Of a stretch of 64,000 nt of DNA, positions 1 to 64,000 are shown piece by piece. This DNA comes from Cyathus striatus (lineage: Eukaryota > Basidiomycota > Agaricomycetes > Agaricales > Nidulariaceae). Each line of letters begins with the position of its first letter. Positions within the stretch are counted from its first letter, which is position 1. Both the position numbers and the translations under genes were made by a program. Where the stretch lies: the NCBI GenBank assembly GCA_025738555.1, contig JAOVFP010000008.1, positions 930,001 to 994,000 of the forward strand, given 5' to 3'. Below the pieces are notes generated by a model. The model was not told the origin of the DNA. It did no database searches and worked only from the letters and a program-made list of their open reading frames with translations.

Positions 1-1335
1 ACACAAGTCCCACATGTAAGTGAAGCCAAATATAAATGTAACACATAATTTTTTAGTGAGCATGAAGTAAAAACTTTGAGCATGAGTTGATAGACCTTGT
101 GTTATGATTTTTCTTTATTTTCTTCTGTTTACATTCAGTTTACTTTGACATGTTTGGCATGAACATTGATACCAAACATCTTTTCTTTTACACAGCTATA
201 TTTATACTTCTGACTCATAATGACTTGTTCTAAGTCATCATTTATTTACATCTTTACTTCTCACATTTCTGACTTGTTATGACTCATTTTAAGTCATTGT
301 ACTATACTTACTTTATTTTCACACTTCTATTACTGTGCCTTAGTAATGCACAGGATTTACATGATTTCTTTGACTCATACTTATCTATTATTAGTATGAA
401 CCAGTTTGTATTTAAATGGTAGGAAGCTGGGCTGTAGAGCTCAAACTTCAGCTTAAAGAATACTACTGCATTCTTACTTAACTTACACTTAAGTTTGTTT
501 GACTTAAGTCCCTTAGTTTTGTAATGAGACTACTTTGATACTGACTTAACTTGTTTTAAAACTTGTTTCATCACGTGACTTTTGACTTGTATGATTTAAC
601 ATCCTTTGGATATTAATTGTAACACCTTGAGCATGAAACCCAGTGAAAAATTGGTCTAGGGATATCAAGCTGTATTGTGTGACATCATTTCCAGGTTTTT
701 ATCAAGGGACATCTAGGGTACTTTGCCGAGACACAAAATGAAGTCTTGGCAGCATTACACATACAAAACAGTAGGATGTCTCTCAATCATTTTCTCAACA
801 GCATCTGGGCATTTTGAGCAATATCTGGGGTAAACTGGATTGTGAGAGTGCTATCATAAACTTTTGAGAGTGATCTTGAATTTACCTTCATGGATTAACC
901 TGTAGATCTCATGGATGTTGTATCCATACTTTATTCTGTTGCCATAAAATTTGATGGTCCTGTATAACACTGGCTCCCCACTTTATTGAACATTTAGTCA
1001 GGTCTATGATATAATGGATGTGACTTACCACAATCACACTCCTTTGGACACTCTGGCTAGATGTGCATCTGTATCATAGTATGGACAAGTCATGACCATG
1101 TGCCAAAATATTTCATCCTCAATTTCAGGGGGAAGAGGAATGGCATTGGATGGGGAGGTGTATACTGTGATCTTTCAAACTTCACTTCTCTCCATATAAA
1201 AGTTGATGATACTGACAAATCATTGATTTTGCACCATGGGTAATGCTGTTGTTTGATTACATATTTGCATATGTATCATGTTATGATGTTCTGCATAAGC
1301 AAAAAAGCACAATTGCTGCCAGCCTTATCTCACTG
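1..1335. other. AT-rich intergenic DNA
   Basis: I see no reading frame with protein-like character here. The stretch is rich in A/T with repeated short words such as gacttgt and ttaagt between 200 and 600. A 60-codon open frame near 1061-1243 has no recognisable motif and is most likely chance. Confidence 0.6.
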
Positions 1336-2197
1336 GTGGCTATCTTAGCAATTAATCACTACCACTAATCTGTTGTTGTGCAAGATAATTAAATTAATAA
1401 ATTTGAGATCAATCAATTATATTAAGTAGAAATCAATCCCAGTTCAATCTGAAATCATTAGAAATCATTGGAGTGAAAATCAATGAGAGTGAAAAAAGAA
1501 ATCAATAAGAAATCAATCAAAAATCAATTGTTCTAGCATTTTTGAAACTAGTACACCTCTGTGAAGGCTATAGAATAGAATAAAATAAAATTTTAATTAT
1601 AGTATTTATTTCCCATTGATTTCCCTATGACATAACACTGATTTTTGCATTTATTTCCCATTTATTTCTCATTGAACTATCATTGATTTCTCTTGGAATT
1701 TACATTGATCTTCCCAATGATTTCAAACTTGTACCAATAATTCTACAAGTCCAAAAGGATTGATTTCAGAAATGATTTCAAACTTGTGCCAATAATTCTA
1801 CAAAGTCCAAAAGGATTGATTTCGCTCTCCAGGTATATGTAATATAGAGAAAAATTTGCCAGTTAGAAAAGGACTCATGGTGTAGTAGATAAAGTAAGTA
1901 TATGTATATAGTTAACCACCCTAGTATATAGTATATCCTGTAGTGGGGTACCTAACAATTTCGAGTTATCCATTGATTTTTGATTGATTTTTGATTGATT
2001 TCTTATTGATTTCTTTTTTCACTCTCATTGATTTTCACTCCAATGATTTCTAATGATTTCAGATTGAACTGGGATTTATTTCAAACTACAAAAGGATTGA
2101 TTTCTATTTATTGTAATTGACTGACCTCAAATTTATTAATTTAATGATCTCGCACAACAACAGCTTAGTGGTAGCGATCAACCACTAAGACAGCCAC
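1336..2197. mobile_element. Long-TIR MITE (about 860 bp)
   Basis: The left arm (about 1336-1545) and the right arm (about 1965-2197) are inverted copies of each other over roughly 200 bases, including the shared word CTGTTGTTGTG and the runs of gatttc/gaaatc. The middle has a short direct duplication around 1717-1770 and 1770-1825 (aatgatttcaaacttgt units). There is no coding capacity, so this is a non-autonomous element or a foldback remnant. I could not identify a clean target-site duplication, so the exact ends and superfamily stay open. Confidence 0.75.
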
Positions 2198-2860
2198 GAC
2201 TCCTTATCTATCTTAGTCTTGTAGACAGTGCAACCAGACTTCGACCAGACCATGAGATACCTGATAGGTGCCAAGTCATCAATCATGATTCATGAACATA
2301 GATCTAAATCATTTAATAGACCAATTTCAAGTCTCTACCCATCGAATCGGCCGGTTTACCCACATACTCGCCTGCGCATGTTCAAAAGATCACTGCACTA
2401 TATGGGACTGATGTGTAACAAAAAGAGATGGAGACCGAATGTATGGTACAACGTTTTCCTGATCAAAAGAGCGTCTATCTTTAGGGCTGTGGTCACTTCA
2501 TTGCGAATTCAAAAATTAGTCAATCTGGATTCCACAGTGCTTCAATGATTTGTCATAATCGAAATCTCGTTGAAGATATAAGAAATATGTAGTTAACTAA
2601 TTGACTTGATTCTGATGAATTATAAAAAACAGATGCGAATAGGTTTAAGGGGGTAAACTTATTCCGATTCCATTTTTCATTAAGTGAGTATAAATTGATC
2701 TATGTTCATTGACCCGAACAGTTAGATCGTTTCATCATTGTATACTCTGTACTCTGGGCTACTAGGGTAGGTATATATCTTATCTTCAAAATGATAGTCG
2801 GAGTTAAAGCGAATGGGATGCAAAGGGAAGCTTCCCATTGGGATATTATCGTGACTCGAG
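2198..2860. other. Intergenic, no supported gene
   Basis: A 106-codon plus-strand open frame (2228-2548) is present but has no domain, no introns with good borders and no promoter-like lead. I treat it as chance. The remainder is AT-rich spacer leading to the promoter of the secreted-protein gene. Confidence 0.5.
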
Positions 2861-2863
2861 AGG

Positions 2864-2935
2864 TATAAGAGTTGTGTTGTCCATGAAGTAGTTTCCTCAG
2901 AGCTGGTCTCCCTCCTCCCTTCTATTACCTATATT
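2864..2935 (+). promoter_or_regulatory. Core promoter of the secreted-protein gene
   Basis: A TATAAGA box lies at 2864-2870, about 100 bp before the ATG at 2968, followed by a pyrimidine-rich leader (ctccctcctccctt at about 2909-2922). This spacing and the CT-rich leader are usual for fungal promoters. Assignment is by pattern only. Confidence 0.45.
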
Positions 2936-2967
2936 TTCTCTAGCTTGATTTAGTAACATTCGAAACA

Positions 2968-3785
2968 ATGCTTTCCAAGAAATCCCTCATAACCTCCATT
3001 GCTTTTATGTTTATTTCTTTCCTAGTCAGCTCTAGTCATGCGTTGCCTACTTCTCCAAGTTCCGACTCAGTAAGGTATAAAATCATACTTCCCTAGTCCC
3101 TCAGTCGTCATACTAAACTCCTTTTCAATCCAGCATATTCAAACGTACTGGACAAGGATTGTACATGATAACCACGCCAAATATCGAAGAGGAGGAGATG
3201 ATATATGTAATTCCCCTGTTAAAGCGTCATAAACAGCTATATTAATATTGTTTAACTAGGACGCAAAGAGAAGAAAATATATGGTATATCTCAAATTTGG
3301 CGATGGAGCTGACTCTAGACTCGATGATTACTTCCCCTACAACCCATCCGTGCGGTACGTATGTTGACCATAACTGAAATGTGTTTCTAAACGAACGATT
3401 TTTTTAGAGGAACCACACAAGAATCTACCTCAACTGTACTTGGGAAGGACATTGAGAATTCAGTTTTGAAACCGTTGGTGGATGGCGTGAATATACAACA
3501 GGTGTACACGCGTGGCAGTAATCGCGGTACGTTTGAATATTATCAGCCTCTGAGAGGCCTCAAGATCTCACTCACGATAATGTAGTTAAGGAGTGGTATG
3601 CGATATATCTAGGAGCCAATGTGAAAGTTGCGAGAGCTTCGATTGCGGAGCTGAAGGCGTTCAGTAATTCCTTTGGAGAGTCGCAGAACAAGTTTACTGC
3701 AAATGTACCGAAAAAGTTCAAGGATGATCTCACAGAGCTGGTGAAGAAGATCGCTCAGATAAAGCCAGAGAAAAAACGTAAATAG
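2968..3785 (+). CDS. Small secreted protein, five exons, 197 aa
   Basis: This gene is not visible as one open frame; it appears only after removing four short introns. Exons: 2968-3074, 3134-3206, 3260-3354, 3408-3526, 3586-3785. Introns are 53-59 bp, all GT..AG, and the joined frame is open for 197 codons ending in TAG. Residues 1 to about 26 form a signal peptide (MLSKKSLITSIAFMFISFLV then SSSHALP), with likely cleavage after SHA. A Lys-Arg pair about 40 residues in could be a Kex2-type site. The mature part has no cysteine and ends in a very basic tail (KPEKKRK). CpG is common in the exons, unlike the TE DNA around it, which supports a real host gene. I do not recognise the family; an effector-like or cell-wall role is only a guess. 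Confidence 0.85.
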
Positions 3786-4042
3786 GGGATGGATAAGTTT
3801 TAGAGATCGTATGTTTTGGGATTTGTAATTCCAACGTAATAGCTATAAATAAGAGTTTCAGCGATCGTCCTGATTCGACTCCTACAAGCTTTGTGAACTT
3901 TCACATTATTCGACCTTTTGGCCCTATTTCTACATTATTAGGAAAACAATAGCTTTAATGTGTATTCAGAGCAAATATGAGTACCCGAGACGTCCTTGTA
4001 ATGCGGGTAAGTAGCTGAGCACATATTTTATTTTGTAGTTAG
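3786..4042. other. 3' flank of the secreted-protein gene
   Basis: Short spacer after the stop codon at 3785 and before the mariner-type MITE. I see no gene and no clear polyadenylation element beyond A/T-rich words such as aataag. Confidence 0.4.
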
Positions 4043-4044
4043 TA

Positions 4045-4980
4045 TAGTTGGGGTCACGCAAACACCACCAACTTTAATATCTCAACAACGCGAATTTTTT
4101 GGCACAAACTGACTTTAGATTCAGGATCAGCAGCCTCAGAAACGTCAAAAACAATGTTTTCGGAAAGTTCCCACGAGAGAATAGGCGCGCCAAAATTTTT
4201 GACCAAAAAATCGACATGTTACAGGGTCTAAATCTACCCGATTCAGGCCGTGGACCCTATCACGGCATAGGAGGGAATTGAAATGTCTCAGAAAACACAA
4301 TTTTTTACTCAAGACTGTAAAACTATGTACATAATAATAAGTATGCACTTATATTTTTTAAAGTAAGCGTCAAACAAAGGAAATACTACCATGCTGACAC
4401 ATCAGAGGTTGCTGACTAAGGCTGTCAACTTGGGCGCGCTGGTCTGAACTCCGAGTCCCTACAGAGGGGACTAAATGTATTGACAACTTTTGTCTACTCC
4501 AAGTCTGCTCCACTAAGTAATTGCTGCTTCAATATTCTTGATAGGCACATCAAAGCTCAAAATAAGATCAATGCTACAAGTCCTCATCAGGATACAATTT
4601 ATAGCTTTGAATCTATGACTTGTCAAGAATAAAATAGTTGTCTAATGCCATTACTTTAAAGTTTGTAGCATTTATATATAGTACTATTGATTACATATTT
4701 CTTTATAGTAACGTTGTTCTGCTGCTGTTGCTGCAGTATTTCTATACAAACCATTTAAGCAAGATTTAATACCTTTTAAAGGATTTTTGGGCATTGTTTG
4801 CGATGTATACTACAGGTATGACCAGTTACTTAGGATTTTTAGCGCCAGAATGGTACTCCGGTAGGGATTATTTTTACGGAATCATAACTAGATTAATGAA
4901 AGGATGCCAAAAATGAATTGTCCGGGATTTTACCTGTTTTTTCGGCCGTACGCCAAATTTTTGGGTCAAAAATACAAAAA
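4045..4980. mobile_element. Mariner-type MITE, right end lost
   Basis: From 4045 the sequence follows the complete copy at 46458-47561 closely (shared start AGTTGGGGTCACGCAAACAC, then long matching blocks, up to gggtcaaaaatacaaaaa near 4980). It is preceded by TA. The last ~145 bp, including the right inverted repeat, are missing: after 4980 the sequence is unrelated. Open frames on either strand here are not conserved between the two copies. Confidence 0.85.
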
Positions 4981-5951
4981 GAGTCTGTAGTCCCCTGTTA
5001 TATCTCGATAGTGGATCTGTACCATATGCGGAAGCGAATTGTTCCGGCTCAGGGTTGCGCCACGCCAGCTCAGAAGCATGCCAACGATAACTGAGCCGGC
5101 GCTCGCCTTATGTCTAATAATGTTAATAAATAATGACCGCTCTCGTGTATAGCAGGCTACAAATGTAGTTGACTATGAAAAAGAATAAGTACATTGCCTC
5201 ATAGTTCACAAGCACCAATTACTAGCTCATACTATTATTATAAACTGACAAGAATATATATTATATTTACATGAAATATTATCGAAATAACCTGGTAGTG
5301 TATGTATTTATTTTAGAATAGTAGTGAATACTAATACAGTATATTAACGAGGACTATCATACTAAGCTCAGCATGAACTTGTCAGCGCTACGACAATTTA
5401 ATCAAAGTGAAATATTTCTGCAGCCATTCTAAATTGTGGTTTAAGAAATAATTAGACACCCACATCTCGAACATCCAGTAGTACTAAACAATTGTTACGA
5501 TAGTCTCCTCCGCTAATACTCTATTTAAAGCTGCTTGATGACAGGATACTTGCTTCCTATTTGTCTCTCTCGTCATCTACTTATATACTATAGGCATATT
5601 CCATGATTGAATTACATTAGTACCCATTACGTTCAATATTCAATAATGCGTAATTCATATTAAAAATGATTAGAAGTTTTTATCTAAGGAATAAATTGTG
5701 TTTTAAAGTACTTGCAATTAAAAACACCCAAGAATGGTAGAAACAATGCTGAAGGTGCTGAACCGGCGCTGAATTTGTTGCGGAAGCGCGCATTTCTCAC
5801 GCCTGGTTCGTGGGTAGACGCCTGAACCAGAGGTAAACGCGCATTCAGCTCTGCGGACTAGCCTGCGGGAGGTCACGTGCATGTTTGAAGATCCAATCGA
5901 GATATAACAATCAACACAAGACTGAGATATCTGCTCAGTCTTGACCCTTAC
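4981..5951. other. Intergenic with CpG-rich patches
   Basis: No gene recognised. Two patches (about 5030-5105 and 5750-5880) are much richer in CpG than their surroundings. The first holds a perfect 9-bp inverted pair, CCGGCTCAG at 5044-5052 and CTGAGCCGG at 5091-5099, which could form a hairpin. The rest is AT-rich. Confidence 0.5.
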
Positions 5952-6323
5952 TCATGGTCCTATAATGGGCTGCGCCCTCGTCACTCTTAATGGCGAACCA
6001 GTATAACAAACCCTATGAGCAGATAAGGCCCCAGGAATATTTGACTGATATGCTCGGTTATCACTAAAGTTGACTTGTCCAGAACTAAGCGAGGGATCCG
6101 GAAGCAAGGACGGAATTTGGAGGAAACATTTTGAAGATCGACTGACCTTTTCGTGCGCCAATTCTTTGAGTCTCTTTTCCTCTTTCACCTTTTCAATCGG
6201 ATACTTAGCACTACTACAGTTTACACCTAAACATTTAGGAAGATGAATAATGCAAACTATGATCAGTGCTTTTATCACGTTTAATAGAACAACGGTGCTG
6301 CATAACAAATACCTCAGGTACAT
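5952..6323 (-). CDS. Possible small ORF with hydrophobic N-terminus
   Basis: A 123-codon frame starts with a hydrophobic stretch that could be a signal peptide or membrane anchor (about residues 4-32), followed by a Lys/Glu-rich part (EKVKEEKRLKELAHEKV). I recognise no family. The DNA is not obviously TE. It may be a chance frame or one exon of a small secreted protein; no further exon could be assigned. Confidence 0.2.
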   Translation of the reverse strand: MYLRYLLCSTVVLLNVIKALIIVCIIHLPKCLGVNCSSAKYPIEKVKEEKRLKELAHEKVSRSSKCFLQIPSLLPDPSLSSGQVNFSDNRAYQSNIPGALSAHRVCYTGSPLRVTRAQPIIGP

Positions 6324-6408
6324 GTATGAACTGCGTATGAATGGAATAAGCAGTATGAGTGCAAGTCTGGGCGAGCATTAGTCCTACTCAATTATACTTT
6401 GCTTATTG

Positions 6409-8085
6409 GGGGAGCTTGCTCCCCCTATTTGTCTGCATTGGCAAGTGAAAATGCATAGTGGCTGTGCATGTATGTACAGATTTTGCCGCCACACTCAGAT
6501 TTCTCCGCAATTCTCAGATTTGTCCAAAATGCTCGTTAGATTTGCCAGCCATGCTTGGAATTTTCCGTACATGCTCAGGTTTGTCCGCTTTGTGTTGGTG
6601 GGTACTGGGCCAATACAATGCATTAGTCAGCATTGTGATGGTGCATCGAATACACACTTTCCATCGTAAATACATGTCTGCTCAAATTTTAGATTCAATA
6701 ATGGGTACTTTTTACTAAGTTTGTACTTTTATATCACCTTCAAATACTATTGGATAATTGGTACTAGGCAACCAGTGCACCCATGCATTTAACCATACTG
6801 TAGACTTTCAACCAACTGTTCATGAGATTTTGGCATGATGGCTATGAACAGTTGGACCCTCTGTTCATGGCTCTTTGTAATGTGTGATAAAATGTTTATC
6901 TGTTTGTGAGAATTTTTGCGAGTGAAGCGAGCTGCCGAAAAATAGACCCTAACCTCTATTCAAATCAGATGTACCACTGTTCAAATTGCTCTGTGATGTG
7001 TGATTAATGAGACATCTGTTCAAGTTCAAAGCATTGTGTGATGCATGACTGAACAGTTGGTCAAAAGTCTGCAGTAGTAGAAAATTTTGAGACAAGGATT
7101 ATGTATTAGAATGAAACAAGGGCATTTAGAGTGAAGGTAGAATAAATAAATAATGCACAATGGCACTGAATCAAGTGCTTTTTCTACATTTTCCCTGAGA
7201 TCTTCAACCTTTGAGGAATTAGGAAAATGACGATAGACACATTTTGCATAACCCCAACACTGCTCTATGAAGTTCAGCTCACAGTGAAATTTTGGGAGAA
7301 AGAGCATGGTAAATCCAAGGCTATTAAAATAAAATTAGGACATCAGGACAAAAGTTGGACTACTATTTGGTATATAAAAATGAAGCACAAATTAATAGGA
7401 CATTGAAGACAAGACTACTGATACAAAGTACATAATAATTATTCTGATTACATTCTGTTTAAATAAAATTCAAGTCAAAATAGTGGCATTTAAAATATAA
7501 TGCAACAAGTTAATTTAGAATGTATAAAAAATATATAACTAAAAACTAGGATTCATCAAGCTTGCCCTTTAATGTGTGTTGTGAAGCAGCATATGTTACA
7601 TGTTTTCTTGTTTATTGGGGGAACTTGCTCCCCCTATTTGTCTGTGTTGGCGAGTGAAAATGCATAGTGGCTGTGCATGCATGTACAGATTTTGCCACCA
7701 CACTCAGATTCCTCCACCATTCTCAGATTTGTCCAAAACACTTGAATTTGTGTGTCACGCTCATATACACTCTGTGTTCATTGTCAATAGTTTGATTTTT
7801 CCACTTTAATCAACTCAACAATGAGTGCCTTATACCAGCTTTTTAATGTAAAATGAAGCAAAGTTAATTATAAGAATAATATTGAAGATGAAAAAGTATA
7901 CCACTGATTAAATTCTGTTCAAATAAATTCAAGCTGAAATAGTGACAACTAAAAATTAAAATATAGTGTAACAAGTTAAACAAGTTAACTTAGTGTGTAT
8001 AAAAAGGATGTAACTAAAACTAGGATTCGTCAAGCTTGCACTTTAATGTGTGTCACAAAGCAATGTATGTTGCATGTTTTCTCCA
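6409..8085. repeat. Two pairs of internal direct repeats
   Basis: Pair one: about 6409-6540 and 7613-7745, both starting with a near-palindromic gggggAGCTTGCTccccc word and sharing aaaatgcatagtggctgtgc. Pair two: about 7390-7610 and 7850-8085, sharing aactaggattc and caagcttgc. The second copy of pair one sits exactly between the two copies of pair two, so an insertion or recombination between related elements probably produced the arrangement. Confidence 0.7.
7026..7310 (-). pseudogene. DDE transposase C-terminal fragment
   Basis: The frame reads LPKFHCELNFIEQCWGYAK, the block around the third acidic catalytic residue (Glu of NFIEQ) of Tc1/mariner-like DDE transposases; the same block occurs in the fuller copy at 19206-21887 as YPKYHCELNFIEQYWGAAK. 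The part upstream with the two Asp blocks is missing, so the copy cannot be active. It lies within the TA-flanked element 6381-8543 and runs on its minus strand. Confidence 0.8.
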
Positions 8086-8545
8086 ATGTGCATGAGCAAC
8101 ACAGATCACCATGTGGTGCACTGATGCTGAGTAAGGGCACAAAGAATTTGAAACAGAGACTGAAATGAATGAGTACCAGTCCAGCTGACAGGTGTGTGCA
8201 CATGTGGCCCACCAGCACTGAAATTTTGATGAGTTGGCTTCTATGTGGTGATGCACAATGGAGCATTCACAGGCTGTCTTGACAACTGAAGGTGAGAACA
8301 CCTACTACACTCTTTTGTACACCATTAACATGTTATCTATTCATCTCTTATCAAACCATACTCTCAACCCACTTGAACAACAATGAGGAACAAGATATGA
8401 TATTCAAACTCAGAAACTCCACAATGAAATACTTCCAAAGCTTGGCACTAAGTCTACCATGTGCAGTCACTTATGCATAGTTACAGTTTGCAATGGTGCA
8501 ACAACAGTGTGTAAAAAATAAGCAAAGTATAATTGAGTAGGACTA

Positions 8546-9348
8546 TTGTACATCATCTATGCCACTCTAGCGAAACTTTGTGGATATTGCAGTGGGAGAG
8601 TACTTAATTGACAGGCACATATGTAGCACTACTGCAGGTTCCAGCCCAGTGACTATTTACAGATGCTCTGAAATCACAGTATCAGTGCACTTTCCCCTCA
8701 CTTGGCATCAAATATCAGTGTGAGACATGGATAATTCAAGTCTAAAAGAGTAAGTTGGCTCACTTGCCTTATCCCAATTGATAGCAATGGCTTCTTCATG
8801 TTTAATCTCTGCAGTGGGTTTACCTTGGTAAATGAATGAGAAGATAGATGATCTGCTTACCAACATCTCATCATCTGGCCTATCACAGCACAATCTAAGT
8901 ATGTGGTTTCTATGAGATTCTCTTGTGACACCCCAACACTCAGAGCTGCAAGACCTACCAGCACCAGTACCAGTGGAGGTATTAAGGCCTTTGGATTCTT
9001 CACATGCCTTACTTGGTTTGCCAACAAAAGGCTTCAGAGGTATGAGACAGGTTGTGATATCAAATGCACGTAATAATGATTGTATCATTTTCCAGAGAAT
9101 CTTCAACCAGAGAAGTATTACTTGACTGCATGGGCAGTAGCAGGATTCAGTGTGTAATAACCATTTTGATGTGACTCTATGTATGCTCATAGTACAAACA
9201 TTTAGCAAATCAGTTCATGGCATTTGTGAGTGTTTATTACTGTCCAGTCAGCATTATCATGATGCATAATGAACAAATAGGTTAACATGATATATCTGGC
9301 AACAATCAGTGATCACATACCCATAATCCTGCCATTCACACTGAGTCA
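8546..9348. other. Unassigned; open frame 8708-9208 on minus strand
   Basis: A 166-codon minus-strand frame (8708-9208) and a 66-codon plus-strand frame overlap here. Neither carries a motif I recognise. The base composition (few CpG, many TpG and CpA) resembles the TE DNA elsewhere in the window, so I suspect decayed transposon sequence rather than a host gene. Confidence 0.3.
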
Positions 9349-9640
9349 TCATATTTGTATGAAAGCTTTCTCTGATGCAAAATATATGTGGCTCACTGAT
9401 TCAACATAGCTAATTCTGCAGGAGTTATTCATTTCAGTGATATCTTCAATCTCACACATCTTCGCAATGCACTTCAGAGGCCAATACTCAAATGGTGAGA
9501 AGTGAAAGAACTTCCACCACCCCTTGAGGACTACTCTTTCACTGTAAGCAAGGAACAAATCAGTTGCTGGCATAGTGTAAGGTGTAGACTTGTCTGAAGG
9601 TGTACAATAAAGTATGGAGAGTGACAGCATTCATCTGTCA
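9349..9640 (-). other. Unrecognised open frame of 93 codons
   Basis: The frame includes a Trp-rich stretch (GWWKFFHFSPFEYWPLKC). I know no family for it and see no intron borders linking it to neighbours. It may be part of a decayed element. Confidence 0.2.
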
Positions 9641-10559
9641 CTAATATTCTAAATGAGTTGTCGAGTTTCTTGTGAGGTGTTGAGATAAATACAAGTCTTA
9701 TAGAGTTACTAAAGACTTGTATACAGTTTTAAGAGGAGTAGTGAAGGTGATTTTAGTGGATTAAGGGTAGAAAATGCGAAGTTAGCTATGGTTCTTGCCT
9801 GTGCAAGAGCTTTAACTTATAGATGAGTTAAGCAGTACTGAGTATTAAGTGGATAAGAACAGAAGTACACTAAGCTTCTAAAGTTTCTACAGCTAGAAGC
9901 TTAGTGTGAATAACAGATGAATACTGAGTGTAAATCAGACTGGAATTGACTGAGGGATGTAGCTACATGAGGGGGGTTTATATACATTTTAGAACTACCT
10001 AGGTAGAAAGATGTACCATGATTAATAATACACTAAGTAATGGTGATTTGTAGAAAAGGGATAAAGATAAAGGTGAAGGAATAAAGAAAAGAGAGAAGGA
10101 ATATGTATAAAGGGCATGCAGTGGCATCAGATAAAGTAATATTGATGCGAGTGCTTTGCCAGGCATTGTGATTGGTCAGCGCTAAGTCACATGCCTTTCA
10201 CTTTGGGAAGGTATGGTGTTTACTTTGGTGTGTTGGTTTTAAAGTATAGCTTAGTGCATTAACTTTAGCACTTGCTGAGTAATGCTTGATTGATTAGTAA
10301 TGATGTGGACTTCATTGAAATTTGTAGTGATCTTCAGAATAATTGAGGGTGTGGAATATTGTTAGGGTCCTGAGATCATGGTTCAGCAAAGAAGGTAAAA
10401 TATGATTAGTTGGAATAAGTACAGGGACTGATGGACTATGAATAGTATATAGTTTTGTACATAGGCCAGTAGGGTTCCCTACAATAGTCAGAGACCATAA
10501 AGCTCCATTTCAAAATGAGAATATGCTAAATCACTTGGGACTGGATATATTATACACAC
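9641..10559. other. Non-coding stretch, possibly LTR-derived
   Basis: No reading frame of interest over about 900 bases. The general look (AAGRAGGAATA-type purine runs, a TATA-like tttatatac at about 9979, a short ttgttagggtcctgag word near 10361) recalls retroelement long terminal repeats, but I found no second copy in the window and no paired ends, so this is only a suggestion. Confidence 0.25.
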
Positions 10560-10786
10560 ATGTTCCAAAGCAAGTATGACAAAAAGAAGATGAGAATGAT
10601 TTCCATATCATATTCTCTGAATTGGCAGCATTGACATATCCAGGTGTTGAATGCATTACAGTCAGGTAGATGACCAACCAATTCCACAGAGGAGAACACT
10701 ACAGACAAGAAGCTTGATAACTGGAAGGATATTTCAAAGTTATGATGAGCAAAAGTGGCACTTACAGTGAGAAGCAAAGATAAATC
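10560..10786 (+). pseudogene. Tc1/mariner-like transposase fragment (third copy)
   Basis: Reading the plus strand near 10690-10786 gives TTDKKLDNWKDISKL, two stops, then AKVALTVRSKDKS. This matches TATDKKLDNWKDFPKL and ARAALTVKTKDKT in the complete copy on the minus strand (20722-21201). The fragment ends abruptly at 10786 where the KDZ-like terminus begins, so that element inserted here. Only the N-terminal region before the DDE core remains. Confidence 0.75.
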
Positions 10787-11628
10787 CAGTACTTTACCCT
10801 CCCCCCCAATTTCCAGATGGACTCCAGATGGACAAGAAAATGTCCAGAATTTCTGGGTGGACTCCATATGAAAACCAGATTTTCCAGATGGAATCCACAT
10901 GGAATACAGATTTTCTGGATGGAGTCCAGATGGACATGATAATTTCCAGACAAAGTCCACATTGAGTCCATGTTAAAGAACATTTTTTCTGGGTGGAATC
11001 CAGGTGGAATGAGAAAATTTCCAATTGATAGAAATGAAATATAACTTTGTTTTCCCATAGAGTCACATAGTATTACAGTATCACAATATCAAGTGTCTCA
11101 CAGTATTGCAATCATCACAGTTATTTTCACATGGTATTACACTTGTCACACTTTTTGCAGTGTCACAGTATTGGAGTTGTTACAGTTACCATTGCATAGT
11201 GTCACAGTATCATACATGGTCATAATGAAGCAAATATCACATTCACATTGTCATAGTCATCAGGGTCATCTTCATTATCACACTTGTCACATAGTGTCAC
11301 AGCTGTCAACATCTGTGATATTGTGACACTACAAAAAGTGTGACAAATGTGACAAGTGTGACATTATGTGAAAAGTGTGACACAATGTGAAAAGTATGAC
11401 ACAATGTGAAAAGGCCAATAATCCAGATTCCATATGGAATTCATCTGGAAAGCACCCAGACTGGAAAACTAAAATTTGGCTGGTGTCTCTGCCAAAACAA
11501 GTCCACCTGGAGTCCGGATGGAGTCTGTGGAATGGCCAGAAATTCTGTGGAAATTCCACAGACTTTCCAGGAGTCCATGGATTCCATCTGGACTCTGGAA
11601 GGAATTTAGGGGGGAGTGTAAAGACCTC
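10787..11628. mobile_element. KDZ-type ends with TGTGACA-rich core
   Basis: The left end starts CAGTACTTTACCCTCCCCCC and the right end finishes GGGGGGAGTGTAAAGACCTC; these match the ends of the 7.76-kb KDZ element (CAGTACTTTACACTCC at 50257 and GCGTAAAGACCTC ending at 58015). Subterminal zones consist of repeated tccagatgga/ttccag words, in the same style as the subterminal zones of that element. The core (about 11060-11410) is rich in TGTGACA and its complement. The 8 bases outside each end differ (GATAAATC and GCATGTTG), so the two ends either come from different insertions or the locus was rearranged later. Confidence 0.7.
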
Positions 11629-11689
11629 GCATGTTGTTCTTATTTCTCGAATTTCAATTGCAGATAATTGACCCCTGTATGGTGCTCAC

Positions 11690-14600
11690 ATGAATTGCTG
11701 CATGAAAACTGGAACATTAGCACTTATCATACACATAGGCATCTGTATCTCCCTCCATTGTCAATACACCACTTTCTCTGCTATGCATTCTTGTCACCTC
11801 CATGGCAAATATATCTGCAAGTTTCCACATTGTACCAAGATTTGCAGTAAGCCAAGTGGCCTCACTCATTACCAAATAACTTGCACATTCAACCCAAGTA
11901 ATACATGGATCCATTCTCTGCTTCCTGACATTCCATTTGAAGATTGTCTGCAAGGTCCTGAAGCAACTTGCTCTGAGCATTCATCTGAGTCTGTTGATAG
12001 TGAAGATCATCATTATGCACAACAAGGATGGACTGGACATGCAGCCTCTGCTACCTATATTCATAAACATCCTTACCTTGATGGTATGTACAACAGATTA
12101 TGTAAAATTTATCTATTGACTATAATACTTCTATAGGCCAACAATGTGATGAGGATGGATATGATCTTCCAGCAGGAGCTCCCCCACCTCCAGTCCCTGT
12201 GGATCCTGAGATTGAAGATACACTTGCCTATCCATTTAGTAGTGCAGAAGAGTTCGAACTCACAGACCTTCTTTTCAAAAAAATTCAGATGTCAGCATCG
12301 GACATCAATTCCCTTATGGATATCTGGGCTCACTATAATGATCATGCTGCTGATACTAGTGGGTGTGGGTCTGATCCAACTGCCACAGGTGATCCTCCTT
12401 ACTACAATGCAAAAGAGTTATATGAAACCATCAATTCCATTCCTCTTGGCGACATCTCATGGCAGGCTTTTACAGTGGAGTACAGTGGAGACATTCCTGA
12501 TAATGTGCCCTCCTAGATGTCACAGCCATATGAAGTTTGGTTTTGTGATCCACTTCATGTGATGGAAGCACAGTTTGGAAACCCCAGTCTTGCAAAAGAA
12601 CTTGACTTCACACCAAAACAAGTCAGGGAAAGGATGATCAATATCAGTACTGTGACTTCATGTCTGGTAACTGGGCTTGGGATCAAGCAGTAGGTTTTCA
12701 ACTTGGAGACAGTTCTAGAGTTATGATTGCTAACCACTTCCTGCAGGATATTATTGCTCATGATCACCCTGAATCTCATGGATCAGTATTCACCCCAGTC
12801 ATTCTTGGCAGTGATAAGACAACTGTTTTGGTTGCAACTGGACAAAATGAGTATTACCCATTGTATACATCACTTGGGAATGTGCAAAACCATGTATGGT
12901 GTGCACACCATGATGCCATTGCAGTTACTGTACCATTACAACCAAGTGTTCAGTCACATGTCACAAAGGGCAATGAACTTGAACAGATCCTGGGTTTGTC
13001 ACATGTCACAGAGGTACTTCAACAGAGGTACAACAAGACTTACAAAAGGGTAAGTAACTGAAAAAATTCAGCACCTGTTGGCATACTTGAACAGTTGACA
13101 GCTGTGAACAGATAACACATTTGTCAAACATCACATGAACCTATGAACACTAGGTCCAACTGATTGTGGCCATCATGCTAAAAACATGTGAACACTTGGT
13201 CATAGTGGTACAGTATTGACTTTCTTGCGATTCCTAGGTATATTTCATGACCAACATTAGTAAAAGCTCATAAGCAGTACTCTAAAAGTGACTCATTTCG
13301 CAAATTTCAATGGCAACTTTTCCACTCATCACTCCAATATATTCTCAAGTCATTGAAACCATGGATGGAGAAGCCAAAAATAACCCATTGCAGTGATGGA
13401 TATTTCTATTGCATGATTTATGGTTTAGGCCCTTATATTGCTGATTACCCAGAGCAGTGTCTCCTTGCATGTGTTGTCTCTGGCTGGTGTGCAAGGTATT
13501 TGTTTGCAATTGTATTATTACTTGAGTTGTCTCTGAACTACATTCAGATGTATGGCTTTTCCTAAGGATCTGGACAATAAACATAACTCATGTTTAAGAT
13601 CCTATGATCATACTACAAAGGTGTACAATGCTTCAGATGGTAAACTGACAGAGTTATGGGATGGATATGGAATAATTGCTGATATTTTGGTATGTACTGC
13701 AACTATAAGACTTCAAATCACCATTAACATTATTGTATAAAAGCCTTTCACTACTGGATTTCCTTGTGGAGACATTCATGAACTTCTAGCTCCCGACCTT
13801 CTTCATCAAATTATCAAAGGGACATTTAAAGATCACTTAGTTGATTGGGTCATCAAGTACATTTATGACATGCACGATACCAAACAGGAAGCACAGTGTA
13901 TATTAGATGAGATTGATAAACAGTGCATTTATTTTTGTCCTCCATGCAAATATTTATTGATCTGTGTATAAAGAATTGATGTTGTTCCTCCATTCCCTGG
14001 ATTATGCAACTTTAATCAAGGCCATGATTTCAAACAGTGGACTGGAGATGATTCCAAGGCATTAATGAAGGTCTTTCTTCCTGCTATAGTTGGATTAGTT
14101 CCTGATCAAGTGGTTCATACACTTTCTGCATTCTTGGAATTTTATTACCTTGTTCAGCATTCCATAATCGACAAGGAGACTCTCTTGAAGATTGATTGTG
14201 CAGTTGAAAAATTTCACCATGAGCAAAAGATATTTATTGAAAGTGGTGTTCGTGATACTGTTTCCTTACCATGGCAGCACTCTATTGTTCACTACTGTTG
14301 GCTTATACAGCAGTTTGCACCCAATGGACTTTGTTCTTCTATAACGGAGTCTAAACATATCAAAGCTATAAAGGAGCCTTGGCAGCGATCTAATCACCAT
14401 AATACACTTGGTCAAATGTTACTTACAAACTAGAGACTTGACAAGCTGAGTGCAATGTGTGTGCACCTTCAGTCTCATAGGTTCCTTCTTGGTACTGGGT
14501 CTGGTACTCCAATGATATCTCTTGATACTCCAAATATGGATACTGGTGATGATGAGAATTGTGCTGATGAAGGTGTGTGATGAAGGAGATATAAGGCTCC

Positions 14601-15327
14601 CAGGGAGATCAAGTGAATTTAATAGCTTTTTTGGTTGAACATTGTTTGACTTCAATCCAAGTTTCAGGTTACCTGAGAAACATAGATGGCCTCAGTCTCT
14701 TTCTAGGAATACCACACCTAACTGAAAATATTCACCACTTTCTCTATGACCAACTGTATCCAGATGCTCAGGTGATTGGTATGGAGGTTGACCTAAACCA
14801 TTGCCCAGAGGTTAGTTCTCACCTCACTGTGAATATCTTCCACTCTGTGATATCACTTTTTTATGCCCCAAGCGATCTTTCAGGCATTGGTGGAATGTGT
14901 CAACAAGTAATTCATGCAACTTCAACATGGCATAATAGGCATGCATGGCATGACTGTTTTCATTGTGAAAAATGTTGATATGGAAGGGTTTTGAGGTTTA
15001 AATGTGGCGCAGGTTCACATATTTCTCTCATTCAAGTATATGAATATTGAGTATCCATGCACACTCATTCATTGGTTTGAAACTTACCATGATTCTCCTT
15101 GTGAGAACACAGGCTTATGGAGAGTGGAGCTGCATTTGGACAGAAATCAGTGCTGTCTTACTTCTGTTATTCACACTGACTCTATTCTTTGCAATGCTCA
15201 TCTTATTCCAGTTTATGGGCATGGTTTCACCCCTGCTCATCTCACCACCTCTAATACTCTTCATGATTTTCCACTTTACTTTGTTAATAAATATGCAGAT
15301 TATTATAGTCATGTAGTAGCTTTCTAA
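11690..15327 (+). pseudogene. Plavaka-type transposase, decayed
   Basis: The order of conserved blocks is that of agaricomycete Plavaka transposases (known to me as a CACTA-related DDE group). N-terminal C2H2-like finger CKFPHCTKICSKPSGLTHY (about 11815-11870); after an intron (12086-12136) a Pro-rich linker, then SIPLGDISWQAFT and YSGDIPD (12430-12510); MSGNWAWDQAV and ILGSDKTTVLVATGQNEYYP (12660-12860); YGLGPYIADYPEQCLLACVV (13420-13480); HELLAPDLLHQIIKGTFKDH (13780-13840); FKQWTGDDSKALMKVFLPAI (14030-14090); NGLCSSITESKHIKAIKEPW (14325-14380); FYAPSDLSGIGGM (14860-14900); and the C-terminal NKYADYYSH. Damage: TAG where Trp is expected at 12514-12516, a frameshift near 12625, stops near 13970 and 14433. 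An intron-like insert of ~190 bp (13050-13240) is longer than usual. No functional product is likely. Confidence 0.88.
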
Positions 15328-15424
15328 TAATTAAATAACTGGACTACTAGGAACAAATAGCAGTCTGCAACCACTCATTATACTCCATTCTGGATCTTCT
15401 ACTGCAAGCATATGCAATCTCTTC

Positions 15425-16418
15425 CTATTGGGTATCCCTAAGAATATTGACAGTATCTGAATACTCTTCTATGTTTGACTCTATGTCCTTGTCAGACATT
15501 TCAATACTTATAAGGTATCCTGTTGCATAACAGTCAAAAGCATATTCAACCTATAAAGTGTTATTGAGTGAGAAGCTTTGTAAATGAAGATTATGAACTG
15601 CTGCAGCCCCCAATGCAAGTAGGCCTATGGGATACTCAATGCAATCTGCGGTACTCAATGATGGTCAGAATGGGCTTATAGTTTCCACTATAAACTGAGA
15701 TGTAAAGAGCATGCATGATCTCTGATAGCATACATCAATATACAATGGAGCAATAGTAATATTAACCTACATACCTTGTATTTTGGGTCACCAAATACAA
15801 TACCTAACATGTTTCCATTAGCAAAGAAAGCAGGCCCATCAAGCTGCAAAGCATGGGCTGTGTATGCTTTAACATATTCATGAGTTTTACCCTCAAAATG
15901 TCTTTCAACCGAAGCCAGTGCTGCCTTTTGGAGAAATCTTTGTGCATTTTTCAAGTTGTAATAGGCCTAATCAAATATTAGATCACAATTAGAACATTAC
16001 ATGAATGAAAAGGAGTGAAACATACTTCTTGATATATAGTACACTTATCATTTATAACCCAGTAACCCTGCTTGGGAACAATTTCATTGATTATCCTCTC
16101 AACTATTGAAATGAGTGTTGCTCCCTTTGTCAACATAGTGCATGGGTATTCTGACAAGTAGAGATCACAGGAAAGCATGGGAATGACTGTCCTCTTCCAA
16201 TGCATTGAAATGAACAAGGGTAGTAGCTTGGAGAAGTGCTCACTTGCAACAGCTGGGTCAGTATCTGGCTTGTGATCATAATGCTTGAAGCCAGGAATTG
16301 AAAAAGAAGGAAGTGGGCCAGGGTATCAAATTAGGTTTGAACCTTTTTGCACAGTACCAGATGAGGTCTTCTTTGCCTTTGTAACTTTCATAGCATCAGA
16401 GGTCTTCATTGACAATGA
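15425..16418 (-). pseudogene. Broken gene of an unrecognised fungal family
   Basis: Three exon-like blocks read in order on the minus strand: MKTSDAMKVTKAKK.. to IYQE (16409 down to about 16026), then AYYNLKNAQRFLQKAAL .. FGDPKYK (15967 to about 15775), then IEYPIGLLALGAAAVHNL and VEYAFDCYATGYLISIEMSD ending at TAG 15425-15427. Intron borders are good (gtatgtttcac..gattag). Conserved-looking features are LTKGATLISIVERII and EYVKAYTAHALQLDGPAFF. I have seen similar blocks in agaricomycete proteins of unknown function but cannot name a family. An in-frame TGA sits early (after SNLI) where Arg would fit. The upstream part is cut off by the TRIM inserted at 16432, just beyond the ttctag acceptor. 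Confidence 0.6.
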
Positions 16419-16431
16419 CTAGAAGAGGAGG

Positions 16432-17848
16432 TGTAGAGGAGTAGTCCTCTACAGGGTGAGCCTTCCTCAGTCCCAAGTGTGTAAGACCAGTTCTATAGGG
16501 AGAAACTAGCTACACAGGCGTAGGGATGATGGTAAGAAAGACTAAAGAGTGGTGATGTAAGCAAGTCTACTTATGTACTACTGTAAACCTTAACCCAACT
16601 CTTACATACTCCCCTACTAGATTGATCCCAGGGGGCTCAATCTCACCTGGAGAGAGCCAAAGGAAAGGATGGATGGAAACTACCTAGAGCAACCATCCAA
16701 AAGTCCACCAAAAACCTAGGAGAAACACCCTCAACAATCACAAACCAAGGCCACACCCCCACCAAATACTAGGCAGAGCTGACAAGGTGACCATGTGAGG
16801 CGCGTAGGGACCACATATAGGCTAACAACCAAGGCCTGCTCAAGAAACAGCCACTCATAGACTGTCCAGGCGCGTAGGGACCACCCATGCTAACAACCAA
16901 GGCCTCCTCAATAACATAGACCAACCAAAGAGAGGCACATAGGAGATATTTTGAAGAGAGAGTTTGTGTCGAAGGAGTGTGATGGTAGTGATATGAGGTC
17001 GGTATCACCAGAAATGAAGGGGAATGCGAATACAACACAGATCTCCGAGATGAACAAGGCTCCAGCAGTGATAGGGTGCAATAGGGACCCAGCTGAGTAT
17101 CCAGGTGCTGGGATAACGGTGCAAAAGAGGCTGAATAGGGGATAGGAATGGGGGGTGGTAGAAGGAATGGAGGTGTCGACGAAAAATGCGATAGCGCACG
17201 ATCCAGGCGTCGTAGCGTGACGCGTAAGGAGTCCTCGGAAAGGTCTGAACGAGGGCTACGCACACCCAAAAGAGCGAGCGGAACGAATCGGAACTGGATC
17301 CGAGACTGTCCGAACATCGTGGGGGATGTCGACGGCGATGGTGAGCCAAGGAGTGGTCGGATCGGGATGAATGAGGGGGCGATGGAAACGTATCGACGAG
17401 TAGAGTCGAACGCAAAAACAACCATGCGAATACGTGCCTTCGATCCCGAGATATGGCCCAACCATCATATGATCACCTCCTACACAGCCTGAAAACCCCA
17501 AGAGAATCCTCCAATGAACAACCCAGGAAAGCCACAAATGCTGTTGAGCACTAGAACTGCAGAGCCAGAAGGTAAGAGGTCAGAGAACCTCTCACAAAGG
17601 GTTGGAGATAAGAGTTGGGTGAGACCAGCCTAACGCTGGCAGCTGGCAGCCTATAGCAGGCTACGCAAAAAAGTGTAGAGGTGTAGTCCTCTACAGGGTG
17701 AGCCTTCCTCAGTCCCAAGTGCGTAAGACCAGTTCTATAGACAGAAACTAGCTACACAGGCGTAGGGATGATGGTAAGAAAGACTCAAGAGTGGTGATGT
17801 AAGCAAGTCTACTTATGTACTACTGTAAACCTTAACCCAACTCTTACA
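16432..17848 (-). mobile_element. TRIM retroelement, copy 1 (complete, TSD GGAGG)
   Basis: Two direct 175-bp terminal repeats (16432-16606 and 17674-17848) with TG..CA ends enclose a 1067-bp interior. The 5-bp duplication GGAGG flanks both sides (16427-16431 and 17849-17853). The interior encodes no gag or pol, so this is a terminal-repeat retrotransposon in miniature. The minus strand is the sense strand if judged by copy 2 (59790-61206), where a purine-rich tract tagtaggggagta precedes the 3' LTR. The two LTRs of this copy differ at about five positions. The interior contains a CpG-rich 230-codon frame also present in copy 2; its significance is unknown. Confidence 0.93.
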
Positions 17849-17853
17849 GGAGG

Positions 17854-18126
17854 AGACCAGCATAGTGATAAGAGGCTGCAGTTGAACATCAATATTTCAA
17901 ATGTCGATAATAGATGATTGATGAACATGCAATGGTGCCAAGTGTTCCTGCCAATGCAACTGCAGATTTGATTGATGGAATGCACAACTGAGACTTGTTA
18001 TCAAAAATGGGTTAAAGTAAATTTATATAACAAAAGTATATAAAAGAATAATATTAATGTGAAATATCTATAAAGACATGAAAAGATGACAAAAGATAAT
18101 GACATAGTCAAAAGCAAAAGCAGAAG
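17854..18126. other. Short spacer between TRIM and transposase remnant
   Basis: Probably the interrupted continuation of the gene at 15425-16418 or of the decayed transposase beyond it. No convincing exon could be read on the minus strand. Confidence 0.3.
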
Positions 18127-19034
18127 TTACAGCTGAAAGACAAAGACACATGAAAGATTTACATGAATTGCTGATGTTGCAGAGAGAGCATTAGCTGCAC
18201 ATTTCTGGTGGCTAGGTGCATTGTCAAATAAAAATAACCCTGTTGCAGTTCCATTTGTCTTTGCCTCAAAGACATCAATGGCATAGTCTGTCTGTTGCAA
18301 TAGATCATTTGCATCAAAATACCCATCACATTCTTTTCCTGCTCTGAAGACAATCTGTGAGTCCATGAATTCTCCTGTTTCACTAAAATAGATTAGATAA
18401 ATCTAATGATAGACAAACTAAAACAAGATTTTGGACTCATGAACCCATGTGAATGAGTATTCCCCACTCTTTTGTGAGGAACTCTGATATCATCGCTGAC
18501 TGCCCCTCTCCTTTTCTCTGTGGAGTTTCTTTGTCATTTTTATGGCTCCAGCTCATCTTTCACTGATCATTTTCATAAAACATCAATTTATCATGAGTTA
18601 CAAGAACCAATTGAAATCATTGGCCATATGGAACAGGAAATCCATCTGGAATCTGCACCAGATTCCCATCCTTGTCATACAGAAACATCTACTTCTCATA
18701 CTGAACTCAAAACTCAATAAATTTTACATGGTATTCAACATTATCTGCACACTCATGCCCATTGATGTACATTCCATTTTTCTTTTTAATGTAATGCCAA
18801 CCATTTATCTCTAGCCACCATTTGGCAGAGCTCAGACTAATAGTCTCTTTCTTCACTTGCATCTCTTCAAGTTTGGCTTGAATATCCTCTGAATTTTTGA
18901 TGAAATCAACAATATCCTGGGCCTGTATGTACCCTGTCTTTGCCTTCTCTTGCAGATGTAATTGAATAGCCTGCAAAAGTCTTCATCTTGAAGTATAACA
19001 GAGGGCAAATGCCCATAATAGTGATGGGGAAGCA
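18127..19034 (-). pseudogene. Tc1/mariner-like transposase, C-terminal half of split copy
   Basis: Minus-strand blocks LPHHYYGHLPSVILQDEDF (about 19034-18978), TGYIQAQDIVDFI and LEINGWHYIKKKNGMYINGH (18960-18740), then MDSQIVFRAGKECDGYF and the Asp block GLFLFDNAPSHQ (18366-18190). They match the complete copy at 19206-21887 in order. Several frameshifts and stops lie between 18400 and 18700. The N-terminal half of the same copy is at 23492-23760; the two halves are separated by the KDZ-type element 19043-23483 with an 8-bp duplication. Confidence 0.82.
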
Positions 19035-19091
19035 CCTCTAGGCTGTATGTGTCACTCCCACACACATCTCAACTGACTCTCATATAAGGTA

Positions 19092-22000
19092 CTCCTCACC
19101 AAAATCCAGCACCCTTATGTAAGCATATTACATAAGCGTGGGAACGGCCAAATCCCAGCTCCAGGAAAAAAAAATTGTTGTCATTGTCGTTAGAAGTTCA
19201 GTATGTTACAAATTCTGCCCCGCAACCTCCCTACATATTATAGCTATCATCTCAGGAGGTAATGTTCGATGCTTTCGGTATTTCTTATTAGTCCAGGCTG
19301 CTTCTGCACCATTTAGTCCACTTTGATAAGCATGAATGAATCTAGCAGCACGGTTTGCATAGCTAAGTTAAAATAGTCAGTTTAACTTTGTATGTATGAT
19401 CAAGTTAAATGAAAGAAAAATACCGAATAATTTGAATATGTGGTATCTCATCCAGACACCTTAAAACATTTTTTACCATAGCATCTTGAGTTGAGGTTAG
19501 TGGGGTATTGCGATACCAAAATTTGGCAGCCCCCCAATACTGCTCTATAAAGTTTAATTCACAGTGATACTTGGGATAAAAATCACAAATATGACCACGC
19601 GATGTTATGAGTTCTTCCAATTGAGACTTCTGATTGACGAAATCAGGCTGTGAGAAAAGAAGCCTCCTACAGCAACAATCAGTCAATCCAGGCTGACAAC
19701 GAAAATCTTTGCACTGAGCACGCAATCCATTCTCAGGCCACAAGCCGCACTCATGAATAATTTGTTCCATTCCCTTGAACCATCCAGGCATGGTAGGGTG
19801 CTCCTCATCATAATACAAGGACTGAATTTTGCCATTTGGTAGGGTAGTATTGCGCATGTGAGGGCCATCTTTATGGTGTGTCCAGTTTTGAGAAGGCCCT
19901 TTTGGCATTTTTCGTGCAGATAGAGCATCAGGTGCACGTCTCTGGTGGCTTGGAGCATTGTCAAATAGAAAAAGACCTGTTGCGAGACCTTTTGTTTTTG
20001 CCTCAAATGTATCAATAGCAAGGTCAGCCTGTTTTAATAGGTCATCTGCAGTGAAATACCCATCGTGTTCTTTACCAGCTCTGAAAACAATGCGTGGGTC
20101 CATGACTTCCCCAGTTTCCCTAAATAGAAATAAACCAAAAAGGGACATATCAAACCGATAAGCTGGGACTCACAGATCTGTGTGAACAAGTCTACCCCAT
20201 TCCCGTGTCAGAAACTCTGATATCATCACTGATGCTCCTTCTCCCTTCCTCTGTGGTGTCACTTTTGTGCCCTTATAGATCCAATACCTTTTCCTTCGGT
20301 CATTTTCATAGAATGTTGATTCATCATGGGTAACAAGAATCAAATGGAAGCACTGTCCAGGTGGGACTGGGAATCCTTCTGGTATGTGGATCAGATTTCC
20401 ATCGTTGTCATAGCCTTTCATCCTCTTTTCATATCCTTGCCAGCAGACTGCAAATTTGTTGCAGTAATCGATATTATCTCCTTGTTCATGCCCATCAACA
20501 TACATCCCATTTTGCTTTTTACTGTAATGCCAGCCATGCATTTCCAGCCATCGTGTTGCTGAACACAAACTGATGGTTTTTTTCTTTATGCACATGTCTT
20601 CAATTTTTGCCTGCATTTCCTCCAATTTTTCAATGAAATCAACAATATCTTGTGCTTGTATGTAACCATTTTTTGCTATTTCCTGCAAGTGAAGTTGAAT
20701 TGCCTGTGAAAAGTCCTCATCTCAAAGAATAGTGGAGCGCATCTTGCCATAACGATGATGAGGCAGTGTTTGTAAGTTACTGTCTAGATATTGGTGCATC
20801 CAGGTGCATATATTTCTAGCATGTGCATCACCATGACCTTGTGAATGGGAGGCAATTAACGAAGCTTCACGCCAGGTGTAGTGCAAGTTAGGGTTGAGGA
20901 ATAGATTTAGCATCCCAAGCATACCAACTAGGCGAGCACGAAAGAATATATCAAATGTTTTGTCTTTTGTTTTCACAGTAAGTGCTGCTCTTGCTCGCCT
21001 CAGCTTTGGAAAGTCTTTCCAATTGTCAAGTTTTTTATCTGTTGCAGTGATCTCTGTGATATCCATTGGTCTTTCACCTGCTCGCAAGCCTCGCAACATT
21101 TCTTTGGCTGTTTTCCATGGGTTTTCATGTGGAGGCTGTGGAGTAGCAGAAGGAGTGTCCTTTATAGAATGTCTGTTAAGTGTTCCTATGTCAATATCCA
21201 TCCCTTCTTCAGGTAACTTTTGCTCTGGTTAGCGACATCATACAAGTTTCAAGAGTCTCATCCTAAACATACCTGCACATCTGCATCTGCATTCTGTATT
21301 TCCTCCTGCTCAAAAACTCGCCCCTCCTCCTCCACTGCCTCCTCCTAGCTGTCATTTACAATTGCACCATTGCTATTGTGCTGTAGGTCCTTGTGTACAT
21401 GGGCAAAAAATGCAGCCACTGAAGGAAATCCTTTATTTGCATATTCACGCCCTTTCTGCAAATGACGGCGCTTGGTGCGACTAGCATTTCCAAGATAATG
21501 CTTCGGCCTCTTCAATTTCCTCTTCTCTGCTTCTTCTGCAGCTTTCTGGGCAAGTGTTAGCGTGTGCATGAATTTCTCTAGTGCCATGATTTCTGTGATA
21601 TCATCTTCTGTGTCCGAATCATCTGAATCTGATTCAGAGTCACTGGGCTCACATTCTACATGCCTCTCCTTCGAACAGGGCTCTTCAATGTCTCCTATAG
21701 TGTCCTCAAACATGTCTTCTACCTGATCTGTGGAAGTTGGTAGGGAAGGCTCAGGTATGGAATTATTGGTGTCATCCACAACATCACCTGGGGATGTTCT
21801 GAGTCGATTTTTGGACATATTCTGGCTGTCACGTCCAATGGCAAGGTTCAATGCACATGCCCGATTAGCTTTTGAGCGTGGAGCCATGATATTTAAGGAA
21901 TTATTGCTGTTTTGTTGGCATTCTGCCCCTCTTCAGGCCTCCTCCTGCAGCGCTCCGTTGGTCACGTGACTCGTGACATATTGTGACATAGTCACATATG

Positions 22001-22276
22001 TGACTGGCCAAATCTCTGCGTCGAAAAATCCAACATCATGTTAAAAGCACTGAAATGTAACAACTGCATGTTTTCTGCAATAAAAAAAAAAAAGTGTATC
22101 AGCATGATAGATATTATATCTTTTTGCATTTTTATTTCTGGGAATTGTAGATTACATGTTCCTAAATACATCCCAGAGCCTATAATTGAGAATGTGCTAA
22201 TTGGGGCTGCGTTGATATTGTTGACTCTCAGCATTGAGATTGCTTATGTAAGGGGGTGTTGGATTTCAGTGAGGAG
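19092..22276 (-). mobile_element. Complete Tc1/mariner-like element (3185 bp, TA target)
   Basis: The terminal inverted repeats start CTCCTCACCAAAATCCAGCA at the left (19092) and its near-exact reverse complement ends at 22276; about 36 bases match with few mismatches. TA lies directly outside on both sides (19090-19091, 22277-22278). The transposase gene runs on the minus strand and fills most of the element. It is nested within the KDZ-type element 19043-23483, so it is the youngest layer of the nest. Confidence 0.92.
19206..21887 (-). pseudogene. Tc1/mariner-like DDE transposase, two nonsense codons
   Basis: Starts at ATG 21887 (MAPRSKANRACALNLAIG), with an acidic Asp/Glu/Ser-rich region (about residues 70-100) and a basic stretch. 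A central part follows (MLGMLNLFLNPNLHYTWREA, then NGYIQAQDIVDFIEKLEEM and a helix-turn-helix-like TISLCSATRWLEMHGW). DDE core: LVTHDESTFYEND (first Asp), LFLFDNAPSHQRR (second), YPKYHCELNFIEQYWG (Glu). Introns: 20121-20173 and 19363-19423 have clean GT..AG ends; another lies near 21230-21280. The frame ends at TAA 19206-19208. Damage is light: TAG at 21345-21347 (Gln codon CAG expected in an Asp-Ser-X-Glu context) and TGA at 20722-20724 (just before DEDFSQ). Both fit C-to-T changes. Terminal repeats are intact, so the copy could still be mobilised in trans. Confidence 0.9.
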
Positions 22277-22289
22277 TACCTTAAGTATT

Positions 22290-23470
22290 GATAGTCTCAC
22301 CTGACTCTCATCTGACTCTCAACTAAGTCTCAGAAGTCAGGTTAGACTCTTATCTGACTGTCATTTGACTCTCAACTGAGTCTCAAAAGTGAACTGAGAG
22401 TCTCATTAGAGTCAGTTGAGAGTCAGTTGAGACCTGAAATTAGTATTGGGCTTAGCTTGGATTCTTACCTGACTCTTACCTGACTCTTACCTAACTCCAT
22501 GTGTAACATGTTGGAAAAAGCATGACATGTTGGAAAATGTTGGGAAAAGTGTGACATGCTGGAAAATGTTGGAAAAGCGTGACATGTTTGAAAATGTTGG
22601 AAAAAGTGTGACATGTGTGACAAGCGTGGGAAAAGTGTGACATGTTTGGAAAAGTGTGATATGTTTGGAAAAGTGTGACATATCGTATCGGCGTGACATG
22701 TTTGAAAATGTTGGAAAAAGTGTGACATGTGTGATAAGCGTGGGAAAAAGTGTGGCAATGACAAGCGTGGGAAAAGTGTGACATGTTTGGAAAAGTGTGA
22801 CATATCGTATCCATCACACTTGCCACACTTTTTCCAACATGTCACACTTTTCCCACGCTTATCACACATGTCACACTTTTTCCAACATTTTCAAACATGT
22901 CACACTTTTCGAACATGTCACGCTTTTCCAGCATGTCACATATGTCACAATGTGTGACATGTGTGACATGTGTGAGGACTGTGGGAAACTATACTCTAGG
23001 TAAGTGTGATGACTGTGCACACTTGTCCTAGTGTGTCATTCAGGAAGTCCACTTTTTTCAACATGTCACACATGTCACACACTGTGACATGTGTAATGAC
23101 TGTGGGAAACTATAGTGATCAGGTGGAATCTACATGGAGTCTATTTTACACCAATAACTCATACAAATTTAATTGATAGTCAGATGATAGTCAGGTGAAA
23201 TTGTATCAATCAACTCTCAGATTACTATCTGATACCAGATTGAATAAGAGTAAGCTAATAGTAAGGTGACAGTAAGGTGAGACTAGCAATATTCTAATTT
23301 TGTATGTAATTATAATCTGACTATCAACTGACTCTCACCTGACTCTCAAAACTCTCACCTGACTCTCACCTGAGTCTCAACTAAGTCTCATCTTACTATC
23401 AATCTACTCTCTTATACTATCAACTGACTCTCAACTGACTCTCTGATAGTCAGTTGAAACATGTGGCTAA
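22290..23470. repeat. Subterminal gactctca repeats and TGTGACA palindromic core
   Basis: Units of the type gactctcaactgagtctca occur at 22290-22490 and again at 23160-23460. Between them, 22490-23110 is built of gtgacatgttggaaaatgttgg units; the block before about 22805 is largely the inverse of the block after it, centred on catatcgtatcc. Open frames of 70-130 codons on both strands here are by-products of the repeat. Confidence 0.85.
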
Positions 23471-23491
23471 GTGTATCGATCTCCCTCTAGG

Positions 23492-23760
23492 TTGCTATCA
23501 AGGTACTGGTGCATCCATGTATGTATATTCCTTGCATGTGCAACTCCATGACCTTGTGATTGAGCTGTAACCAATGATGGTTCTCGCCAGGTATAGTTTA
23601 GACTTGGGTTGAGATATAAATTGAGCATACCAAGCATGTGTCATAGCTGTACTTTCTGCCATTTTCTCTGACCTTCCTTTCTGCACTCTCCACACTTATT
23701 GACTTGTATAGATTCCATTCATCCAGTTTCCCTTCTGCTCTTCTGACTAAAGGTTGCTGA
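23492..23760 (-). pseudogene. Tc1/mariner-like transposase, N-terminal half of split copy
   Basis: The minus strand reads EGKLDEWNLYKS, then LGMLNLYLNPSLNYTWREPS and ARNIHTWMHQYLDSNLE down to 23492, where the KDZ-type element begins. The same words occur in the complete copy (KLDNWKDFPK, MLGMLNLFLNPNLHYTWREA, ARNICTWMHQYLDSNLQ). It joins in frame across the 8-bp duplication to the half at 18127-19034. One or two frameshifts are present. Confidence 0.82.
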
Positions 23761-24159
23761 ACTCTTATGTCATCTTACTCATCTGTTTCATTATCCATTC
23801 TCCATTATGCTTTCTCCATTGTACCCTGGGTATACTAGTCTCAGCATTCATCTCAATTGTTAGTCTGTCCTTGGTATATATTATATTCAAATACTACTCC
23901 ACCGTCCGCCACCATCTTATTATCCTTATCAACTAGTATACTATCATCCATTCATTCACCAGTCATTGGTGAAGTTGTATAGTATTTAAGTAGCACATCT
24001 TGTACTACTATTACTCAGTTTGAATATTGACTAAGTTATGGTCCTCCTTACTTGTCCTTGAGTTCTACTCACCTCCAGCTTAATCATTGCTTCCACAGCA
24101 ATGACTCTGCACTCTGCACTCTGCACCTGGCAAAATATTTCTAGATCTTGCTAGATTTC
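23761..24159. other. Non-coding, likely retroelement-derived
   Basis: No frame of interest. It lies directly downstream (minus strand) of the Ty3/gypsy RNase H fragment and contains repeated gtgcagagtgcagagtgcaga words on the minus strand. It may be the element's 3' untranslated part, but no LTR pair was found. Confidence 0.3.
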
Positions 24160-24880
24160 GCTAGACAGAAATCCAACAGCTATATCTCGTTCGATGTGAC
24201 TCAATATTGCTAGACTGACTTTTGACTGGGATTGGAATCCAGTAGAGATGAAACAAGCACAGAGGAGGATAAGGACAAGGCAGAGAATCGAGGGGGATGA
24301 GAATATGCAGAAGATAGTGAAGAGGAGGTGGGGTGGGATGCAATAGTGGAGTTGAGACAGTAGACAGTGGAGGACTGGGGGTGAGGAATGTGATGCCAGT
24401 TCAAGACTTCAATAGCGAATCCATACATGGTGTCCAACCATTCATCAGAATCATTGTTTTCTTCTTCATCTTCTAAGGCTCATGGTCGTCATGATAGTCC
24501 ATCGGCAGGAGTATGATCCCTAGCAGGAACATGTCGAAGTGTGAAAGAGAAGAGAAGAATACCAGCTATCCAGCAGTTGATAGATGCATTGGGGTGTATG
24601 TCAGGGTTGTTGAGCATGCCCTTGATCGATTTGGCATCAACTTCAATGACTAAGTTTTTGACACCAACAATCCAAATCTTGACAGCTCTTAGCGCATGAA
24701 ACAGACCATATAGTTCAGCTTGTGAATAGTGCGACTCCCGCTCGTTCCATGTGATAGAGCCAAAGTGGCTGGGGTAGCGCTTATTATCAGAACCAATTTG
24801 TGAGAGCCAGAATCCAACAGCAATATAAGAAGAGTCAACTGCAAGAATAAATTCAAGAGGGGAGTCATAGTCAATGGCTC
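24160..24880 (-). pseudogene. Ty3/gypsy polyprotein fragment (RNase H region)
   Basis: The minus strand from 24880 reads SPLEFILAVDSSYIAVGFWL (RNase H start with the catalytic Asp of AVDSS), then RYPSHFGSITWNERESHYSQ (with Glu and Ser typical of this domain), ELYGLFHALRAVKIWIVG, NLVIEVDAKSIKGMLNNPDI and the end block LRHVPARDHTPADGLS (with Asp). A stop follows GLS where SRRP is usual; the frame then continues in another register with EDEEENNDSDEWLDTMYGFA. No protease, RT palm or integrase is left. This is the C-terminal RNase H of a Ty3/gypsy element typical of basidiomycetes, isolated by deletion. Confidence 0.9.
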
Positions 24881-25650
24881 ATATTGTTACATACCAATTC
24901 TCTTCCTGCTTAGAAGTGATTGTGAAGGCACTCAGAGGGCACAGGAAAACTATAACAGAAACCCAAAGTGAGTATGGGTACCAGAACAGGAGCAGAAGTG
25001 CAGAAGTGAACCGTGGCTTCAGTGTATGTGCTGCGCCACCTGGATATCCCCAGGGAATGGTTCGTATTTCACAACAGATGATATCCAATGTAAGGAAACG
25101 TTCCAGAGTATGTGAAGGGCTTCGCCACTACACTAGGCAGTGGGAGAGAAACCCGAAGGAAAACCTGGAGTGGGTTTCAGAACTTAGAGTAGGAAGAAAG
25201 TGTACAGAATTGATATGAATACTCAAGACTACCTAGTACATTTGGAAGACTATTTATATGTACTAGTAAGACGTAGGTATGAATCCGGAGACAGAATGCT
25301 AAGTGTAAGTAAACGAAATAAAGACTGGGCAAAGAGGAGTAGCAGCACAAATGATGCGCTCAGAATGAAGAATAAGAAACTAAACTACATTGACCATAAT
25401 GAAACGTATAAGTGAGAATGGAAGAGAGGAGTAATGGTATAATGACACAGTGAGGCCGTCATAAAAGAAACTAAGTATCTGGGATACCTGATAGAAAACC
25501 CAATGGGTTCTGGGTACATTCCCGGGCGGGAATGTTGGGAAGTGTAAACCCGAAGCAGGTGCATTCCAGGGAAGGTCACGTGGGAACGTCAGCACAATGT
25601 ATCCGGACACGGATATAACAGGTTGCTATTAATTGGATATTACTATTGTA
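24881..25650 (-). other. Retroelement 5' region with LTR-like end
   Basis: On the minus strand, TGTTATATCCGTGTCCGGAT begins near 25622 and is followed by cacgtgaccttcc and ggaatgcacc words, in the style of basidiomycete gypsy LTRs. It lies on the 5' side of the RNase H fragment, so it could be a solo or 5' LTR of the same deleted element. No partner LTR is seen, and gag-like frames are absent. Confidence 0.4.
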
Positions 25651-25842
25651 CTAATGTGCCACTGATACATGATGTGTGGGAATGATGGGAAGCGTGGGAA
25701 GTTTATGATGCAGTAGGAAATGTGTGACATGTGTGAAGAATGTGACAACATAATGTGTAGGAAATATAGGAAGTATGCGAAATATGTGACACATGTGAAG
25801 AACATGACAAATGTGACACAAAGGAAATCAGTGGCACATTAG
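25651..25842. mobile_element. 192-bp MITE with TA duplication
   Basis: Perfect 16-bp terminal inverted repeats CTAATGTGCCACTGAT and ATCAGTGGCACATTAG, with TA on both outer sides (25649-25650, 25843-25844). The interior carries several gtgtgaca/tgtgacac words. It has no coding capacity. The TA target suggests the Tc1/mariner group mobilises it. Confidence 0.85.
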
Positions 25843-25844
25843 TA

Positions 25845-26024
25845 CTATGATGCTTTCACTTAGTCACCACATGTTTTGTACAATGGCAAAATCGCCTCTG
25901 CAAAATTTTTAATGTATTTACACTTATTTATTTTTAATTAATTCATTACCATTGACAACACAACTGTCAAAAAGAGTGACAGATGAGTGCTGAGCAATAC
26001 AAACTCTTCCACACACCATCATGA
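25845..26024. other. Short spacer before the DDE transposase gene
   Basis: AT-rich. I see no gene; it may hold the promoter of the transposase at 26025. Confidence 0.3.
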
Positions 26025-27629
26025 CTCAACCCAGCAAGTCTCAAAAAGAAAAGCAAAAAGCAGCTGCTCAGGCATGACAAGGGAGAGCACACCAACACCA
26101 TGTACAACAAAACCAAGAACATCAACAGCAATGCATGAGACATAACATCACAAAATCAATTGATGGTGTCATCAATGAATCAGATGTGGAAGAAACCACG
26201 CAACCTGTCAGTTCTGATGATGTGGCAGCTGTATCAACATTAGATCAGGAATTCATTGCACATCTTGGACAGGAGGGGTGAATCATATTCCCTCAGACTC
26301 AGAGGAGGATGTTTCAGAGTGGGAGGATGAGGACTTTCAAGAGATACCTGGAGAAAATTCAGATGCAGACTTGGTGGAACTCACTCCCCAAGAGATTTTG
26401 GGCAGTCTACAGCGTGAATGTCAATTCCATGCAGAATTGGAAATCTTGAGCACACCAACACCTTATGAGAAGATTCTTGCAAACAAACCTGCATCATTTT
26501 GGAAGACAGCTGAGGCACACCATGGTCTTGGATACAATGGGTTATCTGATAGAACCAAGCATCACCACAATAAAAAGTGACATGACAAAGAAGTAAAGGA
26601 TGCAATTACAAGGGAGGTTAGTTATTGATTTATAATAATTTTTCAGTGCATTAACCATGTTCAATAATAGCAATACTGTACAAAAATTTCACTCCTTCTT
26701 CACAGTCCAACCTGATCCACAACCATCTGTGAACACTGAGGGGGAAATAAATGACTCATACAGAATTACATGCATATATGCACACCAACAAGTGGGCAAT
26801 GGACCCAAAGAAGCTGGCTCTACTCACACAAAACAAACTCCTTCCTGATGTATCAAAGAAATATTTCACTGATGTTATTCAAAAGACCAAGGGAATTTCA
26901 CTGGCAACTGCAAGACATTGGCTGATAAAGGAGGGTTTTCGCTACACAGCACATAAGAAAGCCTTGTATTATGATGGCCATGAGAGGCCAGATGTAATTA
27001 TTGTTCACCAAAATAAATTCATTCCATCTTACAGAAAGACTGAACCTCATTTGGTCAAGTATGAAGTTGGGAATGTGTTGAAGGAAATTCAGCCAAAACT
27101 TAATCCTGGGGAATGGCCTCTTGTTCTTGTTGCACAAGATGAGATGACAGCCCAAGCAAATGATGGAGAAACATCAACATGGGTTTGGCAAAGAGAACAG
27201 CCATTGAAAAAGAAGGGTGCTGGAAGAGGATTGCATCAGTCAGATGTTATTTGCTCAAAAGTTGGTTGGCTGAAAGAAGCAAGTCAGACAATTGAGTATG
27301 GGAAAAATTATGATGAATACTGGAATGGTGAGATGTTTGTAAAGCAGGTAATTAATATTCAGTCCACAAATCTGTATTGGGTTATATCTAATCAGGACTT
27401 TAAGATAAAGGAAAAGATAATACCAGCATTTGAGAAAGCACATCCACCAGGTTATCAAATGCTTATGATGGTGGACAATTCACAGGGTCATTCAGCTTAT
27501 GCAACAGATGCATTACTTGTCAATCAAATGAACATGAACCCAGGTGGAAAACAATCAAAAATGCGAGATGGGTGGTATTTCAGAGATGGCATTAAGATCT
27601 CTCAGCCAATGGTTTTCCCTGATGCATTA
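26025..27629 (+). pseudogene. DDE transposase of a second Tc1/mariner-like type, truncated
   Basis: The frame starts near 26022 (MTQPSKSQKEKQKAAAQA then a stop), passes through an acidic N-terminal region with frameshifts (26278-26580, DSEEDVSEWEDEDFQEIPGE), a short intron (26619-26647) and then a long good frame from 26751. Blocks: ELHAYMHTNKWAMDPKKLA, a helix-turn-helix-like ISLATARHWLIKEGFRYTAH, the Asp block LVLVAQDEMTAQANDGE, GAGRGLHQSDVICSKVGWL, and the second Asp block MLMMVDNSQGHSAYATDALL. An intron (27347-27395 region) is readable. The last part with the catalytic Glu (expected in a PKFHCELNFIE-type block) is absent: the frame runs into the inverted repeat of the next element at 27630 after MVFPDA. 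The protein is related in plan to, but clearly distinct from, the transposase at 19206-21887. Confidence 0.85.
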
Positions 27630-28049
27630 GTGTCAGCCAATTGTGATCATAAAAAGCCCAGGATTTATGAGTGCTGCAATCATAAAACCAGGGCTTTTTA
27701 TGAGTGCCTCTACTATTATATATTTACTAATGAATTTATGGGTTACTTAATGAATGTAGTGGTGATCATAGGTGATCATAGGTTATTTCAAGTGCATATT
27801 CATATACTATTACTACTAATAGTTTCCAAGGTGATCATAGGTGATCATAGGCTTTTTCAAGTGTGTATTCATATATTATTACTACTAATGATTTTCAAGG
27901 TGATCATAGGTGATCATAGGTCATTTCAAGTGCATATTCACCTATTATTACTACTAATGATTTCCAAGGTGATCATAGGTGATCATAGGTCATTTCAAGT
28001 GTGTATTCACCTATTATTACTACTAATGATTTCTCAGGTGATCATAGGT

Positions 28050-28425
28050 GATCATAGGTCTCACACAGCTGTCACATATATTTGCACGCATCACAGCTGT
28101 CATGCATATTTGCACACATCACATCTGTCACATATATTCACACATGTCACAGCTGTCATGTATATTCGCATGCATCACAGCTGTCACATATATTCGCACA
28201 CATCACAGTTGTCACACATTTGTCACGACGTCACGCACGTCACACACATCGCATTTGTCACACATATGTCACGCTTTTCACACTTTTCACACTTTTCACA
28301 CATGTCACACATGTCACATTTGTCACACTTTGCCCATTTATTATGTATTTGATGAGTGTTACTCTTTTGATTCACATTATCACTCATCATACTCTTTGCA
28401 TATGTTACATTTGTCACTTTGCAGC
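28050..28425 (+). repeat. TGTCACA-rich array, left arm
   Basis: About 30-bp units of the form cacatatattcgcacacatcacagctgt are followed by denser cacacttttcacatgtcacac words. The counterpart in opposite orientation is at 29370-29930. Open frames across it (His/Thr/Cys-rich peptides) are products of the repeat. Confidence 0.85.
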
Positions 28426-28544
28426 TCAGTGATGTAATTTGGCCTTTGATATTGACAACATATCTAAATTTGAAAACTATGTTAAGTAGAACATACTGAG
28501 CAATAGTATGTGCATGAACCACTTTCTGATTCCATCTGAGTAGT

Positions 28545-28630
28545 TATCTGGTTGATCCTGCCAATCTGCCAATAGTCATATGCTTGTCTCAAAGATGAAG
28601 TCATGCTATCTGAGTATAAGTATAAACAAT
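28545..28630 (+). pseudogene. Fragment of the 5' end of 18S rRNA
   Basis: The stretch tatctggttgatcctgcca followed by atagtcatatgcttgtctca and aagatgaagtcatgc is the start of eukaryotic small-subunit rRNA (universal ..ctggttgatcctgcca.. and ..agtcatatgcttgtctcaaagatt..) with a few substitutions and an 8-bp duplication (atctgcca). A later gtataaacaa word also fits. Similarity fades after about 28635. It is far too short to function and sits in the centre of a long-TIR element. Confidence 0.85.
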
Positions 28631-29369
28631 ATATATCAGAGGTGTGAACACATATGGCAGTGTAGAAGTGAAACTGATTGTGACACAATGTCAATAAGAG
28701 TGAAGATAGTTCTCATTACCTCTCTGTATCAGTAAATCAAACTATTATATAGTCATACAGAGTAAGTAGATAAAACTAAATAGCAAGTATTGAAGATATC
28801 ATTATAACCAATAGATCATCTAATAACTGAGATGTGTAAGTTTGATGTGATGTAGAATCACATATTTCACCATTCTTTCACATTTTTTGTCCATGTGTGA
28901 GTCTATTACCATATTGTTTAATATGAACATGCTCAATCCCATGATATAACATTTCTAGTCTTGATTGTAAAATGTCATTGAACTTACATACACACTCTAC
29001 ATATTTCATTCTACTTGCTTATTACTGATACACTTCCATAATGAACTAATTGCCACATCCCATGTCATAACCCCCAATTTAACAGGAGTGGGTTTGTTTT
29101 CTTTGCTTTAATAATGTACTCTGCACTTTTGGATACTTCTAGTCTGAAACAATTTGAACAATGGTATAGATATACAGGTAACCAGACACATGTGATGAGC
29201 TTCTCTCACTAGTGTTAAGTGTTCAGTATATTATAATTCACCTTCCTACTGTGCCTTCAGGCTCCACAAGTGTGAGCAAATGTTGAAAGCAAAATTAAGT
29301 ACACATACTTATAGTTGTTATATCTTGTGTCAAATAAATAAAAAATCAAAAGAGTAACACCCATCAAAT

Positions 29370-29930
29370 ACATGATAGATGTGCAAAGTGTAACAAATGT
29401 AAGTATGTGACATGTGTGAAAGATGTGACACATGCAAATATACATGACAGGTGTGATGTGTGCGAATATATGTGACAGCTGTGACACATGTAAATATATG
29501 TGACAGATGTGATGTGTGCGAATATGCGTGACAGCTATGACACATGCGAATATACATGACAGATGTGACATGTGCGAATATATATGTGACAGCTGTGACG
29601 CGTGTGAATATATGTGACAGCTGTGACTCGTGTGAATATATGTGACAGCTGTGATGCGTGCGAATATACATGACAGCTGTGACGTGTGCGAATATATGTG
29701 ACAGATGTGATGCGTGTAAATATATGTGACAGATGTGACACGTGTGAATATACATGACAGATGTGACACGTGCGAATATATGTGACAGATGTGACACATG
29801 CGAATATACATGACAGCTGTGATGCGTGCGAATATATGTGACAGATGTGACACATGCGAATTTAGGTGACAAACATGAAGCATGGGAAGAATGTGACCAA
29901 TGTGACATTTGCTAATATATATGAGACCTA
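29370..29930 (-). repeat. TGTGACA-rich array, right arm
   Basis: About eighteen 30-bp units of the form tatatgtgacagctgtgacgcgtgcgaa, with ACAGATGTGA and ACAGCTGTGA variants. It mirrors 28050-28425. The long frames on the minus strand (up to 349 codons) only translate this repeat and the TIR. Confidence 0.85.
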
Positions 29931-30242
29931 TGATCACCTTGGAAATCATTAGTAGTAATAATAGGTGAATATGCACTTGAAATGACCTATGATCACCTAT
30001 GATCACCTTGAAAATCATTAGTAGTAATAATATATGAATACACACTTGAAAAAGCCTATGATCACCTATGATCACCTTGGAAACTATTAGTAGTAATAGT
30101 ATATGAATATGCACTTGAAATAACCTATAATCACCTATGATCACCACTACATTCATTAAGTAACCCATAAATTCATTAGTAAATATATAATAGTAGAGGC
30201 ACTCATAAATCCTGGGCTTTTTATGATCAAATTGGCTAACAC

Positions 30243-33200
30243 CCCTCAACGATTCACTGGGGTAAGTTCTCAATTGAATAAGGATATGTATAGTTACTGA
30301 ACCCATTGTTCTAGGTGATGGACTTTAGTGAAGCAGAAAGGAATAGGTTTATAGAGGCTTTTATTAATGTTAGGAAGGCCAATGGAGATGCATGTACACT
30401 TGAAGAGCTGTTGGAAGCAGCTACAGGCTTACTTAAAGGCTGTAGAGAGCACTTTCAGGCAAATATCACTCAAATTTCACACATTCAAGGAGTTGTTTCA
30501 CTAGAAAGGATTCCAGAGTTCAAAAAGAAAATGATGGCTCTGTTGAACTGTGCTGATGTGTATCAGTTTAGGAAAGATGTACAAATTGTCTTGTACGACT
30601 TTCCTTTAGCAAGGCTGTGGCTTGATTGGTACCTATGTGAATCCACAGTGTCAATGCTATTTGTTTTGAAGAGGACTATGGAACTAGATATTTGGGACTC
30701 ATTACCTGATACAACAAATGCCGAGGAAGTCCAACATTGGAAGCTCTGCTGTGCTCAAGGACATGACCATTCCTTCGCAAATGGACTAGATTTGCTTCAT
30801 GCTGTAGCAAAAAGTTATGACATGCAATTTAAAGCATCTACTGGTAGGTGTACATACTTTAATGTTAATATCACTTTTAGCTAATTGTGATTTTTAGTTG
30901 GTGCTAAAATATGCTACGGCCAGGCTAATCATTGGAAAGACAAGAGACACAAGTCCCATAACTATCAAAACAAGAAAGAGAAGAGCAATGGATGCCCTCC
31001 TGACACTCCAGGAGAGCTTTTATCCCTGCCTGAAAGGAAAAGGAAAGCTAAGAAGACAATTAGACTGTCTGATGACACAGATGCACCCTTGCCCAAAAAG
31101 AAAAGGAAAGCCAACGTGGATGATGTAGATGATACGGACTCTATGGCTAAGCTTATACTGTCACCAAAAATGAAAAGGAAAGCGAAAAAGACAGTGGAAA
31201 GATCTGTGTATGTAAATGATGGATGACCTCCTGATACCATTAAGGCACTTGAAGTTCCCAAAAAATCAGCGAAAGCACTCCCTGGTTCAAATAAGACATC
31301 CATTCATAAACCCCCCAAAAAGCCCTGGGGACTGCCCAGTTTTGGGTGGCATCTTAATTCCTGCTGGCTGGACTCATCATTACAACTCCTTTTTGAAGCA
31401 CTTCAGTGTAATTCAAATAACTTCAAGAATACATCAAAAAATGCTCTGCCTGATTCAGCATTTTCAGAGTTTCTGAAATTGTTCAAGCTGTGGGAGTGAG
31501 CTCAGAAGAAACCCAAGACTAAAAACATTATACAAATCCTGAACACATCTTGGGATACTTTCAGGAAATATCTTACAGTTCGTAAGCTTGGAGACACTAC
31601 TGTAGACCAATGTAACACGCTGTGGGTATGTATTATCTCTATTTATTTTCTTCTCTGTACCCACTAATGAATGATCTGCAGTCTTGGTTTTATGCTATTA
31701 TCCAGAATGAAAGCAGTGACAAGAGTTATCTAGCACATTTGTATTTTGAATGGCTCAAAATTACTGTTGGAGAATGTCGATCTACAGATGGAATGCACAT
31801 GCACATCCCCAAAACACCATCGAGGCGCATGTTCAACAATCTTTCTCTTGACAACTTCAAGAGCTACAAGGGCAAGGTTACTCTTTGGCTACAGTCTCGT
31901 ATTCGATTCAACAAGAAAGGACCATTCAACTGCTTTAGAAAGCATGAAGAGAAGACCCTCTGCGACAGAAATATCTTCAAATTTGACATTTGGTTGTCAA
32001 TCCTGGTCATCTTAATATTTAATGTTGATGACAGTTGTCTAACAGCAGAGCCTCCAAAAGAATGGCACTTTCCATCGACACTAACGCCTCTTCCGTCCTT
32101 AGAAGGGGAACACAGTGTTATCTACGATATGGTTGGACATGTGTTCTATAGTCACATACAATGACATTTTGTAGCATGCCACACCGCTAATTCAAAGGTA
32201 TACCACTATGATGGAATTGACGGTGGATGTGTAAATGAAGTGCGAGGACTGACGCCAGATGAAGCTTTGTTTGCACCCAGTGTTAAGGTGTCAGAAGACT
32301 TTCTAACATCCAGCACAGTTTATTGACTATGGGGTGGAACAACAGCTCAGCAATGATATCTGACTGTTATGAAAAAAAATATCCAACAACAGTTTGGCAT
32401 TAAGATTAATGGCAAATGAAATTTATCTACAGCAGCCTCCCTTTCTTTCCAGTGTCAAGGGTTTACTCTAATGAATCAAGGGGATTGTGTATGGGCTTCT
32501 AACAAAGTCAAGAAGGCTTTCCTTGAATATAATGGCAGAACTGAAGTCCCCGAAGTTGATTCAGGTGAATCTGAAGTTGTTTCTGCCAGTGAAGTCAAAT
32601 CAGACAACAATGCTAAGCTGCTCAAAGAAGAAGTTGAATCTACCAATGAAGCCATTGTTCCTCTCAAAGGTGAAGTGGAGCCGCTGGAAGATGGAGATAT
32701 TGAATCTGGCGATGAAGCTATTGTTTCTCTGAAAGATGATACAGAGCCGCTACAAGGAGATGTTGAAGCCAATGAAGTCAAGAGTGTATGTGTATCTGAT
32801 TCCCCTTTTGTTTGTCAATGTGGGATGGAGGGTAATGGATTGGAGATTGATGACAAGGGGTCCAGCACAGTGCAGTGCAACTTTTGTAGTACTTGGATGC
32901 ATATAGCATGTCAAAGAGATGGTCATGCCTCGAATCTCAAGGCCAACATGGAGTTTAAGTGTGATGAATGCTTGCACCCTACAGCTCTACTACAGTTAAA
33001 CATGTTCTCATATCCCCCATAAGATCTCCTTTCTTCATGGCTGGCCAGTATTACTAACTCATGTTTCCAGGGCTCAAAAGCCGGTAAATTGGGAGAAAAG
33101 AAAACTCTCTGATCGATTAATGTGAGTGATATTTCATTATTACTCTTACATGAATTGTACCCAGTGATTAATTAGCCCAGGCTGTGGGGCTTTAATTCAC

Positions 33201-34277
33201 ATCAGAGAGTATTGGTATCCATCAAGAATTATCATCAGGTTAGGTCGCCGTCAGTGGAAAGTCTGACTCTGGCGAGGTTGCTTCATTCAAGAATCATCTA
33301 TGCCTTCTTTATATTACACTGTCACATTGGGGAATATCGTGGATGAGCTGTGGGGAGATTTGAAGAGATGCTGTGCAAAGTGCGTGAGTCATTTCATTTT
33401 TCATTCAAAATAGTACTGATTAGATAATAGCTCAGAAGATGGACCTGCTCTTTTGAAACTCATAGCAAGGAGGACATAATATTTGAGTTCTGTGATGTCG
33501 AAGTAACTAATGAAATGAGCACTATCTTACAGCCTCACATCTCGGTATTCCAATCTTTACTCAATTGTGATCCTCTGGATGCTGATAACGACTCATTTAA
33601 TTTACTGGTGGTGGTATATGTTCGCGATAGGCTTAATACCAAAGAATTAGGACATCTACCAGGCACAGTCAATCACTATGGTGATCTATCAGCTCTTAAA
33701 TGTGCTGAAATAGCTCATTGGTTCTTTCTCAACATTCCTGGAGCCAACAAGATCGAGAAGGCATCAGATTGGCTATTAAAAATCCCTTATGCACATGCAG
33801 TAACTGTGTATATCACAGCTAAATATGCAGAAGGGTTTAGCTCCAGCAGTGATTTGTTACAGGCAGCATGGAATTACCAGCTTCACTTTGATCCAAGCGT
33901 CGTGAATGGTCTCAATATTGATAAAGAGTGCCTACATGCATTTGAGCAATATCTTTTTGAAAGATCACCTCAAGCAGGAAGAGCAGGAAGTGGTGTATGG
34001 GGTTTGGATCAGGGTTCTCTTCAGGATAGTTGGTATCCATATGGAAATCTTCCTGAAGGTTGGAGCGATCCAAACTTTGAAGACTTAGAACAAGATTTTG
34101 AAGTGTGCTATTGTAATATTGCATAACTCAAAAAGGCTAACTGTTCTTACTATTTATTAGAGAGGCCTTTTGTACAAAAAATCAGAACTATCAGACTCGG
34201 AGGTGCCAGTTCAAATGGAAGAAAAACCATGCCCAAAGCCACGGCCCATGTCCCTAAAGAAGGTCCATATAGATTAA
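30243..34277 (+). pseudogene. USP-like cysteine peptidase with PHD finger, decayed
   Basis: Exons join through short introns. First block: MDFSEAERNRFIEAF .. LDIWDSLPDTTNAEEVQHW (30318-30846), perhaps the end of a transposase-like domain. Then a basic linker with NLS-type words PERKRKAKK and PKKKRK (31000-31120). The peptidase follows: Cys box NSCWLDSSLQLLFEAL (31354-31401) and His box HFVACHTANSKVYHYDGIDG (32165-32224), as in ubiquitin-specific proteases. After an acidic Glu/Val/Ser repeat comes a PHD-type C4HC3 finger (CQCGM .. VQCNFCSTWMHIAC .. FKCDEC, 32815-32975), then a C-terminal region (VNHYGDLSALKCAEIAHWFF, IPYAHAVTVYITAKYAEGFS) ending at TAA 34275-34277. Five in-frame TGA codons (31224, 31497, 32162, 32324, 32354) interrupt it; no TAA or TAG does so in these parts. 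The 5' end is lost at the TIR of the neighbour. Such genes are, from memory, multicopy in agaricomycetes, so a TE passenger is plausible but not proven. Confidence 0.65.
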
Positions 34278-34535
34278 ATGAGATTGCTACTCATTTCATT
34301 TAATTAAATTTTGTACATGTTACATATACTTGTTACATTTTAATTTAATTAAGCCTACTTCTTATGAGCCTATAAGTATCAGTACTCTTCTAGTTGACCG
34401 AGTGTAAAACAAACTACCTAAGAATTAAAATTCTAGCTCAAACATTGAACAACAAACCATTGAACAACAAACAGTAAATAGCTCAAACATTAAACAACAA
34501 ACCATTGAACAACAAACAGTAAATACTAAATAGTA
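34278..34535. other. AT-rich spacer with short tandem words
   Basis: Direct repeats of caaaccattgaacaacaaac lie at about 34454-34520. No gene is seen. Confidence 0.5.
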
Positions 34536-34574
34536 TTGGCCTATCACTGTAGTGTCCCTACTTATCACACCACC

Positions 34575-34800
34575 ATCGCCCTCACTGCTTTGGTAATTCT
34601 AAAGCAGTATTTCTTCTTCCCTCATCCCCCCACCTCGTTGATTGCTTTGGTAATTCTAAAGCAGACTTCCTTCTTCCCTCATACCTCCACCTCATTGACT
34701 GTTTTGGTAATTCTAAAGCAGATGCCCTCAGCTCATTTCCCAACTGCTTGGAAGCCTCATTACTGAATTTACCTGCTCTGGTAACTCCAAAGCAGAGTGT
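34575..34800. repeat. Four palindromic ctgctttggtaattctaaagcag units
   Basis: An imperfect palindrome (TGCTTTGGTAATTCTAAAGCA) recurs four times at a spacing of about 63 bp, separated by CT-rich spacers. The last unit is diverged (ctctggtaactccaaagcag). It borders the GTTGCC array, so it may belong to the left subterminal part of the block 34.5-39.5 kb. Confidence 0.8.
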
Positions 34801-34819
34801 TGCATATGACAACTATGAA

Positions 34820-35045
34820 TCTTGCAAGTGACATTGCTGACATTGCTCACCAATTTCGCATGTGACGTTGCCTGGCATTGCCCCTCTGAGGATTGACGTT
34901 GCCTGGTGTTGCTATTCTGTGAGTTGACGTTGCCTGGCATTGCTGACGTTGCAAACATCTGAGAATTGATGTTGCCTGACATTGCTTGCATTGCCTGATG
35001 TTGCCATGACATTGCTGGCATTGCCTGACGTTGCCTGATGTTGTA
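34820..35045 (+). repeat. GTTGCC/CATTGC array, left border
   Basis: Units of gacgttgcctggcattgc and variants are repeated about a dozen times. The reverse orientation of the same words occurs at 39330-39455, so the two arrays form the borders of a ~4.6-kb block. No protein reading is meaningful here. Confidence 0.85.
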
Positions 35046-38000
35046 AGCCATCTTGTCTGTGTGAGTTATCATTTGTAGTAGATATTGGTGATTGGCTTAT
35101 ATATAACTTTATATATGATTATTACTGCTGGTAGACCTAACAAAATCTTCAATTCAGTAGACCAATGCAATAGGTAGTTGACATACTTGGTACACTTTTG
35201 ATGAACCACGAAGGACCTACTGTGGACAACGAGGACAGCTGTATGCTCGACAATTGCCGGGGAGAAAGTCAGGCCTGTGTCCTGTGGTCGAAGTTTGAAA
35301 AGTCTGTTGACTGGAATGGCTGTACAACCACACTTGTCTCTTCTCACCTCCTCCCCATCCCACACCAACATCCTCTCCCCAGTCCTGCATTACTTCAATT
35401 CTACCACTAATTTTATTCTTGATTCATATCTGACGTCTGAGGCATCTTTGCTTTTGTAAGATGCCTGGAACTCATCTTTTACCCCCAAATCTCTTCAAGC
35501 TCTTCACTCCCTGTCCTCCCCTCCTGTATGCCTGTCCAGTTGACAGGGCTATTGACTGTGTCCATAAAAAGGATGTTTCCAGCATTGCACAGTTGCTCCA
35601 GCAGCTCAAGGATGCCAACACTGAGTCCATCATTTCTGCTGGTCAAGCAGACACTATGGAGGAAGGTGAAGAACCTGTATACACCTATGCCGAGGAAACA
35701 AAATGACAGATTCGAAGAGAAGAACGGAAAGCAAAGAAGGTTTACAAGTTTAAGATTGCAAAGCACAGCAAGATAAAGATGAAGGGAAGGACAGGGAGAA
35801 TAAGAGCGATAGCTCTTCTAATGATGCTGATAAGAAGGAGAAAAGTCAACTGAGCTAGCTGAGTTGAGGACTGAGTATGGGTTGGCATGGATTATGTATA
35901 TGTGCTTTGGGAGGTGCACGGAGGGGGTTAAGAGTTCTCAGGTGATTTTTGGAAAGGCGAGGAAGGATAAGTGGACACCTTAGGAGGTTTATGAAGCTGC
36001 TGGTTTGTTTTTTCTCTTTTACTTTCTGTGTCAATGATGTTGACGATGTTGTGTAACAGTGCTCATGGAGTACCATTGTTCGGACGATAAGCAGGTTGTG
36101 AGTAGAATCTTTGAGAAGGGGATGGATTTCTATGTGGATGATGGGAGACCTGCATTGCCTAGGCCTATGCCATAACTGCCTGCAATGGACTTTCACATTC
36201 CCCTCCATGGGCAGGATTGAGCATTGCTCCTCCAAGTCTGACAGAACCTATGAGCAGTTCCATTCTTGACATTTCCCAAAGTTCTAAGCCAATCCATTCT
36301 TCCAAGATATTCATTAAAGACTACTATTTTACAACTTTTTAACTAGATATTTATATACTATATATTTCATTCAATTTCAGCAAGCACTAACAATATGTTA
36401 GGTAGAAAAAACACAACATATACAAAAACTTACGGGCAATGTATGTTGTACCAGTCCACAGCCCGGCAACTTCTCTGCATCCTTCCAGTGCACACAATGA
36501 ATTGTACCATCTATTATGAAGACTGGTCAGTGTTAATTGGTTTGCATTGACTCAAGACTTACTTCAACTTCCTTAATTTTTAGCCCATTTGCCCTCCTCT
36601 TATCATTGTCCTTCCCTTGATGATGAATGTCCAACAGCCTAGCTGCTCTCCAATGCCTCCCTGGGCCGCCCCAGTGCACCATAACACATTCACCAACCTA
36701 ACATGATCTTGCTGTCTAGAAAAAAAGAAATTGAATAGAAAGGTATGCACATTATAAAATTTGGCCTGCTTCTTATAGCAGATGAAAGTTGGTTCTATGG
36801 GCATATTTAACAATCACCTGCAAACATTATTTTGAGAAACTAACTGAAATAACAACAACCTACCTTAGTTTTAGATGAATAGATGCTTGGTATGACAAGT
36901 AGGACAATGGTGGGACTCGAGAAGGGTTCTAAAGCTTATTTCAACCGATTCCTGCCACTACCCCACCTACTTTCCAAATCAGCGACAACATTTGGCGGCA
37001 TTCCCTTCTGCTGCCACCAATGCCTCTTCCTCGTCGGCCAGTCTCCTACCTCAAAGTCCCCACCTCAATGTGTTTCCTTCTACCACCACCACCGCCTCTT
37101 AGTCACACCTTGAAGACTGCCACAGCCTCCTTTTTGCAAACTGCTACCACTGCCTCCCTTCTCCCTCCTCACCTTTTCCTCTCCTCCTCTCGTCGCGTTG
37201 CAATGGCAGTCCCCACAAGCACACTTCTTAGGCCTCCTCCTTGTGTCTGCTACCTCACTGCCCCCCATCTCTACACATATTAATGTCGCCCACCTCTACG
37301 CGTCTCAACATCTGTTAGCTCATTAATTCATCACCTCCCTTCCCCCACTTTATTCCTATACCTTCCCTCCTCTCTCCTCAAGGACTCACAGGCTTCATGC
37401 TTCTTACTTCAACTACATAGCTTCTTTATTCCCATCCCAACTCTTCCTTCCTCCTTTCCCATCGTCTAAGCTTGCTCACACCTTCCAACAGAACACCCTC
37501 CAGACACATATTATCGAACCAAATGGGGGACACCAAGAACCAAGCTGCAGGTCTTCTACTACTAGTATACCACTGGCATAGACAGTCTTTCTAGGAACTG
37601 TTTCATACATGCATGACGAATTGGTATGAGCATAACTGCAAGGGCTGGGGTGGGTGCTGTCGATGAGAGGAAAGGCAAGATGAACATGCTGGGTATGGAT
37701 GGGGCAATGACAAATCATGTAAGCATACCTTGTCTCATCTTCTTTCTCCACCTTTGTCCCCACCTTCCACCATCTTCTCTTCATCCTCAAGCATTCATCT
37801 CCTTGTTCTTTTCTCCTTCCCCTTTCCCCTTTCGTAACATTCTAATGCCCTCTACAGCTCACTCCCCACAACCTTCCCATTGATTTCAAGCATGCTCACT
37901 GTGTTGCGTAGATATGTTGACTTCAACATCATGTATGAGAATAACCAGCAGGACTCCAGGATTTGTATCAAATGGGGAGGGATGGTGAGTTGTCCTTCCT

Positions 38001-39329
38001 CCGTTCTCCTTCATCCACCCCTTACATTCACATACTAACTAAAGCTCTCCCCAGCTTGTTTTCTGGTTGTGCAGGGTACTATTAGGCTTGTTGACTTTGA
38101 CATCAAAATGAGGCATGGGACTATTAGGATTCATATCGGATAAGGATGTAGAGTAAGTTTCTCTTCCCCATTTCCACCCTCCTCTCTCCACCCTTTTTGT
38201 TCACGTACTAAGAACACCCTCTCCAGTCCACACACCATGAATCTACTCATCGATCTCATGCTGTACAGTTGACATGATGCAGCCATCAAGAGATCCAAGG
38301 CAGACATTCAGATTCGTATGGAAGGCTGGGAGGAAGGGACTATGAGGGAGAAACAAGCATGAGTTGTTCTTTGTGTCTCTTGCACTGGGAGTACAGATGG
38401 AGAGGGTGTTGGGTGGTGGCACGATACCAGCACAGAGTATGTGGACGAATAGCCCTTCTTCATCTCTCTGTTCTTCTCTGTTCTTTCCTCCTTTCCCTTT
38501 CATTCACATACTTATGCCTCTCCAGCCCGCAACAGCCAGGGGAATGCCAACGACTGGTTTGTGTCGGAAGACCCCACTCCAGCTCCTCTCGATGAAGAAC
38601 CCACCCATTGACCTCACCTCTGCAAGCTCGTTGTTCAGAGTATTCTTGTCAGAATCAACATTGATAGAGGCATGGGATGCAGCTTGAAGGAGATATCTGC
38701 CTCTGTCGTCGCCCACCTTACATGTTTCAATGTCCCCACCTTTATGCATATCAATGTCCCCCATCTCTAATGTCCCCCACCTTACACGTATCAATGTCCC
38801 CCACCTCTATGCATATTAATGTCCCCCACCCTCATGTGTCTCAATGTCCCCCACCTCTGTCATCCCCCACTTTACGTGTCTCAATGTACCCCGCCTCTGT
38901 TGTCCCAGACCTTACGTGTCTCAACGTCCCCACCTCTATGCATCTCAATGTCCCCCACCTCTATCCCCTGCCTCTGTGTTCCCTTCTGCCACCTCCAACA
39001 ACTCTTCCACATCAGCCTGTCCCCTACCTCAATGCTCCCTTCTGTCACCACCCACCTTCTCCCACCAGCCACATTCACCTCACCGCATAGTTGTGACTCC
39101 TCTCTCCCACTAGAACCCCACATGGTTCTACCTTCTACCTCTACACCATGTAGAGCCTCTCCCCTCACGACGACTCCATTCATATTCATGTACTTCAACC
39201 ATTAATTTATCTACTAAATCTATCTTAATGTATGTTTATTATCTTCTAAGTAGTAAATTATAACCCCTCCTACGCCTCATCCTTCGACTTCGACCACAGC
39301 TACACACTAGCACACACCTCACACTCTGC
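35046..39329. other. Block between GTTGCC arrays, mostly CT-rich, no known gene
   Basis: Over 4 kb without a recognised family. The plus-strand frame 35461-35706 (AIDCVHKKDVSSIAQLLQQL .. MEEGEEPVYTYAEET) looks protein-like and continues after one frameshift as a Lys-rich tail (about 35700-35800); it could be an accessory protein of the element or an unrelated decayed gene. From 36900 on the plus strand is very rich in pyrimidines (cctcctcc, ccccacct), giving many chance frames. Intron-like pieces exist but I could not assemble a gene. Confidence 0.4.
38700..38985 (+). repeat. Tandem tcaatgtcccccacctctatg units
   Basis: About ten units of roughly 26-33 bp of the type cacctctatgcatctcaatgtcccc. 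It is a minisatellite inside the CT-rich block; frames over it (MSPTSVIPHF-type) are artefacts. Confidence 0.85.
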
Positions 39330-39455
39330 AATGTTGCCCGGCATTGTCTGGCATTGCAGTGATGTTGCATGACGTTGCCATGTGAGAATTGACGTTGCCG
39401 CAAGATAAGTTACTGGCAATGTCATGGCAACGTCAAAATCTGGGCAACATCAAAG
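39330..39455 (-). repeat. GTTGCC array, right border (inverted)
   Basis: Words such as gacgttgcc, ggcaatgtc and ggcaacgtc, mainly in the orientation opposite to 34820-35045. It touches the stop codon of the gene at 39457-40786, so the array or its element probably cut off the end of that gene. Confidence 0.75.
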
Positions 39456-39456
39456 A

Positions 39457-40786
39457 CTAGTAGCCCTGTTCAGCCACTCTGGATTGCGATGATATAAACC
39501 AAGAGTTGTTAACTGCCAAGCTTGAAGTTGATTTATCTCCATCATCTGGCCTAATATAAGAATCTTCATAATATATGCCAGATACCAGATATGTATCTTT
39601 TGGTTTAACCAATACTACAACTGCAGTCAGGTAGTACATATCGTGTTCAATGGAAATATGGTGAAATTTGAACTCTCTAAACTCAATGGTTACCTTGCCC
39701 ATACCATGTGTAGATTGAACCTGTTTTCAGCCCATCAGGAAAACCATATTACTGAGGTTCTGCCTTCTTTGAATTATTTAATGAATACTTACAAGTTCCG
39801 GGTATGCGAAAGCCACACTCATAGTTGTAATTTGACCATAATATATTTCAATGTTTTGTGTCTTTAAGTCTTGCACTGGGTGTTCGGCTGAAACACTGAA
39901 GGACACTGTGGGGCATGTTTTAAGTCCTCTAGCTTTGTCATCTTCATTCCCTCCTGATTGACAACCTTTTTCTCCTGGGTTTTCACTTCCACCTAGACTC
40001 AATAGAGAGTCAAGACCCACATCTGGACTAATACTTGCTCCAGAAATTTCTCCTCTGTTATCTTTTGGCCTGAGAGTAATCATGATGGGCCAGTGTGACA
40101 CAATGGTAGAATGCCAATCATTTTGGCAAATGTCATGGGAGTTGGAAATAGGTATCTGTATCAGCCTAGAATCACCATTGTACACTGACCCATGGAACGG
40201 GAAAAATATCTTTCTAAGTGAATCCAATAATGAGGAGACATCCTTGCTACCATCTATCAATTCATAAATGCGAATATTTATCTCTTCCAAATGCTGTCTT
40301 TTACTGAGATAATCCTCATTAAATCCGGCACAGATTATGTAAGATTTAATTTTGAACTCTGTGAGTGTCAACCTTATGCTATGTTCATGCTCCCTTGCAT
40401 GTGCAAGTGCGCGCTCTGCAAAAAAGATGGACTTAAAATCGGCCATTTCCTTTCTATAGGTCACTAATTCTGTGCAGTTTAAGCTATTAGTTGACTATTG
40501 CAACTTATGTTTAGTAGAATGTATACTTATGTTCTCCTTGATAAAATTCAGAAACATCTTCACCTGTATCTTGAGCTCCATCAAAACCGCGTGAATGCCC
40601 CGAAGTGTTACTCGAGATATCTTTATACTTGTTCTCAGAGTAGACATAATCTTTTTTTAGGGATTTAGGAGTAACCACTGAATGAAAGTGGGCACCGCCT
40701 TCCTTTAGCTCTGATGCTAACGGGGGTTGAAAGGTGGTTCCTGCAGGTTTGAAGCCGGTTAACTTGGGAGAATTTAAAAAAGGCAT
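39457..40786 (-). CDS. Orphan protein, three exons, 394 aa, C-terminus doubtful
   Basis: Exons 40786-40527, 39793-40453 and 39457-39720 (minus strand) join in phase across GT..AG introns of 73 and 72 bp, giving 394 codons without a stop. The start MPFLNSPKLTGFKPAG is the first ATG after a stop. Residues 1-85 are polar and Ser/Gly-rich; the middle has a charged helical part (FFAERALAHAREHEHSIRLT) and LEEINIRIYELIDGSKDVSS; the last exon is beta-like (KVTIEFREFKFHHISIEHDM). I recognise no domain. The stop codon lies right at the start of the GTTGCC array, so the original C-terminus may have been longer. Ordinary CpG content and intact splice sites suggest a host gene. Confidence 0.6.
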
Positions 40787-41438
40787 CGTAAATTTTTGCA
40801 GTAGGTGAAAGCGTGGACTGGAATTGGATGATGATGATGGGTGTTGTACAATCAAGAACTCCACCAAGCATAACACATATATATACAAACGTCAACTAAA
40901 ATTAGACACCACATGCACAAACTATGCTTGCTATCGCTCTCCACTCGTGACTGGTTGACCAGTTGACCAGACACTATCATCGCACCTAACTTATTAATAG
41001 CTGCATGTAGCCTTAAACACCGGAGTCTGGATGATTTCCCGCAGCGTTTAGATAATAGAAACCTATCAAAAATTTAAATTCCGCCTTAAGCGAGATTGGT
41101 TGTGACGCCGTTGTCCAAATCGGCTCTTGAGTGACTTTGACAGCTGATCGAGAAACCATGGACTCTTCCCAGATGATAATCTGGAAGAGGCGGCCTCTTC
41201 ACCCTTCTAGTTCTAAACACCCTTGCCCGCCGCATTCGACGATGACCACCAGTAAAACATCCACCTAACTATATTCAAGTTCATATATTCCATTATGTCA
41301 CAATCATGAAAACTTCAGCAAGCCAATAAAAGGCGCCCATTCATCAATACGCAGCCTGTCATCATCTCCATGAACCTTACCTTCACCATCCCCTAGCTCC
41401 ACCAGCGACGAGGGCCTATAGCGGTTCCAAGTCCAACC
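40787..41438. other. Intergenic
   Basis: The divergent spacer between the orphan gene (minus) and the M28 remnant (plus). It is CpG-normal in the right half. A 20-bp-scale similarity between about 41260-41300 and 43345-43385 marks the start of the duplicated M28 region. No other feature seen. Confidence 0.4.
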
Positions 41439-42350
41439 ATGCCAGGTATCCCACCCACCTGGACCACCCCATTCCTCCTCATCATATACACCCTCATCGC
41501 CACCGCACTATGAACCCAAACCACCCTACCAAAACCCCCAGAAGACCCATCCTCCACAACAAGCCTGAACTTCACCCAAGCCCACATGGATGTACACACC
41601 ATCACCACCCTTCCACGCCCGTACAACTCGTCCACAAATGATAAAGTACAAGCGTACCTCAACCGAGTGTGTAATCTGACTATGGGGTATGTGCATATCG
41701 AGGTAGATGTCAATCTCAGCTCGACTGCTGTGTTCGTTAATGCCAAGGAGGTGTCAGCTTCGAAGGGAATAATGTCCTGGTTAAAGTGGATGGTACGGAG
41801 CCTGATAAAGGTGGGGTATTGTTGTACGTTCTCTCTCTCTATCCCAAATCTACTTTGTTCAGTACTGAAGATAACAGTTCTGCGCACTTCGACTCAGTAT
41901 CCACCGCCCCAGGCGTAACAGACAACGCAATCGCTGTAGCCTCCCTCCTTTCATTAGTAGAGTACCTTACAACGCACCGCGTCAAGCGTACTGCAATATT
42001 CAACTTTAACAATGGAGAAGAAGATGGATTGAACAGGGCCCATGCGTGCATTGCGATATCTCTTCTCCTCTCTCTGAGTCTTTATCCTCCAACTTATGAA
42101 CTATGTAGATTCCTAGAACATCCCTGGTCCAAAATCACACACAACTTCCTCAACCTCGAAGGGGCCAGTGCAGGCAGGTACGTTTCACCTCCCCCTCCCC
42201 CTCCCTCTTCACCCAGTTGCGAACCAAAACACAGTCAACCACTCCTCTTCCGCTCAACATCCCTGTCACCCATCCAAAACTACATCTCCACATCTCCACA
42301 CGGGACCGTAATCTCAGCAGACGCCGTCCTCCACGGTGTGGTCTGTAGGT
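41439..42350 (+). pseudogene. M28 vacuolar membrane peptidase fragment (PFF1-like)
   Basis: N-terminal hydrophobic anchor (PGIPPTWTTPFLLIIYTLIA) is followed by a TGA after ATAL, then a region with PRPYNSSTNDKVQAYLNRV and VSFEGNNVLVKVDGTEPDKG. The metal-site blocks are SAHFDSVSTAPGVTDNAIAV (His, Asp) and AIFNFNNGEEDGLN (Glu-Glu), then FLEHPWSKITHNFLNLEGAS and SPHGTVISADAV. Splice sites are readable: 41825-41875 region, 42049-42111 and 42178-42236. This is the luminal M28 peptidase part of the fungal vacuolar membrane protease; the multi-spanning C-terminal half is missing. After HGVV the sequence changes abruptly into an aspartic peptidase. Confidence 0.85.
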
Positions 42351-42365
42351 GTCCACGGCTGCTAG

Positions 42366-42880
42366 CATACCACTAGCTTGCAGCACAAATGTAGAGGTCA
42401 CACTATCGTTTGGTAGCAAATCCTGGCCTATCAATATTGCGGATATGAACTTTGGTCCTGTCGAGACAGGAAGCTCACAATGCCTCGGAGGAATCTTCGA
42501 CTTCTCTCAAGGATCTAGCATTCAAAACGGACAGAGGAACCCAGGCTGGGTCGTCGGGGATACTTTCTTGGTACATTTTATCTCAGACTTTTCTCGTATT
42601 TCTTCTCTGATGTCACTGTTGTTACAACAGAAAAACATTTACTCTGTGTTCCGTGCGAACCCAGCATCCGTTGGATTTGCACAGTTATCTGACTTGGCAA
42701 TTAGATCAGGTAGGAGATCCTTCTTATTTCACAAGTTGGGAAGAGTGAAATTACTCATATATACTTCTCAATAGTGTATCCTCAGCATCAACATCTAAAA
42801 CCTCATCATCTTCCCAGAGTTCTGCATCTGTTTCATTTCTAGCAGCAGTTCTCATGACAGCCATAATCAACATGCTGTAA
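42366..42880 (+). pseudogene. Pepsin-like aspartic peptidase, C-terminal exons with GPI-type tail
   Basis: The exon reads STNVEVTLSFGSKSWPINIA, CLGGIFDFSQGSSIQ and NPGWVVGDTFL (up to 42570), then after an intron (42571-42630) KNIYSVFRANPASVGFAQLS (42631-42709), then after a second intron (42710-42785) a Ser/Thr-rich stretch and a hydrophobic end (SVSFLAAVLMTAIINML, stop 42878-42880). VGDTFL..YSVF and VGFAQL are typical of the C-lobe of A1 peptidases; the tail fits a GPI-anchor signal. Both catalytic Asp motifs are missing. All splice phases agree, so this part was functional recently. Confidence 0.85.
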
Positions 42881-43895
42881 TGCTGTTATATCAATGAAAG
42901 TTGTACCATTTACTCATGCTAGATACAAGAGATTGCTTTGGATTTGTAGGAGGACTGTCTACAACATAATATATTATCTCTGAGGTAGCACATAGTATAT
43001 TCTCTTACTTTTCACACCAGTGACCAGACCCAGTCACCCTAAAGGACAGTATGCTAATGTTCATTGTGCATCCAAATGCAAATGCTTTTAAGATAACATA
43101 GCTTTAATATATTTTCTGGAGGTAGAAAGTAAGTCATATGTGCATAGGCATTTAAGTACTAACTGGCAGTGTTAATCACAGACAAAAGTACGTCTTCGTT
43201 TGACATCAGAATCCACCTGTTTACAGTTGTTTAAATCTAAAGCCATCACCTAATTAAGCCTATCGTTGTCATTGCTCGACACTGAGCATCACTCTTGCTC
43301 ACCATGATCAACGATGGCCATCACCATAACACTCAGCCAAATTTATTCAACTTCATATCTTCTATTATGTACACCATAATTGCACTTGAACGAATACGGA
43401 ATCTGACTGATGGGTACACGCACAATCACACCACGATGGATAATGACTTCCAAAGGTCAACTGCTGCGTAGGCTAGTGGCAAGCAGTTCAGCGCTCTTTA
43501 ACTCGGTACCGTACTGTGTACCACGTGAGAGCTCGATGTACAGTGATATTCAACTTCATCAATGGAGTGGAAGATGGATTGAACAAAATAATATTACCAT
43601 CCTTACTTCTATTATGCACTACCAACTGATGCTTTACACATACAAGTGTGGCTCACCTATTGTCCACCAGATCCTCTTTCTTTGGGTGCTATTTTGGCCC
43701 CTCGGAGATAAATACTAAATATACAGGTACGAAACTGTTGATAAAGATGATGTGGGCTTCACCCTGTATAAAGATCTGTTTTCTGCAGTGCAGCTTTATG
43801 AAATTCTGTGGTAGTTATCTATAAATTATTTTCGCATGGCACAACCTGTGCAGCTGAAGATTAAATGATCATGACGTACAATAATAATGGTCAGC
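42881..43895. other. Intergenic apart from the M28 remnant
   Basis: Besides the remnant at 43300-43600 I see no gene. A 102-codon frame at 43410-43718 overlaps the remnant and is not conserved. Confidence 0.4.
43300..43600 (+). pseudogene. Second, strongly decayed M28 remnant
   Basis: Short similarities repeat the order of the M28 region: tattcaacttcatat..ttattatgt (43345 versus 41275) and ttcaactt..aatgga..gaagatggattgaaca (43549 versus 42000), which corresponds to the FNFNNGEEDGLN block and would now read FNFINGVEDGLN. Between them most codons are lost. I read it as an old partial duplication. Confidence 0.5.
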
Positions 43896-43899
43896 ACAA

Positions 43900-44940
43900 T
43901 GGATATATTATGGAAAGCCGGACAACCATGCTCGACCATGTCAAAATCTTTGAGCTCCGACCTTCGGTGCTTTGGCAGCTCGCTTAGATATTCACTTAGG
44001 GCGCTTGCTGTTCGGACTAGGTTTTCGGTTAACAGCTTAATCGGAATGTACATATATCTAAGTGCTAATGTAAAACATTAGAATGGACTGCCACAGAACA
44101 TAGGTCTTTTGTCATTATGATATGTTATTAATTCAAAAATTACTTGGGATAAAAGAAGAATTAAGTCTCTGATTCAATCACAATAAGTGTAAGCAAAAAT
44201 ACAATTCCTTAGTTTCAAATCTATGTATTCATTTGTCCCTGCAACATTTTTAACAGTGCTCTGAATTGACACTGATCTGAAGCTACAACACTGGGTTACA
44301 TATTTGCAGGTGGTGAATGACTACTAAGAACGACAATTTAGGCAGAGTATAAACAAATACAAATAAAAACAACGAAAGAGCGAACACATTGTGCAATAAG
44401 TGATAATGGACTCATATGTAAGCTTAACTAATAGTCTATATATGTAGTAAGATAGGATACATTTAATTAAGTGTAACATTTATGCTATTGTCAGGTTGTA
44501 CATAATTTAAAATGGTGAATGACTACTGAGGACGACATTTTAGGTAGAGTATAAACAAATACAAATAAAAACAACGACAGAGCGAACATTGTGCAATAAG
44601 TGATAATGGCCTCATATGTAAGCTTAACTAATAGTCTATAGATGTAGTAAGATAGGATACATTTAATTAGGAGCAACATTTATGCTATTGCCAGGTTGTA
44701 CATAATTTAAAATGGTGAATGACTACTGAGGACGACATTTTAGGTAGAGTATAAACAAATACAAATAAAAACAATGACAGAGCGAACATTGTGCAATAAG
44801 TGATAATGGACTCATATGTAAGCTTAACTGATAGTCTATAGATGTAGTAAGATAGGATACATTTAAGTAAGAGCAACATTTATGCTATTGCCAGGTTGTA
44901 CATAATTTAAAATGGTGAATGATGACTGAGGACAACAATT
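43900..44940. repeat. Left inverted repeat with ~200-bp tandem units
   Basis: Outer ~410 bp unique to the repeat, then units beginning aatggtgaatgactactgag at about 44312, 44511, 44711 and 44911 (period about 194-200 bp). Each unit contains gtataaacaaatacaaataa and taagataggatacatttaa. Frames of 62-64 codons on the minus strand are just translations of the unit. Confidence 0.92.
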
Positions 44941-45157
44941 TCAGTGTACATATGTAAAACATTAGAATTAGAATGGCCTATGATGCCATATAAATTTATG
45001 AATATAGGCAATGCAGAATAGTTCAAATTATGATCTGAGAAATTGATTAACAAAATGAGATACTGTAAATTAGTTTCACAAAAGCAATAGGCATTGTATT
45101 ACAGTGTGATCCTAGTTGTATCTATTCGTCCATGTGTTACCTTAACAAGAACCAGAA
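44941..45157. other. Spacer after left arm
   Basis: No gene recognised. It repeats a little of the outer arm (gtacatatgtaaaacattagaat at about 44946-44968 resembles 44050-44075). Confidence 0.4.
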
Positions 45158-47887
45158 TCAACATGGACAAGTGAGCTGAGGTTGGTGACAGATCGGCAGA
45201 TCCTTGTGTATTCTATTTAAATTAAAGGTTAGAAATGCAGTGAACACAATTAATAATGAGTATGCATACTGTATGAGCTCACTTCTTTGAATCAAAAGTC
45301 TTTTTAGGTGTTTTAACTGTTGGAGTGCTGCTAGTACTTGCATGGTTCCCACCTGAGTTCATTGTTACTGCAGAGTTGAAGTGAGTAGGTATATCATAGT
45401 CATCCTGTAGCTACAATTGCTAAGTTGTTAGTACCAATTAAATTCATTTATCAGATTAAACACACCTCAGCATTCTAAATTATCATTAATAAGCATAAAC
45501 TCAACTAAAAATGTAATAAACAGGTGTCTTACCTCCTTTTCAGTGATATAGTCCATATATTCTTCCCATAATGATGCAGGAACGATGAGCCCCAAAATGA
45601 ATGGCTTGGAAGGCATTTTAAAAACACTCTTTTTGTCCTTTCCTCTCCCTTGACCAAGACAACGTGAATAAAAGTATGGCTGGTCTTGTGGCATGAGTGA
45701 AAGATCGGTCCAATTGCAAAGCTCTCGGATTGTAAGTAATTGGGTTTCAAATGGAAACCAATGCATATGCTTCCGAAGTTTGTGTAACATTGTGTCCTCT
45801 ATGATTTTCCTAAGGTCCTGAGGTGTAGCAGATGTGGGTATATTCTGGTGTCCTTCTTGAAGATTCTGTAAAATATATCAGTAATAGGTTCACAACATGG
45901 AACAATTTTGGTACGAACTGCAATCAATTCAGGCTTTGTTTTACTGAAAACCTTGCAGACAGCCTGAACAATAACACTTACAGTTTCACCTTGACATCCC
46001 TGATAACTTAAACGCTGATACTTTTCACGCTCAGTCTTGTAGAGAGCATGTGAACCAGAATAACCAGTGGAAGTGAGCTGACAAGACAGTACATAGCTTT
46101 CACCATTGGAGGACCATGAACTTGGTATACCTACAGTAGGTAAGTGATTACTTGCTGTGGTTGTGCTTGACCATCACTGAAGCGCAGTCGAGGAGGGAAT
46201 GTGACTAGGTAGTTGTGTAACTTTTCATGCAAGAAATTCGGAGTCTAAACAGGATATATTAGAAAAAATAAAATTTTATAAAATTTCTATGCTACCTTTA
46301 CGCTGAGCCTGGTTTACAGAAGATCTGATTGATTGTATGTAAATACCATTAGAGCATACAGCTGATTGACCAGGTTCAGAGCCAAGTTGATCTGCAATAG
46401 CTGGACCTGATATCAAAATTATGAGATGATAAAATGATGATAAGTATGATATACATACAGTTGGGGTCACGCAAACACCACCAATTTTATATCTCAACAA
46501 TGCGAATTTTTGGGCACAAACTGACTTCAGATTCAGAATCAGCAACCTCAGAAACGTCCAAAAACGATGTTTTCGGAAAATTCCCATGAGAAAATGGGTT
46601 GGCCAAAATTTTTGACCAAAAAATTGACATGTTACAGGGTCTAAATCTACCTGAGTCAGGCTATGGACTGTATCACAAACCTATTATGGTATAGGAGGTA
46701 ACTGACAAGTCTCGGGAAACCCAATTTTTGGCTCAAAACTACTCAAATTTATAACTACATACATAATAAGTATGCCCTAACAAGTATTTCTAAAGTAACT
46801 GCCAAACAAAGGACACATATCATGCTGACACATCAGAGGTTGCTGACCAAGTCTGTCAGCCTGGTGCACGCTGACCCCTACAGAGGGTGCTAAATAGTAA
46901 ATGCATTGACAATTGTCTACTCCACTAGTTGTTGCTTTGATATCTTTGATGGGTACCTCAAAGTTGAAAATTGAGTCAATGTTACAAGTTCTCATCAACA
47001 TAGTATTTATAATGAATCTATGACTTGTCAAGAATTAAATAGTTTGTCTAATGTTACTTTAAAGTTTGTAGCAATTAGTATATGATACTACTTGGTTACA
47101 TATATCTTAATAGTATAGTATTCACTTGTAATCTACAAAAGTTTAAGATTTCTGCTGCTTCTACCACAATGTTGCTCAATGGGTTATTTGAGCAAGATTT
47201 AATACATTTTAAAGGATTTTAGGGCATTTTTCATGGTGTATACTATAGGTATGGCCAGTTACTTAGCCATTTTTTAGTGCCGGAACCAGTACTCCGGTGG
47301 GAATTATTTTTACGGAATCATATCTAGATTAATGAAAGGATGCCGAAAATGATTTTTTCGAGATTTTACCTGTTTTTTTTGGCAATGGCCAAATTTTTGG
47401 GTCAAAAATGCAAAAAATCAGTTTGAGCGAAATCGGCTCGTGGAAATCAAAAGCAAACCCTTGAAATATGCTATTCCGATGGTTTTCGGAGGCCAGAAGG
47501 CATTGTGGGTGTGGGAAAAAATCAACCAAAAAAGTTGGTGGTGTTTGCATGACCCCAACTGTACTTATGATTGAATCTGTAGGCGGTTGCGGGTTTGTGC
47601 TAGATAAGCAACTTGCAACATCAGGCCCTAAGTATAAAATGTGTCATAATGAAATAGATGTCAAATATGAATGATTAGAACGTACTCAAAAGTGTATCTG
47701 GTTTCTTTGCATAACACTCAAAGCACTGATCACAGACAAATTTACCATGAGTACCTCCAGTGATATAGTGCTTGCTATCACCAGGATGAAGAATTGTTGA
47801 GCATGTACCTCTGCCACAAGAGATGGACTCGCTTGCATGTGCATCTTCAGTGAATTGTGCGATAGCTTCAGCAGTACCAAAGTTCAT
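45158..47887 (-). CDS. Cys-rich protein of unknown function, MITE in an intron
   Basis: Starts at ATG 47887: AIAQFTEDAHASESISCGRG, then a zinc-binding-like region CSTIL .. GGTHGKFVCDQCFECYAKKP (C-x2-C-x2-C), exon 1 to 47686. Exon 2 (47627-47565) RPDVASCLSSTNPQPP; an intron that contains the MITE 46458-47561; exon 3 (46406-46296) SPAIADQLGSEPGQSAVCSN; later blocks RLRFSDGQAQPQQ, CQLTSTGYSGSHALYKTERE, VVQAVCKVFSKTKPELIA-like and MLHKLRKHMHWFPFETQLLT .. PSKPFILGLIVPASLW (45790-45540), and a final exon near 45158-45352. I recall related proteins in many agaricomycetes but no named domain. One junction (46244-46296) does not keep the frame under the simplest splicing, so the gene may be damaged. 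It is divergently arranged with the integrase gene, sharing a 1-kb spacer. Confidence 0.55.
46458..47561. mobile_element. Mariner-type MITE, complete (1104 bp, TA target)
   Basis: Ends CAGTTGGGGTCACGCAAACA (left) and its reverse complement TGTTTGCATGACCCCAACTG (right), about 27 bp with one mismatch, flanked by TA at 46456-46457 and 47562-47563. CAGT..ACTG ends with a TA target are typical of Tc1/mariner elements. The TA used is the one inside a GTATGT splice donor of the Cys-rich gene. No transposase is encoded; a second copy without its right end is at 4045-4980. Confidence 0.93.
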
Positions 47888-48889
47888 AGTGATAGCTATA
47901 GATAAGCAACAGCGAATAGAGTGGAATAAGGGGTGCTGTGTGAGCTTTAGGATATATCACAGTATTTATATCACTCAGTCAGATCCACAGCTCAAACACA
48001 AAGATAGCAACATAGCATCAACAAGAAAAGATACACAGTAATTTCGGTGCATGTGTATGTTTTAGAATAGCATGTAAGACTCTATGATGGATTATGAATC
48101 ACATAATGTATGTCAACATAAAAAATATTAGTGGTCCCAGTACTGAAACTACTAACAACTGATCACATGCTTGATTGTAATTACTCTTGCTTCGATCTAA
48201 TTAGGAATAGGTCAATGCTTAACAGTACTCAATTGTAATAGTTTGGGATGATTAGAAACACACAGATGCCATGAAATACAAAACAATAACTCTAGGTAAA
48301 GTCAATGAATTACATAGTATATGTCAATGTAAGAGATACTGGTGGTCTTGATTATTTTGATATGCTTCATGGTACTGAAACCATCAAGAGCTGATCATAC
48401 TTGATTACAATGACTCTTGCTTTAATTTAATTACATACAGATCATACTCATTTGTACTATGTGGTTCTAGGTAGAGACATGTGGATGTCTTCAAATACAA
48501 AAATAGAAAGCCAAATGGTAACAGTAATTACTGTTGTAGGGCATGAGGAGAATGTAATAATAATCAATAATCAGTTACATTGTTCAAATGCACAATCATA
48601 CCCTGGGTAGTACATTAATTATAAACAAGACTTGTTATTTATTAAATTTGTAAAGATAGATGGTGATAATTTTACATGTATGATAAGTGTATCTTTACAT
48701 CCATGTGCACATTGTTGTGAAGGACTTACACAAAATCAGTTGATAGAATAAAAATGTCAGAAACATATATTGAACATCTTCCCTATATAATGTTTTACAA
48801 GCTCTACTCTAATCTCCAGTGAAATTATCGACCCAACTCTTTCCCCTATTCACTGTATATCTTTCCTCCACTTATTATCACTGGAAATT
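47888..48889. promoter_or_regulatory. Divergent intergenic region of the two element genes
   Basis: About 1 kb between the Cys-rich gene (minus) and the integrase gene (plus). A diverged tandem duplication is present (about 48100-48205 and 48300-48430, sharing tactgaaac and tgatcat..cttgatt..aatgactcttgctt-like words). A TATATAA box at 48784-48790 lies about 105 bp before ATG 48890 and is followed by a CT-rich leader; gatatatcc near 47950 could serve the minus-strand gene. Confidence 0.5.
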
Positions 48890-50278
48890 ATGGCTAGAAC
48901 TGGCCGCAAAAACCAATATAACCCTAATTGTATATTCAATCATTTTACTTTTTAATGCATGGTATTGATTTTTTTGTAGCACCTCTTGAGGACATTGCCA
49001 CACACATACTCAGGTATTGGAAAATGCACCTTATGGATAAGGTAATACTTCATTACCTGAGGACAAAGCATATGGACTGTACACGCTATGGATTGGGGTA
49101 CATTGTGTCCACTATATGATTATAGCTAGTTGCTTCAGCTTAACTAAATAAATTGTCAGATTAACAAGGTTCATTGAACTGCGTGAGAGTATGGGACTTT
49201 ATCGAACTCGGAAACAAAACCATGGTGTTGAGGATATTCAGCCTGCAATGGTATGCTTGCGTGCTCAGTATCCAAATGCTGGTGCTCGTGAGATGGTCAG
49301 TTTGCTTTTTCATGAAGAAAACATGGCGGTCTCTAGGTATGTTTGACATTCTCAATGATGTTTTTCTCTCTAATTTAAATGCATATGAACTTCAGGCAAA
49401 TAGTTACATCATATTTTGCTCTGTATGAACCAGAGCTCATTCATCAAAGACGAGCACAAAGACTGCGGCGAAAGAGATGGTGGGCAGCAGGTGTTAATGA
49501 TATCATTGCAGTTGACCAGCATGACAAATGGAAATACAAGTTTGGTCTTGCTCTGCATACTGGCATTGACCCATTTGCTGGAAAGATTCATTGGCTTAAG
49601 GTTTGGCATACTAATAGCAACCCTAAGCTAATACTCACCTATTATCTAGATACAATTGAGGAACTTGGTGGTACATTGTTAATTTTCATGTGTGGACCAT
49701 ACTGTACTGAATCAAATAATTGTTTAGCAATGCCTCTAGTTACACAGAGTGACCCTGGCTCTGAAAACTTTGGACTTGCAAATGGACATACATTCCTTCG
49801 TCACAGTCATGATCCTTCACTTCAGGGTACACTCCAACATCATTGGATGCATTCTAAAAAGAATGTCAAGCCTGAGATTACTTGGTCACAGCTTTGTCGA
49901 AGGTTTACACCTGGGTTTGAAGATATTCTTGACAAGGGTATCAATGAAGACATATATCATCCAGATCATACCATTGAAGCATAAGTTATCTCTACTACTT
50001 AAATAATACTAAGACTCATACATTTCTATTATATAGAATGGTATTTCAATGGGCTTTCATTCCTTGGTTGCAGGGGGAACTTGATGGCTACAGGGACCAT
50101 GTTAACAACACTGCAAAATGTGCTGATTGCAACAAAGTATTACCACACAGCATACCCAATGATATTTTTGAGAATCCAAATGAATATGGTGTTTTGGACT
50201 TCAAGGTATATTATATTTTATAGACCTTTTCTGATACTGAGAATACATAAGATACCCAGTACTTTACACTCCCCCCCC

Positions 50279-50460
50279 AGTCCGTCCGGACTCAATATAG
50301 TCCGGATAGTCCGGGTGGAGTCCAGGTGGAGTCCAGTGAAGTCCGGCGGAGTCCGGGTGGAGTCCGGATGGAGTCCTGATGGAATAGATATTGTCCTGAT
50401 GACATCCTGCTGGAATATAAGAAGTCCTGATGGAGTCCTGGTGGAGTCCTGATGGACTTT
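50279..50460 (+). repeat. Left subterminal gagtcc repeats of the KDZ element
   Basis: Repeated words such as gtccgggtggagtccggatg and cctgatggagtcctggtgga about every 10-20 bases. The right counterpart is at about 57725-57990. Such zones are likely transposase-binding sites, as proposed for other transposons with subterminal repeats; this is inference. Confidence 0.8.
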
Positions 50461-50499
50461 GTATTTTTTAAAGTAAGTTCTGTTTAAGACTCCAGGTGT

Positions 50500-50875
50500 A
50501 TTTTCCCACACCTATTGATAACATACTATCTCACTACTACATCTTTGCTACTACTACTATTCTTTACTACATTTTCCCACACTCTTCAGTACATGCTACC
50601 ACTACTATTCTTTACTACATTTTCCTACACCCTTCAGTACATGCTATCACTACTACTCTTTACTACATTTTCCCACACCCTTCAGTACTGATAGCATACT
50701 ATCTCCCTACCACATCTTCCTATGCCTCTTCTACAATATTTTCCCACACCTATTATTCTCCTACCAGATATCTCTGTACTACATTTGTACCACATTTTCT
50801 GACATATCTTCTACCATATTTCCCACACCTATTATTTCTGATGCCTCTTCTACCACATCTTCCAATGCTTCTACA
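50500..50875 (+). repeat. Tandem ~60-bp units inside the KDZ element
   Basis: Three to five units built from cccacacccttcagtacatg and ctaccactactattctttac words, then shorter diverged pieces. The 181-codon frame across it is repeat translation. Confidence 0.75.
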
Positions 50876-50879
50876 ACAG

Positions 50880-53000
50880 ACCATCATCATGTTCAAAATC
50901 TTCACTAATAATACTAAAGTTTTGGCTGTTCTGCTGTTTTATTACTTGTTGAGTATGATAAAAGATCATAGAATGTATGAACCAATTAAAGTTGCTTGGA
51001 GTCATACATTTCATAATAGATTCAAACCCACCAAGCCATGAATTTAGTTGTTCACAGGCTTGTGTATTGAATGCTCATTTGTGATATCTTTCACCATTTC
51101 TGTCTTGTGCAATACAAACAAGGTTTGGTGCAGAACCATCTTGTGGTGCTGGATTACACCACTTTCTACAAAGATAATCATCTGAGCAGTGATTTGTATA
51201 GTGATAGCCATCTACTACAAAGTGGCTACTTTTAAACCAATTTACCCAACTTCCATTTGCAACTGCTGTTCGAAGAAGTTTACATGCCTTATCAATACAT
51301 ATATAATCTGGTCTTAATTCTTCATCAGGAAAAACATCTTCTAAGAACTTAAGTATATTGGTTGTTGACTCCGACTTCACAAACTTTGTCCATGCAATTA
51401 CAGCACCACATGGAGCACATATTGTTTCTACACAATAATAGTGAGAGGCACTAAAATAATGAAATTTCTTTGGAATATTGGTATCTGACTCATCATGAGG
51501 CTGCTGAACATGTCTTCCTTGGTTTTTATTCCAAGGTGGATTTTCAGCTGGTTTGTGAAGCATTCTTTGTGCACCATTTAAATAATCTGAACTATGTTCT
51601 AAATTATATTTATGCCACATTTCCTGGTGCTCATTGCAAGCTTGTGTATTTTCTATCTTTTGATTTTGACAGTCACGAACACGGCATCTTGCTCCAAATT
51701 CTTGGTTGTGAACATCACAAAATACACCTCCTCTATGGTTTACAAGAGTATTGGAACAATTGTCATATGCACAGTGCTTAAAATATGTATTAGTATAATA
51801 TTGTTTAGTTTTAGTTGTGCATTACCTGTGGTCCCATAACAATCCCATCAATTACTACCATTTTAACTGTTGCACTCTCATTTGGTAGTGAGTCTTGAGT
51901 TTCTCTATAAGGCTGTGTACACTCTAAGCAGCTGTGATTATGTGATGCACATATTTTTCCATTTTCACCTAACCTTGCAAATGCTTCTTCTGTTAATGCA
52001 GTAATTGAAAGTCCATCAAGACTAATAAAATTAACACCAGATCCTGCAGAAACCATGTGTATTGATTCATGTATAAAAGCCTCCCAGACTTGTCTTTGGC
52101 TTATTTCCTTTCCATTTCCAAAACTGTTGTTCCAATATTCCATATATGCTGCAGCAGATGCATGAAAGCTATATATACCATTCAGAACACCTTGAGAAAA
52201 TGCCCTATCTACCCATAGTTTTTTTCCTACTTTCAGATATTTAGCAGAGTTTAAATGAACCATATAATATCCCTGTTTTTCATCATAGGCTTGTTCATGT
52301 TCTGCAGAATATAATGTTTTACATTTTTCACAAACACCTGATACTATATAAGCATGTTCAAATATTTTTGAGCCTTTAATTAATGTTGCTTTAGGTACAT
52401 CTCTAACTTTAGTATGCACATGTAGTGCCCGTCCTTTACAGCTCCGTGTCTCACACTCTGCAGCTATAGGACATATTATATGAACAGGATCAATACTAGC
52501 ATGAGATACAGGTTTCAGTTGACCTTCAAAAACTTTCCTCTCCTGATTGAAAAGATACAAGTTCAGAAGTCTTGCCATTTCATTTAATTTAGTGCCTAAC
52601 AAAATAGATCTGCCTGTTCGAGTTGTGTGTTCATTAATTTCATAATCTTCAAAGAGATCATCTGAGTCCATGCCAATTTTTTCCTGAATAGCTCTAGCCA
52701 GTAATCTAATCCATGCAGTTGCATCAACATTTTTTTCTCCTGTTAACTTTGCATTCTGCTGTCTTGCATGAAGACTCAACAAATCAACATTATCAATCAT
52801 AGAGAACAATATAACCAATGTGGCAGAGAGTGTGATATTGGAACCAAAATTTGACAGAATAAATTTACTGAATACATAAAATGTGATGTTAGGAAATGAT
52901 TGTTCTCCTGCTGCAAGTACTGGTTGAATAAAAATAAATAGAACTAGTATTGCACTTGGGAGCTATTGAAATAGCCAAATTATTAATAACCAGAATAAAA
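50880..53000 (-). pseudogene. KDZ transposase (CxC5-CxC6 type), one stop
   Basis: The minus-strand frame begins near 53000 (exact start unclear; LPSAILVLFIFIQPVLAAGE reads into the main frame at 52818). CxC5 part: ETRSCKGRALHVHTKVRDVP, SGVCEKCKTLYSAEHE and NSFGNGKEISQRQVWEAFIH; the later CxC6 part contains HNHSCLECTQPYRE, MVVIDGIVMGPQVM, then, after an intron near 51770-51810, the cysteines C-x-C around 51640-51760. The RNase-H-fold core follows: PDYICIDKACKLLRT (Asp), SHFVVDGYHYTNHCSDDYLC (Asp, His) and AFNTQACEQLNSWLGGFE (Glu). Between these last two, TGA at 51075-51077 replaces a codon (Arg or Trp would fit) in an otherwise continuous frame, which then ends at TAG near 50880. One nonsense change is the only obvious damage. 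Confidence 0.88.
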
Positions 53001-53125
53001 TATGTTGAGTGATTTCTGGCATGAATATAGCCCATATACAGGTTAAGCACCACAGATATGTCTCAAAGATTACCATCCAACTGAAAAATCATATTGTAAA
53101 CTATTACAATTTGAGTTCAATATAC

Positions 53126-55436
53126 TTACTTGCGCTTCTTTGAACTCAATTTCTCTTTATCCTCATGAGCCTTCTCATCCTTACCCCCCTTCTCCTCCTT
53201 GCTCTTTCCCTTTCCCTTTCCCTTCCTTTTCTCCTTCTTCTCCTTAAGCCATCTTTTCAAATCCAAAAATGTGTAGTAATCTCTTTCAAAGCCCCAAAGG
53301 TCCAGATCAGTAGGACTATCCTCATCTTCAGCCAACCAAGACTGCATTGCTGGAAAATCTGCAATCTTATCAAAGTTTGAATAGTTCTCATACCAGGCTG
53401 AAGATGAGACAAAGACTGTGACAATTTCTTTCTTTGTGGCCTTGGCAACTGGCCAAGTCCTGTTCTTGTCCATAGTATTGTGGTCGGAAACTGCCTTTAT
53501 ACGGGCAAGATATCTCTGGTATGCAACTCAAAGTCCAGGTGCAGTGCTCTCAAGAATGTCCCTAGGAATCTTTAGAACATCGATAAGTTCCTCAGTACGT
53601 TACTCTGAGATTCCACCTCTTTGAACAAGAGAAGGGATGTGAGAGCGAGAAACAGCATGAGAGCTAGTTGCAGAGCTTCCAGCTGACTTAGACTGAATGG
53701 AATATGTCTCAATATCAAGGGAGAGTGGTGCATTTGGCTGAAATCCAGACTATAAAGCAACACAATATAAGTAAATAGTACAAGAATAAAAGAATAAAAT
53801 ATATAGCTACACTCAGAATTGGCAAGATAAATTCGCCATCTATCTTTAGCCAGTCGACTTCCTCATCATCCTTGACAGCAGATTCAAAGTTTCCAAGAAT
53901 GTTCCAGGCTTTACTTTCATAAACATACAAACAGTGATCAGCAGCTAAAATGATATTAGTATATGAATAAAATATGAAAGAAAACATACTGAAGAAATGT
54001 TCAGCTCTGTCTTTGAGTTTCTTCAAGACAGGCCCAATGGTTGCCGTAAGATTATGCTTCAATGTAAATGAAGTGACTCCAGGTACCATAACAGTACTTG
54101 GATCTGCATTAGACATATACAGCCATACTCACCCCTTAACTGAACCAATAGTAGTGCTTTCAGTAGCACTGTGGAAGTTGGCAGCATTTGGGTGATTCTC
54201 AAGTGCATTTCCTCTGAGAATGCCACCTACTTAGAGTTAGTACATATATATTTATACAAATTATAGGTTTACCTTCACTCCTTGAAGAACCTTTGGGACT
54301 AATATTGATAATATCCACAGTGTTGACTGTACCTGGCTTACTGATGGTACGAGGTGGACTAACCGGTGGACTATTCATGATAATATCTACCTCTGCAAAC
54401 ATTGAGTCAGTATAAATACAAATATTACTGAAAATCCATACCTTTATCTTTACTAGTCCTGTCTTCTGTATGATTGCTGTTGGACTTGGAAGATACGATG
54501 CTGATATCACTCCCTTTCAAGATCTTAAATACAGTAATACAGTTATAACATTACTGAATTTTTCTTACCTTTATTCTTACTGGTGTGATCTTCTGTATAC
54601 TTTTTGTCAGACTTGAAAGATGTGATGCTAATATCACCTACCATTACTGTGTTCTGATTCATTTCCATGACCTGCATTTGATCCATCAGTTGAACCTTCA
54701 GTATTTTCTGAAATATAACTTGTGTTAGTAAATATATGTGTAAGCTATCAATTCAAACCTTTATTTTCACTTTCATTATTGGTGTCATATCCATCTGATT
54801 CATGTTCTTCTTCAACTGTAGAAGATATAAATGTTTAGATACACATTTTATACATATAAATGAATATTTCTTTACCTTTTTTCATGTCTGAACAGCACTT
54901 ATGAGTAACAGTGAAAACTGGAGCTGCTGGTTGAGGTACATCAGAAGATGGACCCCACTTTGGAGGGGCAACAGGAAGGCCGCTTTCCTCCAGCACCCTT
55001 TCAGCACTAAGTATTATTAGTACATAAATATTGTATAAATATATGTAATACATATGCAGTAAGGTCAGGTACACCTTCTTCATCTGCAGCAGCATCCTCA
55101 GCTCTTTTCTGTTCCGAAGTTTTTCTAAAAAATATTAGCAAGGCAGTGAAAGAAAGTTATGAAACCATACCGAGTTTTTTTGGCTTTCTTGGCTTTTACA
55201 ACTTTTTTACTCTGTTTTTCCTGCACATTTTCACTCTCCTCATTATCTGTAATAGGTTTATTGGTTGTGGCCTGCTTCTTTGTTGGTGGTTGGGCTGTGA
55301 GATCAGCAGCAGAAGTACCACACTTGCGAGATTCGCTACAAGTTTCATGTGTAGCAACTGACAGAGAAGCAGACTCAGTAGGAGTAATACTAGAAGCCTG
55401 AGTTGTAGCAGAGCGAGTGGAACGACGAGGAGCCAT
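53126..55436 (-). CDS. Accessory gene of the KDZ element
   Basis: Begins MAPRRSTRSATTQASSITPT at 55436. Short exons follow: a Lys-rich stretch (KQSKKVVKAKKAKKTR), KTSEQKRAEDAAADEE, LEESGLPVAPPKWGPSSDVP, acidic EEEHESDGYDTNNESEN-like exons, then MVPGVTSFTLKHNLTATIGP, ADHCLYVYESKAWNILGNFE, VDWLKIDGEFILPI and the end part WYENYSNFDKIADFPAMQSW, DSPTDLDLWGFERDYYTFLD, closing with a Lys/Glu-rich tail. Introns of 50-70 bp separate the pieces. A stop near 53602 interrupts one exon in the simplest reading. Its place inside the element, in the same direction as the transposase, suggests a second transposition protein; I know no domain name. The basic tail suggests nuclear or nucleic-acid contact. Confidence 0.6.
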
Positions 55437-55780
55437 TGTGTATAGAAGTGTTAAAATGCTTTGAGATAGCAAGATAGTGGTAGTGGTTGAGGGTTGAGAA
55501 GGAGGGGGGAGGTTGATGCAAACCAAAATCTTACAAGTCTGATGATGCACAGCAATCTCTCATGATCAAAAAATTAAAAATATACAGCCTTTTATAGGCT
55601 ACATTGAACATAACTAAATATATATTACATGTCATTGGCTATACAACATAACTATCTAACTATTTTAAGGAGACACAGCCTTTGATCTTCTTTGGCCCAT
55701 TGACAGCACGCATGAAGACAAAGGGAGAAGGGGGGGAGAGACGGCATGATAGGGGGAAAGGGGACAACAGATGATGGAGA
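55437..55780. other. 5' flank of the accessory gene
   Basis: AT-rich spacer up to the minisatellite; likely promoter of the accessory gene (minus strand). No further gene seen. Confidence 0.4.
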
Positions 55781-57090
55781 CGAGGGGGATGAGGCAGGGG
55801 GAAGGACAGTGTCCTCGTCACTTGCGAGACGAGGAGGTAGCGGAGGAGGGGAGAAGGGGAAGGGGATGGATACTCATCCTCGTCACTTGCAAGACAAGGA
55901 GGTAGAGGCAGAGGGGAGGAGGGCATGGGAGGAGGGGGGGTGACAGGTGGCTCATCCTCATCATTTGCGAGACGAGGAGGGGAAGGAGGAGGGACGAGGA
56001 GAGGGGATGAGGAGGGGGGACAAGTGCTCGTCCACGTCACTTGTGAGACAAGGAGGAGGGGGGATGAGTGCTCGTCCTCATCATTTGCGAGACAAGGCGT
56101 GGGAGGAGGGGGGGACGAACACTTGTCCTCGTCATCTGCGAGAAAAGGAGGGGAAGGAGGGGGTAACGGCTGGCTCATCCTCATCATTTGCGAGACGAGA
56201 AGGGGAAGGAGAAGGGGGGACGAGGGCCAAGCGCTCGTCACTTGCAAGATGAGGAGGGGGGACGAGGAGGAGAGGAGAGGGGGGACAAGCGCTGGTCCAC
56301 GTCACTTGCGAGATGAGGACGAGAGAGGGGGACAAGCGCTGGTCCTCGTCACTTGCAAGACAAGGACAAGGAGAGGGGGACAAGCGCTCATCCTCGTCAC
56401 TTGCAAGACAAGGACAAGGAGAGGGGGGGACAAGCGCTCATCCTCGTCACTTGCAAAACGAGGACAAGGAGAGGGGGAGACAAGCGCAGGTCCTCGTCAC
56501 TTGTGAGACAAGGACAAGGAGGGGGGGAAGAGCACAGGTCCTCGTCACTTGCAAGACGACAAGGAGGGGGGGGACGAGCACTTGTCCACGTCACTTGCAA
56601 GACGAGGATGAGAAGGGGGGGGACAAGCGCTCATCCACGTCACTTGCGAGACAAGGACAAGGAGGGGGGGGACGAGCGCTCATCCACATCACTTGCGAGA
56701 CAAGGACAAGGAGGGGGGACAAGCACTCATCCACGTCACTTGCGAGACAAGGACGAGGAGGGGGACAAGCACTTGTCCACATCACTTGCAAGACGAGGAC
56801 AAGAAGGGGGATGAGTGCTGGTCCTTGTCACTTGCAAGATGAGGATGAGAAGGGGGGGACAGGCACTCGTCCATGTCACTTGCGAGATGAGGATGAGGAG
56901 AGGGGGAACAAGCACTCATCCACGTCACTTGCAAGACAAGGACGAGGAGGAGAGGGGGGACGATATGCTTGTCCTTGTCATTTGCGAGACAAGGAGGCAG
57001 CGGAGCATGCAGGGACGGCAAGCTCGTCATTTGCGAGACGAGAGGCAGGCTGGGAGGGGGGACGGCTGCTCATCCTCGTCACTTACAAGA
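55780..57090. repeat. G-rich minisatellite, ~57-bp units, over 20 copies
   Basis: Units contain ctcgtcacttgcgagacgag or variants, followed by a purine run such as gacaaggagagggggggaca. The unit includes an inner inverted pair (ctcgtc..gacgag), so each could fold into a hairpin, and the G-runs could form quadruplexes. Copies differ by point changes and run length. All frames here (up to 269 codons on plus, 195 on minus) are repeat translations. Confidence 0.92.
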
Positions 57091-57724
57091 CAAGGCAGAG
57101 GGAGGAGGTGAAGGGGTGGTGACTAGACAAGAAGGAGTGAGTGAGTGAGGGAAGAGGGAAGAGGAAAGAGGGAGGAGCAATACTTACCTTTACTGTGTAT
57201 GCGCTCACACACACACCCTCCCTTTCCACTATGGCGCCTGTGCCATTACCACGCATTATCGATCTTGAAGGAAATTGATTGTTGCCTGCTAAGTGTTGGT
57301 GGGGCAACGACGTGGGAAGGGGGCTTGAGGCGACAACATGAGAACGGGGCTTGGGGTGACGACATGGGAGGGGGCTTGAGGCAATGACATGGGAATGGAG
57401 CTTGAGGCGAAGGCACTGACATGGGAAGGTGAGGCGATGACGTGTGAGAGAAAGAGAGAGTGCAGTGGGAAAACTACATGCTATTTTAGGAAAGTGAGAT
57501 ATATGGCTACTATATACCTTACTGACTTAAGAAAATATAAGACCGTTTGGTGTATCAGTATTGTGTACGGTTTCAGTGTTCACGTGACTTGTCCCTACAT
57601 TGCTGGTTCGATTCATGCTGGTTGTAAAATTTTTACTATAGAATATTAAAGGTAACTAACTAGTAATAATAAGTAACTAGTAATAATAAGTAACTAGTAA
57701 TAGAGTAATAGTGAGTACTTGTAA
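57091..57724. other. KDZ element, region between minisatellite and right end
   Basis: Shorter repeats (gacatgggaaggggcttgaggcg units at 57310-57440) and a run of taactagtaataataag units near 57650-57700. No gene recognised. Confidence 0.5.
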
Positions 57725-57990
57725 GTCTGTGTCCGCCTAGTCCAACTGGAGTCCAGGTGAGTTCCGAACGGATTTAGTCTGCCAGAATTCCTGCTAAACT
57801 TGCTGGACTCCAGCTAACGAAAGCATTCCTGGCGGACTCCAGGTGGACTGGAACCAGACTGGATTTGGAAAATTGGGTGGACTCACAGTGAAAATGTGTC
57901 CGCCTGGAGTCTGCCTGGAATCCATGGACTATCTGGAAAATCCTTGAAGTCCGTCCGGATAGTCCGTGGAATCCATGGAGTCCGAACGGA
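57725..57990 (-). repeat. Right subterminal gagtcc repeats of the KDZ element
   Basis: Words such as ggagtccaggtg, ggactccaggtggactgg and gtccgcctggagtctgcctg recur up to the right terminus, mirroring 50279-50460. Confidence 0.8.
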
Positions 57991-58580
57991 ATGGGGGGGC
58001 GAGCGTAAAGACCTCAAGATACCTGTTAAATTGGAGGCCATTCAAGAAGCACACACTTTATTTTCTCCACCTGATCACCCTGTATTTGAGCTTGTCCCAG
58101 AGACATTTTCTGATTTGGCTCAGGACATATATAATCAGCATAACTCATCAACAATTACTAGGAACAATGTGTGGGACATATATTTACTCACTTTGAATGG
58201 TATCTTATTAGACAAAGAAATTCCACATGGTGTTCAGGATATCTGGACAGATATTATCAGGACTTCCTTACGTGAAAATGATACTATTGAGCTATTACCT
58301 GGCCTCTCAGAGTTAGAAGGAGGCATCGAAAATGCTACTGCAGATGGTCTGTACTACATGGGTGGTGTTAACAATGGAAGGGGAATAGGTAAGCAATATA
58401 TTTCAGTTATATATTGTATTTGATTGGATACTCTACCTAGATGAATCCCATTCAGCACAGCTTGATGCTATGATGAATGCTGAAGATCTATTAATCTATA
58501 ATGAGAATGACTTGCCTGAAGTTGAAGTTTCTTTTACTTCTGACGAGGAAGACTCAAGTGATGGGGATGGGACTTGGTGA

Positions 58581-58734
58581 AGGATAGGCTCTGACCTTAT
58601 TGTGTGAATAAAGCAGAAGGCTGTATATTTGGATATAATTAGGCTTCAAATAAATACAGAATTTTTTGCTATGAATTTATTTCTAAGCTGAGTCCACTGT
58701 TACTTATTACACAACATTTCCGCTCCTCTCCTTC
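58581..58734. other. 3' flank of the integrase gene
   Basis: Short AT-rich spacer between the stop at 58578-58580 and the right arm. The word aataaa occurs at 58607 and 58650, suitable for polyadenylation. Confidence 0.4.
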
Positions 58735-61228
58735 TGTTTGTTTGTACTTGTTTATATGTCTACTTTAAACATCGTCCTCAGTAGTCATTCACCATTTTAA
58801 ATTATGTACAACCTGGCAATAGCATAAATGTTGCTCCTAATTAAATGTATCCTATCTTACTACATCTATAGACTATCAGTTAAGCTTACATATGAGTCCA
58901 TTATCACTTATTGCACAATGTTCGCTCTGTCATTGTTTTTATTTGTATTTGTTTATACTCTACCTAAAATGTCGTCCTCAATAGTCATTCACCATTTTAA
59001 ATTATGTACAACCTGGCAATAGCATAAATGTTGCTCCTAATTAAATGTATCCTATCTTACTACATCTATAGACTATTAGTTAAGCTTACATATGAGGCCA
59101 TTATCACTTATTGCACAATGTTCACTCTGTCGTTGTTTTTATTTGTATTTGTTTATACTCTACCTAAAATGTCGTCCTCAGTAGTCATTCACCATTTTAA
59201 ATTATGTACAACCTGACAATAGCATAAATGTTACACTTAATTAAATGTATCCTATCTTACTACATATATAGACTATTAGTTAAGCTTACATATGAGTCCA
59301 TTATCACTTATTGCACAATGTGTTCGCTCTTTCGTTGTTTTTATTTGTATTTGTTTATACTCTGCCTAAATTGTCGTTCTTAGTAGTCATTCACCACCTG
59401 CAAATATGTAACCCAGTGTTGTAGCTTCAGATCAGTGTCAATTCAGAGCACTGTTAAAAATGTTGCAGGGACAAATGAATACATAGATTTGAAACTAAAG
59501 AATTGTATTTTTGCTTACACTTATTGTGATTGAATCAGAGACTTAATTCTTCTTTTATCCCAAGTAATTTTTGAATTAATAACATATCATAATGACAAAA
59601 GACCTATGTTCTGTGGCAGTCCATTCTAATGTTTTACATTAGCACTTAGATATATGTACATTCCGATTAAGCTGTTAACCGAAAACCTAGTCCGAACAGC
59701 AAGCGCCCTAAGTGAATATCTAAGCAAGCTGCCAAAGCACCGAAGGTTGGAGCTCAAAGATTTTGACATGGTCAAGTGTGGTTGTCCAGTGTAAGAGTTG
59801 GGTTAAGGTTTACAGTAGTACATAAGTAGACTTGCTTACATCACCACTCTTTAGTCTTTCTTACCATCATCCCTACGCCTGTGTAGCTAGTTTCTCCCTA
59901 TAGAACTGGTCTTACGCACTTGGGACTGAGGAAGGCTCACCCTGTAGAGGACTACACCTCTACACTTTTTTGCGTAGCCTGCTATAGGCTGCCAGCTGCC
60001 AGCGTTAGGCTGGTCTCACCCAACTCTTATCTCCAACCCTTTGTGAGAGGTTCTCTGACCTCTTACCTTCTGGCTCTGCAGTTCTAGTGCTCAACAGCAT
60101 TTGTGGCTTTCCTGGGTTGTTCATTGGAGGATTCTCTTGGGGTTTTCAGGCTGTGTAGGAGGTGATCATATGATGGTTGGGCCATATCTCGGGATCGAAG
60201 GCACGTATTCGCATGGTTGTTTTTGCGTTCGACTCTACTCGTCGATACGTTTCCATCGCCCCCTCATTCATCCCGATCCGACCACTCCTTGGCTCACCAT
60301 CGCCGTCGACATCCCCCACGATGTTCGGACAGTCTCGGATCCAGTTCCGATTCGTTCCGCTCGCTCTTTTGGGTGTGCGTAGCCCTCGTTCAGACCTTTC
60401 CGAGGACTCCTTACGCGTCACGCTACGACGCCTGGATCGTGCGCTATCGCATTTTTCGTCGACACCTCCATTCCTTCTACCACCCCCCATTCCTATCCCC
60501 TATTCAGCCTCTTTTGCACCGTTATCCCAGCACCTGGATACTCAGCTGGGTCCCTATTGCACCCTATCACTGCTGGAGCCTTGTTCATCTCGGAGATCTG
60601 TGTTGTATTCGCATTCCCCTTCATTTCTGGTGATACCGACCTCATATCACTACCATCACACTCCTTCGACACAAACTCTCTCTTCAAAATATCTCCTATG
60701 TGCCTCTCTTTGGTTGGTCTATGTTATTGAGGAGGCCTTGGTTGTTAGCATGGGTGGTCCCTACACGCCTGGACAGTCTATGAGAGGCTGTTTCTCGAGC
60801 AGGCCTTGGTTGTTAGCCTATATGTGGTCCCTACGCGCCTCGCATGGTCACCTTGTTGGCTCTGCCTAGTATTTGGTGGGGGTGAGGCCTTGGTTTGTGA
60901 TTGTTGAGGGTGTTTCTCCTAGGTTTTTGGTGGACTTTTGGATGGTTGCTCTAGGTAGTTTCCATCCATCCTTTCCTTTGGCTCTCTCCAGGTGAGATTG
61001 AGCCCCCTGGGATCAATCTAGTAGGGGAGTATGTAAGAGTTGGGTTAAGGTTTACAGTAGTACATAAGTAGACTTGCTTACATCACCACTCTTTAGTCTT
61101 TCTTACCATCATCCCTACACCTGTGTAGCTAGTTTCTCCCTATAGAACTGGTCTTACACACTTGGGACTGAGGAAGGCTCACCCTGTAGAGGACTACACC
61201 TCTACATCCAGCTTTCCATAATATATTT
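58735..61228. repeat. Right inverted repeat (interrupted by TRIM)
   Basis: This is the inverted counterpart of 43900-44940. Tandem units recur at about 58782, 58984, 59184 and 59386 (gtcattcaccattttaaatt), followed by the unique outer ~400 bp up to 59789; the last 17 bases (gctttccataatatat) resume at 61211 after the TRIM. Confidence 0.92.
59790..61206 (+). mobile_element. TRIM retroelement, copy 2 (complete, TSD TCCAG)
   Basis: LTRs 59790-59964 and 61032-61206, each 175 bp, TG..CA, with TCCAG at 59785-59789 and 61207-61211. The two LTRs differ at only two positions, both CG in the left and CA in the right copy. A purine tract tagtaggggagta precedes the right LTR. The interior is nearly identical to copy 1 (16432-17848, opposite orientation): the 114- and 138-codon frames are unchanged, and the 230-codon frame differs at a few residues. 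No gag or pol is present, so movement depends on another element's enzymes. Confidence 0.95.
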
Positions 61229-61804
61229 CATATCTTGCAGTGGGGATATCAATCCTATGAATGGATAGCAAGAACAGAATGTTGATATAGGAAGACGAAA
61301 TTAATGCAGTCTATCTAAACCATCTATGGGAATTTTGAAACACAATTCTCAGTGAAGTTCACTGATGTATACAGTTCAATACTGCTATACCAAAACTTTC
61401 ACATACTGCCCACTACTTCACGGTCACAGAAGACGATATATTTGGACACATAACTTTACAGTGGATTGCTTGCATGGCCCATCTCCTATTGTCAAGGTAG
61501 CTGATTGGTCATAGAAGGATATGGAGCATGAGCCCACCCATGGAGCTAACATGGAGCAGGAAGTGACCTATCAGTTATTTACGACAGTGAGGTTATGTCA
61601 TCAAAAGCTGATCTCAGAGTAAGTCATATGTGATAAGATAACCATCACTGTTTGAGAATGTCATAGAGCCTTTGATTGTATAGCCTGAGAACTGATCATC
61701 AAACTTTTCTTGTGGAACTTGCCAATGTGTGCTGGTTTAGCACAGTCTTGTTTAAGGGATATTTAAACAGTTGGCTAATTGCTTGACCACCATTATTATT
61801 CATA
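61229..61804. other. Upstream region of the GH43 gene
   Basis: No gene recognised. Presumably the host promoter of the glycosidase; cttgtttaagggatatttaaac at about 61747 is a possible TATA-like word roughly 50 bp before the ATG. Confidence 0.4.
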
Positions 61805-62603
61805 ATGTGGTATGCTCTAGTATCTTTATTCTCTCTTTCCACTTTCCTCATTGCATCTGCACAGGCAGTGTCTAATCCTTTCAATGTAACCGGGGACACT
61901 GCTGTAGCTGATCCCTCTATGTGTAAGGATAAACATGGGACCTATTTTGTCTTTTGTATGTCTTGTACATGATATATGCCACTGTGACCATATGCTCTTA
62001 ACTGTGAAAATCATCTCCAGCAGCTACTGCACAAGGAATTTCCATTCGAACATCTCCAGATCTTGTCAATTGGACGCTTATTGGAACAGTTTGGTCTGAG
62101 GGTGCAAACCCAAACTGGACAGATCCTTATACTTGGACTTCCAATGGGTCGGTCTATGTTTACGCTTTTCACTATTTATCATGACACCTCCCCATGCTAG
62201 AACCCTATGGTCACCAGACTGCACATACTTAAATGGAGAATTTATTGTAAAATATTTCTGTTGTATGGTTTTTTTCTTGTTTCATCAACCAGTCCTAGCT
62301 TTATTACTCTGCTTCAACTTTTGGATCGCAAAATGTAGGTACTTTTTTGGAAGGAACTAAACTATGTTCTTATGCAATCTCTGATGACCATAGTCTGCTA
62401 TATTCCTAGCCAAATCCGAGACAGGCCTTCCAGGTTCATATTACATTTTCTGAATTACACTTTGCTCTTCTTAATGCTCATTAGGCTCTTGGGTGAATCA
62501 TAGGTTGGTAACTTCAACATCAAGCGCAAATGACTATAATGTATGCTCTATATTCACATAACATTCAGTGAAGCACTCTGATTAGTCAACATAGGCTATA
62601 GAT

Positions 62604-63717
62604 GAGCTCTTTACACTTAGCCATGTGTTCTGTACAGATCCGCACGGAATCTGTACGGAATTTTCGGAATCCGTGTGGAATCTGCACAGATTTTTTTCAT
62701 TTTGGCAGAGGTTTTTTTGGGTCTGTACAGATTCCGCACAGATTCCGAAAATTCCATACGGATTACGCAGAATTCCTCAGAATTCTGCATTACAGACCTG
62801 AAAATTCTGTACAGATTCTGTACAGAATCTGTACAGAATTTTATTATACTTATTTCCTTGCATGTGACACTCTGCATTAAGCATGACACTAGGTGTTGAG
62901 TGTGATACTAGGTGTTGAGTGTGACACTATATGTTAAATGTGACACTATAAGCGTGACACTAGGTGTTGAGTGTGACACTATACATTAAATGTGACACTA
63001 TAAGCGTGACACTAGGTGTTGAGTGTGACACTATACATTAAATGTGACACTATAAGCGTGACACTAGGTGTTGAGTGTGACACTATATATTAAATGTGAC
63101 ACTATGCATTAAGTGTGACACTAGGTGTTGAGTGTGACTAAGCGTGACACTAAGTGTTGAGTGCAACTAAGTGTGACACTAAGTGTTGAGTGTGACACTA
63201 AGCATTGAGTGTGACACTAGGTGTTGAGTGTGACTAAGTGTGACACTAAGTGTTGAGTGTGACACTAAACATTGAGTGTGACACTAAGCATTGAGTGTGA
63301 CACTAAGCATTGAGTGTGACACTAAGCATTGAGTGTGACACTAAGCATTGAGTGTGACACTAAGCATTGAGTGTGGCACTAAGCATTGAGTGTGACACTA
63401 AGCATTGAGTGTGACACTAAGCATTGAGTGTGACACTAAGTGTTGAGGTGTATCATGGATTTTGTATAGTGTGACACTTTTCACCTAGGGTTACACTTGA
63501 CATGTGTGATAAGGCAGAAATGCATAAATCCACACAGAATCCATGCAGAATATGTATGGAATCCATATAGAATAATCACCTCTAATAATAATAATAGCTA
63601 CTATATAAATTCTGTATGGTATCTATACAGGTCTGTATGGGTCTGTACGGATCTGTACAGAATTTTCGGATTCCGTGTGGATTCTGTACAGACCTCTTGG
63701 GGGAGTGTAAATTACTG
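62604..63717. mobile_element. KDZ-type non-autonomous element, 1114 bp, TSD CTATAGAT/C
   Basis: The flanks CTATAGAT (62596-62603) and CTATAGAC (63718-63725) match at 7 of 8 positions. Left end GAGCTCTTTACACTTAGCCA; right end, read inward, CAGTAATTTACACTCCCCCA. Subterminal zones of tctgtacagattctg/gaatctgtacgg words lie at 62637-62845 and 63520-63700, and the centre is a TGTGACACTA array. No coding capacity. Insertion lies nine bases into a GH43 exon. Confidence 0.9.
62868..63475 (+). repeat. gtgacactaagcattgagt tandem array
   Basis: About 30 units of 19-20 bp (gtgacactaggtgttgagt, gtgacactaagcattgagt), nearly identical towards the right end (63260-63430), with some longer higher-order units (gtgacactatacattaaatg) on the left. 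It forms the core of the KDZ-type element. Confidence 0.95.
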
Positions 63718-64000
63718 CTATAGACCCAAAGTTTGTATAATTTACCTCTTTATTCTACAGAAGAATCTCACTACTATTCATTACATAGCTTGATCATTGG
63801 CAAGTGATAGTTTATCATTTCCAAATGTGGTGCTGATGCGATTTATCCCTTCATGTAGTTGGAAAAGAATGGTTCTTATCATTTGGAAATTTTTGGACAG
63901 GTATCAAACTTGTAAGGTTTGTTCCTATCATCTTTGTGCACCATAATCTCTATTTCTCATACCTGTACTCCATCTGTAGTTTGGATCCATTGACTGGCCT

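Follow-up and report, generated by a model that had tools for sequence, protein, structure and literature searches.

Nested mobile elements in Cyathus striatus: an IS3EU-like transposon carrying an independent, putative CxC5/CxC6 transposon

The analysed window, a stretch of 64,000 nucleotides (C8:930001-994000) from the Cyathus striatus genome (107.45 Mb, 24 contigs), very probably contains a nest of mobile elements, in which an outer IS3EU transposon holds an independent inner CxC5/CxC6 transposon as well as TIR and LTR insertions (Table 1). Its observed basis consists of the ends and duplications of the elements, sister copies with empty sites, gene pairings, and domain and fold matches; catalytic activity, cut-and-paste movement and the roles of an alpha-kinase and of a second inner gene, gene B, are inferred. 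The DDE integrase-core transposase of the outer element would bind the long terminal inverted repeats (TIRs) and move the element as DNA, leaving 6-bp duplications. The inner element would have entered an intron of the outer transposase gene, leaving an 8-bp duplication. The outer element would also have received two further insertions, a TIR element of Tc1/mariner-like type and a small LTR element.

Table 1. Features of the nested elements in the window
Feature	Position	Strand	Details
Outer element, read as an IS3EU-type DNA transposon	43909..61220	+	Ends TATGGAAAGC...GCTTTCCATA; three later insertions inside
Left TIR of outer element	43909..44953	+	About three 200-bp tandem units, 44311-44941
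Right TIR of outer element	58754..61220	-	Pieces 58754-59789 and 61207-61220, split by LTR element
6-bp target-site duplication of outer element	43903..43908 (left), 61221-61226 (right)		ATATAT
Alpha-kinase gene remnant	45467..47887	-	Start at 47887; by-eye reading of a Cys-containing N-terminal part plus middle exons
1.1-kb TIR element	46458..47561	.	Ends CAGTTGGGGTCAYGCAAACACC; TA duplication (read by eye from edges); sits in alpha-kinase gene
Integrase-core (DDE) transposase gene of outer element, 5' exons	48890..50205	+	Motifs VDQHDKW, SDPGSEN, KPEI
8-bp target-site duplication of inner element	50249..50256, second copy 58016-58023		AAGATACC
Inner element, read as a CxC5/CxC6 DNA transposon	50257..58015	+	7,759 bp; ends CAGTACTTTACACTCCCCCCCC / GAGGTCTTTACGCTCGCCCCCCC; inside integrase intron
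CxC5/CxC6 protein gene, read as inner transposase	51075..52962	-	In-frame TGA 51075-51077 just before AFNTQACEQLN
Gene B, read as second gene of inner element	53126..55436	-	Upstream of, and collinear with, CxC gene
G/C-rich minisatellite in inner element	55798..57122		Arrays listed 55798-56997
Integrase gene, 3' exons	58019..58580	+	IPVKLEAIQEAH... to ...SDGDGTW stop; parted from 5' exons by inner element
Short LTR element	59790..61206	-	175-bp LTRs, 173/175 identical; 5-bp duplication CTGGA; in right TIR

Insertion and genes of the inner element

Among the fetched copies of the outer element, those aligning on both sides of 50257-58015 were considered informative (L009, L010, L018 and L022). 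In all four, window position 50256 ran straight into 58016 with an 8-bp overlap, and the L010 integrase read through the insertion site with a short intron. Given these empty sister copies, the 8-bp duplication and the 3' part of the integrase gene beyond it, the segment is a later, separate insertion in the intron of the integrase gene. The CxC gene of the inner element had its own TIR ends and copies elsewhere in the genome, and 11 of the 18 other inner-element pairs carried a perfect 8-bp duplication. Two loci with 57-58% identity in the CxC6 part (L041 and L040) had similar left ends, CAGTACTTTACACTC and CAGTACTTTGCACTC; their right ends and 8-bp duplications were not found within the stretches examined, and neither were the CxC-element ends of L027.

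The CxC protein of the window matched PF18718 (E 1.7e-24) and PF18721 (E 3.5e-12), which were present in 54 and 53, respectively, of 54 CxC relatives. The CxC5/CxC6 proteins here resemble DDE transposases belonging to a TIR transposon of their own that makes 8-bp duplications; the inner protein would be a DDE/RNase-H-like transposase with a zinc-cluster insertion. The CxC family had no match in viral contigs, and a PDB sequence search with both alignments gave no meaningful match. Gene B was tested with the exon 53126-53527, to which the exon starting at 55436 is presumably linked; it had two public relatives, one of them a hypothetical protein of Flammula alnicola. In the literature searched (open-licence PMC papers), no description of CxC5/CxC6 elements as TIR transposons was found, and CxC7, rather than CxC5/CxC6, is the subject of PMC12062965 in its accessible text.

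Relationship of the inner element to KDZ transposases

The sole annotation of CxC5 and CxC6 is that of clusters 'associated with KDZ transposases'. We consider the chances evenly balanced that the inner element belongs to the KDZ (Kyakuja-Dileera-Zisupton) transposases as a divergent branch, an affiliation compatible with the nested arrangement. Besides the CxC domain names and the cysteine clusters, this is supported by the 8-bp duplication, which has been reported for Zisupton and for Zisupton-1_PGr, a Dileera. Furthermore, the inner CxC profile aligned collinearly over 114 columns with a distant KDZ-like group (24% identity), and alignments of at least 100 columns were obtained in 0 of 150 shuffles. 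However, the Pfam KDZ domain (PF18758), with 159 matches elsewhere in the genome, was not among the 25 of 26 families listed for 54 CxC proteins, and the profile similarity was not significant. With hhalign, the E-values were 0.079 and 0.19 against 20 KDZ pieces together. When the pieces were split into groups, excluding L078 and L091, the main KDZ group gave no useful match (13 pieces, E 0.14, a score as high in 45 of 150 shuffles), and the distant group gave an E-value of 0.034 (5 pieces, an equal or higher score in 7 of 150 shuffles). The 8-bp duplication also fits hAT; a hAT model was likewise not among the 25 of 26 families listed for the 54 proteins. The distant KDZ-like group (L092-L096) scored 27.8-30.1 bits to PF18758 and had a D..H..E pattern collinear with the CxC5/CxC6 core.

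We tentatively raise a further possibility, which we hold to be somewhat less than probable: the CxC5/CxC6 proteins may be the transposases of a previously unrecognised eukaryotic DNA transposon superfamily, high-copy, widespread in mushrooms and the cause of the sporeless Pleurotus mutation. Such a superfamily would be characterised by 8-bp duplications, CAGTACTTTA ends in the C. striatus genome and a zinc cluster that interrupts the RNase-H fold behind its first strand.

Comparison with the MSH4 insert of Pleurotus ostreatus

The MSH4 gene of sporeless Pleurotus ostreatus is interrupted by an insert of 6,792 bp, which is multicopy and carries a 739-aa CxC5/CxC6 ORF (PMC7641404). The CxC family of the inner element includes P0085, a 740-aa protein from P. 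ostreatus whose length, domains and species suggest that it is the ORF of this insert. The insert resembles the inner element in being multicopy and in carrying a CxC5/CxC6 ORF. It is also reported to hold a microsatellite cluster with a BC5NWY signature (PMC7641404); the inner element contains the G/C-rich minisatellite. It differs in that the accessible text of PMC7641404 names no TIRs or target duplication. According to that text, no KDZ element was near the insert and Copia was suspected, and the insert was still called Copia-associated in 2025 (PMC12568894). On this comparison by description, the inner element looks to be of the same kind as the MSH4 insert, offering the insert an identity. 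The view that Copia retrotransposons mobilise CxC5/CxC6 stretches, or that the two move together, draws on their co-localisation, as reported for P. ostreatus, with Copia LTRs (PMC7641404). It is most improbable, as the inner element is bounded by TIRs and 8-bp duplications and lacks terminal LTRs.

Genes of the outer element

An integrase-core gene and a Cys-rich gene had been predicted between the arms, and both were found there, on the plus and the minus strand, respectively. Their orientation, originally described as divergent, is convergent (integrase 48890-50205 followed by the Cys-rich gene 52962-51075). The segment had also been taken to contain these two genes alone; in addition, it holds the remaining 3' exons of the integrase, the alpha-kinase remnant, gene B exons, and the TIR and LTR elements. 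PF24764 was present in 42 of 46 integrase relatives, the D/D/E residues of the integrase were conserved, and its fold matched that of a DDE integrase-like transposase.

The divergent partner of the integrase is an alpha-kinase gene. An alpha-kinase match was located within 15 kb of the integrase at 37 of 43 loci (0.8 expected under uniform placement), upstream and on the opposite strand in all 37 cases. The window's own alpha-kinase is absent from this count because the kinase part is gone there: approximately 1.2 kb with the kinase match, present in L009, L010 and L018, was missing from the window, with the junction near 45173-45178. The L009 ORF scored 20.8 bits against PF02816 (E 4.5e-4), just below the cut-off of 21.3. 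The divergently transcribed alpha-kinase would be an accessory gene of the outer element, destroyed in the window copy. The splice donor of the integrase (window 49980-49990) varied between copies: L010 and L018 have GT, the window and L009 share AT, a CG to CA change in each case, and L022 has a different form again.

The original prediction that the integrase and the Cys-rich gene are partners in a single Ginger-like transposon can be regarded as refuted. Both genes lie inside the same inverted arms, and one further outer copy (L017/L018) holds a CxC match. However, the Cys-rich gene occurs in further copies with ends of its own, the 8-bp-flanked junction 50256|58016 is empty in the sister copies, and the genes are convergent. 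When 150 of 567 candidate CxC places were compared with the 43 integrase loci, at least two loci, including that of the window, had a CxC6 match within 15 kb (1.8 expected). Together with a match to a different CxC subfamily that lies 5.5 kb away from the L017/L018 integrase, the total was at least three of 43, and approximately seven would be expected if all 567 candidates were placed uniformly. In substance, the two genes thus occur independently of each other. What stands of the proposed single transposon is the association of arms and integrase in a multicopy DNA transposon; the Cys-rich gene belongs to the later insertion.

The outer copy L017/L018 (G000:C14:2359194-2375520) has an interior that matches the other CxC5/CxC6 subfamily at 66-79% DNA identity. 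Given this copy, the nesting of the CxC5/CxC6 kind in the outer kind is not unique to the window.

Ends, copies and affiliation of the outer element

The inverted arms of the window (43920-44953 and 58754-59787) were 98% complementary over 1034 nt and contained 3.1 and 3.3 copies of the 200-bp unit. Arms of approximately 1.05 kb with tandem units of approximately 200 bp in the termini had been predicted and proved real, and the predicted outer limits (43900 and 61228) lay no more than 10 bp from the observed ends (43909 and 61220). The outer transposase may use the 200-bp units as repeated binding sites. A 401-bp piece of the left arm with its edge had at least 41 matches in the genome, including the window's own two, which is far beyond chance, and 20 genomic stretches around arm matches were compared with the window. 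Homology in paired outer copies ended at TATGGAAAGC...GCTTTCCATA, that is, TATGG...CCATA.

Nine pairs were inspected for ends and duplications (the window, L009, L011-L016 and L017/L018). A perfect 6-bp duplication was found in seven of them: ATATAT (window), GGGGAG (L009), ACAAAC (L011), GAGGAG (L012), CATGAA (L015), CGACAT (L016) and CAGAGG (L017/L018). L013 and L014 were without a perfect 6-bp duplication. Five further integrase loci were checked for ends, two of which had outer-element ends with 6-bp duplications (L029, 7,242 bp, CTAAAG; L030, 7,328 bp, CACAAG); in L031-L033, the ends were not found within the stretches examined. TIRs measured 316-867 bp across nine outer-element copies. 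Six short copies (L011-L016, 1.6-4.1 kb) had arms and no integrase, kinase or CxC matches, resembling non-autonomous relatives of the outer element, as would be expected. The arms of L011 were 100% identical over 867 bp, which suggests that this copy moved recently. A segmental inversion or duplication would account for the size of the arms and nothing else, and is refuted by the presence of the same arms with 6-bp duplications in seven of nine paired copies and by the six short copies that keep the arms and carry none of the genes. The outer element is thus one multicopy DNA transposon, comprising the arms, with tandem units in the termini, and the integrase-core gene.

Ginger1 transposons have 4-bp duplications and TGT ends. 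The outer element shares an integrase-like DDE transposase with them, but its 6-bp duplication and TATGG ends led us to reject a Ginger1 identity. It also shares the transposase type, the 6-bp duplication and the TA..TA ends with GingerRoot, which groups with IS3EU and has 6-bp duplications and mostly TA..TA ends (PMC10045372). Fungal IS3EU elements were described in 2025 as having a 6-bp duplication, TAYGG..CCRTA ends and TIRs of >30 bp (PMC12730594). In TET+ fungal IS3EU, the transposase and alpha-kinase genes are in opposite orientation, and in the described elements a TET/JBP gene lies between the two (PMC12730594). The outer element agrees in its 6-bp duplication (seven of nine pairs and two of five further loci), its TATGG..CCATA termini, its TIRs of over 30 bp (1034 nt for the window arms) and its DDE integrase-like transposase with an opposite-strand alpha-kinase. 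It differs in its TIRs of 0.3-1 kb carrying 200-bp tandem units, and no TET/JBP gene was seen by eye in the short integrase-kinase gap. A profile search with PF12851 (TET/JBP) found no match in the genome, with the positive control equally silent. As the ends, duplication length and gene order fit published fungal IS3EU, the outer element is, judged by these sequence characters, a new member, with terminal 200-bp tandem units, of this known superfamily. The 6-bp duplication, the TATGG...CCATA ends and the divergent alpha-kinase place it with IS3EU rather than with Ginger, to which a relation had been suggested.

Further insertions and repeats

The 1.1-kb TIR element (46458-47561) was absent from L009, L010 and L018; we take its ends to be Tc1/mariner-like. 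The LTR element (59790-61206), with a length of 1.4 kb, has no room for a polymerase gene and is TRIM-like. Elsewhere in the window (27761-30145), 69-bp and 28-bp tandem arrays were mirrored (27761-28234 versus 29415-30145), the second set apparently reverse-complemented. This region may be a further element whose termini contain tandem units.

Implications

In the C. striatus genome, the companions of integrase-core genes are alpha-kinases and not Cys-rich genes, which corrects a tempting pairing. The CxC5/CxC6 genes would gain a concrete identity as the transposases of their own TIR elements. This reading of the inner element makes the origin of commercial sporeless oyster mushrooms, through the MSH4 insert, directly testable.
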